From Massilia sp. Root418 (GTDB taxonomy: Bacteria > Pseudomonadota > Gammaproteobacteria > Burkholderiales > Burkholderiaceae_D): a stretch of DNA of 64,000 nt. Position 1 is the first letter of the stretch. Each line of letters opens with the position of its first letter. Under the pieces are notes generated by a model. The model had not been told where the DNA came from. It searched no databases and worked only from the letters and a program-made list of their open reading frames with translations. Of the stretch, positions 1 to 64,000 are shown one piece after another. The stretch is taken from NCBI RefSeq assembly GCF_001425265.1, contig NZ_LMEC01000026.1, forward strand, positions 1 to 64,000, written 5' to 3'. Position numbers and translations under genes: made by a program.

Positions 1-1
1 C

Positions 2-835
2 GACGCAATCAACAAACAACTTGCAGCCGCAACGGATGCCTTGGCGAAGGTCGATGCCGACTTGGCCTGGCAAGCAACCGGCGTCGCCGCCGACATCGCC
101 GGCACGATTGACCCTACTCCTGTTTCCGACCTGGTCAGCGCTGGGGTGTCAGTGCGAAATGGCGACCTGTGGGGAGCCGCTCTCAGCACGGTAAGCATGG
201 TCCCGTATCTTGGCGATGCGGTCGCAAAACCAGTCAAAGCCGTTCGGGCAACGAAAGCGATAGCTGGCTTGACGGAAAAGGCGACTGCGCTCAGGAAGAC
301 CATCACCGACCTGACCAAGGCAAAAAAAGAAGCTGAAGCGGCTGCCGAAATAACGGCCAAAGAAGCTAAAATCGCGAAAGAGGCCGAAGCGGCGAAGGAT
401 GCGGCCGCCCAGCAAGAAAAATCGACAGCTAAGAAAGCAAAGGATTGTGAGGATTGCGAGTTAGCAGGGAAGAAATCCTCGATTGGCGCCAAGTTTGGTA
501 AGGCTGCGAGTAATGATTACAAAGCCACATTCTTCAAGGCGAATCCAGAATTACAAGGTAAGGTCGTAGTTCACCATGCGGTGGAGCAACAGGTCTTGAA
601 GAAGTTTCCCGGCGTTGTGAGCGAAAGCGAAATGCATTCGTTGGAAAATTTGAGAGGGATACCTACAGAAATCAACGGCCCAGTGCATTTAAGCGAAATA
701 CGAGTCGAGTGGAATAGATTCTACAAACCGTTTATCGCAAACGGCACTTCACCAACCAAAGAACAGCTATTAAAAAAAGCTACTGAGATTGACCTAAAAC
801 TCGGAAGCCAGTTTAAACCAAAATTGGGAAATTAA
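2..835 (+). CDS. Polymorphic toxin C-terminus, HNH-like nuclease tip (5' partial)
   Basis: The reading frame is open to the left edge, so only the last ~278 residues of a larger effector are visible. The visible N-terminal part has a pre-toxin-like hydrophobic segment (GDLWGAALSTVSMVPYLGD), then a long Ala/Lys/Glu-rich linker that is probably helical, then a small cysteine pair (DCEDCE). The last ~100 residues form the toxin tip with VHHAVEQQV, MHSLENLRGIP and HLSEIRVEWNRFY, the His-His...His...Trp-Tyr layout of HNH/endonuclease VII-type nuclease toxins found at the ends of RHS/VgrG-linked effectors. The immunity candidate starts one base after the stop. Base composition is clearly more AT-rich than the genes from 2 kb on, which suggests recent transfer. 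The delivery domain and true start lie outside the window. DNase activity is inferred from the family. Confidence 0.72.
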   Translation, partial: DAINKQLAAATDALAKVDADLAWQATGVAADIAGTIDPTPVSDLVSAGVSVRNGDLWGAALSTVSMVPYLGDAVAKPVKAVRATKAIAGLTEKATALRKTITDLTKAKKEAEAAAEITAKEAKIAKEAEAAKDAAAQQEKSTAKKAKDCEDCELAGKKSSIGAKFGKAASNDYKATFFKANPELQGKVVVHHAVEQQVLKKFPGVVSESEMHSLENLRGIPTEINGPVHLSEIRVEWNRFYKPFIANGTSPTKEQLLKKATEIDLKLGSQFKPKLGN

Positions 836-836
836 C

Positions 837-1259
837 ATGCAATATTATTCGATTGAGCCGGAAGTGGCCGGGGGATTTGGTGAAAATACCGTTATAAGTC
901 GGCCTAATGGAAAGATGATTGTAGAAAAACTTCATTACGAATTTCAAGGCTGGCTTGGCGATCCCATCCTCGAAAGTGTCCCCTGCTATATTATTACGAC
1001 CGAATTGGCCTCAAAAATGACAGCCAGCGGGCTTACTGGTTTCTCCGTTGATAAGGTTGAAGTATCGGAGTCGGATGATTTTAGGCTTATCCAGCCAGAT
1101 ACGGTTTTACCGAAATTCGTATGGCTGAAAATCAGTGGTATTGCAGAAGAAGATGACATTGCTTTATCCGATAACCTGGAACTTGTAGTTTCCGAGCGAG
1201 CATTGGATATTTTACAGAAGAGTGGAATGACCCACGCAGAGATAGTTTCTTACCCTTAG
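837..1259 (+). CDS. Probable cognate immunity protein
   Basis: A 140-residue acidic, soluble protein starts one base after the toxin stop (TAACATG) and shares its low GC. It has no signal peptide or membrane segment. Its composition (many Asp/Glu, aromatic N-terminal half with HYEFQGWLGD, then PKFVWLKISG and LVVSERALDIL) resembles immunity proteins paired with polymorphic toxins, which bind and block the toxin in the cytoplasm of the producer. Position directly behind a toxin tip is the main evidence. I cannot name the Imm family with confidence. Confidence 0.6.
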   Translation: MQYYSIEPEVAGGFGENTVISRPNGKMIVEKLHYEFQGWLGDPILESVPCYIITTELASKMTASGLTGFSVDKVEVSESDDFRLIQPDTVLPKFVWLKISGIAEEDDIALSDNLELVVSERALDILQKSGMTHAEIVSYP

Positions 1260-1298
1260 GCAGATAACCCTCACAACTACGTGCACGCGCAATAGTAG

Positions 1299-2000
1299 TC
1301 GCTGTTCGACGGCACGCCCGCAGCACATCTGGTCGCCGCCGCGCCGCTCCTGATCGCCACTTCGCGCGAGCACGAAGCGCTGATCAAATGGCTGCTGCAG
1401 CTGGAACAGGCAGCGCCCAGCGTCAGCTGGATCGGCAGTCCCTACGCGCTGCCCGTGCTCACCCCCATGCTCACGCGCCGCCTGGACTGCGAGATCGACG
1501 ACAGTCAAAAGGTCGTCATGCGCTTCTACGACCCGCGCATCCTGCTCGGCCTGCCCTCCGCGCTGGACGCGCACTTCGCCCCCGTAAGCGCCTATCAAAC
1601 CGCAATCACACAGATCCACGCCGAAGTAGCCCGTAACGCGAAGGCATCGGTGCGCGAATTCGACCGGTTGGTGGAGCATGTGCTCTCGTTCTGTGATACC
1701 GGGTGCATTGCTCCGCTGCTGCTCTGCCTGGACGACCGGTTCGAAGCGCACGAGGCGATGTTTTCCATCATTCATGCCGCCGAGTCGTTCGCGGACGAGC
1801 CGTACATTCAAGCCTGCCTGGCGGCGCGGCCCGGGGTGATTGTCGATGCGCCGGAATGGGCCGACATCCTCTTAAGGCGTATCCAGAACAATGACGACAG
1901 CCGCGCAGTGCTGGAGTCATTGCTCGCAAAAGATTACGCACAACAGAACCGGAACGCTGCCCCATGTGATAAGCAGCAAGCCCTCCTCCAAAAGGCATAG
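1299..2000 (+). pseudogene. 5'-truncated DUF4123 (type VI effector adaptor) fragment
   Basis: The frame opens right after an in-frame TAG at 1296-1298 and encodes LFDGTPAAHLVAAAPLLIAT, then WIGSPYALPVLTPMLTRRL and MRFYDPRIL. This is the order of conserved blocks in DUF4123 proteins, which load effectors onto VgrG spikes. The first ~20-25 residues of the domain, and any ATG with a ribosome binding site, are absent. The only starts in frame are internal (GTG 1455, ATG 1467), inside the conserved domain. The remainder (helical C-terminal half) is intact to 2000. High GC resumes here, unlike the two genes upstream, so the junction at about 1260-1300 looks like a recombination scar. It could still be translated from GTG 1455 as a 181-residue product, but that would not be a full adaptor. 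Confidence 0.65.
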
Positions 2001-2014
2001 CCGGCCATTTTTCC

Positions 2015-2044
2015 TTGCACCTGCCGCGTGGCGCTGGCTAAATC
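2015..2044 (+). promoter_or_regulatory. Possible sigma-70 promoter for the beta-propeller kinase
   Basis: TTGCAC (2015-2020) and TAAATC (2039-2044) are separated by 18 bp. A start about 7 bases after the -10 would fall on or next to the ATG at 2051, so the mRNA could be leaderless. No well-spaced Shine-Dalgarno precedes that ATG. This rests on sequence match only. Confidence 0.3.
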
Positions 2045-2050
2045 AGGGGC

Positions 2051-5000
2051 ATGACAATATTGCCCACCCGACTTTTCCTGCGCGTCGCCCTGCTATCGGT
2101 GCTGGCTCTGCTAGCCAACTTCCCCGCCCGGGCGCTTGATCCCGCCGTCCCCATCACCGAATACCATCACGACATCTGGACCAGCCGCGATGGCGCGCCG
2201 CGCGAGGTGGACACCATGGCGCAGACCGCCGACGGCTGGCTGTGGCTTGGCACGGTCACCGGCTTGCACCGCTTCGACGGCGTGCATTTCGAGCCGTTCA
2301 AGCCGGCGCCCGGCGAGAACCTGCTGGGCAAGCGCATCACCTCGCTCACCGCCCAGCCGAATGGCGACCTGTGGATAGGCTACACCTTCGGCGGCCTAAG
2401 CCGGCTGCGCAACGGCCGCCTGCAGCACTTCGCCTCCGGCCCGGGCAATCCCATCGGCGCCACCTACAACTTGGCGGTGGAGTCCGACGACAGCATCTGG
2501 GTCGCGTCCACCAGCGGCTTGATGCACTACAGCGGCGGCCGCTGGGAAAAGATCGGGGCCGACTGGGACTACCCGGCCGGGCGCGCGGAGTGCGTCCACC
2601 TGGACCAGCACGGCCGGCTTTGGGCAGCGGACGGTAAGGCGCTTTATTTGCTGGACCGTGGCGTCCGCAAGTTCCGCCCCACCGGCCACGCCACGAGCTC
2701 GCCCCTGGTACTGGAGTCCCCCGATGGCCGCCCGTGGCTGATCGGCAAGGACAGCATGGCGCCGCTGCCGCCCGCGCCCGGCCAGCCCATGCCGCGCTCG
2801 CCGTGGACCAATCGCGCTGCCGCCCACTCCAGCCTGTTCGACCGCCACGGCAATTTCTGGACCGGCAACTGCCCCACCGGCCTGTGCCGCATGCTGCCCG
2901 CCACCTGGCAAACACAGGGCGGCGCTTTCCCGCGCCGCAGCGTGGACGACAAGCTGGACCAGCCCTGGCAGATGAGCAGCCTGAACGTGCATTCCATGCT
3001 GGAAGACCGCGAAGGCAATATCTGGGTCGGCACGCCGGCCGGTCTGGAGCGCCTGCGCCCGAACAAACTGAGGACGACAATTTTCCCGCCCGAGGCCGGC
3101 CGCCTGTCGCTCGCGCAGGAAGCGGACGGCACCACTTGGGTCGCTTCCTCGGAGACCGGCCTGCTGTGGCAGGTGGATGCCGCCGGACGCGTGGTGAAGC
3201 AGGATCCGGGGCAGACAGTGTACGTGGTGGCCAGGGGACGCGACGGCTCGGTGCTGATCGGCGGCAGCCAGCGCATCGAGCGGCGCAAGGCAGGCCTGGC
3301 CGAATCGTGGCCGCTGCCGCCGCTGCGGGACGGCGAGAACCCCAGGAATTTCGTGCTCCTGCTGGCGGACGACAGCAGCGGCACCTGGGTCGGCATCGGC
3401 GGACGCGGCCTGTATCGCCGCCAAAATGGCGACTGGATACCACAACCCGGCCAGAAGGGCTTGCGCGCGCCGCTGTTCATCGCGGTCGATGGCAAGGGTA
3501 GTAGCTGGTTCGGCCTGCGCAACAACAAGCTGATGCACGATGAGCATGGCAAGGTCACCGAATACGGGCCGGCGCAGGGCATCGACCTCGGCAACGTTAC
3601 CTTTGTCGACGTCCAGCGCGAACTGCTGATTGCCGGCGACAACGGCATGGCGGTGCTGCGCGGCGGCAGGTTCGTGCGTCTGGCGGCCGCCGAGCCGGAC
3701 TTGCTTTCCAACGTGTCCGGCATTGCCGTCACGCTGGACGGCGACCGCTGGATCAACAGCAGCAAAGGGGTGGTGCACGTGCGCGCAGAGGACTGGCAGC
3801 GCAGCATGGCCGACCAGCAAACGCCGCTGCGCTACGAATTGTGGGACAGCTCGGACGGCTATCCCGGCGCGGCGGACATCATCGTGCGCGTTCCGACCGC
3901 CATGGCGGGCATCGGCGGCAAGCTGTGGTTCGTCGGCACCGGCGGCATCGCCTGGGTCGATCCGGCGCGCGTGCACCGCAACACCAGCGTACCCGCCGTG
4001 CGCGTCACCGGTATGCAAAGCGACGGCGTGCAGCACGCGCTGCAAGCGGGCACGCGCTTGGCGCCCGGCACGGCCAAACTGCAGATCGACTACACCGCCC
4101 TCACCTACACCATGCCCGAACGGGTGCGCTTCCGCTACCGCCTGGACGGTGTGGACAAGGACTGGCAGGAGGCGGTCGCGCGCCGCACCGCTTACTACAC
4201 CAACCTAGGCCCGGGCACTTATCGGTTCAGCGTGGAGGCAATCAACGAGGATGGCGTGTCCAGCGGCGTGCACAGCGCCGAGCCCTTCGAGATCGCGCCG
4301 CGGTTCACGCAGACCGCCTGGTTCGCGGGCCTGTGCGTCCTGCTGGCGGCGGCGCTGGCCTATGCCGCATACCGCATGCGCCTGCGCCAGCTCACGCGCC
4401 AGTTCCGCGAACGCCTGCACGAGCGGCTGGTGGAGCGCGAACGGATTGCGCGCGCGCTGCACGACACGTTCCTGCAAAGCCTGCACGGGCTGATCCTGCA
4501 CTTCCAGGCGGTGGCCAACCGCCTGCCGTCCGACAGCGAAACGCGGCTACTGATGGACAAGACGCTGAACCAGGCCGACCAGGTGCTGGTGGAAGGCCGC
4601 GACCAGGTGATGGGCTTGCGCGTGACGCCTTCCGGCAGTTTGGCGCAGGCGCTCAGGGACGCGGGCGCCGTCATGGCCGCCAGCGGCGGCTGCCTTGATG
4701 GCGGGGACGGTTCGTTTGCGTTGTCGGTGCGCGTGTCGGGCAAGGAGCGCCAGTTGACGCCCGTGGTGCACGACGAGGTCTACGCCATCGCGCGCGAGGC
4801 CATGGCCAATGCCTGCCGCCACGCGGGCGCCAGCGTGCTGGACGTGGAGCTGGCATACGGCGCGCGCGAGTTCAGGCTTTCGGTGCGCGACAACGGCAAA
4901 GGCATGGACCACGACACCCGGCAGCATGGCCGCCCCGGACACTGGGGCTTGACCGGCATGCGCGAGCGCGCGCAGCAGATCGGCGCCCGCTTCAGCATCG

Positions 5001-5071
5001 CCAGCCAGGCGGGCGGCGGCGTGGAAGTGGCGCTCACGATCAAGGCCCCGCAGGCGTACGCCAGCAGCTAG
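2051..5071 (+). CDS. Two-component sensor histidine kinase with periplasmic beta-propeller
   Basis: A 1006-residue hybrid-architecture sensor. Residues 1-29 form a signal peptide/anchor (LFLRVALLSVLALLANFPARA). Residues ~35-650 hold repeated W-[LI]-G-T-x-x-G-[LI] units (for example DGWLWLGTVTGLHRFDG), the Reg_prop blades of a periplasmic propeller. A Y_Y_Y domain follows (about 677-730, FRYRLDGVDKDWQ), then a membrane helix (~754-775), a HisKA_3 dimerisation domain with the phospho-acceptor His in RALHDTFLQSLHG (~803), and a HATPase_c domain with N box EAMANACRHA, DNGKGMD and GLTGMRERA. HisKA_3 kinases usually signal to NarL-type regulators, and none is adjacent, so the partner lies elsewhere. 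The ligand is unknown; this class often senses sugars or polysaccharide breakdown products. Confidence 0.9.
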   Translation: MTILPTRLFLRVALLSVLALLANFPARALDPAVPITEYHHDIWTSRDGAPREVDTMAQTADGWLWLGTVTGLHRFDGVHFEPFKPAPGENLLGKRITSLTAQPNGDLWIGYTFGGLSRLRNGRLQHFASGPGNPIGATYNLAVESDDSIWVASTSGLMHYSGGRWEKIGADWDYPAGRAECVHLDQHGRLWAADGKALYLLDRGVRKFRPTGHATSSPLVLESPDGRPWLIGKDSMAPLPPAPGQPMPRSPWTNRAAAHSSLFDRHGNFWTGNCPTGLCRMLPATWQTQGGAFPRRSVDDKLDQPWQMSSLNVHSMLEDREGNIWVGTPAGLERLRPNKLRTTIFPPEAGRLSLAQEADGTTWVASSETGLLWQVDAAGRVVKQDPGQTVYVVARGRDGSVLIGGSQRIERRKAGLAESWPLPPLRDGENPRNFVLLLADDSSGTWVGIGGRGLYRRQNGDWIPQPGQKGLRAPLFIAVDGKGSSWFGLRNNKLMHDEHGKVTEYGPAQGIDLGNVTFVDVQRELLIAGDNGMAVLRGGRFVRLAAAEPDLLSNVSGIAVTLDGDRWINSSKGVVHVRAEDWQRSMADQQTPLRYELWDSSDGYPGAADIIVRVPTAMAGIGGKLWFVGTGGIAWVDPARVHRNTSVPAVRVTGMQSDGVQHALQAGTRLAPGTAKLQIDYTALTYTMPERVRFRYRLDGVDKDWQEAVARRTAYYTNLGPGTYRFSVEAINEDGVSSGVHSAEPFEIAPRFTQTAWFAGLCVLLAAALAYAAYRMRLRQLTRQFRERLHERLVERERIARALHDTFLQSLHGLILHFQAVANRLPSDSETRLLMDKTLNQADQVLVEGRDQVMGLRVTPSGSLAQALRDAGAVMAASGGCLDGGDGSFALSVRVSGKERQLTPVVHDEVYAIAREAMANACRHAGASVLDVELAYGAREFRLSVRDNGKGMDHDTRQHGRPGHWGLTGMRERAQQIGARFSIASQAGGGVEVALTIKAPQAYASS

Positions 5072-5094
5072 CCGCTAGCCGCTAGCCGCTAGCC
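5067..5094. repeat. Four tandem copies of a 7-bp unit at a convergent gene junction
   Basis: GCTAGCC is repeated four times without interruption (5067-5073, 5074-5080, 5081-5087, 5088-5094). The first copy contains the TAG stop of the plus-strand kinase and the last contains the CTA (TAG) stop of the minus-strand LysR gene. Each unit includes the palindrome GCTAGC, so the tract can form alternative hairpins between the two convergent genes. Confidence 0.9.
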
Positions 5095-5970
5095 GCACAT
5101 CATGTCGCGGCTGTCTGCATAGAGTTTGGCCAGCCAGGCCGACACCGCCTTGAAGCGGGCGATGGAGCCGGCGTCGCGGTGGCTGAGCAGCCATAGCTCG
5201 CGCTGCACTTCAGGCTTGCCGCCCAGGCGCCGCAGGCCGGGAGGATGCCCGACCAGGCAAGGCAGCAGCGCCAGCCCGAGCCCTTCCTCGCAGGCGCGCA
5301 GCATGGTGGTCAGGCTGTTCACGCGCACCGGGCCGCGTACGTCCGGCCCCAGGCTGCGTATCCATTTCATCTCTGGCACATGGGAGAGCTGGTCCCCATA
5401 CATAATCCAGGGCTGCTGCGCCCATTGTTCGCGCGGCACCGGCTCCGCTTTCGCGCTGCCGTAGACCGTCCAGCCGATGTCTCCCAGCTTGCGCATCACC
5501 AGCGCGGCGTCCTCGCCCGGCTGCGCCAGGCGCAGCGCGAAGTCCGCCTCGCGGCGCGTGAAGGACAGGTTGTCGTTGTCCGCCATCAGGTGCAGGTCCA
5601 GCTGCGGGTACTGCGCGCTCAGCGAAGGCAACTGCGGCAGCAGCCAGTGGTCGAACAGGAAGTCGATCGCCGTGATGCGCACAGCGCCCGTAATGGCCTC
5701 GGCTTCGCGCGAAGACGCCAGCAGCATGCTCTGTACATTGCCGTACACCGCCTCGCCGTACTCCACGAATACCTTGCCGGCCTCGGTCAGCTGGTAGCGC
5801 GTGTTATCGCGGATGAAGAGGCGCAGCTGCAGCGACTTCTCGGCAGCGGCGATGCGGCGGCTGATGGTGGACGCGTCCACACCCAGTTCGCGCCCACTCG
5901 CGCTCATGCTGCCGGTGCGCGCCAGCGACAAGATCAGCGGTATGTCGTTCCAGTCGAAATCGTTAGCCAT
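5089..5970 (-). CDS. LysR-family transcriptional regulator
   Basis: A 293-residue regulator with an N-terminal winged helix-turn-helix (residues ~5-65, SMSASGRELGVDASTISRRI) and a LysR substrate-binding domain from ~90 to the C-terminus. It is transcribed away from the dienelactone hydrolase at 6105, the usual geometry for a LysR activator and its target, with 134 bp between the starts. The C-terminal codons and stop lie in the GCTAGCC tract. The effector cannot be read from the sequence. The start ATG at 5970 keeps the HTH at its usual distance from the N-terminus. Confidence 0.9.
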   Translation of the reverse strand: MANDFDWNDIPLILSLARTGSMSASGRELGVDASTISRRIAAAEKSLQLRLFIRDNTRYQLTEAGKVFVEYGEAVYGNVQSMLLASSREAEAITGAVRITAIDFLFDHWLLPQLPSLSAQYPQLDLHLMADNDNLSFTRREADFALRLAQPGEDAALVMRKLGDIGWTVYGSAKAEPVPREQWAQQPWIMYGDQLSHVPEMKWIRSLGPDVRGPVRVNSLTTMLRACEEGLGLALLPCLVGHPPGLRRLGGKPEVQRELWLLSHRDAGSIARFKAVSAWLAKLYADSRDMMCG

Positions 5971-6104
5971 TCGTCGTCTGTGTTCCTATCCCTATAGTCA
6001 GATCCGCATTTTTACAAAGCGGCATTGCAGGTTTGTCCGTTCCCTTGCAGCGTTTTCGCCCCTAAGATGCATCCATCGAAACGCAAACAAACAAGGAGTC
6101 GCAC

Positions 6105-6803
6105 ATGAAAGCAGGCATCACCATCCAGGCGGAAGACGGCAGCTTTAACTGCTATGTGGCGCGTCCCGCCGGCGCCGCACCGGCTCCCGTGATCGTCGTG
6201 CTGCAGGAGATCTTCGGCGTGAACGCCGGCATCCGCAGCATCGCGGACGGCTATGCCGCGCAAGGCTATATCGCCGTCGCACCGGACCTGTTCTGGCGCG
6301 CCGAGGCGGGCCTGGACATGTCCGAGGCGAGCGAAGGCGACTGGGCCAAAGGCTTCGCCCTGTACAGCGCCTATGACTTCGACAAGGGCGTGCGCGACAT
6401 CGCCGCCACCGTGGCAGCGGCGCGCACCATGCAAGGCGCCAGCGGCAAGGTGGCCGTCACCGGCTACTGCCTGGGCGGCCTGCTCACCTACCTGTCCGCA
6501 GCCCGCAGCCGCGCCGACGCGTTCGTGGCCTACTACGGCGGCGCCACCGAGAAGTACGCCGCCGAAGCGGCCAAGGTACAGGACCCGCTGCTGTACCACC
6601 TGGCCGAAGAGGACGAATACATCGGCAAGGAAGCGCAAGCCGCCATCAAGGCAGCCTTCAGCACCAACCCGAACATCGAGCTGCACACCTACCCGGGCTG
6701 CAACCACGCTTTTGCGCGCCCAGGCGGCAACCATTACGACGCGGCAGCCGCCGAACTGGCGAACGGACGCACCGCAGCCTTCTTCAAACAACACCTTGCT
6801 TAA
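6105..6803 (+). CDS. Dienelactone hydrolase family protein
   Basis: A 232-residue cytoplasmic alpha/beta hydrolase of normal length for carboxymethylenebutenolidases (EC 3.1.1.45 family). The nucleophile is the Cys of GYCLGG (about residue 126), and the catalytic His is in YPGCNHAF near residue 205. The acid residue is probably the Asp of AEEDEYIG. It begins MKAGITIQAEDGSFNCYVARP, typical of the family, with AAGGAG ahead of the ATG. These enzymes hydrolyse dienelactones in chloroaromatic breakdown, but many chromosomal copies act on other esters or lactones. Divergent from the LysR gene at 5970, which may control it. Confidence 0.85.
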   Translation: MKAGITIQAEDGSFNCYVARPAGAAPAPVIVVLQEIFGVNAGIRSIADGYAAQGYIAVAPDLFWRAEAGLDMSEASEGDWAKGFALYSAYDFDKGVRDIAATVAAARTMQGASGKVAVTGYCLGGLLTYLSAARSRADAFVAYYGGATEKYAAEAAKVQDPLLYHLAEEDEYIGKEAQAAIKAAFSTNPNIELHTYPGCNHAFARPGGNHYDAAAAELANGRTAAFFKQHLA

Positions 6804-6853
6804 GATAGCACAGCAATACCCACCTAACTATTCACTAAAAGGAAGAACCCATC

Positions 6854-7843
6854 ATGTCCACCAAGCCCCAAGACCAAGCCGCCGATGAAGTGAACACCTC
6901 GCGCCGCAGCGCCCTCACCGGCGGCGCCGGCCTGGCCGCGATTGCCGCAGCCGCCATGCTGCCGCTGGCAGCCAGCGAAGCGCAGGCCGCGCCCGCCGCC
7001 AAGCCGATGCGCAAGACCGCCAGCACCATCACCACCAAGGACGGCGTGGACATCTACTACAAGGATTGGGGTTCGGGCCAGCCCATCGTGTTCAGCCACG
7101 GCTGGCCGCTGAATTCGGACAGCTGGGAATCGCAGATGTTCCACCTTGCGAACAATGGCTTCCGCGTGATCGCACACGACCGCCGCGGTCACGGCCGCTC
7201 CAGCCAGCCCTGGGACGGTAACGACATGGACCACTACGCAGACGACCTGGCAGCCGTGATCGAGGCGCTGGACCTGAAGAACGCCATCCTGGTGGGCTTC
7301 TCCACCGGTGGCGGCGAAGTGGCGCGCTACGTGGGCCGCCATGGCACCAAGCGCGTGGCCAAGCTGGCGCTGGTGTCGGCGGTGCCGCCGCTGATGCTGA
7401 AAACGGCCGACAATCCGGGCGGCCTGCCGATCGAGGTGTTTGACGGCATCCGCGCAGGTTCGGTGAAGGACCGTTCGCAGCTGTACCTCGATATCGCGGG
7501 CGGACCGTTCTACGGCTTTAACCGTCCGGGCGCCAAGGCTTCGCAGGGCTTGATCAATTCGTGGTGGATGCAGGGCATGATGGGCGGCCACAAGAATACC
7601 TATGATTCGATCAAGGCGTTCTCGGAAACCGACTTCCGCGCCGACCTGAAGAAGTTCGACAAGCCGACGCTGGTGATCCACGGCGATGACGACCAGATCG
7701 TGCCGATCGACGCGGCGGGCCGCGCATCGGCGGCGCTGGTGAAAGGCGCCAAGCTGATCGTCTACCCGGGCGCGCCGCATGGCTTGACCGATACCCACAA
7801 GGATAAGGTTAACGCGGATCTGCTGGCGTTTGCCAAGGCTTAA
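6854..7843 (+). CDS. Tat-exported alpha/beta hydrolase (arylesterase / non-haem chloroperoxidase-like)
   Basis: A 329-residue hydrolase. The N-terminus has a twin-arginine signal ([12 protein letters not shown] followed by a hydrophobic Ala-rich stretch to about residue 46, ending EAQAA), so export of the folded protein is likely. The mature part starts [19 protein letters not shown] and carries the oxyanion HGWP, nucleophile GFSTGGGE, acid HGDDDQIVP and the His of [10 protein letters not shown]. This is the classic triad of the cofactor-free haloperoxidase/arylesterase group. It lies 50 bp behind the dienelactone hydrolase on the same strand and may be co-transcribed. Substrate is unknown. 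Confidence 0.85.
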
Positions 7844-7858
7844 GCCTTCGCGACGCGT

Positions 7859-7945
7859 GGCGGGTTACGGCGTGCCGCCTAACCCGCCCTACGGGATTCC
7901 CACTTTTCGTAGGGCGGGTTAGCGCCGCAGGCGCGTAACCCGCCA
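7859..7945. repeat. BIME-like pair of palindromic repeats, copy A
   Basis: Two units in head-to-head inverted orientation (7859-7893 and 7908-7945). Each unit has the form CGTAGGGCGGGTTAG, a small GC-rich stem, and GTAACCCGCC, able to form a hairpin pairing GGCGGGTTA with TAACCCGCC. The same unit recurs at 48913-49028 (again an inverted pair) and 55554-55594 (single). All copies are intergenic. Confidence 0.85.
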
Positions 7946-8686
7946 TCACTTGCCGCCGCCAACAGTCAACGTAGTGGCGGTAATATAAGAAGCCGCTGGC
8001 GACAGCAGCCACACCGCCGGTTCCGCAATCTCCTCCGGATTGGCGGGCCGGCGCATCGGTATGCCCGGCGCGGCGCGCTCCAGCCGGTACGCGTCGCCGC
8101 CGCGCGCGTGGATCTCGGTGAGCGTCATACCCGGCGCCACGCCGCACACGCGGATGCCCTCCGGCGCCAGCTCCCGCCCCAGCCCCATCGTAAACGCCTC
8201 CACCGCCGCCTTGCTGGCCGCGTAATGCACATAATCGCCCGCGCTGCCGCTGCCGGCCGCCGTGGACGAGATATTCACGATCACGCCCTTGTTGCCGCTG
8301 CGGTGGAACGATGCGATGGCCGCGCGGCAGCAATCCATCAGCCCCAGCACGTTTACCTGGAACACATGGGCGATGCCGGCCGGATCGGCGTCCATGAAGC
8401 GTCCCAGCCCGCCGGTGATGCCGGCGTTGTTCACCAAGGCCGTCACCGGCCCGAGCTCCGCCTCCACGGTGGCGAACAGGCGCGCCACGTCCTCCGGCAC
8501 GCCCACGTCGCCCTGCACGGCCACGGCGCTTCCGCCCATGGCCGCAATTTGCGCCACCACCTTGCCGGCCGCCGCCGCGTCGCTGTGGTAGTTCACGCCC
8601 ACCGCGTAGCCCTCCTGCGCTGCGCGCAAAGCGATGCTGGCGCCGATGCCGCGCCCGGCGCCGGTAACGATCAATACCTTTTTCAT
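7946..8686 (-). CDS. SDR-family NAD(P)-dependent oxidoreductase
   Basis: A 246-residue short-chain dehydrogenase starting MKKVLIVTGAGRGIGASIAL, preceded by a strong AAGGAGG ribosome binding site, which decides the start at 8686 over the longer open frame. The Rossmann TGAGRGIG, the structural NNAG, the catalytic Ser (NISST) and YAASK (Tyr and Lys) are all present. The C-terminus ends SYITATTLTVGGGK, typical of FabG-like proteins. The dinucleotide loop (NYHSD) does not settle NADH versus NADPH. It is divergent from the GntR regulator at 8830. The substrate is unknown; a role in sugar acid metabolism is possible but not shown. Confidence 0.88.
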   Translation of the reverse strand: MKKVLIVTGAGRGIGASIALRAAQEGYAVGVNYHSDAAAAGKVVAQIAAMGGSAVAVQGDVGVPEDVARLFATVEAELGPVTALVNNAGITGGLGRFMDADPAGIAHVFQVNVLGLMDCCRAAIASFHRSGNKGVIVNISSTAAGSGSAGDYVHYAASKAAVEAFTMGLGRELAPEGIRVCGVAPGMTLTEIHARGGDAYRLERAAPGIPMRRPANPEEIAEPAVWLLSPAASYITATTLTVGGGK

Positions 8687-8752
8687 TCCGCCTCCTTCAG
8701 CCCACAATGCCGGCCAGTGTAGCGCAGCCGCACGCTGATTGGTTTGTCCGCC

Positions 8753-8781
8753 TTGCAAGATTGGCCTGTCCAAACTAAAAT
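8753..8781 (+). promoter_or_regulatory. GntR gene promoter with operator in the spacer
   Basis: TTGCAA (8753-8758), a 17-bp spacer and TAAAAT (8776-8781) form a good sigma-70 promoter. Inside the spacer is TTGGCCTGTCCAA (8761-8773), an imperfect inverted repeat related to the perfect TTGGTCAGACCAA in the operon promoter at 9648-9660. Binding there would block RNA polymerase, which implies autorepression by the FadR-type regulator. Confidence 0.7.
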
Positions 8782-8829
8782 CTGAGCCACTTGCATCATT
8801 CACCACATTCTCTCGGACCCGCCCACTCA

Positions 8830-9528
8830 ATGAAGAAAACTCCTGCGCCGCGCGAAGCCCCCGTCGCCGAGCCGCGCCTGTACCGGGTCGTCGCCTCTCG
8901 TATCCAGCAACTGATCAAGGATGAAGACATCCAGCCGGGCTCCCGCCTGCCGGCCGAACGCGAGCTGGCGGCCAAGCTGGAGGTCAGCCGCGCCTCGCTG
9001 CGCGAAGCGCTGATTGCCCTGGAACTGGGCGGCGTGGTCGAGGTGCGCGGCGGCTCCGGCGTGTACGTGTCCGAACTGGTGGAAACCCCGGCCGAAATGC
9101 CGGAAGTGGGCCCCGGCCCCTTTGAAGTGCTGGCCGCACGCCGCCTGATCGAGTCCGAAGTGGCGGCCATTGCTGCCAAGGTGGCCACCGATTCGGCCGT
9201 GGACGCCATCTTGAAGGCCGTGATGGAGATGGAGCGCCACCACGAGGACCGCACCAGCAACGAACAGGCCGACCGCAACTTCCACCTGGCCATCGCCCGC
9301 GCCACCGGCAACACGGCGCTGGTGGGCGTGATCGAATATTTGTGGAACCAGCGCGGCACCCTGTGGCACAAGCTGAAGGAGCACTTCCAGACCGAGGACT
9401 TGCGCAAACAGACCTTGCAGGATCACCGCAAAGTGCTGGAGGCGATCGCTTCCCACGACGTGGCCGGCGCCCGCCAGGCCATGCGCGCCCACCTGGAACG
9501 CGTTACCCGCACCTTCTCGCGCGGCTAA
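8830..9528 (+). CDS. GntR/FadR-family transcriptional regulator
   Basis: A 232-residue regulator counted from ATG 8830 (MKKTPAPREAP). A longer frame from TTG 8791 is less likely. The winged HTH (residues ~15-80) has the GntR signature PGSRLPAERELAAKLEVSRASLREALI. The FCD domain (~95-225) has the Asp/His metal-site pattern (RNFHLAIA, QDHRKVLEAI). FadR-subgroup members commonly respond to sugar acids. The matching palindromes in its own promoter and in front of the GH105 operon point to control of both by this protein, with a uronate-derived inducer as an inference. Confidence 0.88.
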   Translation: MKKTPAPREAPVAEPRLYRVVASRIQQLIKDEDIQPGSRLPAERELAAKLEVSRASLREALIALELGGVVEVRGGSGVYVSELVETPAEMPEVGPGPFEVLAARRLIESEVAAIAAKVATDSAVDAILKAVMEMERHHEDRTSNEQADRNFHLAIARATGNTALVGVIEYLWNQRGTLWHKLKEHFQTEDLRKQTLQDHRKVLEAIASHDVAGARQAMRAHLERVTRTFSRG

Positions 9529-9639
9529 GCTCCCCGCACAGCACACCACCGCACCGCCCCCCCGCCAGCGCCGCAGCGCGCTGGCGCGCAGCTTCCCCTC
9601 TTCCGTTTCCCCTGCGATACACCAAGCGGCTAGTCCGCC

Positions 9640-9679
9640 TTGCACATTTGGTCAGACCAAACTAGAATGGCCTGACCAA
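9640..9679 (+). promoter_or_regulatory. Promoter and operators of the GH105-DUF4861-TonB operon
   Basis: TTGCAC (9640-9645), 17 bp, TAGAAT (9663-9668). The spacer contains TTGGTCAGACCAA (9648-9660), a perfect inverted repeat with 6-bp arms. A second, imperfect copy (TGGCCTGACCA, 9668-9678) follows across the -10 and expected start. The promoter has the same design as the one at 8753-8781 (both read GTCCGCCTTGCA just upstream). Confidence 0.78.
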
Positions 9680-9718
9680 ATGACGCATCCATTCATATAG
9701 CAGCGCCAACGGAGACAA

Positions 9719-11125
9719 ATGAATACCACCAAGAAACTGCTGGCCAGTGCGGCCGCCCTCACCCTGCTGCTGGGTTCCGCCCAGGCCGAAGGCCCTTACC
9801 GCAATCCGGACAACAAGAATCTCGCCGATCCCGGCGAGGGCACCTATCCAGTGCCTTACAAAATGCCGGTGGTATCCGAGATCACCGAGGTGCTGAACCG
9901 CATCCGCGGCTATATGGACGCTTCCACGCCCACCCGCGTGATCGACAAGAAGACCGGCAACCAGATCACCGACTTCAGCAAGCCCAGCAAGGACGCCGTG
10001 TTCGCGCCCAGCAATGGCGACTACGGCATCATGGTCTATGAAATGGGCGTGGTGCACGCCGGCCTGATGAAGTCGGCAGAAGCCACCGGCGACCAGCGCT
10101 TCACCGACATGACGCGCCGTCACTTCCAGTTCTTCGCCGACACCCAGCCCTACTTCCGCGCCCAGGAACAGCAATTCAAGCTGGAGCGCGCCAACAGCTT
10201 CTCGCGCTTCCTCGACCCGCGCGCGCTGGACGATTCCGGCTCCATGTGCGCCGCGCTGATGCGCGCCCGCGAGCGCAAGATCGGCCCCGATTTAAGCAGC
10301 ATGATCGCCACCTGCAGCGACTGGGTGGCCAACAAGCAGTTCCGCCTGCCGGACGGCACCATGGCGCGCAAGCGCCCGCAAGCGGTCTCGCTGTGGGGCG
10401 ACGACATGTATATGAGCATCCCCGCGCTGGCTGAGATGGGCCGCATGACCGGCAAGCGCGAGCATTTCGACGACGCCGTGAAGAACGCGCTGCAGATGTC
10501 GCACTACCTGTTCAACCCGCAGCTGAACCTGTACACCCACGGCTGGCACGCCAACATCCCGGACGCGCCGCGCTTCTACTGGGCGCGCGCCAACGGCTGG
10601 GCGGTGATGGCCATGTCCGACCTGCTGGACGTACTGCCGAAAGACCACCCCGGCTACCCCAAGGTCCTGGCCCAGCTGCGCCTGAGCCTGAAGGGCATCG
10701 CCGAGCTGCAATCGGGCAGCGGCCTGTGGCACCAGATGATAGACCGCAACGACTCCTACCTGGAGACGTCGGCCAGCGCCATGTTCGTCTACGTGATGGC
10801 GCACGCCATCAACCAGGGCTGGATCAGCCCCACCACCTACGGTTCCGTGGCACAGGCCGGCTGGGCCGGGCTGGTGTCCAAGGTCACGGCCAAGGGCGAA
10901 ATCGAAGGCATCTGCGTGGGCACCACGCTGGCCGGCGACCAGACGTATTACTACCACCGCCCCACCAGCGTGGATGCGCTGCACGGCTACGGCCCCACCC
11001 TGCTGGCCGGCGCCGAGATGATCAAGCTGCTCAAGAACCCCAACGTGGCGGTCGAGCACCGCGTGCGCACCTACCATTACATGCCCAAGACCAGCGGCCA
11101 GACCGACTACCGCGAACACCACTAA
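9719..11125 (+). CDS. GH105 unsaturated glucuronyl/rhamnogalacturonyl hydrolase
   Basis: A 468-residue protein with a Sec signal peptide (LLASAAALTLLLGSAQA). The catalytic part has the GH88/GH105 alpha/alpha-barrel pattern: VSLWGDDMYMS with the conserved Asp pair, HGWHANIPDAPRFYWARANG, and a closing SGLWHQMIDRNDSYLETSAS. Family members hydrate and release the unsaturated uronic acid left at the non-reducing end of oligosaccharides by pectate or rhamnogalacturonan lyases. It is probably periplasmic. It is the first gene of an operon with DUF4861 and a TonB receptor, preceded by a GntR-type operator. Pectin-type substrates are the best guess; other lyase products are possible. Confidence 0.88.
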   Translation: MNTTKKLLASAAALTLLLGSAQAEGPYRNPDNKNLADPGEGTYPVPYKMPVVSEITEVLNRIRGYMDASTPTRVIDKKTGNQITDFSKPSKDAVFAPSNGDYGIMVYEMGVVHAGLMKSAEATGDQRFTDMTRRHFQFFADTQPYFRAQEQQFKLERANSFSRFLDPRALDDSGSMCAALMRARERKIGPDLSSMIATCSDWVANKQFRLPDGTMARKRPQAVSLWGDDMYMSIPALAEMGRMTGKREHFDDAVKNALQMSHYLFNPQLNLYTHGWHANIPDAPRFYWARANGWAVMAMSDLLDVLPKDHPGYPKVLAQLRLSLKGIAELQSGSGLWHQMIDRNDSYLETSASAMFVYVMAHAINQGWISPTTYGSVAQAGWAGLVSKVTAKGEIEGICVGTTLAGDQTYYYHRPTSVDALHGYGPTLLAGAEMIKLLKNPNVAVEHRVRTYHYMPKTSGQTDYREHH

Positions 11126-11134
11126 GGAGACGCC

Positions 11135-12358
11135 ATGAAAACCACCATCTCGCCCCTGCTGGCCGGTCTGCTGGCCGCCTCGCTGGCCACGCTGGCGCCG
11201 CTGGCCCACGGCGCCGGCTTCACCGTCAAGCTGAGCCACGACCTGGATATCGCCCGTCCGTCCGAAACCGTCACCATCCCTTGGGCGGAAGTCAACCGCC
11301 AGCTGCCCGGCGCGCTGATCCAGCGCCTGGCCGTGAAGGACGCCTCCGGCCGCGTGGTGCCGCACCAGGTAACCAACGTCAAGCCGCTGTCCAAGGACCC
11401 GAAGAATGAAGGCATCGCGTACGGCGAACTGATTTTCCAGCACAGCTTCGCCGCCGGTGAAAAGTCGGCCACCTACACCGTCGAGACCATCGACGGCCTG
11501 GCGCCGCCCTTCCCGAGCAAGGCGTCTGCCCGCTACGTGCAGGAACGCCTGGACGACTTCGCCTGGGAAAACGACAAGCTGGCGCACCGCACCTATGGTC
11601 CCGCCCTGGCCGCGCCTGCCGAACCCGGCAGCGGCAAGGAAGTGCTGGAGACCAGCGGCCTGGACCTGTGGTTCAAGCGCGTGAACTATCCCATCGTCGA
11701 CCGCTGGTACAACAAGGGCCATGACCACTACCATCACGACGAAGGTGAAGGCATGGACATGTACAACGTCGGCAAGTCGCGCGGCGCGGGCGGCGCGGGT
11801 GTATGGCTGGGCGGCACCCTGTACACCAGCAGCAACTACGCCAGCTGGAAAGTGCTGGCCAGCGGCCCGGTGCGCGCCATCTTCGAACTGCACTACAACG
11901 CATGGAACGCGGCCGGCACCCCGGTGACCGAGGTGAAGCGCTTCACGGTGGACGCCGGCCACTACATGGACCGCATCGACAGCACCTTCACCTTCACCGG
12001 TCCGAAGACGCTGCCGATCGCCATCGGCCTGAACAAGACGCCCACCGACAAGGGCGAAGACCCCAAGATCGCCGTGGTCAAGGACAAGAACGCGTCCGCC
12101 GTGCTGCAGTGGGTGCAGCAAGCCACCAAGGGCGCCTTCGGCGTGGCCGTGGTGCTGCCGGGCGCCACCGACTACACCGAGGACAAGCTCAACGAGCTGA
12201 TCGTAGCCAACGCCGAATCGGGCAAGCCGCTCACCTACTACGCGGGCGGTGCCTGGGAGCGTTCCGGCGACATCACCTCGCAAGCCCAGTGGGAAGCCTA
12301 CGTGCGCAACACCGCAGCGCGCGCCCGCAATCCAGTGAAAGTGAGCTGGAAACAGTAA
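11135..12358 (+). CDS. DUF4861 family secreted protein
   Basis: A 407-residue protein with a signal peptide (LLAGLLAASLATLAPLAHG) and an all-beta look throughout, starting 9 bp after the GH105 stop with GGAG ahead of the ATG. The features I recognise as DUF4861-like are DLWFKRVNYPIVDRWY, HHDEGEGMDMYNVG (an acidic/His motif that could bind metal), GGTLYTSSNYASWKVL and ITSQAQWEAYV. DUF4861 genes usually sit beside GH105 and pectinolytic genes. The reaction is not established to my knowledge, and a lyase or hydrolase acting on uronate oligosaccharides is inferred only from context. Confidence 0.8.
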   Translation: MKTTISPLLAGLLAASLATLAPLAHGAGFTVKLSHDLDIARPSETVTIPWAEVNRQLPGALIQRLAVKDASGRVVPHQVTNVKPLSKDPKNEGIAYGELIFQHSFAAGEKSATYTVETIDGLAPPFPSKASARYVQERLDDFAWENDKLAHRTYGPALAAPAEPGSGKEVLETSGLDLWFKRVNYPIVDRWYNKGHDHYHHDEGEGMDMYNVGKSRGAGGAGVWLGGTLYTSSNYASWKVLASGPVRAIFELHYNAWNAAGTPVTEVKRFTVDAGHYMDRIDSTFTFTGPKTLPIAIGLNKTPTDKGEDPKIAVVKDKNASAVLQWVQQATKGAFGVAVVLPGATDYTEDKLNELIVANAESGKPLTYYAGGAWERSGDITSQAQWEAYVRNTAARARNPVKVSWKQ

Positions 12359-12420
12359 AGAAGCAGCAACAATTCAGCAGCGCAGTCTTACTTAATACAA
12401 AAAACCAACAGGGAGATAGT

Positions 12421-15393
12421 ATGGACAACAGCGAACAACCTCAACGCCGACCGGGCCGCTTCACCGTGCGCCTGGCCGGCTCCACCTCGATCACCGCGAT
12501 GGCCCTGGCCATCGGCGCGGCCTACGCCCCGGCGTATGCGCAAAACGCCGCACCGGCCGCGCCGCAGGAAACCGCCACCGTGGTGGTGACCGGCATGCGC
12601 GCCGCGCTGGAAAGCGCGCTGAACAAAAAGCGTGAAGACAACGGCATTGTCGACGTCATCAAGGCCGAAGACATGGGCAAATTCCCCGACACCAACCTGG
12701 CCGAGTCGCTGCAGCGCGTGCCCGGCGTGGTGATCGACCGCGATGCCGGCGAAGGCCGCAGCATCACCGTGCGCGGCCTGGGACAGGACTTCACCCGCGT
12801 GCGCATCAACGGCATCGAAGGCCTGGCCACCACCGGCGGCACCGACAGCTCGGGCGGCGCCAACCGCTCGCGCGGCTTCGATTTCAACGTGTTCCCTTCC
12901 GAACTGTTCAACTCCCTCACGGTGCGCAAGAGCTCCTCGGCCGACGTGGACGAAGGCTCGCTGGGCGCCACGGTGGACCTGCAAACCATGCGCCCCTTCG
13001 ACCTGAAAGGCTTCAACGCCACCGTCATGGCCAAGGGCAAGTACAACGACCTGGCCAAGAAGACCGACCCGCGCGTGGGCTTCATGGTGTCCAACACCAA
13101 TGCCGACCGCACCCTGGGCTTCCTGGTGTCCGGCGCCTACTCCAAGCGCCAGGTGCTGGAAGAAGGCTTCTCCACCGTGCGCTGGGATAACGGCCCCTCG
13201 TCCGGCGGCTGGTGCGCGCCGCAAGGCGTGACCGCCAATCCGGCCAACTCCACCGCCACTACCTGCGGCCCGGCCGCGCAAGGCGTGCCGCGCCTGGCCG
13301 CATCGGCCGCCGCCACCGCCGCCTACAACGACGCCAGCAAGGCCGAGAACTTCGTGCCGCGCCTGCCGCGCTACGGCCGCCTGACCCACGACCAGGACCG
13401 CCTGGGCCTGACCGCGTCGGTCCAGTGGCGCCCGGCACGCGGCTCGCTGCTGACCTTCGACATGCTGTACTCCAAGCTGGACGCCACGCGCCAGGAAGAC
13501 TTCCTGGAAGCGATCTCCTTCAGCCGTACCGCCACCCAGGGCGGCAAGCCGCAGACCAGCGTGGTGGAAGCCCAATTCGCGCCCAACGGCTCGCTGCTGT
13601 ACGGTAAATTCAACGGCGTGGACGTGCGCGCCGAATCGCGCTTCGACGAACTGTCCACCACCTTCACCCAGCCCACGCTGACCCTGGAGCAGGACATCGG
13701 CGACTCGCTGCGACTGCTGGCCAAGGTGGGCAGCGCCAAGTCCAAGTTCCGCAACCCGGTGCAGACCACCACCACGCTGGACGCGCTGAACGTGAACGGC
13801 TACACCATCGACTTCCGCGGCAACGACCGGATGCCGGCCATCAGCTACCCGTTCGACCCGGCCAACCCCGGCGCGGCCATGGGCATTGTCGGCGTGCCGC
13901 AGGTGGCCAGCGGCACCCAGCCCGCCTCGGTGCCCAACACCACCACCAGCGAAATCCGCATCCGTCCGCAAGGCGCCACCAACACCAACGACGTGGGCCA
14001 GCTGGACCTGGTGTGGGAAGCCAACGACCGCCTCAGCATCAAGGGCGGCGTCAACTACAAGAAGTACAAGTTCGACTCCTACGAGTCGCGCCGCGTGAAC
14101 CAGGGCGACACCATCTTCGCGCCGCCGGCCGGCACCAGCATGGCCAGCCTGATGACCACCATCAGCGGTTTCGGCAAGGGCCAGGACCTGCCCGCCGGCA
14201 CCGCCACTTCTTGGGTGATCCCGGACCTGAACGCCATCGCCAAGGCCTACGACATCTACTGCAACTGCATCAAGAACGGCCCCGCCGGCGGCCCGGGCGA
14301 CTTCACTCTGTCCTCCATCACCAACGGCAACGCGCGCGGCAACAACCGCAACGTCACCGAAGAGGACAAGGGCTTCTACCTGATGGGCGAATTCAACCAG
14401 GAGCTGGGCGGCATTCCCCTGCGCGGCAACTTCGGCGCGCGCTACGTGAAGACCGGCCTGAGCTCCACCGGCTACCAGTCGTCCGGCGGCGGTTCGCAAG
14501 TGACCGTGGACCACGACTACTCGGACGTGCTGCCCTCGTTCAACGTGGCCGCCAGCGTGACCAAGGACTTCATCGTGCGCCTGGCAGCCGCCAAGGTCAT
14601 GACCCGTCCGCAGCTGAACAACCTGTCGCCCGGCGGCACCGTGGCCACCACCGGCACGCCGTCCATCACCAGCGGCAACCCGCTGCTCAAGCCCTTCCGC
14701 GCCAAGACCTTCGACACCAGCTTCGAATGGTACTTCGACAAGAACGCCTTCCTCGGCCTGGGCCTGTTCCAGAAGAATATCGGCACCTACATCCAGAGCC
14801 TGCGCACCAACGTGCCGTTCAAGGAAACCGGGCTGCCGATGTCGCTGCTGCCATCGAACTTCAACGGCGACGAGATCTTCCAGGTCACCGCGCCGGTGAA
14901 CACCGACGGCGGCAAGCTGAAGGGCTTCGAGCTGAACTACCAGCAGCCGTTCACCTTCCTGCCGGCATGGGGCCGCAACTTCGGCACCTTGCTGAACTAC
15001 ACCTTCGTCAAGTCCAAGATCGAATACCTGGTCTCGCCGACAGCCAACGCCACCATCACCGACGACCTGCTGAACCTGTCGCCGCGCTCGTGGAACGCCA
15101 CGCTGTACTATGACGACGGCAAATTCAGCGCCCGCCTGTCCGCCTCGCAGCGCGCCTCCTTCGTCACCCGCGTACCGGGCCAGAACAACAACGACGTCGA
15201 GGGCAAGAACAAGTCCACCAACGTCGACGTGTCGTTCTCGTACAAGGTCAACGACAAGCTGGACCTGACCCTGGAAGGCGTGAACCTGACCAACGAGCCG
15301 AACGACCAGTTCGTCAGCCGCGCCCGCAACAGCGTGGTGGTCAACAACGTCACCGGCCGCGAGTTCCTGGCCGGCCTGCGCTACAAGTTCTAA
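12421..15393 (+). CDS. TonB-dependent receptor (oligosaccharide type)
   Basis: A 990-residue outer-membrane receptor. The ATG at 12421 follows CAGGGAGATAGT. A signal peptide (about residues 20-40, ending PAYAQ) is followed by the TonB box/plug start ETATVVVTGMRAALES, the plug domain (FPDTNLAESLQRVPGV, SITVRGLGQDFTRVRING), then a 22-strand-type barrel ending GREFLAGLRYKF with a terminal Phe. The ALESALNKKREDNGIVDVI plug is the type found in carbohydrate-uptake receptors of Caulobacter, Xanthomonas and Oxalobacteraceae. As last gene of the GH105 operon it probably imports the oligosaccharides that GH105 trims. Confidence 0.92.
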   Translation: MDNSEQPQRRPGRFTVRLAGSTSITAMALAIGAAYAPAYAQNAAPAAPQETATVVVTGMRAALESALNKKREDNGIVDVIKAEDMGKFPDTNLAESLQRVPGVVIDRDAGEGRSITVRGLGQDFTRVRINGIEGLATTGGTDSSGGANRSRGFDFNVFPSELFNSLTVRKSSSADVDEGSLGATVDLQTMRPFDLKGFNATVMAKGKYNDLAKKTDPRVGFMVSNTNADRTLGFLVSGAYSKRQVLEEGFSTVRWDNGPSSGGWCAPQGVTANPANSTATTCGPAAQGVPRLAASAAATAAYNDASKAENFVPRLPRYGRLTHDQDRLGLTASVQWRPARGSLLTFDMLYSKLDATRQEDFLEAISFSRTATQGGKPQTSVVEAQFAPNGSLLYGKFNGVDVRAESRFDELSTTFTQPTLTLEQDIGDSLRLLAKVGSAKSKFRNPVQTTTTLDALNVNGYTIDFRGNDRMPAISYPFDPANPGAAMGIVGVPQVASGTQPASVPNTTTSEIRIRPQGATNTNDVGQLDLVWEANDRLSIKGGVNYKKYKFDSYESRRVNQGDTIFAPPAGTSMASLMTTISGFGKGQDLPAGTATSWVIPDLNAIAKAYDIYCNCIKNGPAGGPGDFTLSSITNGNARGNNRNVTEEDKGFYLMGEFNQELGGIPLRGNFGARYVKTGLSSTGYQSSGGGSQVTVDHDYSDVLPSFNVAASVTKDFIVRLAAAKVMTRPQLNNLSPGGTVATTGTPSITSGNPLLKPFRAKTFDTSFEWYFDKNAFLGLGLFQKNIGTYIQSLRTNVPFKETGLPMSLLPSNFNGDEIFQVTAPVNTDGGKLKGFELNYQQPFTFLPAWGRNFGTLLNYTFVKSKIEYLVSPTANATITDDLLNLSPRSWNATLYYDDGKFSARLSASQRASFVTRVPGQNNNDVEGKNKSTNVDVSFSYKVNDKLDLTLEGVNLTNEPNDQFVSRARNSVVVNNVTGREFLAGLRYKF

Positions 15394-15415
15394 GCCTCCC
15401 CGCAGCACAGCAGTC

Positions 15416-15438
15416 AAGGCCCCTTCGGGGGCCTTTTT
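15416..15438 (+). terminator. Rho-independent terminator of the TonB operon
   Basis: Perfect 8-bp stem AAGGCCCC/GGGGCCTT with a TTCG tetraloop, running directly into TTT, 22 bp after the receptor stop codon. Confidence 0.9.
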
Positions 15439-15510
15439 CATTGTATCTACCGCGTTGACACACGCCCGGGGCGCCAATACACTGGCTGCACCAGCAGCAA
15501 GGAGCGCATC

Positions 15511-15765
15511 ATGGCCACATACGCAGTCGACACTTCAGTCAACCAATGGGGAAATGGCTTGGCAGTCCGTATCAGCAAAGCGGTCCCCAAAGCTGCAGGG
15601 GTCACCGAGGGTACGCGCGTTCGCATTACCGCGCAGGAAGGCCGCATCATTGTTGAAAAAGTCGAGCCATCTCCCTCACTCGACGCCATGCTCGCGGCAT
15701 TCGACCCCGAACAGCACGGGGGCGAGGCAATGGCCTTCGCTCCTGTCGGCAACGAGGTCATTTGA
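15511..15765 (+). CDS. MazE/AbrB-type antitoxin
   Basis: An 84-residue protein with the AbrB/MazE swapped-hairpin DNA-binding domain: VNQWGNGLAVRISKAVPKAA followed by GTRVRITAQEGRIIVEKVE. The C-terminal ~30 residues (Asp/Glu-containing, disorder-prone) would wrap the toxin. Its TGA overlaps the ATG of the toxin by one base (TGATG), so translation is coupled. Such antitoxins bind the shared promoter and neutralise the MazF ribonuclease. Confidence 0.88.
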   Translation: MATYAVDTSVNQWGNGLAVRISKAVPKAAGVTEGTRVRITAQEGRIIVEKVEPSPSLDAMLAAFDPEQHGGEAMAFAPVGNEVI

Positions 15766-16139
15766 TGGCGCCTGGTGCAAAGAGCAATTGGTGCCTGGAT
15801 AGGGGTGAAATCATCTCTATCCAGCACAGCCCGCAGGCCGGCAAGGAAATCCCCGGCGTGCATCCCATGCTGGTGTCCTCGCCTCGTGCGTTCAATGAAC
15901 GTACCGGAATAGTCATCGGTTTCCCGATGACGCACGCAGAATTCAACACAGACAATCCATTTGCCGTAGCCGTACAAGGGCCGAAGCATGAGATCGGCTA
16001 TATACTGGCATTTCAACCGAAATCGTTCGACTGGCGCGAGCGCAAGGCCGGTCCGCATCCCTGGGGCGGCGGCCATGAGACCATCTTGGCGGCAGCGCTA
16101 GCCAAGCTAGACACTATCTGTGGAATAAGCCAACCTTGA
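15765..16139 (+). CDS. MazF/PemK-type ribonuclease toxin
   Basis: A 124-residue protein starting at the ATG that overlaps the antitoxin stop. It has the MazF/PemK landmarks: RGEIISIQHSPQAGKEI (the loop that carries the catalytic Arg region), VHPMLVSSPRAFNERTG, IGFPMTH (Thr of the active site) and FQPKSFDWRERKA near the end. Family members are sequence-specific mRNA interferases. The C-terminal extension after RERKA (PHPWGGGHETILAAALAKL) is normal for the PemK group. Its TGA overlaps the TTG start of the next gene (TTGA), linking all three genes. Confidence 0.87.
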   Translation: MAPGAKSNWCLDRGEIISIQHSPQAGKEIPGVHPMLVSSPRAFNERTGIVIGFPMTHAEFNTDNPFAVAVQGPKHEIGYILAFQPKSFDWRERKAGPHPWGGGHETILAAALAKLDTICGISQP

Positions 16140-17065
16140 TCAAGACAACCAGCCTCGCCCTGGCCGGCCTTGCAGCCCTGCTCGTCGGCTGCGCCAGCGT
16201 GCCGCCTCAGAAAATCCCGCCACCCGCACACGCGGTGGCCCAGCCCAAGCAGCTGTACCAGATGAGTCCGCAGGAAGCGGACGGCTACATCGCCCAGATG
16301 CAGCAAGCCGAGCCGGACCTGCGCAAGCGCATTGCCGCCATCGGCCGCCGCAACATCGGCCAGCCCTACAAGCTCAATCTGCTGGGCGAATACCCGTTCG
16401 AACTGCACGACACCCTGCCCACCTTCAGCCTCGCGCAAAGCGACTGCGTGGTGTTCGCCGAACACACTTACGCCATGGCGCTGTCGCGCAACTGGAAAGA
16501 GTTCTACTGGATGCTGCAGCGGATACGCTACAAGGACGGCGTGATCGGCGTTGCCACGCGCAACCACTACACGGAACAGGACTGGAACATCAACAACGGC
16601 TGGCTGGTCACGGACGTGACGCGCGAACTGGCCGGCGACAGCGCCGCCACCTACCCCTTGCGGGTGGACCGCCAGCGCTTCCTGAAAACGCGCCACCAGA
16701 CCGACGCCAGCCTGCCGGTGCAGACCAGCACGGAATACTACATCCCCAAAGACCGGGCGGGCGAGGTGCTCGCAAAGCTGCAGGACGGCGATTTCGTCAA
16801 CGTCGTCTCCACGCGCGACGGCTCGTATTGGGTCTCGCACGTGGGCCTGGTGGTCACGGCGCCGGACGGCAAGCGCATGTTCCTGAACTCCGCCGAACCG
16901 CAAGTGCGCGAAGAAAGTTTCGACCAATTCTTCGCCCGCAGCGCCGAACGCGAAGCACGCAACGCCGCAGAAGGCAAAAACGGCCAGAAGCTGGCCGGTT
17001 TCAAATTCCTGCGCCTGAACGACAGCATCATCGTCCCGCCCGCCCTGCCCCAGCCCCGCCCCTAA
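16136..17065 (+). CDS. DUF1460 lipoprotein (NlpC/P60-like peptidoglycan amidase)
   Basis: A 309-residue lipoprotein translated from TTG 16136, the only start that keeps the whole lipoprotein signal (LALAGLAALLVGC, lipobox LVGC). The body matches DUF1460 proteins: IGQPYKLNLLGEYPF, then SDCVVFAEHTYAMAL with the probable nucleophile Cys, the His of WVSHVGLVV, and LAGFKFLRL at the end. Known members cleave N-acetylmuramoyl-L-alanine bonds or related peptidoglycan stems. It overlaps the MazF stop by 4 bases, which is unusual for a toxin-antitoxin neighbour. It is probably anchored facing the periplasm. Confidence 0.8.
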   Translation: MIKTTSLALAGLAALLVGCASVPPQKIPPPAHAVAQPKQLYQMSPQEADGYIAQMQQAEPDLRKRIAAIGRRNIGQPYKLNLLGEYPFELHDTLPTFSLAQSDCVVFAEHTYAMALSRNWKEFYWMLQRIRYKDGVIGVATRNHYTEQDWNINNGWLVTDVTRELAGDSAATYPLRVDRQRFLKTRHQTDASLPVQTSTEYYIPKDRAGEVLAKLQDGDFVNVVSTRDGSYWVSHVGLVVTAPDGKRMFLNSAEPQVREESFDQFFARSAEREARNAAEGKNGQKLAGFKFLRLNDSIIVPPALPQPRP

Positions 17066-17091
17066 GTCGCCTTAGGCGGGGCGGGAAGGGC

Positions 17092-17730
17092 TTACTTCAG
17101 TTCGGTGATGAACTGGTCGCGCGGACGGCGCACCTTCTTCAGGTTGACCAGCCAGTCGCCCTCGTCGGCGCGGTAGCCCAGCGGCAGCATCACCACCGAG
17201 CGCAGGCCGCGCTCGCGCAGCTTCAGGATCTCGTCCACCTTGGCCGGGTCGAAACCTTCCATCGGCACGGAGTCCACCTGCTCCTGCGCAGCGGCGATCA
17301 GTGCCGTGCCCACGCCGATATAGGCTTGGCGCGCGGCGTGCTGGTAGTTGGTCTCCGCATCGCGCTGCGGATAGCTGTTCAGCAGCTGCTGGCGGTAGGC
17401 TTCCCAGCCTTCATTCTTGAAGCCACGCACCTCGTTCACCAGGTCGAACATCTCGTTGATGCGCTCGGTGGTGTAGTTGTCCCAAGCGGCGAACACCAGC
17501 AGGTGCGAGCAGTCCGTCACCTGGCCCTGGTTCCACGCGTGCGGCTTGATCTGCTCGCGCAGCTCGGGATTGGTCACCACGAACACTTCATACGGCTGCA
17601 GGCCGCTGGAACTGGCCGTCAGGCGCACCGCTTCCAGGATGCGGTCGACTTTGTCTTGCGGGACCGCTTTCGACGGTTCCATCTTCTTGGTGGCGTAGCG
17701 CCATTTCAGGACTTCCAGCAAATCGGACAT
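17092..17730 (-). CDS. Nitroreductase family NAD(P)H-dependent oxidoreductase
   Basis: A 212-residue flavoprotein of the NfnB/YdgI-like nitroreductase group. It starts LLEVLKWRYATKKMEPSK (the R-x-A-T-K-K FMN-phosphate motif), then TASSSGLQPYEVFVV, AARQAYIGVGTALIAAAQE and GLRSVVMLPLGYRADEGDW, which complete the FMN pocket. It is predicted to use NAD(P)H to reduce quinones or nitro-compounds. It is transcribed alone. A CACTTCA/TGAAGTG palindrome lies 65 bp upstream of the start. Confidence 0.9.
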   Translation of the reverse strand: MSDLLEVLKWRYATKKMEPSKAVPQDKVDRILEAVRLTASSSGLQPYEVFVVTNPELREQIKPHAWNQGQVTDCSHLLVFAAWDNYTTERINEMFDLVNEVRGFKNEGWEAYRQQLLNSYPQRDAETNYQHAARQAYIGVGTALIAAAQEQVDSVPMEGFDPAKVDEILKLRERGLRSVVMLPLGYRADEGDWLVNLKKVRRPRDQFITELK

Positions 17731-17794
17731 GGGAACACACTTTCTTGTTGGTTGATCTAGGCCCCATATTTAGGCGGCCTCGGCCTTTTCAAGT

Positions 17795-17812
17795 CACTTC
17801 ATTAGTGAAGTG
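17795..17812 (-). promoter_or_regulatory. Palindromic operator candidate upstream of the nitroreductase
   Basis: CACTTCA-TTAG-TGAAGTG, a perfect inverted repeat with 7-bp arms in an otherwise empty spacer. Size and location fit a MarR/HxlR-type regulator site, but no such regulator gene is adjacent. Confidence 0.45.
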
Positions 17813-17885
17813 TTGAATTGGCTGGCACGCATCCTGCTCAATGCCCCCTAGGCGCTGTTGCCTATGCTTGTAACCGGGGTTGGAA

Positions 17886-18077
17886 ATGAACACTGAACTT
17901 GTCCGCAAAACCGTCTCCACCGCACTGGTGGCCGCATCGATACTCGCTCTGGCGCCTGTTGCCCACGCAGCAGCCACCAGCGCCAGCAAGGACGACCGCC
18001 CGTCCTGGCTGCTGGGCGCCTTGAGCATCGTCGTGGCGATCGCCGTCCGGCGCAAGACTGTCAACACTGACGTGTAA
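17886..18077 (+). CDS. Small secreted or membrane protein, 63 aa
   Basis: ATG 17886 opens a 63-residue protein: a signal-peptide-like N-terminus (VSTALVAASILALAPVAHAA) followed by only ~12 polar residues and a second hydrophobic stretch (WLLGALSIVVAIAVRRK) that ends in basic residues. The layout resembles a C-terminal sorting anchor, but the PEP motif of PEP-CTERM proteins is missing. A strong terminator begins at the stop codon, which supports it being a real single-gene unit. No function can be assigned. Confidence 0.55.
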   Translation: MNTELVRKTVSTALVAASILALAPVAHAAATSASKDDRPSWLLGALSIVVAIAVRRKTVNTDV

Positions 18078-18101
18078 AAAGCCGCCGAAAGGCGGTTTTT
18101 A
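18075..18101. terminator. Bidirectional terminator
   Basis: TAAAAAGCCGCC-GAA-AGGCGGTTTTTA hairpin: GC-rich stem flanked by A and T tracts, so it can stop transcription from both sides. The first bases are the TAA of the 63-aa gene. Confidence 0.85.
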
Positions 18102-18246
18102 CATGCAAAACTGACACGTGACTTACATAATGATTCCCTAGGTACAATATTTCACTGGCGGATGCGCGTCCGCTATGCGAGACTCACCATATCTGCTATT
18201 GAAAGGCGGTCCGGCAACGCAAGCGCCGTTCCGTCCCCGGAAAGAT

Positions 18247-20481
18247 ATGGAAAACCACGCCGCCGAAGTCACCAGCCCACCGCAAGACGTCCCCCAATTC
18301 AAGCATTATCAGATTCTCGCGCGCCTGGGCGCCGGCGGACACGGCGAAGTGTACGAAGGCTGGGACAGCCGGCTGCGCCGCAAAGTCGCCATCAAGCGCC
18401 ACCGCGCCCTGGATCCCCTGCGTGATCCGGCCAGCCTGGTCAAAGAAGCGCGCATGACCGCGTCGCTGCACCACCCGGCGTTCGCGCAAATCTATTCCAT
18501 CGAACAGGACGACGAAGGCTGGGCCATCGTCATGGAGCTGATCGCCGGCAAGACCTGGCGCCAGCTGGCCCAGGACAAGGAAAATCCGGTCGACCTGCCC
18601 ACCCTGCTGGGCTGGATGAGCCAGCTGGCGGTCGCCATGGAAGCGGCCCACGAGTCCGGGCTGATCCACGGCGACCTGAAGCCGTCCAACCTGATGCTGG
18701 ACCCTGCCGGCAAAGTCCGCATCCTCGACCTCGGTCTGGCCTTCCACGACGACGCGCAAGCCACCACCTCGGTGATGCAGCTGGAGCAGCAAGGGACGAT
18801 TGCCTACATGGCGCCCGAAGTGCTGCTGGGCGCCCAGCCGGGGCGCCAGTCAGACATTTACGCCATGGGTGTGATCCTGTTCGAACTCGCCACCGGCGCC
18901 CGGCCCTTCGGCACGATGAGCGGGTTGGCCTTGGCTGCCGCGCAGATGCAGTCGTCCTCAGCCGACTGGACCTTTCCCGACACCTTGCCAGAAGAAGTGG
19001 TCAAATTGATCCGTGCAATGACCGCCCGTCGCCTGGATCTGCGCCTAGCTACGATGAAGATCGTCGGACAACGTGCAGCCGCCTGCTCCGAGCAACTTTC
19101 GCAGGATTCTGCAGCTACTGCCAAAGATAGCTCACCAAACCGCAGACGACGCGCGAGCTCCAAGTGGATTACAGAATTACGCAGCACCTTGCAAAGGCGG
19201 CGAGGAATCGTTATCGGCACAGCGATAGGTGTACTGCTATTGGGTGTAGGAAGCTGGCAGTTGGTCTTGAATTCCCCATTACTCGGCCCCGGCCTGCCTA
19301 CATTTTCCAAGGCGCAGGCAATCTCGCGCGCTCTAACCGCATTGCAACAATTCGAGCAGCCGGAACGACTTGAGTCGGCAGCTAGAGACTTCAATGCAAT
19401 TTTGGATGTTGACCCGGAAAATGCGGCCGCCGTGGCAGGTATGTCCCTAGTCTACAGTTTCCGATACGCGAATGACATGCAGGACGAAACTTGGCTGCAA
19501 CGTGCAACCGCAAGTGCTCAGCAGTCCATCAAACTTGATAGTCAGCTCGCTCTCAGTCACGTTGCGCAAGCTTGGGTCGTAAGCAAACAAGGAAAGCACG
19601 ATCTTGCTCTGGCGGAGTGCGAACGGGCGCTGGCACTTGAACCCGGCCACTATTTCGCCATGTTTGGCAAAACGGAAGCCTTACGGCAGTTACGACGCTA
19701 TGAAGAAGCGCGCCAAGCTGCCGAACAAGCCATGCAGCTATACCCTGGTCAGCGCAGTTTCGCCGATATGCTCGGTACTGTATTCTTTGAGCAAGGCAAT
19801 TACGACGCCGCCGAGCAAGTTTTCCGCCACAGCATACAACTACAGCCGGATTCGGCATTCGCGTATGCTAACTTAAACGCCACGCTCTTACGACTGAACC
19901 GCAGCGACGAGGCATTGCGCACCCTACAGCAGGGGCTGCAGGTCCGCCCGAATGGACTGCTATATAGCAGCTTGGGCAACGCTCTGTTCAAGCGCGGGGA
20001 CTATGTTGGTGCTGCTGATGCATTCGAGCGCGCTGTCACTCCACCTTTTGGCAATCCGAATAATTACTTGCGGTGGGCCAACCTGGGAGACACTCTGCTG
20101 TGGATTCCTGGCAAAGGGGATCAGGCACAGAACGCCTACAAAAAAGCGCTGAAGCTCCTAGAGCCACGACTGGACCGTACACCTCAAGATGCCACCCTTA
20201 TGTCCCGGATGGGCCTGTATTCAGTGCGGGCCGGTGACAGCGCTAGGGGCGAGGACTTGTCAAGGCGAGCAAGTGAGGCAGCACCAACTAGTCCCGACGT
20301 CCACTTCCGCGCCGGATTGGCATATGAATTGCTAGGCAAGAGAGATCTTGCACTAGCAGCACTTGCGCAAGCAAAACAAAATGGGTACCCGTCTAGCGCC
20401 ATCGATTCCGAGCCGGACTTGGTGGGGCTGCGCAGGGATATCCGGTACCTGTCCCAACCAACTAATGGAGTCAAGCAATGA
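18247..20481 (+). CDS. Ser/Thr protein kinase with TPR repeats
   Basis: A 744-residue protein from ATG 18247, which has GGAAAG at good spacing; an upstream ATG at 18175 would add 24 non-conserved residues. The kinase domain (residues ~18-275) has LGAGGHGEVYEGWD, VAIKRH (Lys), VKEARMTASLHHP, HGDLKPSN (Gly replaces the usual Arg of HRD), DLGLAF (DFG replaced by DLG), and MAPEVLLG. A single membrane helix (~320-340) separates it from TPR repeats (~378-685; ALALEPGHYFAMFG, AIQLQPDSAFAY-like units) on the other side. GC content drops sharply from about 18.95 kb on, inside the gene. Its stop overlaps the next gene by 4 bases. Targets are unknown; the FHA-like activator at 21539 is a candidate partner. 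Confidence 0.88.
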   Translation: MENHAAEVTSPPQDVPQFKHYQILARLGAGGHGEVYEGWDSRLRRKVAIKRHRALDPLRDPASLVKEARMTASLHHPAFAQIYSIEQDDEGWAIVMELIAGKTWRQLAQDKENPVDLPTLLGWMSQLAVAMEAAHESGLIHGDLKPSNLMLDPAGKVRILDLGLAFHDDAQATTSVMQLEQQGTIAYMAPEVLLGAQPGRQSDIYAMGVILFELATGARPFGTMSGLALAAAQMQSSSADWTFPDTLPEEVVKLIRAMTARRLDLRLATMKIVGQRAAACSEQLSQDSAATAKDSSPNRRRRASSKWITELRSTLQRRRGIVIGTAIGVLLLGVGSWQLVLNSPLLGPGLPTFSKAQAISRALTALQQFEQPERLESAARDFNAILDVDPENAAAVAGMSLVYSFRYANDMQDETWLQRATASAQQSIKLDSQLALSHVAQAWVVSKQGKHDLALAECERALALEPGHYFAMFGKTEALRQLRRYEEARQAAEQAMQLYPGQRSFADMLGTVFFEQGNYDAAEQVFRHSIQLQPDSAFAYANLNATLLRLNRSDEALRTLQQGLQVRPNGLLYSSLGNALFKRGDYVGAADAFERAVTPPFGNPNNYLRWANLGDTLLWIPGKGDQAQNAYKKALKLLEPRLDRTPQDATLMSRMGLYSVRAGDSARGEDLSRRASEAAPTSPDVHFRAGLAYELLGKRDLALAALAQAKQNGYPSSAIDSEPDLVGLRRDIRYLSQPTNGVKQ

Positions 20482-20987
20482 GAGAAGTCATCCTCACCGC
20501 CACATTCGATATCGACCAGGATAGCCAGCTACTGCGCTGGTCTTTTCTGGCAGACGGCAAACCAATTTCCGGTGACGGTGTCGAAACCGGTCTGCTAGCT
20601 TTCCAAGTCAATGACTCGCTGAATGTCAGGGTAGTTGCAAACAGTAAAAATCGCACACTCCGTCAAGTTGACATCAACAGCTGCCACATCATTACCACGC
20701 CACTCGCCTTCACTAAGCGAGAAAACCCAGATCGTGCTGGCGAGTTCCCGGACCCGTCGCCATTTGGAGACGAATACGCAGTAATCGACCTCGGTTATGG
20801 CACATGCGAAAATGACGCGGAACTGGCAAAGGGAATTTGGAACGCCAAGCTGCCACTTCAGTGTGACAACACGGGTCGTTGGGAGCTGTCCTTCATCATC
20901 ACCGTCACGATCGCCTACTCAAGCGGCCACGTAGAACGGCGCGTGTTCGAATTCGACCCTGAATGTGAAGTGGGCGCAGGCGCCTGA
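20478..20987 (+). CDS. Unknown protein overlapping the kinase gene, 169 aa
   Basis: Starts at ATGA, sharing 4 bases with the kinase stop, so the two are co-translated. No signal peptide or membrane segment. The 169 residues look all-beta (EVILTATFDIDQDSQLLRWS, ELSFIITVTIAYSSGHVE) with a few cysteines (NSCH, GTCEND, LQCDN, DPEC). I do not recognise a family. The strict coupling suggests it works with the kinase, perhaps as a substrate or partner. AT-rich like the neighbouring TPR region. After its stop there is a weak hairpin (GCATAC/GTATGC, 20989-21007). Confidence 0.65.
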   Translation: MREVILTATFDIDQDSQLLRWSFLADGKPISGDGVETGLLAFQVNDSLNVRVVANSKNRTLRQVDINSCHIITTPLAFTKRENPDRAGEFPDPSPFGDEYAVIDLGYGTCENDAELAKGIWNAKLPLQCDNTGRWELSFIITVTIAYSSGHVERRVFEFDPECEVGAGA

Positions 20988-21114
20988 AGCATACGGTATC
21001 AGTATGCGGCGCAGCCGCCAACTGCGTCGCGCGCTAAACAGCAACGCAGCGCCTCGGTAAATGCCTTCGCCGACACGTTACGATAATCCTTTTACTATCT
21101 CCAAGGGTATTAGC

Positions 21115-21312
21115 ATGCAACACGAACAACACAAATCAATCTTCTCCAACGTTAGTAAATTTTTTTCTGACAAAACGCCCGCGCAGAAGCCGGTGACTGG
21201 AATGCGCCCACTAACTGCCGACGAATTGCGATCGGTGGCTGGCGGCCCCGAAGTCGAAGTAGACAACGGCAATGGACTCGCAACTATTGTCCAGCGAGCC
21301 GAGGTAGCATAA
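21115..21312 (+). CDS. Small peptide with double-glycine leader-like motif, copy 1 (65 aa)
   Basis: ATG 21115 with AAGGG upstream opens a 65-residue peptide. Residues ~1-45 look like a leader: a hydrophobic/aromatic start (KSIFSNVSKFFSDK), PAQKPVTGMR, then LTADELRSVAGG, matching the L-S-x-x-E-L-x-x-V-x-G-G form of bacteriocin/RiPP leaders. The tail after GG is 21 residues (PEVEVDNGNG...). It aligns with copy 2 over its whole length (F-S-x-x-x-PAQKP-x-T-x-M-R-x-L and DELR-x-VAGGPE-x-EV-x-NG). Too small and divergent to name. It lies behind the kinase and may be co-transcribed with it. Confidence 0.62.
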   Translation: MQHEQHKSIFSNVSKFFSDKTPAQKPVTGMRPLTADELRSVAGGPEVEVDNGNGLATIVQRAEVA

Positions 21313-21362
21313 CGTTTCGTTAGGCGATGATTCATACCACCACAATCGTTTCAAGGAACAAT

Positions 21363-21524
21363 ATGTCACACGTAAAACAAGAATGCAGCTTCGCCAGCGT
21401 CTGTAAAATTTTTTCGGGCGAAAAGCCAGCACAGAAACCCTTGACGGAAATGCGCCAACTGTCCGACGACGAGCTGCGCGCAGTTGCCGGCGGCCCCGAA
21501 TTTGAAGTGGGCAACGGCCAGTAG
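21363..21524 (+). CDS. Small peptide with double-glycine leader-like motif, copy 2 (53 aa)
   Basis: ATG 21363 is preceded by AAGGAA at ideal spacing. The 53-residue product repeats copy 1: FASVCKIFSGEKPAQKP, LSDDELRAVAGGPEFEV and only nine residues after GG. Two cysteines (QECS, SVCK) are unique to this copy. It ends 14 bp before the stop of the convergent sigma-54 activator. The conservation continues past the GG (PE-x-EV-x-NG), so the motif may be a recognition element rather than, or as well as, a cleavage site. Confidence 0.62.
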   Translation: MSHVKQECSFASVCKIFSGEKPAQKPLTEMRQLSDDELRAVAGGPEFEVGNGQ

Positions 21525-21538
21525 AATAGCTGGCACAC

Positions 21539-23140
21539 TCAACTAATCCCCAACGCCCCGAGGTAACGCCTTAACGCCTCGGCCGGCGTTCTGAGCTGCG
21601 CGGCGCAGCGGTCGACGGCGCCGTCGCAGGCTGCGAGCGCGGTGCGCAGTTCTTCTTCGGCGATCCGCTCGGGTCGCCGAATCTGTGGATGCTCGTCCAG
21701 CAGCTTGTACATGGTTGGCCGCGAGATGCCCAGCGCCTGCGCGGCACTCAGGATTCGCCAGCCGTTGTCGTCCATCGCAGCCAGCACTTCCTGCTGGTCC
21801 GGCATCGCGCGACGTCCGCGCTTGGCTTCCGCCGGGGCCGCTGCGCCATTCCCCGCCCTACCTGCCGCGCTTGGCGCCGCGCCGTGCGCAGCAACCGCAT
21901 CCGCGCCACCCTCCTCGCCCAGCACAGCAATTGACGACGCCAGCCTGGCCGCACTGCCCTGCGGCGTCGCTACACTGCGCGTTAGTGCGCTCAGCAGCGG
22001 CACCTCGCCCATGCGCACCGACAGCAGCGCGCGCCGCACCACTTGCGCCAGCTGGCGCACGTTGCCCGGCCAGTCGTAGCAGGCGCAGTCGCTCACCAGC
22101 GCGAACGGGAATTCTTCGGCCGTCGCCCCGCCTTCGGCCAGGAAGTGCTGGATCAGCACGCCGATGTCTTCGCGCCGCTCGCGCAGCGGGGTCATGGGAA
22201 TCACATAGCTTTCCAGGCGCCGCAGCAGCGCGTGATTGAAGGAGCCGCCGTACAGATCCTGGTCGGTCGCTGCGATCAGGCGCGCGCTGCTGCGCCGGTC
22301 GCCCTGCGCGCCCACGGGCCGGTAGTCGCCGCTCTCCAGCACGCGCAGCAGCATGGGCTGCACCACCGACGGCGTGTTGCCGATTTCGTCCAGGAACAAG
22401 GTGGCGCCGTCCGCCTCGCCGAACAGGCCGATGCGCACGCCCTGCGCGCCGGTGTAGGCGCCCTTGGCTGCGCCAAACAGTTCCACCGCCGCCAGCGATT
22501 CGTTCAAAGTGGCCATGTTCACCGCCACCAGCGGCGCGCCGGCGCGCGGCCCCATGGCGTGGATGGCGCGCGCCGCTACTTCCTTGCCGCTGCCGGTCTC
22601 GCCCAGCAGCAGCACCGGCATATTGGTCTGCGCAGCGGCGCGGATCTGCTCGCGCATCATGATGGCGGCGCTGCCCACGCCCAGCAGCCCGGCCACCGGA
22701 TTGTGGCGCGGCAGCGAGGTGGCCCAGTGCAGGCACAGCAGCACGGCGCGGCCCAGGCCCAGCACGGCGCCTTCGGCCACGCGCTCGGGCCCCAGGTGCT
22801 GTACGGTGCGCACTTCCTCGCCGTCTAGCTCGAAGATCATGCGGCTGTCCGGCGGCGTGATTTCCACGCCACCATCCGGCGTGCGGGCGATGCGCAGCGG
22901 CTGGCGCGAAATGCCGCCATAGCCCAGCGGCAGGCGATCCTTGCCGGGCCGGCTGAACATAGGCATGAAGCGGCCCAGCTCGATCACACCGTCACCGCTG
23001 CCGTCCAGGTACTGTTCGCCGATCCGCGCGGAATCGGGATGCCACAGCACCGTCACCGCCAGCACCGGGCCGCCTGTCACTTCGGCGTCCCGCAGGGGCG
23101 AGGTCAGCGTGTAATCGGAATCGTTCAAGCCTGCAACCAA
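21539..23140 (-). CDS. FHA-like sigma-54-dependent transcriptional activator
   Basis: A 533-residue bacterial enhancer-binding protein. Start is TTG 23140, chosen because AGGAG lies 6 bases upstream. Residues ~1-145 resemble an FHA phosphopeptide-binding domain ([24 protein letters not shown]). The AAA+ domain (~155-385) has Walker A GETGSGKE, the sigma-54 contact loop as GAYTGA (a known variant of GAFTGA), Walker [11 protein letters not shown] and [19 protein letters not shown]. The C-terminus has a Fis-type HTH ([21 protein letters not shown]). FHA domains read phospho-Thr, so the kinase 1 kb away is a logical partner. A sigma-54 promoter lies in the divergent intergenic region. Confidence 0.9.
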
Positions 23141-23180
23141 AGTCTTCTCCTAGTGTAAATGTCAATGTAAAGCCCGCCGC

Positions 23181-23192
23181 TTGACATGTCAA
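23181..23192. promoter_or_regulatory. Candidate enhancer site of the sigma-54 activator
   Basis: TTGACATGTCAA is a perfect 12-bp palindrome, about 90 bp upstream of the expected sigma-54 start. The half-site ATTGACAT recurs as ATGTCAAT at 23159-23166 and directly at 23266-23273 within the same intergenic region. Fis-type enhancer-binding proteins bind such inverted repeats. Confidence 0.5.
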
Positions 23193-23249
23193 TTAATGAA
23201 ACGGAATGGTTGCAATATGCAAATGACGCGTTTTCCCACTCTTGCGCGC

Positions 23250-23265
23250 AGGCATGAGGATTGCT
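23250..23265 (+). promoter_or_regulatory. Sigma-54 (-24/-12) promoter
   Basis: AGGCATGAGGATTGCT: GG at 23251-23252 and GC at 23263-23264 with exactly 10 bases between, and TTGCT as the -12 element, differing from consensus TGGCAC-N5-TTGC[A/T] at two weak positions. Transcription would start near 23276, 28 bp before the amine oxidase ATG. Confidence 0.7.
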
Positions 23266-23303
23266 ATTGACATTCAGTAATGATGAATTGCAGGAGCAAC
23301 AAG

Positions 23304-25028
23304 ATGAAGACACGCAGTGAATTGACCGATATTCCGATGAACAGCACCTACCAGGACGGCCTGTGCGCCGAGGTCGCCATCGTCGGCGCAGGCGCGGCGG
23401 GATTGTACAGCGCCTGGCGGTTGGCGACCGACGGCGGCCTCCCCGGCTCCCAGGTGCAGCTGTTCGAGATGGACGACCGCATCGGCGGCCGGCTGGAATC
23501 GGTCACCCTGCCGGGCATGGACGTGGTGGGCGAACTGGGCGGCATGCGCTACATGCCGTCGCAGGCCATCGTCGCCACGCTGATCGAGCAGGTGTTCAGC
23601 CATGCGCTGGAAAGCGTGCCCTTCCCCATGGACGACAACGCGCACCTGTTCGCCTTCCTGCGCAAGCAGTACCTGCGCGCGGACGCCTGGAAGCGCGCCC
23701 AGGCCCGCGGCGACCGCCAGCTCACCCGCTACATGCTGAACGAGGCCGACATCGGCTACAGCGCGGACCAGCTGTTCAACAAGGTGGTGTATGAGGTGCT
23801 GACCGCCGACCCGTGGTTCAACGCGCGCTATGCCGACAAAGTGAAGCACTACGGCGCTTACGACTACACCTTCGAGCTGAACGCCGAGGACTGGAGCCGC
23901 ATCAAGCCGCAGCTGCGCTACTGCTTCGCCGGCCCGTATCAGGATGCGCTGGTGAACGAACTGGGCTTCTGGAACATGCTGAAGGACCGCGTGGGCCAGG
24001 AGGGCTACAACTTCCTGGCGGACGCCGGCGGCTATTACTCCAACACCATCAACTGGAACGCGGCCGAAGCCCTGCCCTACATGGTGGGCGACTTTTCCAA
24101 CGCCGGCACCGAGTACAAGACCGTCGCCGGCGGCTACGACGGCATCGCCTACGCCCTGGCGGACGCCTACCTGGCCGAGCCGGGCGCCTGCATCTGGCGC
24201 GAAAACCAGCTGCTGGGCTTCACGCGCTCGAGCAAGCCGGGCTACCGCTACACGCTGCATTTCCTGAACCGTCCCGGCCGCGCGCCGTGGGCGGTGCACG
24301 CCAACAGCGTGGTGCTGGCCATGCCGCGCCGCGCGCTGGAACTGCTGGCGCAGGACAGTTTCTTCTTCCGCAACGAGGAACTGCAGCGCAACCTGGCCGC
24401 CGTGATCCCCGAGCCGGCCTACAACATCCTGATGGGCTTCGAGCAGCCATGGTGGCAGCAGAGCTTCGGCGCGCAGTCCGGCCACGCCATCACGGACCTG
24501 CCGCTGCGCCAATGCTATTACTTCGGCGCCGATCCGTCCAACAGCCACTCGCTGCTGCTGGGCAGCTACAACGACATGCGCGCCACGCCGTTCTGGCAGG
24601 TGCTGGCGCGCCATCCCGAGCGCTTCACGCCGCGCGCCACGGCGCTGGTGGCGCCCTTGCAGCTGGAAGGCCTGCAAAACGTACAAGCCTCGCAGCGCAT
24701 GGTGAACGAGGTGATGAAGGAGCTGCGCGAACTGCACGGCAGCGGCGTGAGCATCCCCGATCCCTACATCACCTGGTTCAAGGACTGGTCGGCCGATCCC
24801 TACGGCGGCGGCTACCACGCCTGGCAGGCCGGCTACACGGTGGACCGCGTGATGCCCTTCATGCGCAAGCCGGACCGCGCCGAGGCCATCCACATCGCCG
24901 GCGAGGCGTATTCGAATCAACAGGGCTGGGTGGAAGGCGCGTTCTGCGTGGCCGAGCGCATGCTGCAGGAGCACTACGGCTTGCGCCGCCCGCAGTGGCT
25001 GGACCCGCGCTACCACCTCGGCTACTAA
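23304..25028 (+). CDS. FAD-dependent amine oxidase family protein
   Basis: A 574-residue flavoprotein. Start ATG 23304 is preceded by CAGGAG. FAD-binding Rossmann fold at residues ~22-60 (VAIVGAGAAGLYSAWRLA, then Glu-Met-Asp and RIGGR), the second flavin contact GELGGMRYMPS, and the C-terminal IHIAGEAYSNQQGWVEGAF that closes the FAD site, as in monoamine and L-amino-acid oxidases. No signal peptide. The predicted reaction is oxidative deamination of an amine or amino acid with H2O2 production; the substrate cannot be read. First gene behind a sigma-54 promoter and divergent from its likely activator. Confidence 0.85.
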   Translation: MKTRSELTDIPMNSTYQDGLCAEVAIVGAGAAGLYSAWRLATDGGLPGSQVQLFEMDDRIGGRLESVTLPGMDVVGELGGMRYMPSQAIVATLIEQVFSHALESVPFPMDDNAHLFAFLRKQYLRADAWKRAQARGDRQLTRYMLNEADIGYSADQLFNKVVYEVLTADPWFNARYADKVKHYGAYDYTFELNAEDWSRIKPQLRYCFAGPYQDALVNELGFWNMLKDRVGQEGYNFLADAGGYYSNTINWNAAEALPYMVGDFSNAGTEYKTVAGGYDGIAYALADAYLAEPGACIWRENQLLGFTRSSKPGYRYTLHFLNRPGRAPWAVHANSVVLAMPRRALELLAQDSFFFRNEELQRNLAAVIPEPAYNILMGFEQPWWQQSFGAQSGHAITDLPLRQCYYFGADPSNSHSLLLGSYNDMRATPFWQVLARHPERFTPRATALVAPLQLEGLQNVQASQRMVNEVMKELRELHGSGVSIPDPYITWFKDWSADPYGGGYHAWQAGYTVDRVMPFMRKPDRAEAIHIAGEAYSNQQGWVEGAFCVAERMLQEHYGLRRPQWLDPRYHLGY

Positions 25029-25037
25029 GGAGCGGCC

Positions 25038-25559
25038 ATGCAAGTATCCTATCAAGTGGAGCTGGACCCGGTACAACTCGAACTGCGCGTGCAGCTGCAC
25101 ATATCCGGGCTCACGCCGCGCGAAACCACGCTGCTGGCACCGGCCCTGGCGCAGGGCGACTATGACTTCGAGCAGTTCTGCCGCGCCGTGGGCGACGTGC
25201 GCGCCTTCGATCCGGCCACGGACAAGGGCATCGAGATGCACCGCCACGGCTGGTCGTGCTACACGGTACAGCAGCGTTCGGACAAGCTGGGCGTGTCCTA
25301 CCTGCTGTCGGCGCAGATGCAGGGCGCTGGCGGTCCGGCGCGCATCGCTGCGGCTGGCTGCTATCTGCGCCTGGCGCCGCATGCGGGCCCCTGCCGCGTG
25401 CTGTACGCCATGCCGCGCGGCTGGGCCGTGCGCCATCCCGCCGGTGCGCGGGCGCTGGGGAAGAACTACTGGGAATATGCGAACTACGAACAACTGCTGG
25501 CCACGCCGGTGTCGTTCGAGGAAGAACGCCACGCGCTGCTGGCGCACGTGGCGGATTGA
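25038..25559 (+). CDS. Unknown protein, possibly a stand-alone M61_N-like beta domain
   Basis: A 173-residue soluble protein starting 9 bp behind the amine oxidase with GGAG, clearly in the same operon. The pattern SYQVELDPVQLELRVQLHIS, then ALAQGDYDFEQFCRAVGDV and GIEMHRHGWSCYTV resembles the N-terminal beta-sandwich of M61 glycyl aminopeptidases, but the peptidase domain with HExxH is absent. That likeness is judged by eye and is tentative. A role with the oxidase, for example substrate binding, is inferred from linkage only. Confidence 0.6.
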   Translation: MQVSYQVELDPVQLELRVQLHISGLTPRETTLLAPALAQGDYDFEQFCRAVGDVRAFDPATDKGIEMHRHGWSCYTVQQRSDKLGVSYLLSAQMQGAGGPARIAAAGCYLRLAPHAGPCRVLYAMPRGWAVRHPAGARALGKNYWEYANYEQLLATPVSFEEERHALLAHVAD

Positions 25560-25563
25560 GGAA

Positions 25564-25818
25564 TTACTTGTAGTACGCTTCGACCTTGCCGCTCAGCTTG
25601 ATCAGCATGGGGCGGCCCTTGCGGTCCAGCGATTTGCCTGCAGCCACTTTGATCCAGCCTTCGCTGATGCAGTACTCTTCGACGTCCAGACGCTCTTTGT
25701 CGTTGAACTTGATGCCGATGTCGTGCTGCAGCACAGGCAGGTGGTGGTGAGGGCTCTTCGGATCAACCGACAGGCGGTCCGGCAGTGGTGGTGGGGTAGT
25801 GGTAGCGTTCATGGGCAT
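25564..25818 (-). CDS. DUF3297 family protein
   Basis: An 84-residue protein with the DUF3297 signature: LPDRLSVDPKSPHHH, DIGIKFNDKERLDVEEYC, ISEGWIKVAAGKSLDRKG and LSGKVEAYY. It is small, cytoplasmic and widespread in Proteobacteria, with no established function. Starts at ATG 25818 or 25812; neither has a strong ribosome binding site. Convergent with the amine oxidase operon, ending 4 bp from it. Confidence 0.88.
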   Translation of the reverse strand: MPMNATTTPPPLPDRLSVDPKSPHHHLPVLQHDIGIKFNDKERLDVEEYCISEGWIKVAAGKSLDRKGRPMLIKLSGKVEAYYK

Positions 25819-25907
25819 CAATTATCCACTAAAACAAGTTTCCCGCCTAGCTGGTCCGGATCAAGCTGCCCGGTGCGAGACAGCGGCCAATACCGCAGGG
25901 GAGTAAC

Positions 25908-26813
25908 ATGGCAGCCATGCGCGCTCCCTTCCGCAACGATCCCGAGTCCGTATTATCCGCGCCGCTGGCCCCGGCCGCGCCCTGCCGCGCCGCCCTCTTC
26001 CTGGCCGCGCTGTGCGCCGCCGTTCCGGCGCACGCCGCCGAGCCGGGACTGGCAAGCCTGATCAACGCCTACCGCGCCGCGCCGGAACCCTGCGGCAGCG
26101 TGCCCCGCGCGCCGCTGCCGCCGCTGGCAACGCCGCCCGCCCTGTCCTCAGTGAGGCTGGGCACCGGCGCCTTCATCGAACTGGCGCTGGAACGGGCCGG
26201 CTATCCGGTGGAGCATGCCTCCGCCATCTTCGTGACCGGCGCGCCGGACGCCGCTGCAGCAATGGCCGTGCTGCGCGAAAAATACTGCCGCCAGATGCTC
26301 AGTCCGCAGTTCACCGCCGTCGGCGCCGCGCGCAACGGCGACACCTGGCAAGTCCTGTTGGCCGAACCGCTGCGCCCGATTCCCCTACCCGACCCTGCCC
26401 AGGCCAGCGCCGCCGCGCTGGCGGCCGTGAACGCGGCCCGCGCGGCGCCCAGGCTGTGCGGCGCCCGCCTGTTTGCCGCGGCTCGGCCATTGGTGCTGAA
26501 TTCCGCGCTGGCCCAGGCCGCCCTGGTGCACAGCCGCGACATGGCTACCCAGCGCTACTTCAGCCACCAGGCGCGCGACGGCAGCTATGTGGCCGAGCGC
26601 GCCCTGCGCGCCGGCTATGCCTGGCGCTGGGTGGGCGAGAACATCGCCTCCGGCATCAACACCGCCGAAGACGCCGTGGCCGGCTGGCTGGAAAGTCCCG
26701 GCCACTGCGCCAACATCATGAATCCCGCCTTTATCGAAATGGGCGTGGCTTCCTCGCTCAATACCGAACGCCGCATGATGTATTGGACCCAGGTTCTGGC
26801 CGCGCCGCGATAA
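25908..26813 (+). CDS. Secreted CAP/SCP-domain protein
   Basis: A 301-residue exported protein. The hydrophobic signal (AALFLAALCAAVPAHAAEPG) ends near residue 44. The region ~45-165 is unassigned, with a paired-cysteine look. The CAP domain occupies ~165-300: LNSALAQAALVHSRDMA, YFSHQARDG, WVGENIASG, WLESPGHCANIMNPAF and EMGVA, with the His/Glu set typical of bacterial CAP (YkwD-like) proteins. The biochemical role of bacterial CAP proteins is mostly undefined. It stands alone between DUF3297 and a TonB receptor. Confidence 0.85.
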   Translation: MAAMRAPFRNDPESVLSAPLAPAAPCRAALFLAALCAAVPAHAAEPGLASLINAYRAAPEPCGSVPRAPLPPLATPPALSSVRLGTGAFIELALERAGYPVEHASAIFVTGAPDAAAAMAVLREKYCRQMLSPQFTAVGAARNGDTWQVLLAEPLRPIPLPDPAQASAAALAAVNAARAAPRLCGARLFAAARPLVLNSALAQAALVHSRDMATQRYFSHQARDGSYVAERALRAGYAWRWVGENIASGINTAEDAVAGWLESPGHCANIMNPAFIEMGVASSLNTERRMMYWTQVLAAPR

Positions 26814-26839
26814 GCGCGCATAAGCACGCATAAGCCTCA
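26810..26839. repeat. Three 10-bp tandem repeats at the 3' end of the CAP gene
   Basis: ATAAGC recurs at 26810, 26820 and 26830 (ATAAGCGCGC, ATAAGCACGC, ATAAGCCTCA), starting on the stop codon of the CAP gene. The rest of the 26840-27036 spacer is AT-rich, with CCTTGA-N5-TCAAGG (26851-26867) and two ATATAGCT copies, and probably holds the promoter of the following receptor. Confidence 0.6.
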
Positions 26840-27036
26840 AATAATCAATTCCTTGAGCAATTCAAGGCGCGTTATGCCCTTCCAATATAGCTTTTCTCCA
26901 ATTCGATATAGCTAAACAGGGCAAAAACAACAACCCTGCTCATTGCTGTGATTATTTCCTGAGCGATAAACACACGTCCGTTCTCCAACAATAAACTCTG
27001 TTCAAACTAATAAGTCCTTACATGGGAGACGGAGAG

Positions 27037-30000
27037 ATGCACATCATCGCCAATGGCCAACTTCGGCCGAAACGTTTGAGTTACGCAATTGCCCTGGCAC
27101 TGGCCAGCAATATGGCCTTCGCACAGGATGCACCAAAAGCCGAAGCACCGGCCAAAGAAGCGACGGTGCAAAAGGTCGTAGTCAGCAGCACCCGCGCTTC
27201 GCAGCAAAGCGGTATCGACCGCAAAAAGAACGCCGCGACGGCGCAGGATTCCATCGTCGCCGAAGACGTCGGCGCATTCCCCGACCGCAATATCGGCGAA
27301 GCCATTTCCCGCATTTCCGGCATTGCACTGGACCGTGGAGATTTCGGCGAAGGTGTATCGGTGGCCGTGCGCGGCAATTCGGCCGACCTCACCCGCGTCG
27401 AGATCGACGGCCAGGGCGTTCAGTCCGGCGGCGGCACCGACCTGAATGGCGGCGGCAGCGGCCGCGGCGTGGAATTCCGCGAAATGTCGTCCGACCTGAT
27501 TAAAAGCGTGGACGTGGTCAAAGGCTCCACCGCCGACATGACCGAGGGCTCGCTGGGCGGCGGCATCATCATCAAGACGCGCACCGGCCTGGACTTCAAG
27601 AAGCCGTTCTACTCGCTGCGCGTTGCCGCGTCGCAGGGCTCGCTGAACAAGGAATGGTCGCCGGACACCAACCTGATCCTGGCCAACAAGTTCCTGGACG
27701 ACCGCCTGGGCGTGCTGCTCAACGTGTCCACCTCGCAGGCCCACAACGAAGGCCATTCGTCGCAAGTGGCCACCAGCGCCAACCAGGGCTACGCGCGCGC
27801 GGTGGACTTCGACAATTCGCCCAACAAGACTTTCTCCTTCAACCCGAGCACAGTGTCCACCACGGACCCGCTGGCCACCACGACCCTGTTGGCCAGCCCG
27901 CTGAGCGCCGGCGGATTCTTCAACGCCGCCAGCCCGCTGGAGCTGGTGACGCGTTCGGCCAGCGCCAACTCCAAGGCGGACTGCTACTCCACCTTCCCTG
28001 CCCTGACCACCGCGCAGACCAACGCCATCAGCGGCACCACCGCCCGCAACGCTGCCATCAACCAGCGCGGCAACGAGCTGATGACCTGCCTCAACCAGTG
28101 GAACGACTACACGCCGTCGCTCATCCGCTACATCGAGAAAAAGCAGATCGACAAGCGCCGTTCCGCCGACCTGCGCCTGGACTTCAAGGTCAACAACGAG
28201 CTGACCGTGTATGCCAAGGGCAGCATCCAGCGCCGCCGCATTGACGACAACTTCCAGGTCTACGGCCTGGGCGGCCTGACCACCAACCCGGCGGCCAGCA
28301 ACACCCCAACGTACAACGGCCCCACGTTCACCGACTCGCCCACGGGCGTGCGCAGCGCGGTGCCAGGCTCGGGCTACTTCCTGTACGACACGCCCAGCTT
28401 CCGCAGCAACACCTTCCCGGCCACGGGCACGGTGGCCAATGTGGACCCGCGCTCGGTGGTGGTGGACGCCAACCACCACGTCACCAAGTACACCATCAGC
28501 GACGGCAGCGCGGCCGTGGACCAGATCCACAACATCATCGAAACCAGCAGCCGCTACCTGCAAACGGGCGGCACCTACCGCAACGGGCCGCTGCTGGCCG
28601 AATTCTTCATCGGCGACGCCAAGTCCGACTTCACGCGCGGCGACAAGCGCACCGCCTGGAGCTACAACTATGGGCCGGCCACGCTGAGCGTGCTGCCGAA
28701 CGGCTTGTGGACCTACAGCTTCCCTCAGGGCAGCAACTTCAACCAGTCCAATCCCGCCAACTACACCGCGGCGCGGCCGGCGGTTGCCCCCACCCAGGCG
28801 GTGGCAGCGTCGGCCACGGTGCCGGTGGCCATTCCGGCCTATACCATCGCCCAGCAGCCGCTGCTCACCCAGTCACCTTCGCTGCAGTTCACGCCGCGCG
28901 GCAGCGAAGGCGGCGAACGCACGGCCAAGGTGGACCTGACCTACGCGCTGAACGACCAGGTTCCTTTCCTGTCCCGTATCAAGACCGGCATCAACCTGCG
29001 CGACACGCGCGGCGAGAGCTGGAACCCGAACGGCGGCTACGTTGTGCAAAGCGCCGTCGGCACGTTTGGCCAGGCAGGCTATGTGCCGGCCATCAACATG
29101 CCGCAGTCCATCGTCCGTTCGTCCTTCATCGGCTGCGAAAACACCGCGGGTTCGCTGGGCGCGGGTGGTTCGCCATGCAAATACGGCTACAATCCGAGCA
29201 CCAACCCCGCCACCGCGCTGTCGGGCCAGGTGGTGATGAACCAGCAGCAGTTCCAGGACATCATCACCGCCGCCATGACCGGCCAGAGCACGCGCTTCTT
29301 CAACGGCGCCAAGGACCGCCCTGCCGGCCTCGTGGAAAGCTGGAGCACCATCGACGTGGAGAAAGTCTTTGCCATGACGGGTGTCCCCAACGTCAACTAT
29401 GACTGCCTGAAGGAGTGCACGGCCAGCGACGGCAAGGTGTATGCCCAGCCTTCCAACAAGTTCACGGAAAAGGTGCGCTCCGGCTACCTGATGACCGATT
29501 TCACCGTGGACCGCGTGCCGTTCACCAGCAAGGCACTGCCGTTCAACTGGGAACTGGAAGGCAACTTCGGCTACCGCATCGTCAACACCAAGGTGTCGGG
29601 CACCGGCGTCATGGGCTTCCAGACCATCCGCAAGACCGGCGGATTCAACCCGAGCAATCCGGATGCGGCAGCGGGCATCACGTCGAGCACCCTGATTGTG
29701 CCGACCACACTGAACGCCAGCACCACCGACTACATGCCGGCGCTGAACCTGGCGCTGTGGGCGGTGCCGGACCAGGTGGTGCTGCGCTACAACCGCGCCA
29801 AGACCATTGCGCGTCCACCGGTCGAGCGCCTGCTGCCGGCCGGCACGTGTACCTATGATGAACGCAAGGTCGATGCCCTGAGCGGCACCGAACTGGACCA
29901 GACCTGCACCGGCAACCTGGGCAATCCAGCCTTGCGCCCGCAGACCAACTGGAACCAGAACCTGAGCGTCGAGTGGTACCCGAACCGCGACACCATGTTC

Positions 30001-30729
30001 ACCGCGTCCGCCTTCCACCAGAAGGGCATTATCGGCCCAAGCGAACTGGTGGGCCGCAGCGACGTGAAGCTGTTCTCCGGCACCGAGCTGGTGGACCCGG
30101 TCACCGGCAAGTCGCTGGGCGACCTGGACTTCAACTACCGCACCTGGGACAACGGCGCGGCGACCACCCGCAAAGGCATCGAGTTCAGCTCCAAGACCGC
30201 GTTCACCTTCCTGCCGTCGGTCCTGAAATACACCGGCCTGGACGCGAACTACACCAAGCTGCGCTCGGCCGTTTCGGCAGTGAACGTGGTAGACCTGATC
30301 ACCGGCACCCCGCTGCCGCCGGCCCGCGAATCGAAGTACTCGTACAACGCGTCGCTGTGGTACGACGATGGCGCTTTGTCCGCCCGGGTAGCGTTGCAAT
30401 TCGTGGCGCAGCAGTTCACCTGCATCGCCGCCTGCGGCGCCAACTCGGTCAACAACTATCCGAGTTCGCCCGGCGTGACCCGCGTAACGGTGACCCCGTT
30501 CAACCCCGGCTCACCCAACTTCAAGGACGCGACCCGCTTCATCGACGCCAAGATCGCCTATCGCTTCGCCAACGGCATCGAGCTCTTCGCCGAGGGCCGC
30601 AACCTGGGCAACGCTGCCACTTCCAACAGCCAGGGCCCGTACACGCCGTTCTCGGACGGCACGCCCAACCTGCTGGACTATGCCTACGCCGGCCGCCGCA
30701 TCATGATAGGCGTCACTCTGCGCAACTAA
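27037..30729 (+). CDS. TonB-dependent receptor, large
   Basis: A 1230-residue outer-membrane receptor. The start at ATG 27037 is preferred over ATG 27022 because GGGAG (27025-27029) is correctly spaced for it. Signal peptide (LSYAIALALASNMAFAQ), TonB-box region VQKVVVSSTRASQQS, plug domain (FPDRNIGEAISRISGI, VSVAVRGNSADLTRVEIDG, VVKGSTADMTEGSLGGG), then a long barrel ending GRRIMIGVTLRN. It is longer than the receptor at 12421 because of big Gly/Ser/Thr-rich extracellular loops. Two Cys-containing inserts (CLNQWN, CENTAG) may form disulfides. It is a single gene with no adjacent catabolic genes, so the cargo is unknown. Confidence 0.9.
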   Translation: MHIIANGQLRPKRLSYAIALALASNMAFAQDAPKAEAPAKEATVQKVVVSSTRASQQSGIDRKKNAATAQDSIVAEDVGAFPDRNIGEAISRISGIALDRGDFGEGVSVAVRGNSADLTRVEIDGQGVQSGGGTDLNGGGSGRGVEFREMSSDLIKSVDVVKGSTADMTEGSLGGGIIIKTRTGLDFKKPFYSLRVAASQGSLNKEWSPDTNLILANKFLDDRLGVLLNVSTSQAHNEGHSSQVATSANQGYARAVDFDNSPNKTFSFNPSTVSTTDPLATTTLLASPLSAGGFFNAASPLELVTRSASANSKADCYSTFPALTTAQTNAISGTTARNAAINQRGNELMTCLNQWNDYTPSLIRYIEKKQIDKRRSADLRLDFKVNNELTVYAKGSIQRRRIDDNFQVYGLGGLTTNPAASNTPTYNGPTFTDSPTGVRSAVPGSGYFLYDTPSFRSNTFPATGTVANVDPRSVVVDANHHVTKYTISDGSAAVDQIHNIIETSSRYLQTGGTYRNGPLLAEFFIGDAKSDFTRGDKRTAWSYNYGPATLSVLPNGLWTYSFPQGSNFNQSNPANYTAARPAVAPTQAVAASATVPVAIPAYTIAQQPLLTQSPSLQFTPRGSEGGERTAKVDLTYALNDQVPFLSRIKTGINLRDTRGESWNPNGGYVVQSAVGTFGQAGYVPAINMPQSIVRSSFIGCENTAGSLGAGGSPCKYGYNPSTNPATALSGQVVMNQQQFQDIITAAMTGQSTRFFNGAKDRPAGLVESWSTIDVEKVFAMTGVPNVNYDCLKECTASDGKVYAQPSNKFTEKVRSGYLMTDFTVDRVPFTSKALPFNWELEGNFGYRIVNTKVSGTGVMGFQTIRKTGGFNPSNPDAAAGITSSTLIVPTTLNASTTDYMPALNLALWAVPDQVVLRYNRAKTIARPPVERLLPAGTCTYDERKVDALSGTELDQTCTGNLGNPALRPQTNWNQNLSVEWYPNRDTMFTASAFHQKGIIGPSELVGRSDVKLFSGTELVDPVTGKSLGDLDFNYRTWDNGAATTRKGIEFSSKTAFTFLPSVLKYTGLDANYTKLRSAVSAVNVVDLITGTPLPPARESKYSYNASLWYDDGALSARVALQFVAQQFTCIAACGANSVNNYPSSPGVTRVTVTPFNPGSPNFKDATRFIDAKIAYRFANGIELFAEGRNLGNAATSNSQGPYTPFSDGTPNLLDYAYAGRRIMIGVTLRN

Positions 30730-30758
30730 GTCACCAACCGCTTCGTTGTTTGTCCTTT

Positions 30759-30787
30759 AACCCGGCCCCGCGCCGGGTTGTTTTTTT
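30759..30787 (+). terminator. Rho-independent terminator after the TonB receptor
   Basis: AACCCGGC/GCCGGGTT 8-bp stem with a CCCGC loop, followed by GTTTTTTT. Confidence 0.92.
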
Positions 30788-30834
30788 GCATTGTGGCTAT
30801 ACTTAAGCTGCCTACACACTGCAAAGGAACTCGC

Positions 30835-31353
30835 ATGAGCAAAGACACGGGCAACACCACGGAAACCGCACTGCTGGCAGGCGGCTGCTTCTGGGGCATG
30901 CAGGACTTGATCCGCCGCTATCCGGGCGTGCTGGCCACCCGCGTGGGCTATTCGGGCGGCGACGTGCCGAACGCCACCTACCGCAACCACGGCAGCCACG
31001 CCGAGGCCATCGAGATCGTATTCGACCCGGCTGTCATCAGCTACCGCAAGATCCTGGAATTCTTCTTCCAGATCCACGACCCGAGCACGCCCAACCGCCA
31101 GGGCAACGACCTGGGCACGAGCTACCGCTCGGCCATCTTCTACACCAGCGCCGAGCAGAAGCGCGTGGCCGAGGACACCATCGCCGACGTAAACGCGTCC
31201 GGCCTGTGGCCCGGCAAGGTGGTGACCGAACTGGCCCCGGCCGGTCCCTTCTGGGAAGCCGAACCCGAGCACCAGGATTACCTGGAGCGCATCCCCAACG
31301 GCTACACCTGCCACTTCATCCGCCCCGACTGGAAACTGCCCGCGCGCAGCTGA
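30835..31353 (+). CDS. msrA: Peptide-methionine (S)-S-oxide reductase
   Basis: A 172-residue MsrA (EC 1.8.4.11). ATG 30835 is chosen with AAGGAAC upstream. The catalytic [10 protein letters not shown] is near residue 17-20 and is followed by the family blocks [22 protein letters not shown] (shortened here to its key residues: G-Y, N-H, H-A-E), [16 protein letters not shown] and YRSAIFYTS. It repairs S-sulfoxides of methionine in oxidised proteins. The resolving cysteine is probably the one in the C-terminal YTCHF. A cytoplasmic stand-alone enzyme without a fused MsrB. Confidence 0.95.
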
Positions 31354-31434
31354 CCGGCGGCAAAGATGGAACTCTTCAGTAAATTCATGGTCTGACCTTG
31401 AGGGCGGCAACCTTGCCGCCATCAAGGAGCAGCC

Positions 31435-32496
31435 ATGAAAGATTGCACCTCCGAAGCCTGCATCCAGGGCAAATACAGGTCACTGTGGTCGGAATTGGCC
31501 GAGTACGCCGGAACCCTCCTGCGCAAGCTGCTGCACACACCCGAACAGCATTACGCCTGGGATTACTTCATGCTGGTCAAGACCGAGCGCGACGGTCTCG
31601 ATCCGGCCACGCTGACCGGCTCGCCCGCCCAACTGCGCTGCGATGAGCTGATCCGTAACCTGTGCGGGAAATACTGCCGCATCCGCTACAAGCTGTCGAT
31701 CCAGGAAGTATGGCAAGTCGACCTGGCGCTGGTGCAGATGCTGCCCGGACTGGCGCTGCGGGCCAAGGCGGCCAGCGTCTATGCCGCCTACCGCAAACTG
31801 GCCGGCGAAACTGGCGGCAGCGCGCCGGAAGCGGCGGCAGTGCCCGCGGCGGTATCCGCAGCGGGCCCTGCGCTGGCGGAAGACTGCCTGCGCGCGGAAG
31901 TGACCGACCTGATGCGCGGCAAGTTCTGGCACCAGCTCAACGCCATGCTGCTGGAACGGGGTTTCCGCGCCCTCAAGCGCGTGCTGCTCGATTACGCCAC
32001 CCGGGGACTGGTGCTCAGCGCGGCGCTGGCCGCGCTGCTGCAATTGCTGCCGGGACGGCTGGGCGACGCGCTCACCGTGGGCATGCTGTGCCTGTACTTC
32101 GGCGTGCTGGGCGCCGTGATCAGCGTGGCACGCCGCACGCGCAACTTCAACGACATCGCCACCTCGGACAGCGATCCCGTCATCCGGCTGATGCGCATCG
32201 AAAACGGCAAGACCGGCATTCACCTGTCGGTCATCACCGGCGGCGTGTTTGCCGTTATCCTCTACCTCGGGCTGGTGGCGGGCATCCCCGGCGACTCGCT
32301 CAAGACCAGCTTGCTCCCGCTTTTTCCGCACACGGCCAATGCCATCGCGGCAGGCGACATGGTGCCGCTCGACGCCGCCTCGCTGGCCAAACTGTTGCTG
32401 CTGGCCTTTATGGCGGGCTTCGCGGAACAACTGGTGCCCGACGTGCTGGACCGCTTCACTGCGCTGGCGCAGGGCACGGGCAAGCGGCACGCGTGA
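31435..32496 (+). CDS. Membrane protein of unknown function, 353 aa
   Basis: A long soluble N-terminal part (~1-180) with paired cysteines (DCTSEACIQG, RNLCGKYCRIRY), an Ala-rich linker at ~130-150, then four or so hydrophobic segments (LVLSAALAALLQLLPG, ALTVGMLCLYFGVLGAVISV, VITGGVFAVILYLGLVAG, AKLLLLAFMAGFAEQLVPDVL). Starts at ATG 31435 with AAGGAGCAGCC. No family recognised. The gene stands alone, with an opposite-strand small gene downstream. Confidence 0.7.
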   Translation: MKDCTSEACIQGKYRSLWSELAEYAGTLLRKLLHTPEQHYAWDYFMLVKTERDGLDPATLTGSPAQLRCDELIRNLCGKYCRIRYKLSIQEVWQVDLALVQMLPGLALRAKAASVYAAYRKLAGETGGSAPEAAAVPAAVSAAGPALAEDCLRAEVTDLMRGKFWHQLNAMLLERGFRALKRVLLDYATRGLVLSAALAALLQLLPGRLGDALTVGMLCLYFGVLGAVISVARRTRNFNDIATSDSDPVIRLMRIENGKTGIHLSVITGGVFAVILYLGLVAGIPGDSLKTSLLPLFPHTANAIAAGDMVPLDAASLAKLLLLAFMAGFAEQLVPDVLDRFTALAQGTGKRHA

Positions 32497-32505
32497 GCTT
32501 GACCG

Positions 32506-32721
32506 TTACTGCTCCGGCATGCCGCGCAGGTGCTCGATATCGGCCACCGCGCTCTTCCAGCTGGCCTCGTCGCCCAGGGCGGCGAGCGTGTCCAGTGGCA
32601 ATTCGATTTCCTTCAATACCTTGCCTTCCAGCGAGATGCGGTAACGCAGGCTGCTGTACTCGATGTCGTAGGATTTGCGCAGGCCTTGCTGCCTGACATA
32701 GCTTTCTTGTGACATGGCCAT
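32506..32721 (-). CDS. Small hypothetical protein, 71 aa
   Basis: A 71-residue soluble, acidic protein (SLRYRISLEGKVLKEIELP, then DEASWKSAVADIEHLRG). No signal or membrane segment. GGGAGATCATC precedes the ATG at 32721, which supports translation. The stop is 9 bp from the convergent membrane protein gene. No family recognised. Confidence 0.62.
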   Translation of the reverse strand: MAMSQESYVRQQGLRKSYDIEYSSLRYRISLEGKVLKEIELPLDTLAALGDEASWKSAVADIEHLRGMPEQ

Positions 32722-32800
32722 GATGATCTCCCAAAGTAAGAACGATAGGGTGCCTTTAGCATCCTAAGCATAGCAAAATATGGCCGGTGGCGCGGCACGC

Positions 32801-32822
32801 CTTGTCGGCCTAGTCCGACAAG
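32801..32822. promoter_or_regulatory. Inverted repeat upstream of the SRPBCC gene
   Basis: CTTGTCGG-CCTAGT-CCGACAAG, perfect 8-bp arms with a 6-bp spacer. There is no T tract, so it is more likely an operator or leader hairpin than a terminator. It lies 78 bp before the ATG at 32900. Confidence 0.4.
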
Positions 32823-32899
32823 GAAATGGGAAGTACGGCGGTATATCCGGCCGGGGAATCCGATTAGCATCATTGGATAACGTCGAAAAGGAGAACCCC

Positions 32900-33466
32900 A
32901 TGCTTAACCGACTCATCACTATGGCCGCGGTGGCGGCAGGCGGCTACCTGGTAGCCAAGCAGCTCAAGAAAAACAAGGCTGCGGGCGGCGAATCGAGCGT
33001 GAAGGAAAGCATCACCGTCAACGTGCCGGTGCGCACCGCCTACGACCAGTGGACCCAATTCGAGCAATTCCCCACCTTCATGGACAGCGTGCACGAAGTA
33101 CGCCAGCTGGACGACAAGCGGCTGCACTGGAAGGCCGACGTGCTGGGCAAGCCGGTCGAATGGGACGCGGAAATCACCGAACAGATTCCGGACCAGCGCA
33201 TCGCCTGGCGCAGCACCACCGGCAAGCTCAACAACGGCGTGGTGTCCTTCGATTCCCTGTCGGATAAACGCTGCCGCATCACCCTCACCATGACGTACCA
33301 GCCCGAGGGCGCCGTGGAAACCATCGGCGACGCCCTGGGTGCGGTGCGCCTCGAAGCGTCCGGCAACCTGAAACGCTTCAAGGAAATGATGGAGCAGCGC
33401 GGCAGTGAAACGGGCGCCTGGCGCGGCACCATCAAGGACCAGGGCCCGGCCACGACCGCGCACTGA
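32900..33466 (+). CDS. SRPBCC family protein (polyketide cyclase/dehydrase-like)
   Basis: A 188-residue protein from ATG 32900, with AAAGGAG upstream. A short N-terminal hydrophobic segment (LITMAAVAAGGYLVAKQLKK) is followed by a START/SRPBCC helix-grip domain: ESITVNVPVRTAYDQWTQFE, FPTFMDSVHEVRQLD, VEWDAEITEQIPDQRIAW, and the C-terminal helix LGAVRLEASGNLKRFKEMME. Such proteins bind hydrophobic ligands in a deep cavity, and the exact ligand is unknown. Its TGA is immediately followed by the opposite-strand stop of the PHB depolymerase. Confidence 0.83.
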   Translation: MLNRLITMAAVAAGGYLVAKQLKKNKAAGGESSVKESITVNVPVRTAYDQWTQFEQFPTFMDSVHEVRQLDDKRLHWKADVLGKPVEWDAEITEQIPDQRIAWRSTTGKLNNGVVSFDSLSDKRCRITLTMTYQPEGAVETIGDALGAVRLEASGNLKRFKEMMEQRGSETGAWRGTIKDQGPATTAH

Positions 33467-34966
33467 TCAAGGGCAGTTGCCGATGACGTAGTAGCCGGCC
33501 GAGGTTTGCGCCAGCGTGGTGGTGTAGAAGGTGTTGTTCAAGCCCATGTTCTGGTTCGAACCCTTGGCCAGCGCGTAGCCGCCGCTGTTGAGGGCGCGCC
33601 CCGCCGTCACGTGTGCGTAGTTGCTGGACGTGGTGGCGCTGCACGTGTAGCCGGTGCCGGTGGTGGTGGCGTTCACCGCCGCCGACGCCGTACCGGCCTG
33701 CCCGCCCGCATCCACCGCCCTCACCGTGTAGCTGTAGGCGGTGGCGGGGGCCAGGCCGGTGTCGGTATAAGCCAGTGCGGTCAGCAGGGTGGAATTGACC
33801 TGCGTGCCGCCCCGGTAGACGTTATAGCCGGCCGCGCCGGACACGCTGCTCCACGCCAGCGCCACGCTGTTGCTGGTGACGCCGGTGACGTTCACGCCGG
33901 CCGGCGCCGGCAGCGCGCCGCCGCCACCGCCGCCGCCTGCCGACACGCGGTCCACCATGCCCTTGATGGCCGCCATCTGGCGCCCGCTCTTCTTGGCGTA
34001 GTTCGCGTCGTCATACCCCCACCAGTCCCAGCAGCCGTTCGGGTTGCCAGCGCTGCTGGGCGCGGTCTGCGGGTACAGCATAATGATGCCGTTGGTGTCG
34101 GCCCACTTGTTATAGCCGGTGCTGCGGTAATACTTGTCCTGGATCTTGGTCGGGTCCTGCTGGCAGCCGTGCACCACCACGTGCACCTTGCACTGCTGGC
34201 CGCTGCCGCAGCTGGCCGGCACGTAGGCCCAGCCGCTGGACGCCATGCCGTGCGTGGCGGGACTGGCGATGAACTCGGCCTGGTTGAATTCCACAAAGCT
34301 GCCGCCCAGCGTGCCGGTGTTCTTCGCGTTCAGCGGGCCGTAGATCCATTTCAGGATTTCACCGGCCAGGTCGAAGTTACACTTGTTGATGTAAGGGCTG
34401 GCCTTGGTGCTGCAGCCGCTGCCGAAATAGTCCGTCACCATGGCATGCTCGGAAGCCAGGTTGTTCTTGTAGAAGATGTTGGCGCTGGCGATGTAGTTCT
34501 TGTAGTAGGTGTCCGCCTCGTTCATCACCAGCTGCTTGACGGTGCTGTCGATGGTGCCGGAATACAGGTAGACCCTGGAATTGGCCAGGTTGCTGGTGGG
34601 ATCGATCAGGCCCTGGCTGGCCCAGCTGTTGGTGGTGGACACCAGCGTGGACGTGGCGGGCTTGCTGATGGAGGTGGCGGCCATGCAGGGGCCGGTGGCG
34701 GTGCCGACAGCGCCCTGCGCGCAGTAGTAAGGACCGCCCGCGACGATGCCGGCGCCGGCCTTGAAGGTGGCGGAAAACGCCACGTGGAGCTGCACGGCCA
34801 TGAAGCCGCCGGAGGACAGCCCGGACACCGACGTGAGCGCGGGGTCGACGTTATACGACGGCAGCGCGACGGGGGCGGCGAAGGCCGATTGGACCGCCGC
34901 ACCGCCAACACCGAGGGCAAACAAAACAATGCTGCGAATGCGGAACTGGCCAGCGAAATTCGTCAT
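33467..34966 (-). CDS. Extracellular poly(3-hydroxybutyrate) depolymerase
   Basis: A 499-residue secreted esterase (EC 3.1.1.75 family). Signal peptide of ~30 residues (ending SAFAA). The catalytic domain has the lipase box GLSSGGFMAVQ (Ser ~53), VVVHGCQQDP (oxyanion/His region) and NGCWDWWGYDD. A Gly-rich linker (~345-355) leads to a fibronectin type III domain (APAGVNVTGVTSNSVALAWSS, ~355-440), then a C-terminal domain of ~60 residues (YAHVTAGRALNSGGYALAKG) that is probably the polymer-binding module. The catalytic-linker-FN3-binding order is typical of secreted PHB depolymerases. Single gene. Confidence 0.9.
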   Translation of the reverse strand: MTNFAGQFRIRSIVLFALGVGGAAVQSAFAAPVALPSYNVDPALTSVSGLSSGGFMAVQLHVAFSATFKAGAGIVAGGPYYCAQGAVGTATGPCMAATSISKPATSTLVSTTNSWASQGLIDPTSNLANSRVYLYSGTIDSTVKQLVMNEADTYYKNYIASANIFYKNNLASEHAMVTDYFGSGCSTKASPYINKCNFDLAGEILKWIYGPLNAKNTGTLGGSFVEFNQAEFIASPATHGMASSGWAYVPASCGSGQQCKVHVVVHGCQQDPTKIQDKYYRSTGYNKWADTNGIIMLYPQTAPSSAGNPNGCWDWWGYDDANYAKKSGRQMAAIKGMVDRVSAGGGGGGGALPAPAGVNVTGVTSNSVALAWSSVSGAAGYNVYRGGTQVNSTLLTALAYTDTGLAPATAYSYTVRAVDAGGQAGTASAAVNATTTGTGYTCSATTSSNYAHVTAGRALNSGGYALAKGSNQNMGLNNTFYTTTLAQTSAGYYVIGNCP

Positions 34967-35069
34967 TGTGAGTCTCCTTTATGGTTATGCGGAAGCGCCG
35001 CCTCCGCAGGGAACCGATAGTAATTGGAAACATTACGAATTTATTAGACTTGGTAGCCCGCTAGTAGTT

Positions 35070-35543
35070 CTACTGTTGCGCCGCTGTCGCATCCTCCCGC
35101 GCATCCTCCCTGGCTTCCTCTTTGATACGCGCTTCCAGCTGCGCCAGGCGGATGCGCATCTGGCGCTCCTCGCTCCAGCGCTGGGTTTCATCGCGCACCA
35201 CGGCCACGATGGCGGTCACTTTGCGGGCCTCGTCGTACAGCATCGCCACCGTGAAGGCGATGGACAGGTTGCGCCCGTCGCGGTGCAAGGCCGGCACGCG
35301 CAGCACGTCGTTGCCGTAACGCGTTTCGCCGGTGGACATGGACTTGTTGTAGCCGTCCCAGTGGCGCTGCCGCTGGCGCTCGGGAATGATGATGTCCAGC
35401 GACTTGCCCAGCGCTTCCTCGCGCGTAAAGCCGAACATGCGCACCGCCGCGTCGTTCCAGACGATGATGGCGCCGGCCGCGTCGCACACCACCACCGCGT
35501 CGCCGATGGATTCAACCAGCTTCTGATAATCAATTTGTTGCAT
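35070..35543 (-). CDS. PAS-domain protein
   Basis: A 157-residue cytoplasmic protein consisting of one PAS fold (residues ~5-120: YQKLVESIGDAVVVCDAAG, IIVWNDAAVRMFGF, EEALGKSLDIIIPERQRQ, then the typical DETQRW end) and a charged helical tail (~125-157). It has no output domain, so it must act through a partner. GGGGAGAGAGCG precedes the ATG. The start is only 22 bp past the terminator-like hairpin after frc, so it may be a read-through gene of the oxc-frc operon. The ligand is unknown. Confidence 0.82.
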   Translation of the reverse strand: MQQIDYQKLVESIGDAVVVCDAAGAIIVWNDAAVRMFGFTREEALGKSLDIIIPERQRQRHWDGYNKSMSTGETRYGNDVLRVPALHRDGRNLSIAFTVAMLYDEARKVTAIVAVVRDETQRWSEERQMRIRLAQLEARIKEEAREDAREDATAAQQ

Positions 35544-35564
35544 CGCTCTCTCCCCAAATGAACA

Positions 35565-35585
35565 AGGGCGGAATAAATCCGCCCT
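35565..35585 (-). terminator. Hairpin terminator after oxc-frc (partial)
   Basis: AGGGCGGA/TCCGCCCT 8-bp stem with a 5-base loop, followed on the minus strand by TTGTTCATTT, a weak T-rich run. It probably stops part of the transcription and lets some through to the PAS gene. Confidence 0.6.
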
Positions 35586-35605
35586 CGCCTTATTTTATAA
35601 CCGTC

Positions 35606-36859
35606 TTACACGGCCTTGGCTTCGTGCAGTGCGGCGATTTCGCGCGAGCTGTAACCCAGCGTCTCCAGCACCTCGTTGGTGTGCTCGCCCAGCAGCGGCG
35701 AGCCGGTGATTTCCACCTTCAGGTCCGAGAACTTGATGGGGCTGCCCACGGTCAGGTATTTGCCGCGTTCCTTGTGGTCCACTTCGGCGATGGTGCCGCT
35801 GGCGCGCAGGGACTCGTCGTTGGCCAGTTCCTTCATCGTCATCACCGGCGCGCAAGGAATGTCGAACTTGCGCAGGATGTTCACCGCTTCGAACTTGGTC
35901 TTGTCGGCCAGCCAGGCTTCGATGGTGCCGAAGATGTCGAAGATCTTGTCCTGGCGCGCCGAAGCGGTCATGTAGGCCGGATCCTCAATCCACTCCGGCT
36001 TGCCGATGGCGCGGCAGATCGGCGCCCAGGCGTGGCCCTGGATGGTGAAATAGATGTAGGCGTTCTTGTCGGTTTCCCAGCCTTTGCACTTGAGCACCCA
36101 GCCCGGCTGGCCGCCGCCGCCCGCATTGCCGCCGCGCGGCACCACGTCGGTGAAGCTGCCGTGCGGATATTGCGGATACTCTTCCAGGTAGCCGACGCGG
36201 TCCAGGCGCTGCTGGTCGCGCAACTTCACGCGGCACAGGTTCAGCACGCTGTCCTGCATGGACACGGCCACCTTCTGGCCCTTGCCGCCGTTGCGGTTGC
36301 GCGCGTGCAGCGCGGTGAGGATGCCGATGGCCAGGTGCATGCCGGTGTTGCTGTCGCCCAGCGCGGCGGCGCTCACGGTGGGAGGGCCGTCGTCGAAGCC
36401 GGTGGTGGAAGCGGCGCCGCCGGCGCACTGTGCCACGTTCTCATACACTTTCAAGTCTTCGTAGTGGTGGCCGTCGCTGAAGCCTTTCACGGACGCCACG
36501 ATCATGCCGGGATTCAGTTCCTTGATGTGTTCCCAGGTGAAGCCCATGCGGTCCAGCGCGCCGGGGCCGAAGTTTTCCACCAGCACGTCCGACTGCTTGA
36601 TCAAGCGGGTCAGCACTTCCTTGCCTTCGGCGGTCTTGGTGTCCAGGGTCAGGGACTTCTTATTGCTGTTCAACATGGTGAAGTACAGCGCGTCCACGCC
36701 GGGGATGTCGCGCAGCTGCGAGCGCGTCACGTCGCCTGCGCCGGGGCGCTCAACCTTGATCACGTCTGCGCCATACCAGGCCAGCAGCTGGGTGCACGCG
36801 GGACCGGCTTGCACGTGGGTGAAGTCGATGATCTTGATGCCTTCTAACGGTTTGGTCAT
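35606..36859 (-). CDS. frc: Formyl-CoA:oxalate CoA-transferase, copy 1
   Basis: A 417-residue class III CoA-transferase (EC 2.8.3.16). It moves CoA from formyl-CoA to oxalate, giving oxalyl-CoA for Oxc. Landmarks: [20 protein letters not shown] at the N-terminus, [11 protein letters not shown], the catalytic Asp in [14 protein letters not shown], the glycine loop [10 protein letters not shown] that shields the active site, and [17 protein letters not shown] at the end. Length is normal for Frc. It follows oxc by 24 bp and is co-transcribed with it. Specificity for oxalate is strongly supported by the oxc linkage. Confidence 0.93.
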
Positions 36860-36883
36860 GTTAAGTCTCCTGTGTTGTTCGGA

Positions 36884-38593
36884 TTACTTCTTGCCTGCGG
36901 TGCTGGGATTCAGGTTGGTGAGACGGCCGCTTTCCGTGCCTGCGGTTTCGTCGATGACGGCGTTGATCAGCGCCGGCTTGCCGGCCGCGATGGCTTCGGT
37001 GAGCGCGCGCGTCATTTCCTCCGGCGTGGTGACGTGGTAGCCGATGCCGCCGAACGCCTCGATCATCTTGTCGTAGCGGGCGTTCTTCACGAATACGGTG
37101 GGCGCCACGTCCTTGCCGCCGGTGGGATTGACATCGGTGCCGCGGTACACGCCGTTGTTGTTGAAGATGATGGTGGTGACCGGCAGCTCGTAGCGGCAGA
37201 TGGTTTCCAGCTCCATGCCGCTGAAGCCGAAGGCGCTGTCGCCTTCGATCGCCACCACAGGCTTGCCGCTGGTGACTGCCGCGCCGATGGCGAAGCCCAT
37301 GCCGATGCCCATGATGCCCCAGGTACCCGAATCGAAACGCTTGCGCGGCTCGTACATGTCGATGATGCTGCGGGCGAAGTCCAGCGTGTTGGCGCCCTCG
37401 TTCACCACATTGATGTCCGGCCGGGTTTTCAGCACGTCGCGGATGGAGCGCAGCGCGCTGTGGAAGTTCATCGGCGATGGGTTCTGCGCCAGCATGGCGG
37501 CCATCTTGGTGAGGTTCTTGTCCTTGCGCTCGGCGATGGAGCCGGTCCAGGCCGGGTCGGGCTTGCCGTGGCCGCCGCTGCGGATGCCGTCCAGCAGCGC
37601 GGTGACGCAGGAGCCGATGTCGCCGATCACCGGCGCGGCGATCGCCACGTTGCTGTCGATTTCAGTCGGCGAGATATCGATCTGGATGAACTGTTTCGGC
37701 GCGCCCCAGGTCTTGCCCTTGCCGTGCGCCAGCAGCCAGTTCAGGCGCGCGCCGACCAGCACCACCACGTCCGCTTCGGCCAGCACATAGGAGCGCGCGG
37801 CGGAGGCCGACTGCGCGTGGGTATCCGGCAGCAGGCCCTTGGCCATGGACATCGGCAGGTAGGGAATGCCGGATTCCTCGACGAAGGCGCGGATGTCCGC
37901 GTCGGCCTGCGCGTAAGCGGCGCCTTTGCCCAGCAGGATCAGCGGCTTCTTCGCGCCTTTCAGCAGCGACAGCGCGCGCTGCACCGCATCCGGCGCGGGG
38001 ATCTGGCGCGGCGCCGGATCAACCACTTTTACCAGCGAGCGGCGGCCGTGTTCCGCGTCGATCACTTGCGCCAGCAGCTGCGCCGGCAAGTCCAGGTACA
38101 CACCGCCCGGACGGCCCGACACGGCAGCGCGGATGGCGCGCGCCACGCCGATGCCGATGTCCTCTGCCTTGTTGATGCGATAGGAAGCTTTCGCATAAGG
38201 CTTGGCGGCGTTCAGCTGGTCCATCTCTTCGTAATCGCCCTGCTGCAGGTCGACGATTTCGCGTTCGCTGGAACCGCTGATCAGGATCATCGGGAAGCAG
38301 TTGGTGGTGGCGTTGGCCAGCGCGGTCAGCCCGTTCAGGAAGCCCGGCGCGGACACCGTCAGGCAGATGCCCGGCTTCTGCGTCATGTAGCCGGCGATGG
38401 CGGCGGCGTTGCCCGCATGCTGCTCGTGGCGGAAGCCGATGAAACGCATACCTTCAGCCTGCGCAAGGCGCGCCAGGTCGGTGATCGGAATGCCGACAAG
38501 GCCGAAGATGGTGTCGATGTCGTTGTGTTTGAGCGCATCCACTACCAGGTGGAAGCCATCGGTCTGTTCGGCGGACTGTGTGCTGTTGGTCAT
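36884..38593 (-). CDS. oxc: Oxalyl-CoA decarboxylase
   Basis: A 569-residue ThDP-dependent enzyme (EC 4.1.1.8) converting oxalyl-CoA to formyl-CoA and CO2. Visible features: the cofactor-activating Glu in [17 protein letters not shown], the middle nucleotide-binding domain, and the ThDP/Mg site from [18 protein letters not shown] to FNNNGVYRG. The C-terminus has Ala/Pro-rich residues used in CoA binding. The gene opens the oxc-frc operon. The perfect palindrome TTGACCGCGGTCAA lies 73 bp upstream of its start, shared with the divergent Crp/Fnr gene. Confidence 0.95.
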
Positions 38594-38665
38594 AATGAGT
38601 GTCTCTTATATTTGGTTTAACAAAGGTGTTGAAGCCATCATAGCGAGCCCCTTTGTTTTCTCTCA

Positions 38666-38679
38666 TTGACCGCGGTCAA
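38666..38679. promoter_or_regulatory. Crp/Fnr-type operator between oxc and the regulator
   Basis: TTGACCGCGGTCAA, a perfect 14-bp palindrome, followed by GATTC. It matches the TTGA-N6-TCAA layout of Crp/Fnr sites. It sits between divergent oxc (start 38593) and the regulator (start 38730), so it can serve both. Confidence 0.75.
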
Positions 38680-38729
38680 GATTCAAAGGAAGATGTCCAA
38701 CATTTCCAGATCAGTAATCGATACAGGTC

Positions 38730-39338
38730 ATGACGCTGCTAGCCAATCACCCCGAACGCAACATCCTGCGCGTGCAACTGCGCCAGAACATCGTGCTGAA
38801 AGAACTGCGCGAAAGCGAGATGGCGGCCCTGGAGCCTTACCTCACCGTGGTGGACTACAACAAGGGAGACCTGCTGCTGAACCAGGGCGTGCACGAGATG
38901 GAGCAGTACTTCATCCTGGACGGCATCCTGAAGCGCGTGGTCACCAACCAGGAAGCCAAGGAAATGATTTTGCGCTTCGCCGCCGAGCGCGACATCGAGA
39001 CCAGCTACGCGGCCTGGCGTTTGAAAACGCCCACGCCCTACAGCATCGTGTGCGTGACGAAAGCGCGCGTGGCCAAGCTGGCCATGCCGCAGTGGGTGGC
39101 GTTTTTGGAAAGCCACTCGCAGCTCAAGCAGGGCTTCGAATATGAGGTGATGCATTTGATGAGCGAGATCATGGGCCACACCATCACCCTGCACCTGCTC
39201 GATGCGCCGGGCCGCGTGCACCGCTTTGTGCGCAAGCACAGCGAAATGTTCGAGCGCTTGCCGAAGAAACAACTGGCTGCCTACCTGAATTTATCTCCGG
39301 AAACCCTTAGCCGGCTGAAAAACCAGGGCAAGATCTGA
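38730..39338 (+). CDS. Crp/Fnr family regulator of the oxalate genes
   Basis: A 202-residue regulator with an N-terminal cyclic-nucleotide-type beta-roll (residues ~20-115, LRESEMAALEPYLTVVDYNKGD, ILDGILKRVVTN), a long dimer helix and a C-terminal HTH. The recognition helix reads LSPETLSRLKNQ, with the E-x-x-S-R triplet used by FNR to contact TTGA half-sites, in agreement with the TTGACCGCGGTCAA palindromes nearby. There is no N-terminal Fe-S cysteine cluster (one Cys only, in IVCVTK), so it is not an oxygen-sensing Fnr. A metabolite such as oxalate or a CoA ester is a plausible signal (inference). Confidence 0.88.
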   Translation: MTLLANHPERNILRVQLRQNIVLKELRESEMAALEPYLTVVDYNKGDLLLNQGVHEMEQYFILDGILKRVVTNQEAKEMILRFAAERDIETSYAAWRLKTPTPYSIVCVTKARVAKLAMPQWVAFLESHSQLKQGFEYEVMHLMSEIMGHTITLHLLDAPGRVHRFVRKHSEMFERLPKKQLAAYLNLSPETLSRLKNQGKI

Positions 39339-39357
39339 TCCCGCGCAACGCGGAATC

Positions 39358-39371
39358 TTGACCGCGGTCAA
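39358..39371. promoter_or_regulatory. Crp/Fnr-type operator upstream of the 54-aa gene
   Basis: Second perfect TTGACCGCGGTCAA, here extended to TCTTGACCGCGGTCAAGA. It lies 19 bp past the regulator stop and ~165 bp before the small gene at 39539. Confidence 0.7.
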
Positions 39372-39538
39372 GAATCCCGAAAACAGATTTATCGTGTTTT
39401 CGTGGGTTTTTCATAGGCAATATTCACAGAAGTGATACCTGATATGCGCCGCCTCAATTGGCGGCGCTGTTTCGTGCTGCCTATACTCATTTCATACCAA
39501 CGCGGCACCAACATTTTTTAACTCTAAGGGAAATAATC

Positions 39539-39703
39539 ATGACCACCATCACCAACAAACAAACCCATACCGCCACTGAACAAGCGCAGCCTTTCAGCCT
39601 GATGTTCATCATCGAAACCATCTTCGGCGTGCACCTGCGCGAACAGCTCGATGCCAACACCGCCGGCGACAAGAGCGACGCAAAATACACCTGGGGCATG
39701 TAA
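39539..39703 (+). CDS. Small protein, 54 aa, in the oxalate cluster
   Basis: ATG 39539 is preceded by AAGGGAAATAATC. The 54 residues hold a polar N-terminus (TTITNKQTHTATEQAQ), a hydrophobic amphipathic core (FSLMFIIETIFGVHLREQL) and a polar end (DAKYTWGM). A strong terminator follows 20 bp after the stop and an oxalate-type operator precedes it, which makes it a dedicated transcription unit. No family is recognised. A peripheral membrane or subunit-like role is possible from the hydrophobic stretch. Confidence 0.6.
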   Translation: MTTITNKQTHTATEQAQPFSLMFIIETIFGVHLREQLDANTAGDKSDAKYTWGM

Positions 39704-39723
39704 TTGTTCTGGGGTAGAAAGCA

Positions 39724-39757
39724 AAACGGACGTCCTTGTGAGACGTCCGTTTTTTTA
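39724..39757. terminator. Bidirectional terminator between the 54-aa gene and panE
   Basis: ACGGACGTC/GACGTCCGT 9-bp stem with loop CTTGTGA, then seven T on the plus strand and TTTT on the minus strand. It ends exactly at the panE stop codon (39758). Confidence 0.9.
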
Positions 39758-40771
39758 TCAAGCTGCCAGTTTTTGTAGCCTGAGCTGCCCTCTCTCCTCG
39801 GTCATGGTCCGTTCCAGCAATTTGACCAGCGCATAGACCGCGTCGATATGAGGTGTGGCGGTATCGGTAAACCGCCCCAGTTCAACCACCGAGCCGACCA
39901 GCGCGTCGATTTCCGGCCCGCGTCCCGCCTCGACATCCATCAGCATCGACGTTTTGTGCCGCCCTACTTTCTCGGCGCCCGCGATCCGCTTGTCCAGCGT
40001 TACGCGGAACGTCACGCCCAGCTTGTTCGCCACCGCCTCCGCTTCCTTCATCATGTCCGCCGCCAGCGAGCGCGCCACCGGATACTGGCAGATGCCCTCC
40101 AGCGTGGCGTGGCACAGCGCGCTGATCGGATTGAAGGTCAGGTTGCCCCACAGCTTCAGCCAGATCTCGGAGCGGATGTTGTCCAGCACCGGCGCCTTGA
40201 AACCGGCCCTGGTGAAGCACTCCGAGATGGCCTGCACGCGCGGCGTGGTGGAACCATCCAGTTCGCCCAGCGGAAAACGCTCGCCCTCCACGTGCCGCAC
40301 CACGCCCGGCGCCACCAGCTCCGAGGCCGGATAGACCACGCAGCCGATCACGCGCGACGGCGGTATGCGCGCCGCCAGGGTGCCGTCCGGGTCCACGCTA
40401 TGCACCGTGCGCCCCTCCAGCGGTCCGCCATGCTGGTGGAAGTACCAGTACGGTATGCCGTTCTGCATGGTGACCACGGTGGTGTCCGGGCCGAACAGCA
40501 GCGGCAGCTGGTCCGCCACCGCCGCCACCTGGTGCGCCTTCAGCGCCAGGACTACCACGTCCTGCGGGCCCGCTTCGGCGTAGTCGTCGGTGGCCGCCAC
40601 GTTGGTGGCCACCTGCTCCGTGCCGTCATGCTCGATCAGCTTGATGCCCTTGTTGCGGATCGCCAGCAGATTGGCACCCCGCACCAGAAACGTCACCTGC
40701 TCGCCTGCCAGGGCCAGCCTGGCCCCCACTAATCCTCCTATTGCCCCCGCCCCTACAATGGCGATTTTCAT
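39758..40771 (-). CDS. panE: Ketopantoate reductase family protein
   Basis: A 337-residue 2-dehydropantoate 2-reductase-type enzyme (EC 1.1.1.169 family). It opens with MKIAIVGAGAIGGLVGARL (NADPH Rossmann fold) and carries LALKAHQV (the active-site Lys region), MQNGIPYW, SEIWLKLWGNLTFNPISAL and the closing MLMDVEAGRGPEIDALVGSV. Longer than E. coli PanE by ~35 residues. As the third gene after oxlT and an FAH-family gene it may reduce a 2-oxo acid in oxalate metabolism rather than make pantoate, so the symbol marks the family only. Confidence 0.82.
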   Translation of the reverse strand: MKIAIVGAGAIGGLVGARLALAGEQVTFLVRGANLLAIRNKGIKLIEHDGTEQVATNVAATDDYAEAGPQDVVVLALKAHQVAAVADQLPLLFGPDTTVVTMQNGIPYWYFHQHGGPLEGRTVHSVDPDGTLAARIPPSRVIGCVVYPASELVAPGVVRHVEGERFPLGELDGSTTPRVQAISECFTRAGFKAPVLDNIRSEIWLKLWGNLTFNPISALCHATLEGICQYPVARSLAADMMKEAEAVANKLGVTFRVTLDKRIAGAEKVGRHKTSMLMDVEAGRGPEIDALVGSVVELGRFTDTATPHIDAVYALVKLLERTMTEERGQLRLQKLAA

Positions 40772-40788
40772 TTTCAGCTCCTTGGTTT

Positions 40789-41556
40789 TTACTCAAAACG
40801 GTTGCTGAGCTTTCCTATGCCGTCGATCTCCACTTCGACTATGCTGCCAGGCCGCATCGAACCGACGCCGACCGACGTGCCGCACAGGAGGATATCGCCC
40901 GGGTCCAGCGTCATGTCCTTCGAAATCTTGCTCACCAGCTGCGCGGCGGAGAACACCATGTCGTTGATGGGGTAGTCCTGCCGCACCTCGCTGTTGAGGA
41001 TGGTCCGCACCACCAGCATCGCAGGGTCCAGGCCGGTGGCGATCACCGGCCCGAAAGGGCAGAAGGTGTCGAAACCCTTGGCCCGCACCCACTGCGGAAA
41101 GGTGGGATCGCGCTTGATGATGTCGTTGACGGTGACGTCATTGGCGCAGGTGTAGCCGAAAATATGGTCCGGAGCGTCAGCCTCGGAGACGTTGAAACAG
41201 GTCTTGCCGATCACGATGGCCAGCTCGCCCTCGAAAGCCACCTTGTCGTCGCACAGCGGCTTGCGGATGGTGCCGCCGGGCGCCAGGTAGGAGTTCGGCG
41301 TTTTCAGCAGGTACAGCGGTTCCGGCGGCGGCTCGATGCCGAGCTTGCGGCCCAGCGCGTGGAAGTTGTTCCACATCGCCAGCACCTTGCCGGGAACGAC
41401 GGGGGTGAGCAGCTTGACGTCCGACAGGTGCAGCGTGAAATCGGTGGGGCTGGGCGCATCGAACATGTCGCCCTGGTAGATACGGATTTTGTCGCCTTCA
41501 ACGGTGCCGAAACGCACCGTATCGAAATGTTGAAAGCGCAGCCAGCGTTTGATCAT
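40789..41556 (-). CDS. Fumarylacetoacetate hydrolase family protein
   Basis: A 255-residue FAH-fold enzyme. The metal-binding acidic residues are in FEGELAIVIGK (two Glu), with the Asp of CANDVTVND further on. LTPVVPGKVLAMWNNFHAL and YLLKTPNSYLAPGGTI are also typical, and the C-terminus ends GDILLCGTSVGVGSMRPGS. Members act on acylpyruvates, 2-hydroxyhepta-dienedioates or oxaloacetate. Oxaloacetate decarboxylation or acylpyruvase activity would fit a C2-acid context but is not shown. It lies 17 bp ahead of panE and behind oxlT. Confidence 0.83.
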   Translation of the reverse strand: MIKRWLRFQHFDTVRFGTVEGDKIRIYQGDMFDAPSPTDFTLHLSDVKLLTPVVPGKVLAMWNNFHALGRKLGIEPPPEPLYLLKTPNSYLAPGGTIRKPLCDDKVAFEGELAIVIGKTCFNVSEADAPDHIFGYTCANDVTVNDIIKRDPTFPQWVRAKGFDTFCPFGPVIATGLDPAMLVVRTILNSEVRQDYPINDMVFSAAQLVSKISKDMTLDPGDILLCGTSVGVGSMRPGSIVEVEIDGIGKLSNRFE

Positions 41557-41582
41557 GTTGTTCTCGCTCGTTCTTGCTGCCG

Positions 41583-41616
41583 ATCGATGGCGCCGGACGC
41601 AGCCGGCGCCATCGAT
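41583..41616 (-). other. Strong intercistronic hairpin between oxlT and the FAH gene
   Basis: ATCGATGGCGCCGG, a 6-base loop, CCGGCGCCATCGAT: a perfect 14-bp stem in the 66-bp gap inside the operon. No T run follows on the minus strand, so it is unlikely to be a terminator. Probable role: mRNA stabilisation of the upstream oxlT message or attenuation of the two downstream genes. Confidence 0.75.
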
Positions 41617-41622
41617 TGCACG

Positions 41623-42954
41623 CTAGTTGGCCAACCGCGCGGCGGCGGCCAGGGACTTGTCATCCGCCTCGGAGACCGGGGTCACGGCGGTATCCATGAA
41701 GCGCTTGCGCATCGGCCGCAGCACCCACCAGGCCATGAAGGCAGCCACTGCGTTCAGGCCGCAGCCCACGAAGAACACCGCTTCCCAGCTGCCCGTGGCG
41801 GCCGTGAGGACGCTGGACAGCGGCACGAAGATGGACGCCGTGCCCTTGGCCGTGTACAGCAGGCCGGCATTGCCCGCCGCGTTCTTGGTGCCGAAGGTAT
41901 CGGCGCAAGTAGCGGGGAACAGGCTGTAGATCTCGCCCCAGGCAAAGAACACCAGGCCGGTAAGGATGACGAACATGATCGGATCGCGGCCCCAGTAGTA
42001 CAGCGCCAGGATGCCCACCGATTCCATCGCAAAGGCGATAAACATGGTCTTCTCGCGGCCGATCTGATCCGACACCCAGCCGAAGAATGGACGCGTCAGG
42101 CCGTTCAGCACCCGGTCGATCGCCAGGGCGAAGGTCAGCGCCGGCAGTATCATGCCCATCACGTTGAAGGTCACCCCGTCGATCTTGAAGTCCTTCGCGA
42201 TCGGACCCATTTGCGCGGTCGCCATCAGGCCGCCTGCAGCCACCAGGACGAACATCACGTACATGACCCAGAACACCGGTTTGCGGATGATCTGCGACGG
42301 GCCGAAATCGGCGCGGCCCTGCTGCACCTTGGTCTGCTTCTGGATCTTGCTTGGCACGTGGGCTGGCGGACGCACCATCAGCAGCGCCAGCAGCATCACG
42401 ATGGCGCCCTGGCCGATACCGAAGGTGAAGAAGGTCGCTTCGTAGCCGCTTTTGGCGATCATCATGGAGATCGGTATGATGGTGGCCGCCGATCCGGCCC
42501 CGAATCCCGCCGCCGTCAAACCCGCTGCCAGGCCGCGTCGGTCCGGGAACCACTTCAGTGCCGAACCCACGCAAGTGCCGTACACGGCGCCGGCGCCGAT
42601 ACCGCTGATGGCCGCTGCGATGTACAGCATGGTCAGGGAGTCTGCGTAGGAGTTCATGATCCAGCCCAGCGCGCACAGCAAGCCGCCGAACAGCACCACG
42701 GGACGTGGTCCCCACTTGTCCACCGCCCACCCTTCGACCGGCACCAGCCAGGTCTCGGTCAGGATGAAGATCGTAAAGGCGACCTGGATGGCAGCCTTGC
42801 TCCAGCCGTACTTGTCGGCGATAGGATTCACAAACAGGGTCCAACCGTACTGCAGGTTGGCGATCATGGCCATACAGACTATGCCCATGAGCAGTTGTAG
42901 CCAGCGGTACGAAGGAGGCCTGATCACCGGCGCAGTGTCATCGTCATGCTTCAT
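41623..42954 (-). CDS. oxlT: Oxalate/formate MFS antiporter (OxlT-like)
   Basis: A 443-residue, 12-helix major facilitator protein. The N-terminal domain has LQYGWTLFVNPIADKYGW and the MFS motif DKWGPRPVVLFGG; the second half has GLTRPFFGWVSDQIGREKT and YTAKGTASIFVPL. The last carries the buried Lys that binds oxalate in OxlT, and the Arg of GLTRPFF is the probable second oxalate ligand. It exchanges external oxalate for formate, which also consumes a proton inside through Oxc and creates proton motive force. It is first in the operon oxlT-FAH-panE. An operator-like TTGACCGCGGTTAA lies 90 bp upstream. Confidence 0.9.
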   Translation of the reverse strand: MKHDDDTAPVIRPPSYRWLQLLMGIVCMAMIANLQYGWTLFVNPIADKYGWSKAAIQVAFTIFILTETWLVPVEGWAVDKWGPRPVVLFGGLLCALGWIMNSYADSLTMLYIAAAISGIGAGAVYGTCVGSALKWFPDRRGLAAGLTAAGFGAGSAATIIPISMMIAKSGYEATFFTFGIGQGAIVMLLALLMVRPPAHVPSKIQKQTKVQQGRADFGPSQIIRKPVFWVMYVMFVLVAAGGLMATAQMGPIAKDFKIDGVTFNVMGMILPALTFALAIDRVLNGLTRPFFGWVSDQIGREKTMFIAFAMESVGILALYYWGRDPIMFVILTGLVFFAWGEIYSLFPATCADTFGTKNAAGNAGLLYTAKGTASIFVPLSSVLTAATGSWEAVFFVGCGLNAVAAFMAWWVLRPMRKRFMDTAVTPVSEADDKSLAAAARLAN

Positions 42955-43043
42955 TTCGTTATCTCCATATAGTTTTTTAGTTGGACCGTGTCTGGTTGAC
43001 CGTTGTCACGAGATGATTGTGGAAGAAGCAAAACCCGATATCC

Positions 43044-43057
43044 TTGACCGCGGTTAA
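43044..43057. promoter_or_regulatory. Crp/Fnr-type operator upstream of oxlT
   Basis: TTGACCGCGGTTAA, one mismatch from the perfect palindrome, followed by GATTC like the copies at 38666 and 47795. It lies 90 bp upstream of the oxlT ATG. Confidence 0.68.
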
Positions 43058-43112
43058 GATTCGACATTCTTTCATTTTTTTCAAGCGAAAAATAGCGTCT
43101 TCGCGAGGCCGC

Positions 43113-43466
43113 TCAAAAACCCACTTCACCGCGCTGCATGCTGTTTTGGACAGCGAGCTGCGCGCCCTGCCGCTCACCCACGCGGGCGGCCGTGCCGGCA
43201 GCGCCGCAGCCTGCGCCGGCGGTCTCCAGGCAGCGCGCCATCACCTTCTGGATCGCGTTCACCAGGAACTCCGCGTCGTATACCTTCAGCATGTGCGGAT
43301 GGTGGTTCTCCACGTAGCGACGCAGGTGCGAGCGCTGGCTCTCCACACCCATCTGGCCCGCGTAGTCGCTGCTGCCCCAGAACCAGCGCAAACCCAGTTC
43401 CGCAAAGGCCGCGTTGTAAGCCTGGCGCTGCGCGTCGGCCAGGTCGGACGTATCGATATGCATCAT
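43113..43466 (-). CDS. Unknown protein in the oxalate cluster, 117 aa
   Basis: ATG 43466 is preceded by GGGAGCAGACC. The first ~85 residues look folded and helical (AQRQAYNAAFAELGLRWFWG, SQRSHLRRYVENHHPHML, EFLVNAIQKVMARCL); the last ~30 are Gly/Ala-rich and less constrained. His- and Trp-rich in the core. No family recognised. It sits between oxlT and the LysR gene, divergent from the latter, so joint control with the oxalate genes is likely. Confidence 0.65.
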   Translation of the reverse strand: MMHIDTSDLADAQRQAYNAAFAELGLRWFWGSSDYAGQMGVESQRSHLRRYVENHHPHMLKVYDAEFLVNAIQKVMARCLETAGAGCGAAGTAARVGERQGAQLAVQNSMQRGEVGF

Positions 43467-43590
43467 GGTCTGCTCCCTCTCTGTTGGAATAATGTCGGTT
43501 GACTAAGTACATCCTAGGGGCTGACAATGATTAGGTATAGTTAAAGGTTTTTGGCTTTTCCATTCACGATACTGTATACATGAGATTCCC

Positions 43591-44511
43591 ATGAAACACG
43601 CCACCCTGCGCCAGCTGAAGGTCTTCGAAGCGGTCGCCCGCCACCTGAGTTTTTCGCGCGCCGCAGCCGAGCTGCACCTGACGCAGCCGGCCGTATCGAC
43701 CCAGATCAAAACGCTGGAGGGCCACGCCGGCCTGGTGCTGTTCGAGCAGTTGGGGAAGAAGGTGTACCTGACGCCGGGCGGCGCCGAACTGCTGTACCAC
43801 AGCCGCGCCATCATCCAGCAGTTCCAGGAAGCCGAAGACGCGCTCACGCAGTTTCGCGGCATCGCCGGCGGCAAGCTCAATGTGGCCGTGATCAGCGCAG
43901 GCGACTACTTCTTCCCGCGCCTGATGGTGGAATTCGCCCGCCGCAATCCGGGCGTGAAGCTCAACCTCACGGTGCACAACCGCGCGGAGCTGCTGGAGCA
44001 GCTCTCCAGCAACCAGACCGACCTGGCCGTGATGGTGCGCCCGCCGCAGCCCGCCGACGCCGCCCAGGCAGCGTTTGCGCCCCACCCTTACGTGATCGTC
44101 GCCCCGGCCCAGCACCCACTGGCGGGCAAGCGCCGCATCCCGATCGAGCGGATCGTCGAGGAACCGTTCGTGGTCCGCGAGCGTGGGTCGGATACGTGGA
44201 ATTCAATGGAAGACGGCTTCGGCGCCCACCTAGAGCGCCTGAACGTGGCGATGGAGATCCGCAGCACCGAGACCATCAAGCAGGCCGTCATTGCCGGCAT
44301 GGGCGTGGCCTTCCTGTCGGCGCACACCATCAGCCAGGAGCTGAAAGCAGGCAGCCTGGTAGTGCTGGACGTGGCGGGATTTCCGGTGATGCTGAACTGG
44401 TACGTGGTGCACCGCAAGAACAAGCGCCTGCCGCCGGTGGCGCAGGCGTTCAAGGATTTCCTGCTAACCGACGGCGCCGCGCTGATCGAACACTATCTCT
44501 CACCAAGTTAG
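43591..44511 (+). CDS. LysR-family regulator (CbbR-like)
   Basis: A 306-residue LysR protein. HTH at residues ~1-60 (TLRQLKVFEAVARHLSFSRA, LHLTQPAVSTQIKTLE), effector domain from ~90 (GGKLNVAVISAGDYFFPRLM, YVIVAPAQHPLAGKRRI, MGVAFLSAHTI). The sequence is closest in style to CbbR, which controls carbon fixation genes, but no Calvin-cycle gene is in view. It is divergent from the 117-aa gene (start 43466) and lies inside the oxalate island, so it may be a second regulator of that cluster. Confidence 0.87.
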   Translation: MKHATLRQLKVFEAVARHLSFSRAAAELHLTQPAVSTQIKTLEGHAGLVLFEQLGKKVYLTPGGAELLYHSRAIIQQFQEAEDALTQFRGIAGGKLNVAVISAGDYFFPRLMVEFARRNPGVKLNLTVHNRAELLEQLSSNQTDLAVMVRPPQPADAAQAAFAPHPYVIVAPAQHPLAGKRRIPIERIVEEPFVVRERGSDTWNSMEDGFGAHLERLNVAMEIRSTETIKQAVIAGMGVAFLSAHTISQELKAGSLVVLDVAGFPVMLNWYVVHRKNKRLPPVAQAFKDFLLTDGAALIEHYLSPS

Positions 44512-44782
44512 ACACGTTGCGCCACTTTGCACCTCGGTGGCAATTTGGCACCGTGGTGCTACCATGAACTTGGCTATACAGCCAGCGAACTGGCCTTGGC
44601 TCAACTTGGAAAAGAGGAAATCGCCGATCGCGTCAATGCCAGCGTTTTCCTTCTAGCCGCCCCAGCGGCGCCAGGCTCTTTCGCAAGGTGGAGCAATGCA
44701 AACTGACTTGACCGCTGCCGACGCTAACGCCATTCTTCAGCAACTCGTCGGACTGCCCGTCTCGGTCCCGCAGAAAACCTAG
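44512..44782 (+). pseudogene. Probable remnant of a small two-gene unit
   Basis: The gap between LysR and the deacetylase holds an open frame (about 44520-44706) reading ...LGYTASELALAQLGKEEIADRVNASVF..., with no good start, whose TGA overlaps ATG 44696 (ATGCAAACTGA). The second frame (44696-44782) encodes 28 residues starting MQTDLTAADANAIL and runs into the deacetylase stop region. Coupled starts and stops look like decayed or truncated coding sequence. Family not recognised. Otherwise nothing else is seen here. Confidence 0.35.
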
Positions 44783-45714
44783 CCCATCAGCGCCCGCACA
44801 TGCGCAGCGGCGCCGCCGGTGAGGCCAGCCATGCTGTAGCCACCTTCGAGAATCGAGACAACGCGTCCCTGCGCGGTGTCCGCCGCGACTTCCATCAACT
44901 CGCGCGTAATCCAGTGAAAGTCGGCATCCACCAGCTGCAGGCCAGCGAGCGGATCGTCGCGGTGCGCGTCGAAGCCGGCGGAGATGACGATCAGCTCGGG
45001 CGCCCAGTTGCGCAGCGCGGGTATGAGCTCGTGCCGGATGCGGTCGCGGAACATGGGCGAGTCGCAGCCGGGCGGCAGCGGGATGTTGAGGATGTTGTTG
45101 CGGCTGCCGGTCTCGCTGCGCAGGCCGGTGCCGGGATACAGCGGAGACTGGTGGCAGGAGGCGTAGAACAGCCCTGGCAGCGGCGCGAACGCGGCCTGGG
45201 TGCCGTTGCCATGGTGGACGTCGAAATCGACCACGGCCACCCTCTCCAGCTCATACGCGCGGCTGGCGTGGGCGGCGGCGATGGCGGCGTGGTTGAAGAT
45301 GCAGAAGCCCATGGCGCGGTCAGGCTCGGCGTGGTGGCCGCAGGGGCGCGTGGCGCAGAAGACGTTGGCGGCTTCGCCCAGCATCACGTCGTCCACGGCG
45401 GCGCAGGCGGCGCCGATGCAGCGCATCACAGCGCGCCAGGAGCCGGGGGATAGTACCGTGTCGCCGCCGTCCAGCGGGACCACGCCGCGCTCGGGCAGCG
45501 CTTCCAGGATGGCGTCGTAGTAGTCGGCATCGTGGATCAGTTCCGCCTGGGCGCGCGTGCCCAGGGGTGCGGGTTGCCAGTCCAAGGCCGAGAACTCGGA
45601 CGTCTTCAGCGCTTCGAGCACCAGCGCCAGCCGCTGCGGCGATTCGGGATGGCCGTCGCCGGGCTGGTGGTCGTAGCAGTCGGCATGGGTGTAGACGCGG
45701 GTGCGCTGTTTCAT
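44779..45714 (-). CDS. Histone deacetylase family protein (amidohydrolase)
   Basis: A 311-residue zinc deacetylase of the HDAC/acetoin-utilisation class. Start ATG 45714 overlaps the upstream gene's TGA (ATGA). Motifs: YTHADCYDHQPGDGHPESPQ (N-terminal substrate lid), GHHAEPDRAMGFC (tandem His), the zinc ligands in VVDFDVHHGNGTQ, SAGFDAHRDDPLAG with the third Asp, and SILEGGYS. It likely deacetylates polyamines or other acetylated small molecules rather than histones. Third gene of the frc2 operon. Link to oxalate metabolism is unclear. Confidence 0.88.
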   Translation of the reverse strand: MKQRTRVYTHADCYDHQPGDGHPESPQRLALVLEALKTSEFSALDWQPAPLGTRAQAELIHDADYYDAILEALPERGVVPLDGGDTVLSPGSWRAVMRCIGAACAAVDDVMLGEAANVFCATRPCGHHAEPDRAMGFCIFNHAAIAAAHASRAYELERVAVVDFDVHHGNGTQAAFAPLPGLFYASCHQSPLYPGTGLRSETGSRNNILNIPLPPGCDSPMFRDRIRHELIPALRNWAPELIVISAGFDAHRDDPLAGLQLVDADFHWITRELMEVAADTAQGRVVSILEGGYSMAGLTGGAAAHVRALMG

Positions 45715-46421
45715 GTGGGGTCGTCCTGCAGGAACAGGTTGTCGGAGCCGGTGTCGCGGATGACGGCGAGTGCCTGGGCGCGGCCGGTGAGGAAATGGTC
45801 TGCCGCCTCGCCCGGGCCTGCCGGATGCGCCGCGCACGCGCCGCTGACGATGCTGGCGGCGCTGACCATGCTGGCGGCACACGCGGCGTCGGCCACGCTG
45901 TGCGGAGCGATCTGCAAGGCGATGCCGTGCGGCTTGAGCGCGGCGGCGGCGTAGCGCAGGTTGTTCACCAAGGTCTGGCGCGCCAGGTCGGGGGCTAGGC
46001 CGGGCAGCAGCAGCCCGGCCAGGCAGCGCAGCTGGCGCGTGCCGAGCGGGCGGGCGTAGCGGATGGCTTCCTCCACTCCGTAGCGGAATTCGCTGATGCG
46101 CGCGGGGTGGCAGGCGATGCCGCGCTCGCCGCCCGTCCAGTCGCCGGCCGGCAGGCAGAATCGCACCAGCTGCAAGCCGTGGCTGCACAGGCGGTGGGCG
46201 ATCTGCTCCACCGGATACGAATACGGGAACATGAATTCCACGCGGCCGTAGCCGGCTTGGGCTGCGGCGTCGAAGCGGTCCAGGAACGGCAGGTCGCCGA
46301 ACAGGCGGTTCAGGTGCGCCGCCGGCTTGTGCGCGGCGGGCGCGCCCGCGCTGAAACCGGCGCAGGGCGCTGCGTGGCCGGCGCCGGTGCCGGCGTCGGC
46401 GCTGGAGGTGGCATGGTGCAT
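45711..46421 (-). pseudogene. hyi: Truncated hydroxypyruvate isomerase-like gene
   Basis: The 236-residue product matches Hyi proteins (EC 5.3.1.22 family) from LNRLFGDLPFLDRFDAAAQ through FMFPYSYPVEQIAHRLCSHG, PAGDWTGGERGIACHP and VNNLRYAAAALKPHGI. It then loses the catalytic block: the EPIN motif with the metal Glu reads IAPHS, and the product ends at GSDNLFLQDDP, about 80 residues early, dropping the second half of the TIM barrel and its remaining metal ligands. A ~35-residue low-complexity N-terminal extension is also present. Its stop overlaps the deacetylase start by 4 bases. It is probably inactive as an isomerase, though still translated in the operon. Confidence 0.75.
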
Positions 46422-46446
46422 GACGCGAGGTCCGCTGCCAGTCGGC

Positions 46447-47694
46447 TCAGATCACGCGCTCGTCGCGCAGCGCGGCGATCTGCAGATCGTTGTAGCCGAG
46501 CTCGCGCAGCACTTCGTCGGTGTGCTCGCCGAGCAGCGGGGAACGCGTGATGTCGGTGGGGCTGTCGGAGAGCTTGATCGGGTTGCCCACCGTGAGGTAT
46601 TTGCCGCGCTCGGGATGGTCCACTTCCACGATGGTGCCGCTGGCGCGCAGTGACGGTTCCTCGGCGATCTCTTTCATCGACAGGATGGGGCCGCACGGGA
46701 TGTCGTACTTGTTGAGGATGTCCATTGCCTCGAACTTGGTGTGCTCGCGGGTCCACTCTTCCACCGTGGCGAAGATGGACATGAGGCGCGGCAGGCGCGC
46801 GCGCGGGGTGGCGTAGTCCGGGTCGGTGATCCAGCCTTCGCGGCCGATCACGCGGCAGATGGCGGGCCATACCGGCGCCTGGGCGATGAAGTAGATGTAG
46901 GCGTTGGGATCGGTCTCCCAGCCTTTGCACTTGAGGATCCAGCCCGGCTGGCCGCCGCCGGAGGCGTTGCCGGCGCGCGGCACGGAGTCGCCGAAGGTGC
47001 CGTCGGCATACTGCGGGTATTCTTCCATGGTGCCGGTGCGTTCCAGGCGCTGCTGGTCGCGCAGTTTTACGCGGCACAGGTTCAGTACCGCGTCCTGCAT
47101 GGCGGTGTCCACCTTCTGGCCACGGCCGGTGGCGTTGCGCTGATAGAGGGCGGTGACGATGCCCAAAGCGAGGTGCAGGCCGCTGCCGCTGTCGCCGATC
47201 TGGGCGCCGGTCACCACCGGCGGCCCGTCGGCGAAGCCGGTGGTGGCGGCCGAGCCGCCGGCGCACTGCGCCACGTTTTCGTACACTTTGCAGTTCTGGT
47301 AGGGGCCCGGGCCAAAGCCTTTCACGGACGCGACGATCATGCGCGGGTTGAGTTCCTGGATGCGCTCCCAGCTGAAGCCCATGCGGTCCAGCGCGCCGGG
47401 GGCGAAGTTCTCCACCAGGACGTCACAATCCTTGATCAGGGTTTCCAGCACTTCCTTGCCCATGGATTTTTTGGTGTCCAGCGTGATGGAGCGCTTGTTG
47501 TGGTTCAGCATGGTGAAGTACAGGCTGTCCACACCGGGGATGTCGCGCAATTGGCCGCGGGTGGCGTCGCCCTCCCCGGCGCGCTCCACTTTGATCACGT
47601 CGGCGCCGAACCACGCCAGCAACTGGGTGCAGGTCGGCCCGGACTGCACGTGCGTGAAATCAAGGACGCGCACCCCGTCTAATGCTTTGCTCAT
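46447..47694 (-). CDS. frc: Formyl-CoA:oxalate CoA-transferase, copy 2
   Basis: A 415-residue class III CoA-transferase, clearly a paralogue of the copy at 35606. Start ATG 47694 ([17 protein letters not shown]) is preferred over a longer open frame that would run through the operators. The catalytic Asp is kept in [14 protein letters not shown]. The glycine loop differs by one residue ([10 protein letters not shown] against [10 protein letters not shown]). The C-terminus is [17 protein letters not shown]. First gene of an operon with the hyi remnant and a deacetylase. Whether it uses oxalate, or another short diacid, is uncertain. Confidence 0.88.
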
Positions 47695-47794
47695 GGACTG
47701 TCTCCTGGTAGATGTAATTTTTTGATAGCTAGTATGGCATGCGGTTCGCACCGCGAGATAGTTGCATGATAGGCAGCGGCCCTGACAACGTGCA

Positions 47795-47851
47795 TTGACC
47801 GGGGTCAAGATTCGCAAGATGGCCATATTCTGGAAAATTGACTGCGGTCAT
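47795..47851. promoter_or_regulatory. Two Crp/Fnr-type operators between frc2 and the quinone oxidoreductase
   Basis: TTGACCGGGGTCAA (47795-47808, one mismatch, followed by GATTC) and TTGACTGCGGTCAT (47838-47851, two mismatches), 43 bp apart (about four helical turns). They sit between the divergent frc2 (start 47694) and the oxidoreductase (start 47909). Confidence 0.65.
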
Positions 47852-47908
47852 GGGGAATTTTTCAAGGCCCGCCTAGCATTGTTTCCTCTATTTCTAGAAG
47901 GGGGAACC

Positions 47909-48889
47909 ATGCGCGCGATAGAAATTACCCAGCCGGGCGGCCCGGAAGTGCTGCAGTTGTGCGAGCGTCCGCGCCCGTCGCTGTTGCCGGGGCAGGTCTT
48001 GATCAAGGTCCATGCGGCGGGGATTAACCGGCCGGATTTGCTGCAGCGCATCGGAAAATATCCGGTGCCGGAAGGGGCCTCGGATCTGCCGGGGCTGGAG
48101 GTGGCGGGCGAGATCGTGGCGGGGCATGTGGGCGATAGCGGCTGGCATATCGGGGATAAGGTGTGCGCGCTGGTGCAGGGCGGCGGGTATGCGCAGTATT
48201 GCCCGGCGCAGATTGAGCTGTGCTTGCCGATTCCGGATGGGTGGTCGATGGTGGAGGCGGCTTCGCTGCCGGAGACGTTCTTCACTGTGTGGAGCAATGT
48301 GTTTGACCGGGCGGCACTGGCGCCGACGGAGACGCTGCTGGTGCAGGGCGGGACGTCCGGGATAGGCGTGACGGCGATCCAGCTGGCGAAGGCGTTTGGG
48401 CACAGGGTGTTTGCCACGGCCGGGTCGGACGAGAAGTGCCGGGCTTGCGAGGAGCTGGGGGCGGATCTGGCGATCAATTACCGGACGGGAGATTTTGCGG
48501 CGGCGGTGAAGGATGCCACGCGCGGCAAGGGGGTGGATGTGATCCTGGATATGGTGGGCGGCGATTATGTGCCGCGCGAGTTGAGCTGCCTGGCGGATGA
48601 CGGCAGGCTGGTGTTTATCGCGCTGCTGGGAGGGGCGAAGGTGGAGGTGCCGCTGGGGCAGATTTTGCTGCGCAGGTTGAGTGTGACGGGGTCGACGCTG
48701 CGGCCGAGGCCGGTGGCGTTCAAGGCGGCGATTGCGCGGCAACTGCGGGAGAAGGTGTGGCCCTTGATCGGGGATGGGTTGATCAAGCCGGTGGTGTATC
48801 GGAGTTATCCGCTGGAGCAGGCGGCCGAAGCGCACGCGCTGATGGAGTCCAGCGCGCATATCGGAAAGGTGATGCTGGAGGTGGGGTGA
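47909..48889 (+). CDS. NAD(P)H:quinone oxidoreductase, zinc-type MDR family
   Basis: A 326-residue medium-chain dehydrogenase/reductase. Start ATG 47909 follows AAGGGGGAACC. N-terminal catalytic half (IEITQPGGPEVLQLCERP, HAAGINRPDLLQRIGKYP), then the nucleotide-binding VQGGTSGIGVTAIQLAKAFG, and ATRGKGVDVILDMVGG. The zinc cysteines of alcohol dehydrogenases are missing, as expected in the quinone oxidoreductase (TP53I3-like) branch. It probably uses NADPH. It is divergent from frc2 with shared operators, which suggests a role under oxalate-growth conditions, perhaps redox balance. Confidence 0.87.
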   Translation: MRAIEITQPGGPEVLQLCERPRPSLLPGQVLIKVHAAGINRPDLLQRIGKYPVPEGASDLPGLEVAGEIVAGHVGDSGWHIGDKVCALVQGGGYAQYCPAQIELCLPIPDGWSMVEAASLPETFFTVWSNVFDRAALAPTETLLVQGGTSGIGVTAIQLAKAFGHRVFATAGSDEKCRACEELGADLAINYRTGDFAAAVKDATRGKGVDVILDMVGGDYVPRELSCLADDGRLVFIALLGGAKVEVPLGQILLRRLSVTGSTLRPRPVAFKAAIARQLREKVWPLIGDGLIKPVVYRSYPLEQAAEAHALMESSAHIGKVMLEVG

Positions 48890-48912
48890 GTTGGGGCTGC
48901 GGGCGGTGCATC

Positions 48913-49028
48913 GGCGGGTTACGGCGCGGTGCGCCTAACCCGCCCTACGGCCGGCGCGATCACCAGGGCCGGGCGGCGTACGAATTTCGTAGGGCGGGTT
49001 AGGCGGCGCAAGCCGCCGTAACCCGCCA
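48913..49028. repeat. BIME-like pair of palindromic repeats, copy B
   Basis: Two inverted units (48913-48949 and 48988-49028) of the same type as at 7859-7945: CGTAGGGCGGGTTAGGCGGC-N-GCCGTAACCCGCC, separated by ~38 bp. Located between the oxidoreductase and fdsD (convergent genes). Confidence 0.87.
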
Positions 49029-49054
49029 AAGCGCCGCCGACGACGCATCCGTGA

Positions 49055-49321
49055 TTACGAGCCGGCAGCAGTGGCGACGCCGGCACGCACCGTCGCCGGC
49101 GTCAGCCGCGCGAGATTGGCCTGGATGGCCGCCAGCACCGCCGGCTGCAAGCCCTCCCCGCCCTGCTCGGCCACGTGCGCCAGCAGCTGGCGCCGCATTT
49201 GCGGCGCCCAGAAGCGCTGCAAATGGCTGGCGATCTCGCTGCTGGCCTCTTCCTGGTCCGGATAGGACGCGAAGAAGGAGCCGATCTGGTTGGCCATGGT
49301 GACCAGGTGATGAATATTCAT
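49055..49321 (-). CDS. fdsD: Formate dehydrogenase delta subunit
   Basis: An 88-residue FdsD-type protein (MNIHHLVTMANQIGSFFAS, QEEASSEIASHLQRFWAPQM, then LLAHVAEQGG). FdsD is needed for activity of NAD-dependent FdsABG complexes and may help maturation, though its exact job is unclear. It is last in the operon, 12 bp behind fdsA. In Cupriavidus-type operons fdsC lies between fdsA and fdsD; no such gene is present here. Confidence 0.88.
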   Translation of the reverse strand: MNIHHLVTMANQIGSFFASYPDQEEASSEIASHLQRFWAPQMRRQLLAHVAEQGGEGLQPAVLAAIQANLARLTPATVRAGVATAAGS

Positions 49322-49333
49322 CGTCTCTCCTCG

Positions 49334-52186
49334 TTAAGCCGGCTGCGCGGCAGCGGCATCCTTGTGCGCCATCTGCTCTTCGTGGAAGCGCGCAAACTCC
49401 AGCTGCCAGTCGGACTGCTGCTGCACCGGCATCACCTGCACCGCCGTCACCTTGTATTCGGGGCAGTTGGTGGCCCAGTCCGAATTCTCGGTGGTGATCA
49501 CGTTCGCGCCCGACTCGGGGAAGTGGAATGTGGTGTACACCACGCCCGGCTGCATGCGCTCGGTCACCAGCGCGCGCAGCACGGTTTCCCCTGCCCGGCT
49601 CTGGATGCCCACCCACTGGTCGTCCTTGATGCCGCGCTCCTGCGCATCGTGCGGGTGGATCTCCAGCCTGTCCTCGGCGTGCCAGCGCACGTTCTCCGTG
49701 CGCCGCGTTTGCGCGCCCACGTTGTATTGGGACAGGATACGCCCCGTCGTCAAAATCAGCGGATACATGCGCGTCACCTTCTCGTCCGTCGGCACGTACT
49801 GCGTGATGATGAAGCGCCCCTGGCCGCGCACGAAGCGGTCGATGTGCATGGTCGGCGTGCCTTCCGGCGCCTCGTCGTTGCACGGCCACTGGATGCTGCC
49901 CAGCTTGTCCAGCTTGGCGTAGCTCACGCCGCTGAAGGTTGGCGTCAGGCGCGCGATTTCGTCCATGATCTGCGACGGGTGCGTGTAGTTCATCGGATAG
50001 CCCAGGCGGTTGGACAGCTGCACCGTCACTTCCCAGTCGGCATAGCCGGCCTTCGGCGCCATCACCTTGCGCACGCGCGAGATGCGGCGCTCGGCGTTGG
50101 TGAAGGTGCCGTCCTTCTCCAGGAAGGAGGAACCGGGCAGCAGCACGTGGGCGTACTTGGCGGTCTCGTTCAGGAAGATGTCCTGCACCACGATGCACTC
50201 CATGGCTTCCATGGCGGAGATCACATGCTGGGTGTTGGGGTCGGACTGCACGATGTCCTCGCCCTGGCAATACAGGCCCTTGAAGCTGCCGTCCAGCGCC
50301 GCCTCGAACATATTGGGAATGCGCAGCCCGGGTTCGGCCTGCAGCTCCACGCCCCACGCGGCTTCGAACTGCATGCGCACGGTGGTGTCGGACACGTGCC
50401 GGTAGCCCGGCAGCTCGTGCGGGAAGGAGCCGATGTCGCAGGAACCCTGCACGTTGTTCTGGCCGCGCAGCGGGTTCACGCCCACGCCTTCGCGGCCCAC
50501 GTTACCGGTGGCCATGGCCAGGTTGGCGATGCCCATCACGGTGGTGGAGCCCTGCGCATGCTCGGTCACGCCCAAGCCGTAGAAGATGGCACCATTGCCG
50601 CCGGTGGCGAACAGGCGGGCCGCGGCGCGCACCTGCTCGGCCGGCACGCCGGTGACCGCTTCCATGGCTTCCGGCGAGTTCGATTCCTGCGCCACGAAGT
50701 CGCGCCATTGGTTGAAAGCGCGCAGCTCGCAGCGCTCGGCGATGAATTCCTCGGCCAGCAGGCCTTCGGTCACGATCACGTGCGCCAGCGAGCTGACCAT
50801 GGCCACGTTGGTGCCGGGGCGCAGTTGCAGATGGTGCTGGGCGCGGATGTGCGGCGACTTCACCAGGTCGATGCGGCGCGGATCGATCACGATCAGCTTG
50901 GCGCCCTGGCGCAGCCGGCGTTTCATGCGCGAGGCGAACACCGGGTGGCCGTCGGTCGGGTTGGCGCCGATGACCATGATGACGTCGGACTTGGCCACGG
51001 ACGCGAAGGTCTGGGTGCCGGCCGATTCGCCCAGTGTCTGCTTCAAGCCGTAGCCGGTGGGCGAGTGGCACACGCGGGCGCAAGTGTCCACGTTGTTGTT
51101 GCCGAAGGCAGCGCGCACCAGCTTCTGCACCAGGTAGCCTTCTTCGTTGGTGCAACGCGAGGACACGATGCCGCCGATGGAATCCTGGCCATGCTTGGCC
51201 TGGATGCGCTTGAATTCGGAGGCCGCATAGTCCAGCGCCTCGTCCCACGACACTTCCTTCCACGGGTCGGTGATCCTGGACCGTATCATCGGCTTGAGGA
51301 TGCGGTCCTTGTGGGTGGCGTAGCCCCACGCGAAGCGGCCTTTCACGCAAGCGTGGCCTTCGTTGGCCTTGCCGTCCTTGCTCGGCACCATGCGCACCAC
51401 TTCGCTGCCCTTCATCTCCGCGTCCAGCGAGCAGCCCACGCCGCAATAGGCGCAAGTGGTGGTGACCTTGTGTTCGGCCTGGCCCATCCAGATCACGGTT
51501 TTTTCCTGCAGCGTGGCGGTCGGGCAGGCTTCCACGCAGGCGCCGCAGGACACGCACTCCGATTCCATGAACGATTCGCTCTGCCCGGCCGACACGCGCG
51601 ACTCGAAGCCGCGTCCGGAAATGGTGAGCGCGAAGGTGCCCTGGGTTTCCTCGCAGGCCCGCACGCAGCGGTTGCAGACGATGCACTTGGACGAATCGAA
51701 CGTGAAGTAGGGATTCGATTCGTCCTTCTTCAGTTTCAGGTGGTTGGCGCCTTCATAGCCGTAGCGCACTTCGCGCAGGCCGGTCACGCCGGCCATGTCC
51801 TGCAGCTCGCAGTTGCCGTTGGCCGGGCAGGTCAGGCAGTCCAGCGGGTGGTCGGAGATGTACAGCTCCATCACGCCCTTGCGCAGCTCCTGCAGTTTGG
51901 ACGTCTGCGTGCGCACCACCATGCCCTCCTCCACCGGCGTGGTGCAGGAGGCGGGATAGCCGCGCCGGCCTTCGATCTCCACCAGGCAAAGGCGGCAGGA
52001 GCCGAAGGGCTCCAGGCTGTCGGTGGCGCACAGCTTGGGAATGTTGGTGCCGCTTTCGGCGGCGGCGCGCATCACGGACGTGCCGGCGGCCACGGTCACG
52101 CGCTGGCCGTCGATCGTGAGCGTGACAAAGTCCGTGGCCAGGCTGGGCGGGGTGCCGAAGTCGCGGCTGATTATGGTTTCGATCAT
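49334..52186 (-). CDS. fdsA: NAD-dependent formate dehydrogenase alpha subunit
   Basis: A 950-residue molybdo-bis-MGD catalytic subunit (EC 1.17.1.9). N-terminal [2Fe-2S] domain (VTVAAGTSVMRAAAESGTN with Cys set), a histidine/cysteine cluster (DHPLDCLTCPANGNCELQ), two ferredoxin clusters (CIVCNRCVRAC and CVSCGACVEACPT), then the Mo-domain cluster (CAYCGVGCSLD). The molybdenum ligand is the Cys of VCHSPTGYG (near residue 375). The C-terminal dinucleotide-cofactor domain follows. It oxidises formate to CO2, feeding electrons to FdsB and NAD+. Central to using the formate made by Oxc/Frc. Confidence 0.95.
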   Translation of the reverse strand: MIETIISRDFGTPPSLATDFVTLTIDGQRVTVAAGTSVMRAAAESGTNIPKLCATDSLEPFGSCRLCLVEIEGRRGYPASCTTPVEEGMVVRTQTSKLQELRKGVMELYISDHPLDCLTCPANGNCELQDMAGVTGLREVRYGYEGANHLKLKKDESNPYFTFDSSKCIVCNRCVRACEETQGTFALTISGRGFESRVSAGQSESFMESECVSCGACVEACPTATLQEKTVIWMGQAEHKVTTTCAYCGVGCSLDAEMKGSEVVRMVPSKDGKANEGHACVKGRFAWGYATHKDRILKPMIRSRITDPWKEVSWDEALDYAASEFKRIQAKHGQDSIGGIVSSRCTNEEGYLVQKLVRAAFGNNNVDTCARVCHSPTGYGLKQTLGESAGTQTFASVAKSDVIMVIGANPTDGHPVFASRMKRRLRQGAKLIVIDPRRIDLVKSPHIRAQHHLQLRPGTNVAMVSSLAHVIVTEGLLAEEFIAERCELRAFNQWRDFVAQESNSPEAMEAVTGVPAEQVRAAARLFATGGNGAIFYGLGVTEHAQGSTTVMGIANLAMATGNVGREGVGVNPLRGQNNVQGSCDIGSFPHELPGYRHVSDTTVRMQFEAAWGVELQAEPGLRIPNMFEAALDGSFKGLYCQGEDIVQSDPNTQHVISAMEAMECIVVQDIFLNETAKYAHVLLPGSSFLEKDGTFTNAERRISRVRKVMAPKAGYADWEVTVQLSNRLGYPMNYTHPSQIMDEIARLTPTFSGVSYAKLDKLGSIQWPCNDEAPEGTPTMHIDRFVRGQGRFIITQYVPTDEKVTRMYPLILTTGRILSQYNVGAQTRRTENVRWHAEDRLEIHPHDAQERGIKDDQWVGIQSRAGETVLRALVTERMQPGVVYTTFHFPESGANVITTENSDWATNCPEYKVTAVQVMPVQQQSDWQLEFARFHEEQMAHKDAAAAQPA

Positions 52187-52195
52187 CTGTGTCTC

Positions 52196-53761
52196 CTAGG
52201 CGGCGCGCTGGTCTTCAGAGACCTGGCCGAAGTCTTGCGGGAAGTGGTTCAGGGCGGACAGCACGGGGTATGGCGTCATGCCGCCCATCGCGCATAGCGA
52301 GCCATGCAGCATGGTGTCGCACAGCTCGCGCAGCAGGATCACCTGGCGCGGACGTTCGCCGTCCGTATTGGTGCGGATCTTGTCGATGACTTCCACGCCG
52401 CGCGTGGAGCCGATGCGGCATGGCGTGCATTTGCCGCACGATTCCACCGCGCAGAATTCCATCGCGTAGCGCGCCAGCTTGGCCATGTCGGCGCTGTCGT
52501 CGTGCACCACGATGCCGCCGTGGCCCAGCACTGCCCACAGCGAGGCAAAGGCTTCGTAGTCGAGCGGCGTGTCCCATTGCGATTCGGGCAGGTAGGCACC
52601 CAGCGGGCCGCCCACCTGCACCGCCTTGATTGGACGGCCGGAAGCGCTGCCGCCGCCGTATTCATACAGGATGTCGCGCAGCGTCACGCCGAAAGCCAGT
52701 TCGATCAGGCCGCCGTGCCGGATGTTACCTGCCAGCTGCACCGGCAAGGTGCCGCGCGAACGGCCCATGCCATAGTTTTGGTAGTAGGCTGCGCCCTTGT
52801 CGAGGATGAGCGGCACGGCCGCCAGCGACAGCACGTTGTTGATGACGGTGGGCTGGCCGAACAGGCCGGATAGCGCCGGCAGCGGCGGTTTGGCGCGCAC
52901 CACGCCGCGCTTTCCCTCGATACTCTCCAGCAGCGCGGTTTCCTCGCCGCAGATGTAGGCGCCGGCGCCCTTGCGCACTTCCAGCTCGAACGCGCGCCCC
53001 GAACCCAGGATGTTGGAACCGAGGTAGCCCGCCTGCACCGCGCTGTTGATCGCGTGGTTCAAGTTGGCGATGGCGTGCGGGTACTCGCTGCGCACGTAGA
53101 TGTAGCCCTTGTCGGCGCCAACGGCCAGGCCGGCAATGGTCATGCCTTCGATGAGCATGAAGGGATCGCCCTCCATCACGATGCGGTCGGCGAAGGTGCC
53201 GGAGTCGCCCTCGTCGGCATTGCAGACGATGTACTTCTGCGGACCGGCCGCTTTCAGCACGGTGTTCCATTTGATCCCGGTCGGGAAAGCGGCGCCGCCA
53301 CGGCCGCGCAATCCGGACGCCGTGACGGCGGCGACGATGGCGGCCGGCTCCATCGCCAGCGCGTTGCGCAGTCCCTTGTAGCCCTCGTGCGCCTCGTAGT
53401 CGGCTAGCGACAGCGGATCGGTAATGCCGGCGCGCGCGAAGGTCAAACGGCTTTGCCTGGCCAGGTAGGGAATCTGCTCCACCAGGCCCAATGCCAGCGC
53501 GTGCTTGCTCTCGCCGAGATGGAAGCCCGCATCGAACAGTGCGGACACGTCGCCCGCGTCCACCGGGCCGAAGCCGATGCGCCCTTCCGCCATACCCACT
53601 TCCACCAGTGGCTCCAGCCACAGCAAGCCGCGCGTGCCGTTGCGCACAATGTCGATATCCACGCCGCGCCGCGCCGCTTCGGCGGTAATGGCAGCCGCCA
53701 CGTCGTCGGCGCCCAGCGCCAGAGCGGTGGAATCGCCGGGAATGTAGATGCGGATGCTCAT
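52196..53761 (-). CDS. fdsB: NAD-dependent formate dehydrogenase beta subunit (diaphorase)
   Basis: A 521-residue NADH-dehydrogenase-type subunit. Start ATG 53761 (MSIRIYIPGDSTALALG) overlaps the fdsG stop (ATGA). It begins with a thioredoxin-fold [2Fe-2S]-like region lacking the cysteines, then NuoF-like parts: GLRGRGGAAFPTGIKW and CNADEGDSGTF (FMN and NADH binding), ICGEETALLESIEG, and the [4Fe-4S] site ESCGKCTPCRIG with a distal Cys. It passes electrons to NAD+ from FdsA. Confidence 0.95.
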   Translation of the reverse strand: MSIRIYIPGDSTALALGADDVAAAITAEAARRGVDIDIVRNGTRGLLWLEPLVEVGMAEGRIGFGPVDAGDVSALFDAGFHLGESKHALALGLVEQIPYLARQSRLTFARAGITDPLSLADYEAHEGYKGLRNALAMEPAAIVAAVTASGLRGRGGAAFPTGIKWNTVLKAAGPQKYIVCNADEGDSGTFADRIVMEGDPFMLIEGMTIAGLAVGADKGYIYVRSEYPHAIANLNHAINSAVQAGYLGSNILGSGRAFELEVRKGAGAYICGEETALLESIEGKRGVVRAKPPLPALSGLFGQPTVINNVLSLAAVPLILDKGAAYYQNYGMGRSRGTLPVQLAGNIRHGGLIELAFGVTLRDILYEYGGGSASGRPIKAVQVGGPLGAYLPESQWDTPLDYEAFASLWAVLGHGGIVVHDDSADMAKLARYAMEFCAVESCGKCTPCRIGSTRGVEVIDKIRTNTDGERPRQVILLRELCDTMLHGSLCAMGGMTPYPVLSALNHFPQDFGQVSEDQRAA

Positions 53762-54225
53762 GCTGCCTCCTTTGCCTTGGCCAGCAGCGCATCGAAGCGC
53801 GCAGGGGTGACGCGCGCATGCAGCGCGTCGTTGATCATCATGGACGGCGCGGTGGCGCACTGGCCCAGGCAGTACACCGGCTCCAGCGCGAACTCGCCGT
53901 CCGTGCTGTGCGCGTGCAGCTTGCAGCCCAGCGCGTGCTCGGCGTGCGCCAGCAGCGCATCGCCACCCATGCTCTGGCAGGCTTCGGCGCGGCAGATCTG
54001 CACCACCTTGCGCGCCGGCGCTTCGGTGCGGAAGTAGTGGTAGAAGGTGATCACACCATGCACTTCGGCGCGCGACAGGTTGAAGGTGGACGCGATTTCC
54101 TCCACCTGCTCCGGCGGGATATAGCCGATGGCATCCTGGATCGCGTGCAGGACCGGCAGTAACTGGTCCTGCTCGCCGCTGCTGGCGGCAAGGATCGCGC
54201 TTGCCTGGGGAATACGCTGCTGCAT
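53758..54225 (-). CDS. fdsG: NAD-dependent formate dehydrogenase gamma subunit
   Basis: A 155-residue NuoE-like [2Fe-2S] subunit: LLPVLHAIQDAIGYIPPE, ITFYHYFRTEAPARKVV, cluster Cys in CRAEACQSMGG and YCLGQCATAPSM. First gene of the operon fdsG-B-A-D. It is divergent from the regulator at 54371, with 145 bp between them containing TATGTT-N6-AACATA (54278-54295). Confidence 0.94.
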   Translation of the reverse strand: MQQRIPQASAILAASSGEQDQLLPVLHAIQDAIGYIPPEQVEEIASTFNLSRAEVHGVITFYHYFRTEAPARKVVQICRAEACQSMGGDALLAHAEHALGCKLHAHSTDGEFALEPVYCLGQCATAPSMMINDALHARVTPARFDALLAKAKEAA

Positions 54226-54277
54226 AAAGCCTCCGTCGTTTTTATTGTCTGCTTTGTGAACATTTCACTGGCCAAGT

Positions 54278-54295
54278 TATGTTCTCTAAAACATA
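54278..54295. promoter_or_regulatory. Inverted repeat between fdsG and its regulator
   Basis: TATGTT-CTCTAA-AACATA, 6-bp arms with a 6-bp spacer, central in the divergent intergenic region. ModE-type HTH proteins bind A/T-rich inverted repeats of similar layout. Confidence 0.4.
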
Positions 54296-54370
54296 TATTC
54301 CGGTTAATATTCACGCATGAGCCTAGGCTAGCACTGTAAAAACACCAACGCAATATGAAGGATTTTGCAT

Positions 54371-55435
54371 ATGTTCAAAGTTGAGATACGCCCGGATTGG
54401 GTGCTGCGCCATCCAAACGGCCAGGCCGTGCCCCTGCCGGTGCTGCTGGACCTGCTGGCGGCCGTGCGCAGCTCGGGCAGCATTAGCCAGGCCGCCAAGG
54501 ACTGCGGCATCTCCTACCGCCACGCGTGGGGGCTGCTGAACGCCTTCAATGAGCAATTCGGCGCCGAGCTGGTACACAAGTCGCGCGGCTCGGGCACCGT
54601 GCTGTCGCCGCTGGCGGACAAATTGATCTGGGCCGACAAGCGCATCGCCGCGCGTTTGAGTCCCATGCTGGACAGCCTGGCGTCCGAACTGCAGCAGGAG
54701 CTGGCCAGCCTGCTCGACGAGCGGCCGCCCGCGCTGCGGCTGACCGCGTCGCACGGCTTCGCGGTGGCGGCGCTGGTGAGCCGGCTGGAGCAGCAAGGCG
54801 TGCTGGTGGACCTGCAGTACCGCAGCAGCACCGAAGCGGTAGCGGCGCTGGCGCGCGGCGAATGCGACCTGGCCGGCTTCCACCTGCCGATGGGAAAATT
54901 CGAAAGCGCGGCCGCCGCGAAATACCGCCCGCTGCTTGACCCGGGCAGGCAGATGCTGATCCACCTGGCCTACCGCATGCAAGGCATCTTCACCGCCAAA
55001 GGCAATCCGAAAGACATCCGCACGCTGGACGACCTGGCGCGGCCGGACGTGCGCTTCGTGAACCGCCAGCGCGGCTCTGGCACGCGGCTGCTGCTGGAAC
55101 TGCTGCTGGACGGCCACGGCATTGCACCGGACCGCATCAACGGCTTCGAGAGCGCCGAATTCACGCACGCGGCGGTGGCTGCCTACGTCGCCAGCAACAT
55201 GGCCGACGCCAGCTTCGGCGTGGAAACCGCCGCCCGCCGCTTCGACCTCGATTTCGTGCCCGTGGTGCGCGAACGCTACTTCTTCGCCTGCTCGCGCGAA
55301 GCCCCGAATGCCCCGCTGGTCGCCGCCGCGCTGGCCGTGATGGAAAGCGATGAATTCAAGGCTACGCTCGCCTCCCTGCCCGGCTACGACGGCGCCCTGA
55401 GCGGCCAGCGCCTGGCGCTGCAATCGCTGTTCTGA
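54371..55435 (+). CDS. ModE-like HTH regulator with periplasmic-binding-type domain (FdsR-like)
   Basis: A 354-residue regulator from ATG 54371. N-terminal winged HTH of the ModE/LysR kind (residues ~15-85, SGSISQAAKDCGISYRHAWG, VHKSRGSGTVLSPLADKLIW) and a PBP-like domain (~110-340) with RFVNRQRGSGTRLLLELLLD, typical of molybdate/tungstate-binding TupA-like or MoeA-linked domains. It lies divergent from fdsG, the position of FdsR in Cupriavidus. The ligand could be molybdate, tungstate or a formate-related signal. Confidence 0.82.
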   Translation: MFKVEIRPDWVLRHPNGQAVPLPVLLDLLAAVRSSGSISQAAKDCGISYRHAWGLLNAFNEQFGAELVHKSRGSGTVLSPLADKLIWADKRIAARLSPMLDSLASELQQELASLLDERPPALRLTASHGFAVAALVSRLEQQGVLVDLQYRSSTEAVAALARGECDLAGFHLPMGKFESAAAAKYRPLLDPGRQMLIHLAYRMQGIFTAKGNPKDIRTLDDLARPDVRFVNRQRGSGTRLLLELLLDGHGIAPDRINGFESAEFTHAAVAAYVASNMADASFGVETAARRFDLDFVPVVRERYFFACSREAPNAPLVAAALAVMESDEFKATLASLPGYDGALSGQRLALQSLF

Positions 55436-55456
55436 TCTTTTCAACGGCCACTGATT

Positions 55457-55533
55457 GGGGTCAGGTCCGGCATCACGACACGAGCCCAACCTTACCCCGC
55501 CTGAGCTCGTGACGCGATGCCGGACCTGACCCC
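55457..55533. repeat. 77-bp inverted-repeat element (REP/MITE-like)
   Basis: Perfect 18-bp arms GGGGTCAGGTCCGGCATC (55457-55474) and its complement (55516-55533), with further imperfect pairing inward (CACGAGC/GCTCGTG) so that nearly the whole element folds into one hairpin. It is intergenic, between the FdsR-like gene and the BIME-type unit at 55554. No transposase is in view. Confidence 0.8.
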
Positions 55534-55553
55534 GCTGGAGGAGCGTTGCCGAC

Positions 55554-55594
55554 CGTAGGGCGGGTTAGGCGGCGCGAGCCGCCGTAACCCGCCA
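55554..55594. repeat. Single palindromic repeat unit, copy C
   Basis: One CGTAGGGCGGGTTAGGCGGC...GCCGTAACCCGCC unit, near identical to the units at 7908-7945 and 48988-49028. It lies just behind the 77-bp element and just before the oxidoreductase stop. Confidence 0.85.
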
Positions 55595-55604
55595 GCGCCG
55601 CCAA

Positions 55605-58600
55605 TTAAGCCTGGCGCTTCAGCTCCACAGTCTGCGGCGACAAGTACGCTGCCGTCATCTGTTGCCAGGCTGCGTCCATCTGGTCCATCGCTGCCAGCTT
55701 GACGTGGCCGTAGCCGCGCACTTGCTCCGGCAATTGCGCCAGCTTCAGCGCGGCGGCCTTGTTGTGCAGCTCCAGGCTGGCCGACAAGTCACGCGCGAAG
55801 CCCAGGTAGCGGTCGCGCAGGGCGCGCTCGCGGCGCCGCTCTTCGGTGTAGCCGAAGATGTCCAGCGGCGTGCCGCGCAGGCCTTTCAGGCGCGCCAGGC
55901 CGCCGAAGCCTTTCATCATCCAGCCGCCGAATGCCATCTTGGCCGGCACGTCAGAGCCCGGCTTCTTGCGCGCCAGCAGCGGCGGCGCCAAATGGAAGCC
56001 CAGCTTGTAGTCGCCTTCGAACTGCGCGGCGATCTGCTCGCGGAAGCCCGGGTCGGCGTGCAGGCGGGCCACCTCGTACTCGTCCTTGTAGGCCATCAGC
56101 TTGAACAGGCTGCGCGCCACGGCCTTACTCAGTGCGCGCTTGGAATCTGCGCCTTCCAGCGCCACTTCGCGGCGCTCGACGGCGGCCACCGCGTCCTGGT
56201 ACACGCGGGCGTAGGCGGCGTTCTGGTATTTGGTGAGCCAATCCGTGCGGAAGGCCACCAGCTCGGGCAGCGACTTGGGCGCGATGAACTGGATCACTTG
56301 CTGCTGCGGTTGCGCCAGGCGCGCCAGGGCGTCCTTGTCGGCTGCGGCCAGGCGGCCCAGCATGAAGGCGCGCTTGTTCATGTCGATGGCGACGCCGTTC
56401 AGCTCAATGGCGCGCATCAGCGCTTCGAGTCCGGCGGGCACCAGGCCTTTTTGCCAGGCGTAGCCCATCAGCAGGATGTTGCCGCCGATCGGGTCGCCGA
56501 GGAAGCGCGCAGCGATTTCCTGCGCGTCGAGCTGCAACACATTGGAACCGCCTGCGGCGGACGCCAGCTTTTCCAGCAGGCCTTCCTTGTTAATGGAGGC
56601 ATCGCGGTCGCGCGTGAATTCGGCGGTGGGGATCTCGCGTTCGTTAGCCACCACCTGCGTGCGGCCGTGCTTCATCACGGACAGGCTGTCCGGCATGGCC
56701 GCTACCACCAGGTCGCAGGCGAACACCGCGTCTGCCTGTTGCAGGTCGATGCGGACCTGGTTCAGCGCCGAAGGCGACGCGGCCACGCGCACGTGCGACA
56801 GCACCGCACCGCCCTTCTGCGCAAAGCCCATGAAGTCCAGCGTGGAGGCGCCCTTGCCTTCCAGGTGCGCGGCCATGGTGATCAGCGCGCCGACGGTGAC
56901 GATGCCGGTGCCGCCCACGCCCGCCACCAGGATCTCGAACGGCTTGTCCAGCGCGTGCGGCGCGGGCGCGGGGTAGCGGCCCAGCGCCTGCTCCAGGTCC
57001 GCCAGGGTGAGCGCCACGCTGGCCGGCTTGCGCAAGGTGCCGCCCAGTACCGACACAAAGCTCGGGCAGAAGCCTTCTACGCAGGAGTAATCCTTGTTGC
57101 AGGAGGACTGTTCGATCTGGCGCTTGCGGCCCAGTTCCGTTTCCAGCGGCAAGATGGACAGGCAGTTCGACTGCACACCGCAATCGCCGCAGCCCTCGCA
57201 TACGGCCGGGTTGATCACCATGCGGCGCGCCGGATCGGGAAACACGATTTTTTCAGGCTTGTTCTTCTTGCGGCGGCGGCGCTTCTCGGCCGCGCAGGTC
57301 TGGTCGTACACCAGCACCGTCACACCGGCGATCTCGCGCAGCATGCGCTGCATGGCATCGAGTTCGCTGCGGTGGTGCACGGTGACGCCGGCAGGCAGCG
57401 CCACGCCGGTGTAGTTCTCTGGCTGGTCGGTAACGACCACCACTTTCTTCGCGCCTTCGCTTACCACCTGCTGCACGATCTGCGGCACGGACAGCGTGCC
57501 GTCCACCGGCTGGCCGCCTGTCATGGCCACCGCGTCGTTGTACAGGATCTTGTAGGTGATGTTGGTGCGCGCGGCGATCGCCTGGCGGATGGCCAGCGAG
57601 CCCGAATGGTAGTAGGTGCCGTCGCCCAGGTTCTGGAACACGTGCTTCTCGCCCACGAAGCGCGAGGAACCCACCCAGCTGATGCCCTCGCCGCCCATCT
57701 GGGCAAGGTAGTTGGTGTCGCGCTTCATCCACGTGGCCATGAAGTGGCATCCTATGCCGGCCATGGCGCGGCTGCCTTCCGGCACGCGGGTGGAGGTGTT
57801 GTGCGGGCAGCCGGAGCAGAAGTACGGCGTGCGCTTGATGCCGTCCGCGCTGTTGGACAGCAGCTCGGCGGCGCAGAAGTCGGGCAGCATGCGCTGCAGG
57901 TCCAGCGCCGGGAAGCGCGGCGCCAGCCACTGCACGATGGCGGGCGCGATGCGCGACGGGCGCAGCTCGCCCAGCGCGGACAGCAGCGCGTGGCCATGCT
58001 TGTCGGTCTTGCCGATAACGGCGGGCCGTTCGGACTGCGGCAGGTTGTAGAACAGGTTTTTCACCTGCTGCTCGATCACGGCGCCCTTCTCTTCCACCAC
58101 CAGGATTTCCTGCAGCCCGTCCGCAAACGCGGCCAGGCGAGTGCGCTCCAGCGGGAAGGTCAGGCCCGGCTTGTACAGGCGCACGCCCAGTTCCTCCAGG
58201 CGGTCCAACGGCAGGCCCAGGCGCTCCAGCGCCTCCACCAGATCAAGATAAGCCTTGCCTGCGCTGATAATGCCGATGCTGGCGCGCGGCGCGGCCACCA
58301 CCATGCGGTCGATCGAATTGGCGCGGGCGAAGGCTTGCACGGCTTCCAGCTTTTCCGCCGCGCGCACTTCCAGCGCCAGACCCGGCAAGTCGGGCCAGCG
58401 GTTATGCAGGCCGTCCGGCGGCGCGGTGTAGCCGGTGGGGGTAACGTACTTCGGCAGCGGCGGCAGTTCCACCACGGCGCCGCCTTCCACCGTTTCGGAG
58501 ATGGCCTTGAAGCCGGACCACGCACCCGAGTAGCGCGACAGCGCCCAGCCATACAAGCCGAACTCCAGGTATTCCTGGATGTTGGCCGGATTAATCACGG

Positions 58601-59144
58601 GCATATTCCAGGCAATCAGCGCCTGCTCGCTCTGGTGCGGCATGGACGAGGACACGCAGCCGTGGTCATCGCCCAGGATCACCAGTACGCCGCCGCGCGG
58701 CGAGGAGCCGTACACGTGGCCGTGCTTGAGCGCGTCGCCCGCGCGGTCCACGCCCGGGCCCTTGCCGTACCACATGGCGAACACGCCATCGACCTTGCGG
58801 GTGGGGTCGGCTTCCACCTGCTGCGAACCCAGTACCGCCGTGGCGCCCAGTTCCTCGTTAATCGCAGGCAGGAACTCCACGTTGTGCTTGGCCAGCAGGG
58901 TGGACGCGCGCCACAGTTCCTGGTCCACCGCGCCCAGCGGCGAACCACGGTAGCCGCTCACGAAGCCGCCCGTGTTCAGGCCCTGCGCGTCGTCGCAGAT
59001 CTTCTGCATGCACAGCAGGCGAACCAGCGCCTGGGTGCCGGTCAGGAAGACGCGGCCCTGGGTACGGGTGAGGTTGTCGGAGAGAGCGTAATCGGGGTCC
59101 GCAAGCGCGGGCTGGATGGAGGCCGGCAAGGTCATCGAATTCAT
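55605..59144 (-). CDS. Indolepyruvate ferredoxin oxidoreductase, fused subunits
   Basis: A 1179-residue IorA/IorB fusion (EC 1.2.7.8 family). The N-terminal half has the pyrimidine/ThDP-enzyme region (TGGFVSGYRGSPLGAVDQEL), cysteines in YFCSGCPHNTSTR, and the ThDP site AGIGCHFMATWM with GGEGISWVGSS and FQNLGDGTYYHSG. A [4Fe-4S] motif follows (CEGCGDCGVQSNCLSILP), then the gamma-type domain (ILVAGVGGTGIVTVGALI) and a C-terminal DUF6537-like stretch. It oxidatively decarboxylates aryl pyruvates such as indolepyruvate to acyl-CoA in aromatic amino acid breakdown. Divergent from an Lrp regulator. Confidence 0.92.
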   Translation of the reverse strand: MNSMTLPASIQPALADPDYALSDNLTRTQGRVFLTGTQALVRLLCMQKICDDAQGLNTGGFVSGYRGSPLGAVDQELWRASTLLAKHNVEFLPAINEELGATAVLGSQQVEADPTRKVDGVFAMWYGKGPGVDRAGDALKHGHVYGSSPRGGVLVILGDDHGCVSSSMPHQSEQALIAWNMPVINPANIQEYLEFGLYGWALSRYSGAWSGFKAISETVEGGAVVELPPLPKYVTPTGYTAPPDGLHNRWPDLPGLALEVRAAEKLEAVQAFARANSIDRMVVAAPRASIGIISAGKAYLDLVEALERLGLPLDRLEELGVRLYKPGLTFPLERTRLAAFADGLQEILVVEEKGAVIEQQVKNLFYNLPQSERPAVIGKTDKHGHALLSALGELRPSRIAPAIVQWLAPRFPALDLQRMLPDFCAAELLSNSADGIKRTPYFCSGCPHNTSTRVPEGSRAMAGIGCHFMATWMKRDTNYLAQMGGEGISWVGSSRFVGEKHVFQNLGDGTYYHSGSLAIRQAIAARTNITYKILYNDAVAMTGGQPVDGTLSVPQIVQQVVSEGAKKVVVVTDQPENYTGVALPAGVTVHHRSELDAMQRMLREIAGVTVLVYDQTCAAEKRRRRKKNKPEKIVFPDPARRMVINPAVCEGCGDCGVQSNCLSILPLETELGRKRQIEQSSCNKDYSCVEGFCPSFVSVLGGTLRKPASVALTLADLEQALGRYPAPAPHALDKPFEILVAGVGGTGIVTVGALITMAAHLEGKGASTLDFMGFAQKGGAVLSHVRVAASPSALNQVRIDLQQADAVFACDLVVAAMPDSLSVMKHGRTQVVANEREIPTAEFTRDRDASINKEGLLEKLASAAGGSNVLQLDAQEIAARFLGDPIGGNILLMGYAWQKGLVPAGLEALMRAIELNGVAIDMNKRAFMLGRLAAADKDALARLAQPQQQVIQFIAPKSLPELVAFRTDWLTKYQNAAYARVYQDAVAAVERREVALEGADSKRALSKAVARSLFKLMAYKDEYEVARLHADPGFREQIAAQFEGDYKLGFHLAPPLLARKKPGSDVPAKMAFGGWMMKGFGGLARLKGLRGTPLDIFGYTEERRRERALRDRYLGFARDLSASLELHNKAAALKLAQLPEQVRGYGHVKLAAMDQMDAAWQQMTAAYLSPQTVELKRQA

Positions 59145-59152
59145 TTTTCTTG

Positions 59153-59243
59153 TCTCGCATTAAGGACTTATAGTGCGAGAAATGATATGGCGCACAGACC
59201 GAAATATTACTCCTATTCTCACTCCCGGAAGCATTAGAATAGG
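59153..59243. promoter_or_regulatory. Two inverted repeats between the oxidoreductase and lrp-type gene
   Basis: TCTCGCA-N14-TGCGAGA (59153-59180) and CCTATTCT-N16-AGAATAGG (59212-59243), both perfect, with centres ~61 bp (about six helical turns) apart in a 126-bp divergent spacer. Lrp-type proteins bind several such sites and wrap DNA, so these are good candidate operators. Confidence 0.55.
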
Positions 59244-59270
59244 TTTTTTCTTTCTTAAAACCACTGAAAA

Positions 59271-59738
59271 ATGAAAAACGATTCCCTGGATGCGGCCTCG
59301 CTCAAGATCTTGTCTGAACTACAAAAGAACGCGCGGATCTCGTCCAATGAGCTGGCCGAGAAGATCGGCATGTCGGCGAGCCCGTGCTGGCGGCGCCAGA
59401 AGGAGCTGGAGGACAACGGCTACATCATCCGCTACACGGCGCTGGTGGACCGGCGCAAGCTGGGGCTCTCGGTGGTCTGCATGGCCAACATCACGCTGGC
59501 GCGCCACGAGGAAGGCGCGGTGAAAAACTTCGAGGAGGCGATGCGATTGCGGCCAGAGGTCGTGGAGTGCTACGAGACCACCGGCAATGCGGACTACCTG
59601 GTGAAGATCGTGGTGGCGGACATGGACGGCTACCACGACTTCCTGCACAACGTGCTGGTGAAGCTCAACGGCGTCTCGCAGGTGAACACCAGCGTGGCCC
59701 TGCGCGAAGTGAAGTACGAGACCGCATTACCGTTGTGA
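59271..59738 (+). CDS. Lrp/AsnC family regulator
   Basis: A 155-residue Lrp-type protein. HTH at ~8-55 (LDAASLKILSELQKNARISS, ELAEKIGMSASPCWRRQKEL) and the RAM effector domain (~65-150, GAVKNFEEAMRLRPEVVECY, GNADYLVKIVVADMDGYHDF). Divergent from the indolepyruvate oxidoreductase gene, which it probably controls in response to aromatic amino acids. Confidence 0.9.
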   Translation: MKNDSLDAASLKILSELQKNARISSNELAEKIGMSASPCWRRQKELEDNGYIIRYTALVDRRKLGLSVVCMANITLARHEEGAVKNFEEAMRLRPEVVECYETTGNADYLVKIVVADMDGYHDFLHNVLVKLNGVSQVNTSVALREVKYETALPL

Positions 59739-59750
59739 GCGAACGGCCGC

Positions 59751-60152
59751 TCACGTTCCGCGGTTGATCTTCCAGGGTACGCCAAACCTATCGATCACGA
59801 TGGCATAGCGGGAAGACCAGAAAGTCTGCTGCGGCGCCAGGATCACCTGCCCATTGGTCTGTAGCGCACTGAAACAAGAATCGACCTTGTCTTCCGAATC
59901 GACACCGAGCAAGACATAGAAGCCCGTTGGTCTTTTGTAGTTGTGTGCTTCAACATCGGCACCGGCCAGCTCAACCCCATCGATGCAGATATTTGCATGA
60001 ACAATGTGATGTCCCGGACGCGTTGCCGATGCCGGGATCGGTGAGTCTGCGATCTTGAGCATCGTACCAATCCTCCCTCCGAGGCACGCTGCATAGAAGT
60101 TGAATGCCTCTTCGCACTCGCCGTTGTAGTCAATGTGAAATGACAAGCTCAT
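59751..60152 (-). CDS. VOC family protein (PhnB-like)
   Basis: A 133-residue vicinal oxygen chelate protein of the PhnB/YjdN type: FHIDYNGECEEAFNFYAACL, GHHIVHANICIDGVELAGAD and RYAIVIDRFGVPWKIN at the end. The pair of beta-alpha-beta-beta-beta modules is normal for the family. Many PhnB-like proteins have no known activity. Lower GC than the neighbouring oxidoreductase. Single gene. Confidence 0.85.
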   Translation of the reverse strand: MSLSFHIDYNGECEEAFNFYAACLGGRIGTMLKIADSPIPASATRPGHHIVHANICIDGVELAGADVEAHNYKRPTGFYVLLGVDSEDKVDSCFSALQTNGQVILAPQQTFWSSRYAIVIDRFGVPWKINRGT

Positions 60153-60336
60153 CGTCTAATGTGCTTTCGTTGTGGTCCTGCTGTGACTGGGCAAGCACAA
60201 GTCTCCACTTTTTTTAGGCGCCCTCAAGGACGCGTCCGGGCGCGCCGGCGCCGTAGCTTAGCATAGCAGCTCGCCCGCCGTGCACGGCAACCCGTGCGGC
60301 CGGGTTGGCAAATTTTCATCGTTCACGGCTTCAACT

Positions 60337-60351
60337 GGGACAATTTGTCCC
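60337..60351. promoter_or_regulatory. Perfect palindrome upstream of the 81-aa membrane protein
   Basis: GGGACAATTTGTCCC, 7-bp arms around a central T, 64 bp before the ATG at 60415. The surrounding gap (60153-60414) otherwise shows only a GC-rich stretch and no gene. Confidence 0.5.
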
Positions 60352-60414
60352 GATGTATGGAAATTGCCTTGAGGTAGCATTCCTGCGACACCACATAGCC
60401 TGGAAATACTCAAA

Positions 60415-60660
60415 ATGATGGATTGGATCCCTGTAGTCTTAGTTGCGTTCAAGGTTATCGTGCTCGGCACGGGCATGTTCTTCGCCATCAAGTGGCATTA
60501 CGATCAAGGCAAGAAGGAAAAGGACAAGCAGAAGGAGATGCGCGCGGTGCTACGAGCAAGCGGCAAGGCGGTGGCAGTCTTTGTGCCATTGCTCCTGGGC
60601 CTGGGGCTCCTCACCTTCGTCCTTGGCAGGATGTTCGGCCTGGACTTGCCCCTCCCGTGA
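60415..60660 (+). CDS. Small membrane protein, 81 aa
   Basis: Two hydrophobic helices (WIPVVLVAFKVIVLGTGMFF at the N-terminus and VAVFVPLLLGLGLLTFVLG at the C-terminus) separated by a strongly charged segment (HYDQGKKEKDKQKEMR). Starts with ATGATG at 60415. Stop is 1 bp from the convergent FGE-like gene. No family recognised. Confidence 0.65.
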   Translation: MMDWIPVVLVAFKVIVLGTGMFFAIKWHYDQGKKEKDKQKEMRAVLRASGKAVAVFVPLLLGLGLLTFVLGRMFGLDLPLP

Positions 60661-60661
60661 A

Positions 60662-61204
60662 TTAAGGACTGCCGCCGCTTCGGGCGAGGCGAAAACCGAG
60701 ATCGTCGATGGCGAAGGTAGGATGGCTGCGGCGCCGGTTAGCGGCCAGGCAGCCGCGCTCCAGGTCGGCCCAGCCGCCGCCGCGGAACACGCGGTAGTCG
60801 CCGTAGACTTCCGCGTCATACAGGTCCGTGCACCATTCCCACACACTACCCAGCATGTCGTGCAAGCCCCAGGCGTTGGGCTGCTTGGCGCCGACGTCGT
60901 GCGTGCCACCGCCGGAATTGGATGCGTACCAGGCAATGGCATCAAGTTCGCCATAGCGCGTGGCGCCGGTGTCGTCTGCGCTCAGCGCGTAGCAGGCGGT
61001 CAGTCCCTCGGCCTGCGAAAGCTGGTTACAGTAATGTACCGCGTCCAGCCATGTGACGCCGACCACGGGGTTCTGCCCGGCCCGCACCGGCGAAGGCCAC
61101 GCGCCCGTCACGGCAGCGTATTGCGATTGGGTGACCGGGTAGCATGCAATTTGAAAGGATTCCAGCGTCACCGCCCAGGCACGGCATGTTCTGTCGTCGC
61201 GCAT
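60662..61204 (-). CDS. Shortened SUMF1/FGE-sulfatase-domain protein
   Basis: A 180-residue protein with the beginning and end of a formylglycine-generating-enzyme-like domain: FQIACYPVTQSQYAAVTG, NPVVGVTWLDAVHYCNQLS, WGLHDMLGSVWEWCTDLY, VFRGGGWAD and DDLGFRLAR. The core motif RLPTEAEWEYAARAG, always present between the second and third blocks, is missing; the chain jumps from YALSADDTG to ATRYGELDAIAWYASNS. AGGGAGCAATTTCC precedes ATG 61204. It is probably a structural (non-catalytic) FGE-fold protein or a deletion derivative. Confidence 0.78.
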   Translation of the reverse strand: MRDDRTCRAWAVTLESFQIACYPVTQSQYAAVTGAWPSPVRAGQNPVVGVTWLDAVHYCNQLSQAEGLTACYALSADDTGATRYGELDAIAWYASNSGGGTHDVGAKQPNAWGLHDMLGSVWEWCTDLYDAEVYGDYRVFRGGGWADLERGCLAANRRRSHPTFAIDDLGFRLARSGGSP

Positions 61205-61397
61205 GGAAATTGCTCCCTGCTAGATGGCGATCAAGTCTTGTTCGGGCATGAATTCAGGAAGGTTACTGGAATTAGGATTATGGCACGGCTGCAGCGGAGA
61301 AGCGGCCGACGGGCCGCTGCAAGGCAGGTTTACACCTGCACTTAGGCAATATATAGTTTGGCAACAACCCAGCCGGACCCACCCAAGGAGCCCGAGT

Positions 61398-62567
61398 ATG
61401 AACTTTGCCCCAGACCCGCCCGCCAAGCCCATCCTTCTGGTGGTGGACGACACTCCAGATAACCTGCTGCTAATGGCTAACCTGCTGAAGGATCTATACA
61501 CAGTGAAGGCTGCCAACAACGGCGAGAAGGCAATCAGCATTGCCCGAACCGTGCCGCAGCCGGACCTGATCCTGCTCGACATCATGATGCCCGGCATGAC
61601 AGGCCACGAGGTGGCGCGCATCCTGCAATCCGAACCCGGCACGCGCGACATCCCTATTATCTTCCTCACCGCCATGGCCTCCAGCGCGGACGAGACGGCC
61701 GGCCTGGAAATGGGCGCGGCCGACTACATCACCAAGCCGATCAGCCCGCCCGTGGTGCTGGCACGGGTGCGCACGCAACTCAAAGTCAAGGCGGCGGCCG
61801 AATTCCTGCGCGACAAGAACGACTACCTGGAGCAGGAAGTGCAGCGCCGCACCCGCGAGTTGGGCGCGATCCAGGACGTGACCATCCACGCCATGGCCTC
61901 GCTGGCCGAGACGCGCGACAACGAAACGGGCAACCATATCCGCCGCACGCAGCATTATGTGAAGGTGCTGGCCGAGCACTTGCGCGACCACCCGCGCTTC
62001 CGCCACTTCCTCGACGACGCCACCATCAAGCTCCTGTTCAAATCGGCGCCGCTGCACGACATCGGCAAGATCGGCATCCCGGACCGCATCCTGCTCAAGC
62101 CGGGCCGTTTCACGCCGGAAGAATTCGACATCATGAAGACCCACACCACGCTTGGCCGCGACGCCATCGCGCACGCCGAGCAACAGCTGGGCATGGACGT
62201 GGGATTCCTCAGCCTGGCCAAGGAAATCGCCTACAGCCACCAGGAAAAATGGGATGGCAGCGGCTACCCGCAGGGCTTGGCCGGCGACGCTATCCCGATC
62301 TCAGCGCGCTTGATGGCGGTGGCCGATGTGTATGATGCCTTAATCAGCCGCCGTGTCTACAAGGAAGGCATGCCGCATGAAAAGGCCGTCCAGATCATCG
62401 TGGAAGGCCGCGGCTCGCACTTCGATCCCGACGTCTGCGACGCCTTCCAGGCCTGCCTGCCGGTATTCCAGCAAATCGCCGCGCGCTTTGCAGATAGCGA
62501 TGCGGACATGGCCAGGCAAGCGGAGGCCATCGCTCATGTGGCGCCGGATCTGGGCGCAGCGCCGTGA
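61398..62567 (+). CDS. Response regulator with HD-GYP phosphodiesterase domain
   Basis: A 389-residue two-domain protein from ATG 61398, preceded by AAGGAGCCCGAGT. The receiver domain (residues ~10-130) has LLVVDDTPDN, the phospho-Asp in LILLDIMMPGMTGHE and ITKPISPPV (Lys). A coiled linker (~135-160) joins the HD-GYP domain (~160-365): ETGNHIRRTQ, APLHDIGKIGIPD (HD), KTHTTLGRDAI, and SHQEKWDGSGYPQGL (the GYP). It is predicted to hydrolyse cyclic di-GMP (EC 3.1.4.- family). Its stop overlaps the GTG of the following kinase by 4 bases. The leader (61205-61397) contains two small hairpins (AGCGGCC/GGCCGCT and GCAGGT/ACCTGC). Confidence 0.92.
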   Translation: MNFAPDPPAKPILLVVDDTPDNLLLMANLLKDLYTVKAANNGEKAISIARTVPQPDLILLDIMMPGMTGHEVARILQSEPGTRDIPIIFLTAMASSADETAGLEMGAADYITKPISPPVVLARVRTQLKVKAAAEFLRDKNDYLEQEVQRRTRELGAIQDVTIHAMASLAETRDNETGNHIRRTQHYVKVLAEHLRDHPRFRHFLDDATIKLLFKSAPLHDIGKIGIPDRILLKPGRFTPEEFDIMKTHTTLGRDAIAHAEQQLGMDVGFLSLAKEIAYSHQEKWDGSGYPQGLAGDAIPISARLMAVADVYDALISRRVYKEGMPHEKAVQIIVEGRGSHFDPDVCDAFQACLPVFQQIAARFADSDADMARQAEAIAHVAPDLGAAP

Positions 62568-64000
62568 AGTCGCCCATCGCTTACCTGGAACAGTGGCCGC
62601 TGCGCCGCAAGCTGATACTCGGCTTCTGCTCGCTGCTGCTGCTGTCGCTCGCCCTTGGCGTCCAGAGCCTGAGCACGCAGGACCAGCTGGGCCGCGATAT
62701 GCAGCGCATGCTGCGCGAAGGCCTGATCGGCATTGTGCAGGTCAAGGAGGCGCGCATCCAGCTGACCCGAATGGAACTGGCGCTGCACCGCATTGCCGGC
62801 GCGCGCGACCCCGCCGCGCGCGACCTGGCGCAGCAGGAACTGGAAGCAGCGCGAGAACACCTGCGCTTCGCCTCCGAAGAGGCGCGCACTACTCTGCTGC
62901 GTGCCGACAACCAGCAGCGCCTGGCCGCCTTCGAGGCACTGTTGGCTCGCATTGAACGCAGCAACGAGGACGCGCTCGACCTGGTCAAGCAAAACCGCCA
63001 GGCGGAAGCACGCGCCCTGCTGGACGATCCACGCTATGTGAAAGCCCTGCACGACGCCGACCACAACCTGGCCGAAATCGCCGCAATCAAGGACGCCAAC
63101 GTGCGTTCCACCATTTACGACATCCGCCAATTCGCACTAACTAGCAGCACGCTGACATACACGCTGCTGGTGGGCGGCCTGGGGCTGGCCTTCCTGCTGG
63201 CATGGTCAATCAGTCTGTCGATCCGCCGCCCCATCAATCAGGTACGCCAGGCAGTCGACGAACTGGCCGCCGGCAAGCTCGACAGCGCCATTCCGCATAC
63301 CGACTACCGCAACGAAACCGGCGACCTGGCGCGCGCCATCGTCAAGCTGCAGATTGAGGCGCGCCAGCTGGAAGCCCAGCGCTGGATCAAGGCGCAGGAG
63401 GCCGCCATCCAGGCCGAGCTGCAGCACGCCACCGCGCTGGACGAACTGGCGCAGCGCTTCCTGGCGCTGGTGGCGCCGCTGCTGCGGGTTGGGCGGGGCG
63501 TCCTGTACACCCCGGACGACAGCGGCCAGGTGCTGCGCCTGCGCGGTGGGTATGCGGTGGACGCGGCGCAGCCGCCGGCTGCCGAGCTGCCGTTCGGCAG
63601 CGGCCTGCTGGGCCAATGCGCGCAGGACCGCCAGCGGCGCCGCCTGGACGCGCTGCCGGAGCAATACACCCCCATCCAGTCGCAGCTGGGCCAAGCCCAG
63701 CCGCGCCACTTGCTGGTTCTGCCGCTGCTGCATGGGGACCGCCTGATGGGAGTGCTGGAGCTGGCCAGCTTCGAAGCGCCCGGTCCGGCCGAAGCCGAAC
63801 TGCTGGACGGCTTGCTGCCGCAGCTGGCCATGGCCATAGAAATCAAGCTCCGCAACCAGGCGGTGCGCACGCTGCTTGAGCGCACCGAACGCCAGTCGGC
63901 CGAACTGGCACAGCAGCAGGTGGCGCTGAAGGCCACGGAAGCCTGGTACCGCGGCATCATCGAGGCCGCGCCGGACGGCATGCTGGTGGTGGACGCCGGC
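62564..64000 (+). CDS. Sensor kinase N-terminus with 4-helix bundle, HAMP, GAF and PAS (3' partial)
   Basis: Translated from GTG 62564, overlapping the HD-GYP stop (GTGA), open to the right edge (479 residues visible). A first membrane helix (residues ~15-35, LILGFCSLLLLSLALGVQS), a helical periplasmic four-helix-bundle sensor (~40-185), a second membrane helix (~195-220, LLVGGLGLAFLLAWSISLSI), a HAMP linker (RRPINQVRQAVDELAAGKL), a coiled coil, a GAF domain (~290-430, FGSGLLGQCAQD, HLLVLPLLHGDRLMGVLELA) and the start of a PAS domain (WYRGIIEAAPDGMLVVDAG). The kinase and any receiver domains lie outside the window. It is a likely partner of the HD-GYP regulator. Confidence 0.85.
   Translation, partial: MKSPIAYLEQWPLRRKLILGFCSLLLLSLALGVQSLSTQDQLGRDMQRMLREGLIGIVQVKEARIQLTRMELALHRIAGARDPAARDLAQQELEAAREHLRFASEEARTTLLRADNQQRLAAFEALLARIERSNEDALDLVKQNRQAEARALLDDPRYVKALHDADHNLAEIAAIKDANVRSTIYDIRQFALTSSTLTYTLLVGGLGLAFLLAWSISLSIRRPINQVRQAVDELAAGKLDSAIPHTDYRNETGDLARAIVKLQIEARQLEAQRWIKAQEAAIQAELQHATALDELAQRFLALVAPLLRVGRGVLYTPDDSGQVLRLRGGYAVDAAQPPAAELPFGSGLLGQCAQDRQRRRLDALPEQYTPIQSQLGQAQPRHLLVLPLLHGDRLMGVLELASFEAPGPAEAELLDGLLPQLAMAIEIKLRNQAVRTLLERTERQSAELAQQQVALKATEAWYRGIIEAAPDGMLVVDAG

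Follow-up and report, generated by a model that had tools for sequence, protein, structure and literature searches.

Double-glycine peptides with tails that copy the C-terminus of a kinase-linked protein suggest peptide signalling or interference in Massilia and its relatives

Two tiny genes behind a Ser/Thr kinase of Massilia sp. Root418 encode double-glycine precursors whose short tails copy the C-terminus of the protein that follows the kinase (its partner, below). Taken from sequence, these copies, which are predicted to be exported, suggest a form of peptide signalling or interference. The window we analysed is a stretch of 64,000 nucleotides (assembly GCF_001425265.1, contig NZ_LMEC01000026.1, positions 1 to 64,000 of the forward strand) from a genome of 7.27 Mb (G000). 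We favour, with a probability of roughly 0.4, a reading in which the tails, once cleaved and exported, would mimic the tail of the partner, and would bind and signal as ligands in kinase circuits of their own or of other strains. The anatomy behind it, namely leaders, arrays, exporter orthology, linkage, tail matching and sigma-54-like sites, is well supported. The features of the locus are the following.

17823..17838, + strand: sigma-54 -24/-12-like site (15/16), about 350 bp before the kinase ORF, at equal distance in loci L073 and L074
18175..20481, + strand: Ser/Thr kinase (Pkinase E 2e-42) with TPRs and one hydrophobic segment (residues 345-363)
20478..20987, + strand: protein of 169 aa (kinase partner), its start overlapping the kinase gene in ATGA, predicted to fold as a beta sandwich, C-terminus FDPECEVGAGA
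21115..21312, + strand: double-glycine precursor 1, 65 aa, leader up to VAGG, tail PEVEVDNGNGLATIVQRAEVA
21363..21524, + strand: double-glycine precursor 2, 53 aa, leader up to VAGG, tail PEFEVGNGQ
21539..23140, - strand: convergent sigma-54 activator, N-terminal part FHA-like by eye only, where Pfam gives no match
23250..23265, + strand: sigma-54 -24/-12-like site (14/16), divergent from the activator and before the amine oxidase gene, in the same place in L073 and L074
23280..25028, + strand: FAD amine oxidase, with 95% and 91% identical genes in the same place in L073 and L074

The two peptides are 57% identical to each other and, as the earlier note had described, both carry PAQKPxT, LxxDELRxVAGG and PExEVxNG in this order, directly behind the kinase and its overlapping gene. 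The tails are indeed unusually short (21 and 9 residues after Gly-Gly) and conserved. Assignment to double-glycine leaders also stands, with an invariant Leu, Glu, Val and Gly-Gly in 20 aligned peptides; such leaders end in GG, GS or GA according to the available portion of one account (PMC10986499). Pfam and NCBIfam searches gave nothing usable on the peptides. The two ORFs are no product of chance: Massilia sp. Root351 (L073) and Pseudoduganella aquatica (L074) each have one orthologue at the corresponding position, and Nei-Gojobori dN/dS among the four genes ranges from 0.14 to 0.51, below 1 in all six pairs. By this measure the window genes are under purifying selection. Peptide 1 is likely the orthologue of the single peptide in L073 and L074, with 12 extra C-terminal residues that are absent there; both orthologues end 9 residues after Gly-Gly, like peptide 2.

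A profile of the peptides matched in 23 genomes, eight of which were read (G000, G106, G187, G241, G290, G259, G288 and G072). The first five hold peptides with a Pro-Glu (PE) tail, while the matches in G259, G288 and G072 were rejected as family members, being longer double-glycine proteins without such a tail. An earlier peptide search also gave weak matches in six genomes (G012, G053, G068, G095, G270, G274).

The key to the locus is the overlapping gene, because the peptide tails copy its C-terminus; the note had mentioned this gene as an unknown one and missed its end as the model for the tails. In the window, the partner ends in PECEVGAGA, peptide 2 in PEFEVGNGQ, and the tail of peptide 1 begins PEVEVDNGN. 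The corresponding partner and peptide tails are PECEVGPGG and PECEVGSGL in Root351, and PEVDVEVGGGGG and PEVDVESGGG in Undibacterium pigrum. When tails were compared with the C-termini of all ORFs of at least 60 aa in a locus (61-328 each, the peptides' own ORFs excluded), the partner was the best match in 7/7 tests covering six genomes, the window being tested twice. Scores were 21-41 against 15-24 for the next best; five tests were clear, and the two of the window peptides were narrow (28 versus 24 and 21 versus 18). Across seven genomes of three lineages, the mean tail score was 24.1 within and 5.0 between lineages. With the window peptides, the tail of their own partner was outscored by those of 10 of 34 foreign partners. 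At identical residues, codons of peptide and own partner agreed in 168 of 334 cases in six genomes, with 150 expected, and U. pigrum lay above expectation (41 versus 27); the peptide pattern used for these counts, and for the own-tail permutation, missed one of nine and one of eight peptides in the Undibacterium genomes.

Members of the partner family follow the kinase, often with a four-base overlap, and evolve fast (17-60% identity to the window member in set A4). Their best-conserved elements are Gly-x-Trp, Pro-Phe and a C-terminal Asp-Pro-Glu-x-x-Val. Conservation of that end in A4 is partly by construction, because the set was chosen partly by it: a rule for DPE-like ends picked 34 partners in 63 loci, and two added by hand make 36. 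Among unfiltered profile matches, DPE is found in 36 of 39 distinct loci, and the remaining three (L180, L181 and L184), read on the right strand, show DPESEV, DPECEV and DPEGQV. The partner occurs once per genome in each of 18 chosen test genomes. Samples of 294 genomes from the family and 399 from the order contain it in 64 and 6 genomes, respectively (five of the 64 carry two or three), and 34 of the 40 Janthinobacterium genomes have it. All five genomes with PE-tail peptides (G000, G106, G187, G241, G290) hold it, compared with 64/294 family-wide. No Pfam or NCBIfam model matches the partner (34 and 20 members compared with Pfam), and its profiles gave nothing convincing against PDB sequences, the best being a multicopper oxidase at E 0.009.

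The earlier note had found no peptidase-ABC exporter adjacent to the peptides, which is right for the window but not for the genome, where an exporter pair lies on contig C1. There, a third and weaker peptide relative (L037 9605-9772, containing VAGGPELGHDVKP; E 1.36 with a single-sequence query, 3.5e-12 with the profile) stands in a row with a HlyD-type protein and a C39 peptidase-ABC transporter. The pair is 73% (ABC) and 56% (HlyD-type) identical to that of Undibacterium G187 (L028), where exporter, kinase, sigma-54 activator and eight peptides lie together; U. pigrum (G241; L027, L083) has nine peptides in the same setting. Compared with Undibacterium, the window kinase is 49% and the activator 55% identical. 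Cys, His and Asp of the C39 domain are invariant in 5/5 exporters compared. The exporters of Root351 and P. aquatica share 94% and 91% identity with the one in the window genome, each with one peptide in front (VAGA/PELGHD and VAGA/PEIGHD), and no kinase was found within the stretch fetched around them. The pair on contig C1 is likely the exporter of the window peptides, which it would cleave and carry out.

Exporter-linked peptides match the partner little beyond PE, both on contig C1 (PELGHDVKP against PECEVGAGA) and in G106, where four of them, such as PEVTNDPQPDPT, face the partner tail PELQVGST. These four (L068 9183-10385) have a tail type of their own, PE[VI]xNxPxP, behind GG, GG, GS and GA. 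A large protein also precedes the exporter, with no adjacent kinase, in G000 C1 (L037 6168-9473), L068 (545-3784), L153 and L154; it is 51% identical between G000 and G106 and 84% between L153 and L154. By eye it combines a winged-helix N-terminus and a GxxGSGKT motif with a hydrophobic segment and an end that resembles repeats, and it is perhaps a second sensor for the same peptides.

The linkage to Ser/Thr kinases with TPRs proposed in the note was checked and found: arrays of 7-9 peptides adjoin the orthologous kinase, together with relatives of the exporter, in two Undibacterium and four Janthinobacterium genomes. The idea of a signal or kinase-linked peptide family has therefore held as to the kinase, and the peptides would be signals under the reading that we favour. 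Four of 40 Janthinobacterium genomes carry arrays of 7 or 8 matches (E <1e-8, profile search), and three genomes gave weak partial matches. Their precursors, mostly about 28 residues long, follow MQELNxNEIExVSGG-xM-PESSVGG-xxxx, with two residues between GG and PE, and adjoin a kinase that shares 43-44% identity with the window kinase, as well as partner, HlyD-type protein and exporter. Leaders this short are plausible, since the C39 domain LahT150 still accepts as a good substrate a leader trimmed to its last 14 residues, according to the accessible part of the report (PMC6363468). Of 80 kinase loci, 17 with unrelated kinases (L136-L152) were left out of the neighbourhood counts. Among the remaining 63, the peptides lie near the kinase in 5 and are absent in 58 by the pattern used, which missed one of seven in G290, here and in the strain-variant test below; they are thus an accessory of the kinase loci.

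Taken together, the proposed mechanism would run as follows. The C39 peptidase-ABC exporter encoded elsewhere in the genome would cut after Gly-Gly and export tails beginning with Pro-Glu that mimic the C-terminus of the kinase's partner, whose own tail may be released by self-cleavage at Asp-Pro. The exported copies would serve as ligands, agonists or jamming competitors, of the partner or of the kinase TPR domain, whether in the producing cell or in a different strain, and the Janthinobacterium arrays would sample the partner tails of other strains. The kinase would signal to the neighbouring sigma-54 activator, and this would drive the divergent gene. The single hydrophobic segment of the kinase separates the kinase domain from the TPRs, which are therefore predicted to be periplasmic. 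No signal sequence or membrane segment is predicted for the partner, so that partner and exported peptides would start on opposite sides of the membrane.

This topology brings in the main rival to the ligand role, which we rank first. The precursors could instead stay inside as decoys, giving extra copies of the partner tail to a cytoplasmic target (kinase domain or activator), with a leader that only removes them by export or is vestigial. A partner without signal sequence or membrane segment would have a tail acting in the cytoplasm, and in L085, L117 and L133, all of them without such peptides, the partner tail is doubled in cis (DPExxVG ... MPExxVG), so that the number of tails in a cell can go up with no export involved; more such ends are seen in L233-L237. 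However, the arrays adjoin C39 exporters in six genomes, and the short Janthinobacterium leader is as conserved as the tail. We consider the decoy unlikely, though it is the alternative to be taken most seriously.

Where the tail sits in the partner was addressed with AlphaFold2 models, which gave a beta sandwich for the window partner (pLDDT 88) and for a 130-residue relative, L087 (pLDDT 85), with the tail as the last predicted strand in both. The window model matched PixA (Z 7.4), a Mak protein (6.8), 4q52 (6.7) and SO1698 of Shewanella oneidensis (6.3), values at which chance is possible. For L087, the five top rows in VIA were SO1698 mutants (Z 8.8-9.2), ahead of PixA (8.6), Mak (8.2 and 8.1) and cupredoxins (7.4), and SO1698 entries also led in Foldseek (E 6e-4). 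PixA and the Mak proteins (MakC, MakD) are thus near-best folds (Z 5.9-7.4 for the window partner, 8.1-8.6 for L087), with similarity in fold only: the partner does not match them in sequence, nor the PixA profile PF12306. We know of no kinase, peptide or exporter link for these proteins.

SO1698 (DUF1888) is termed a self-cleaving endopeptidase in the available part of PMC11655445. Chains of wild type, Y26F, P115A and Q118A align up to residue 116, and those of D37A, S114A, D116A and P117A up to 123-125, the pattern that cutting of the 116-117 bond would give; D37 and S114 would then be needed for cleavage. Details of this self-cleavage are reportedly given in a 2012 study in the Journal of Biological Chemistry. 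In 4/4 chains ending at 116, this residue is matched to the conserved Asp of L087 (Asp122), which would place the tail behind Asp-Pro like the SO1698 fragment. The two families may be alike in the predicted beta sandwich, in the pairing of the L087 Asp-Pro with residues 116-117 and in a similar number of residues after it. They differ in that the partner has no Pfam match (the DUF1888/SO1698 profile included, with 34 and 20 members compared), shares about 10% identity and is coupled to a kinase. Of the SO1698 cleavage residues, S114 is not conserved: at the equivalent position, two residues ahead of the Asp, the window partner has Glu, many short forms have Leu and many Janthinobacterium members have Ser. 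Judged from the fold, the partner tail may be freed by self-cleavage at the Asp-Pro bond, as in SO1698.

A tail that forms the last strand in both models, in a fold (L087) resembling SO1698, could also be exchanged structurally, the peptide tails replacing the partner's last beta strand and altering assembly with no signalling at all. We regard this as distinctly unlikely, as it leaves export and the variable ends after the strand unexplained.

On the output side of the proposed ligand circuit, 38/57 loci have a sigma-54 activator no more than 4.5 kb from the kinase. The activator is oriented towards the kinase in 35 loci, and 24 of these have a -24/-12-like site (at least 14/16) on the side of the activator that faces away from the kinase, compared with 3.5% of 285 control windows. 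Such sites upstream of the kinase are not general (4/57 loci). None was found directly before the window peptides, and a sigma-54-like site at 20318 was discounted as lying inside the kinase coding sequence. In the window as in L073 and L074, the divergent site is followed by the gene of an FAD amine oxidase, likely the sigma-54-driven output gene of the lineage. The gene in this position is of FAD/halogenase type in L099 and L107, with five more alike by eye; in L111 a radical SAM gene follows the site at a distance of 1.2 kb, L078 and L093 have small proteins without Pfam match, and in the Undibacterium array genomes a strong site precedes another small protein without Pfam match (L028 6115-6756). 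Across loci L073-L135, the gene behind the strong site varies by lineage, as though a single switch had acquired various outputs.

Three further elements of the window were observed: a small ORF (17880-18077) whose product begins like a signal peptide, located between the kinase and the sigma-54-like site before it, a stand-alone protein behind the amine oxidase with only the N-terminal domain of peptidase M61 (25038-25559, E 2e-18; also in L073 and L074), and two overlapping ORFs that resemble, by eye, a MazE/MazF toxin-antitoxin pair (15511-16139).

The flavoenzymes raise the question of RiPP precursors, whose tails would be modified cores, for example through the FAD enzyme at the sigma-54-like site, with the partner tail as a second substrate. 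The leader/core layout is in agreement with this, as is the divergent flavoenzyme of the window and its FAD/halogenase-type counterparts. Yet the enzyme differs between lineages, the site of the Undibacterium arrays precedes a small protein without Pfam match, no modifying enzyme is constant, and NCBIfam RiPP leader models scored the peptides far below cut-off; we find this explanation improbable. Ordinary small bacteriocins of the same exporter family are quite improbable too. Several of 18 other exporter loci (e.g. L155, L159-L161, L164) do have bacteriocin-like double-glycine peptides alongside, by eye, but the tails studied here are mostly 8-14 residues long with no hydrophobic stretch, occur as near-identical paralogues and match a protein of the species or of its relatives.

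That last property is most developed in Janthinobacterium, where partner tails come in 28 distinct variants in 32 genomes. We compared 28 array peptides of the four array genomes with these 32 tails. Identity to another strain's tail was found for 3/28, a match within one residue for 11/28 and within two for 21/28, the figures for the own strain's tail being 0/28, 1/28 and 2/28. A closer foreign match is partly expected, as there are 27 foreign choices against one own tail; the evidence is therefore the excess over shuffled tails, not the ratio of own to foreign. Counting any tail, 3, 12 and 21 peptides matched within zero, one and two residues, against means of 0.09, 1.8 and 11.3 in 1000 column shuffles, none of which reached the observed numbers. 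Examples are PEASIGGHTDT (array of G230, partner of G123), PESSVGGTLGVD (array of G328, partner of G285) and PESSVGGNGSL (array of G290, partners of G190 and G273). Within Janthinobacterium, own-tail matching is not significant (3-4 of 24 permutations are equally good), and no preference for the own partner is seen because the arrays hold tail variants of other strains.

In the 11 near-exact foreign pairs, 70/118 codons agree, ranging from 9/11 to 2/10, so that some foreign-like tails may stem from recombination and others be alike only as protein. Duplicates of the partner's 3' end that evolve neutrally, or a silent stock for renewing partner tails by recombination, would suit the patchy presence (5/63 kinase loci) and the foreign tails with near-identical DNA (e.g. 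9/11 codons), but they are very improbable given dN/dS below 1, conserved leaders and exporters, and pairs alike in protein and not in codons (2/10).

A bolder version of the ligand reading would be a new form of peptide communication or warfare, in which exported libraries mimic strain-variable partner tails and the same Pro-Glu peptide arises by two unrelated routes, Asp-Pro self-cleavage inside and cleavage by C39 with export. The two-route idea fits the tails of the Massilia group and of Undibacterium; in Janthinobacterium two residues precede Pro-Glu. We hold this version to be doubtful rather than improbable.

Several known systems share parts of this picture. C39-exported double-glycine peptides, such as class II microcins and Gram-positive pheromones, are alike in the LxxxExxxVxGG leader end and in a HlyD-type protein and C39-ABC exporter in the genome; here, however, the mature part is mostly 8-14 residues, copies the C-terminal end of a kinase-linked protein found in the same strain or in others, and is encoded in arrays beside a receptor-type kinase. 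In heterocyst-forming cyanobacteria, PatS and HetN likewise place one short motif in a tiny peptide and in an unrelated larger protein, with another motif, another receptor and no kinase partner tail. The C39 exporter HetC has been proposed to export PatS/HetN, as stated in the available part of the source (PMC10986499). Gram-positive pherotypes and RRNPP systems use short exported peptides that vary by strain, and TPR proteins as peptide receptors; here export is predicted, one strain holds many variants, and the TPRs are fused to a Ser/Thr kinase and predicted to be periplasmic. To our knowledge, there are few descriptions of Gram-negative peptide signalling that uses C39 exporters. Among the literature matches listed (titles and abstract openings, with subscription papers mostly outside), there was no description of this system.

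The analysis names an unannotated partner family present in 64 of the 294 genomes of the family sample. One short tail ties together a receptor-type kinase, its partner, a sigma-54 activator and peptides predicted to be exported. The shared tail differs between lineages and, in Janthinobacterium, between strains, and single strains carry libraries of tails. Candidate ligand sequences that can be tested directly are thereby at hand for a Ser/Thr kinase system of bacteria. If the reading is true, a cell exporting foreign tails could address or jam the sigma-54 switch of its relatives.
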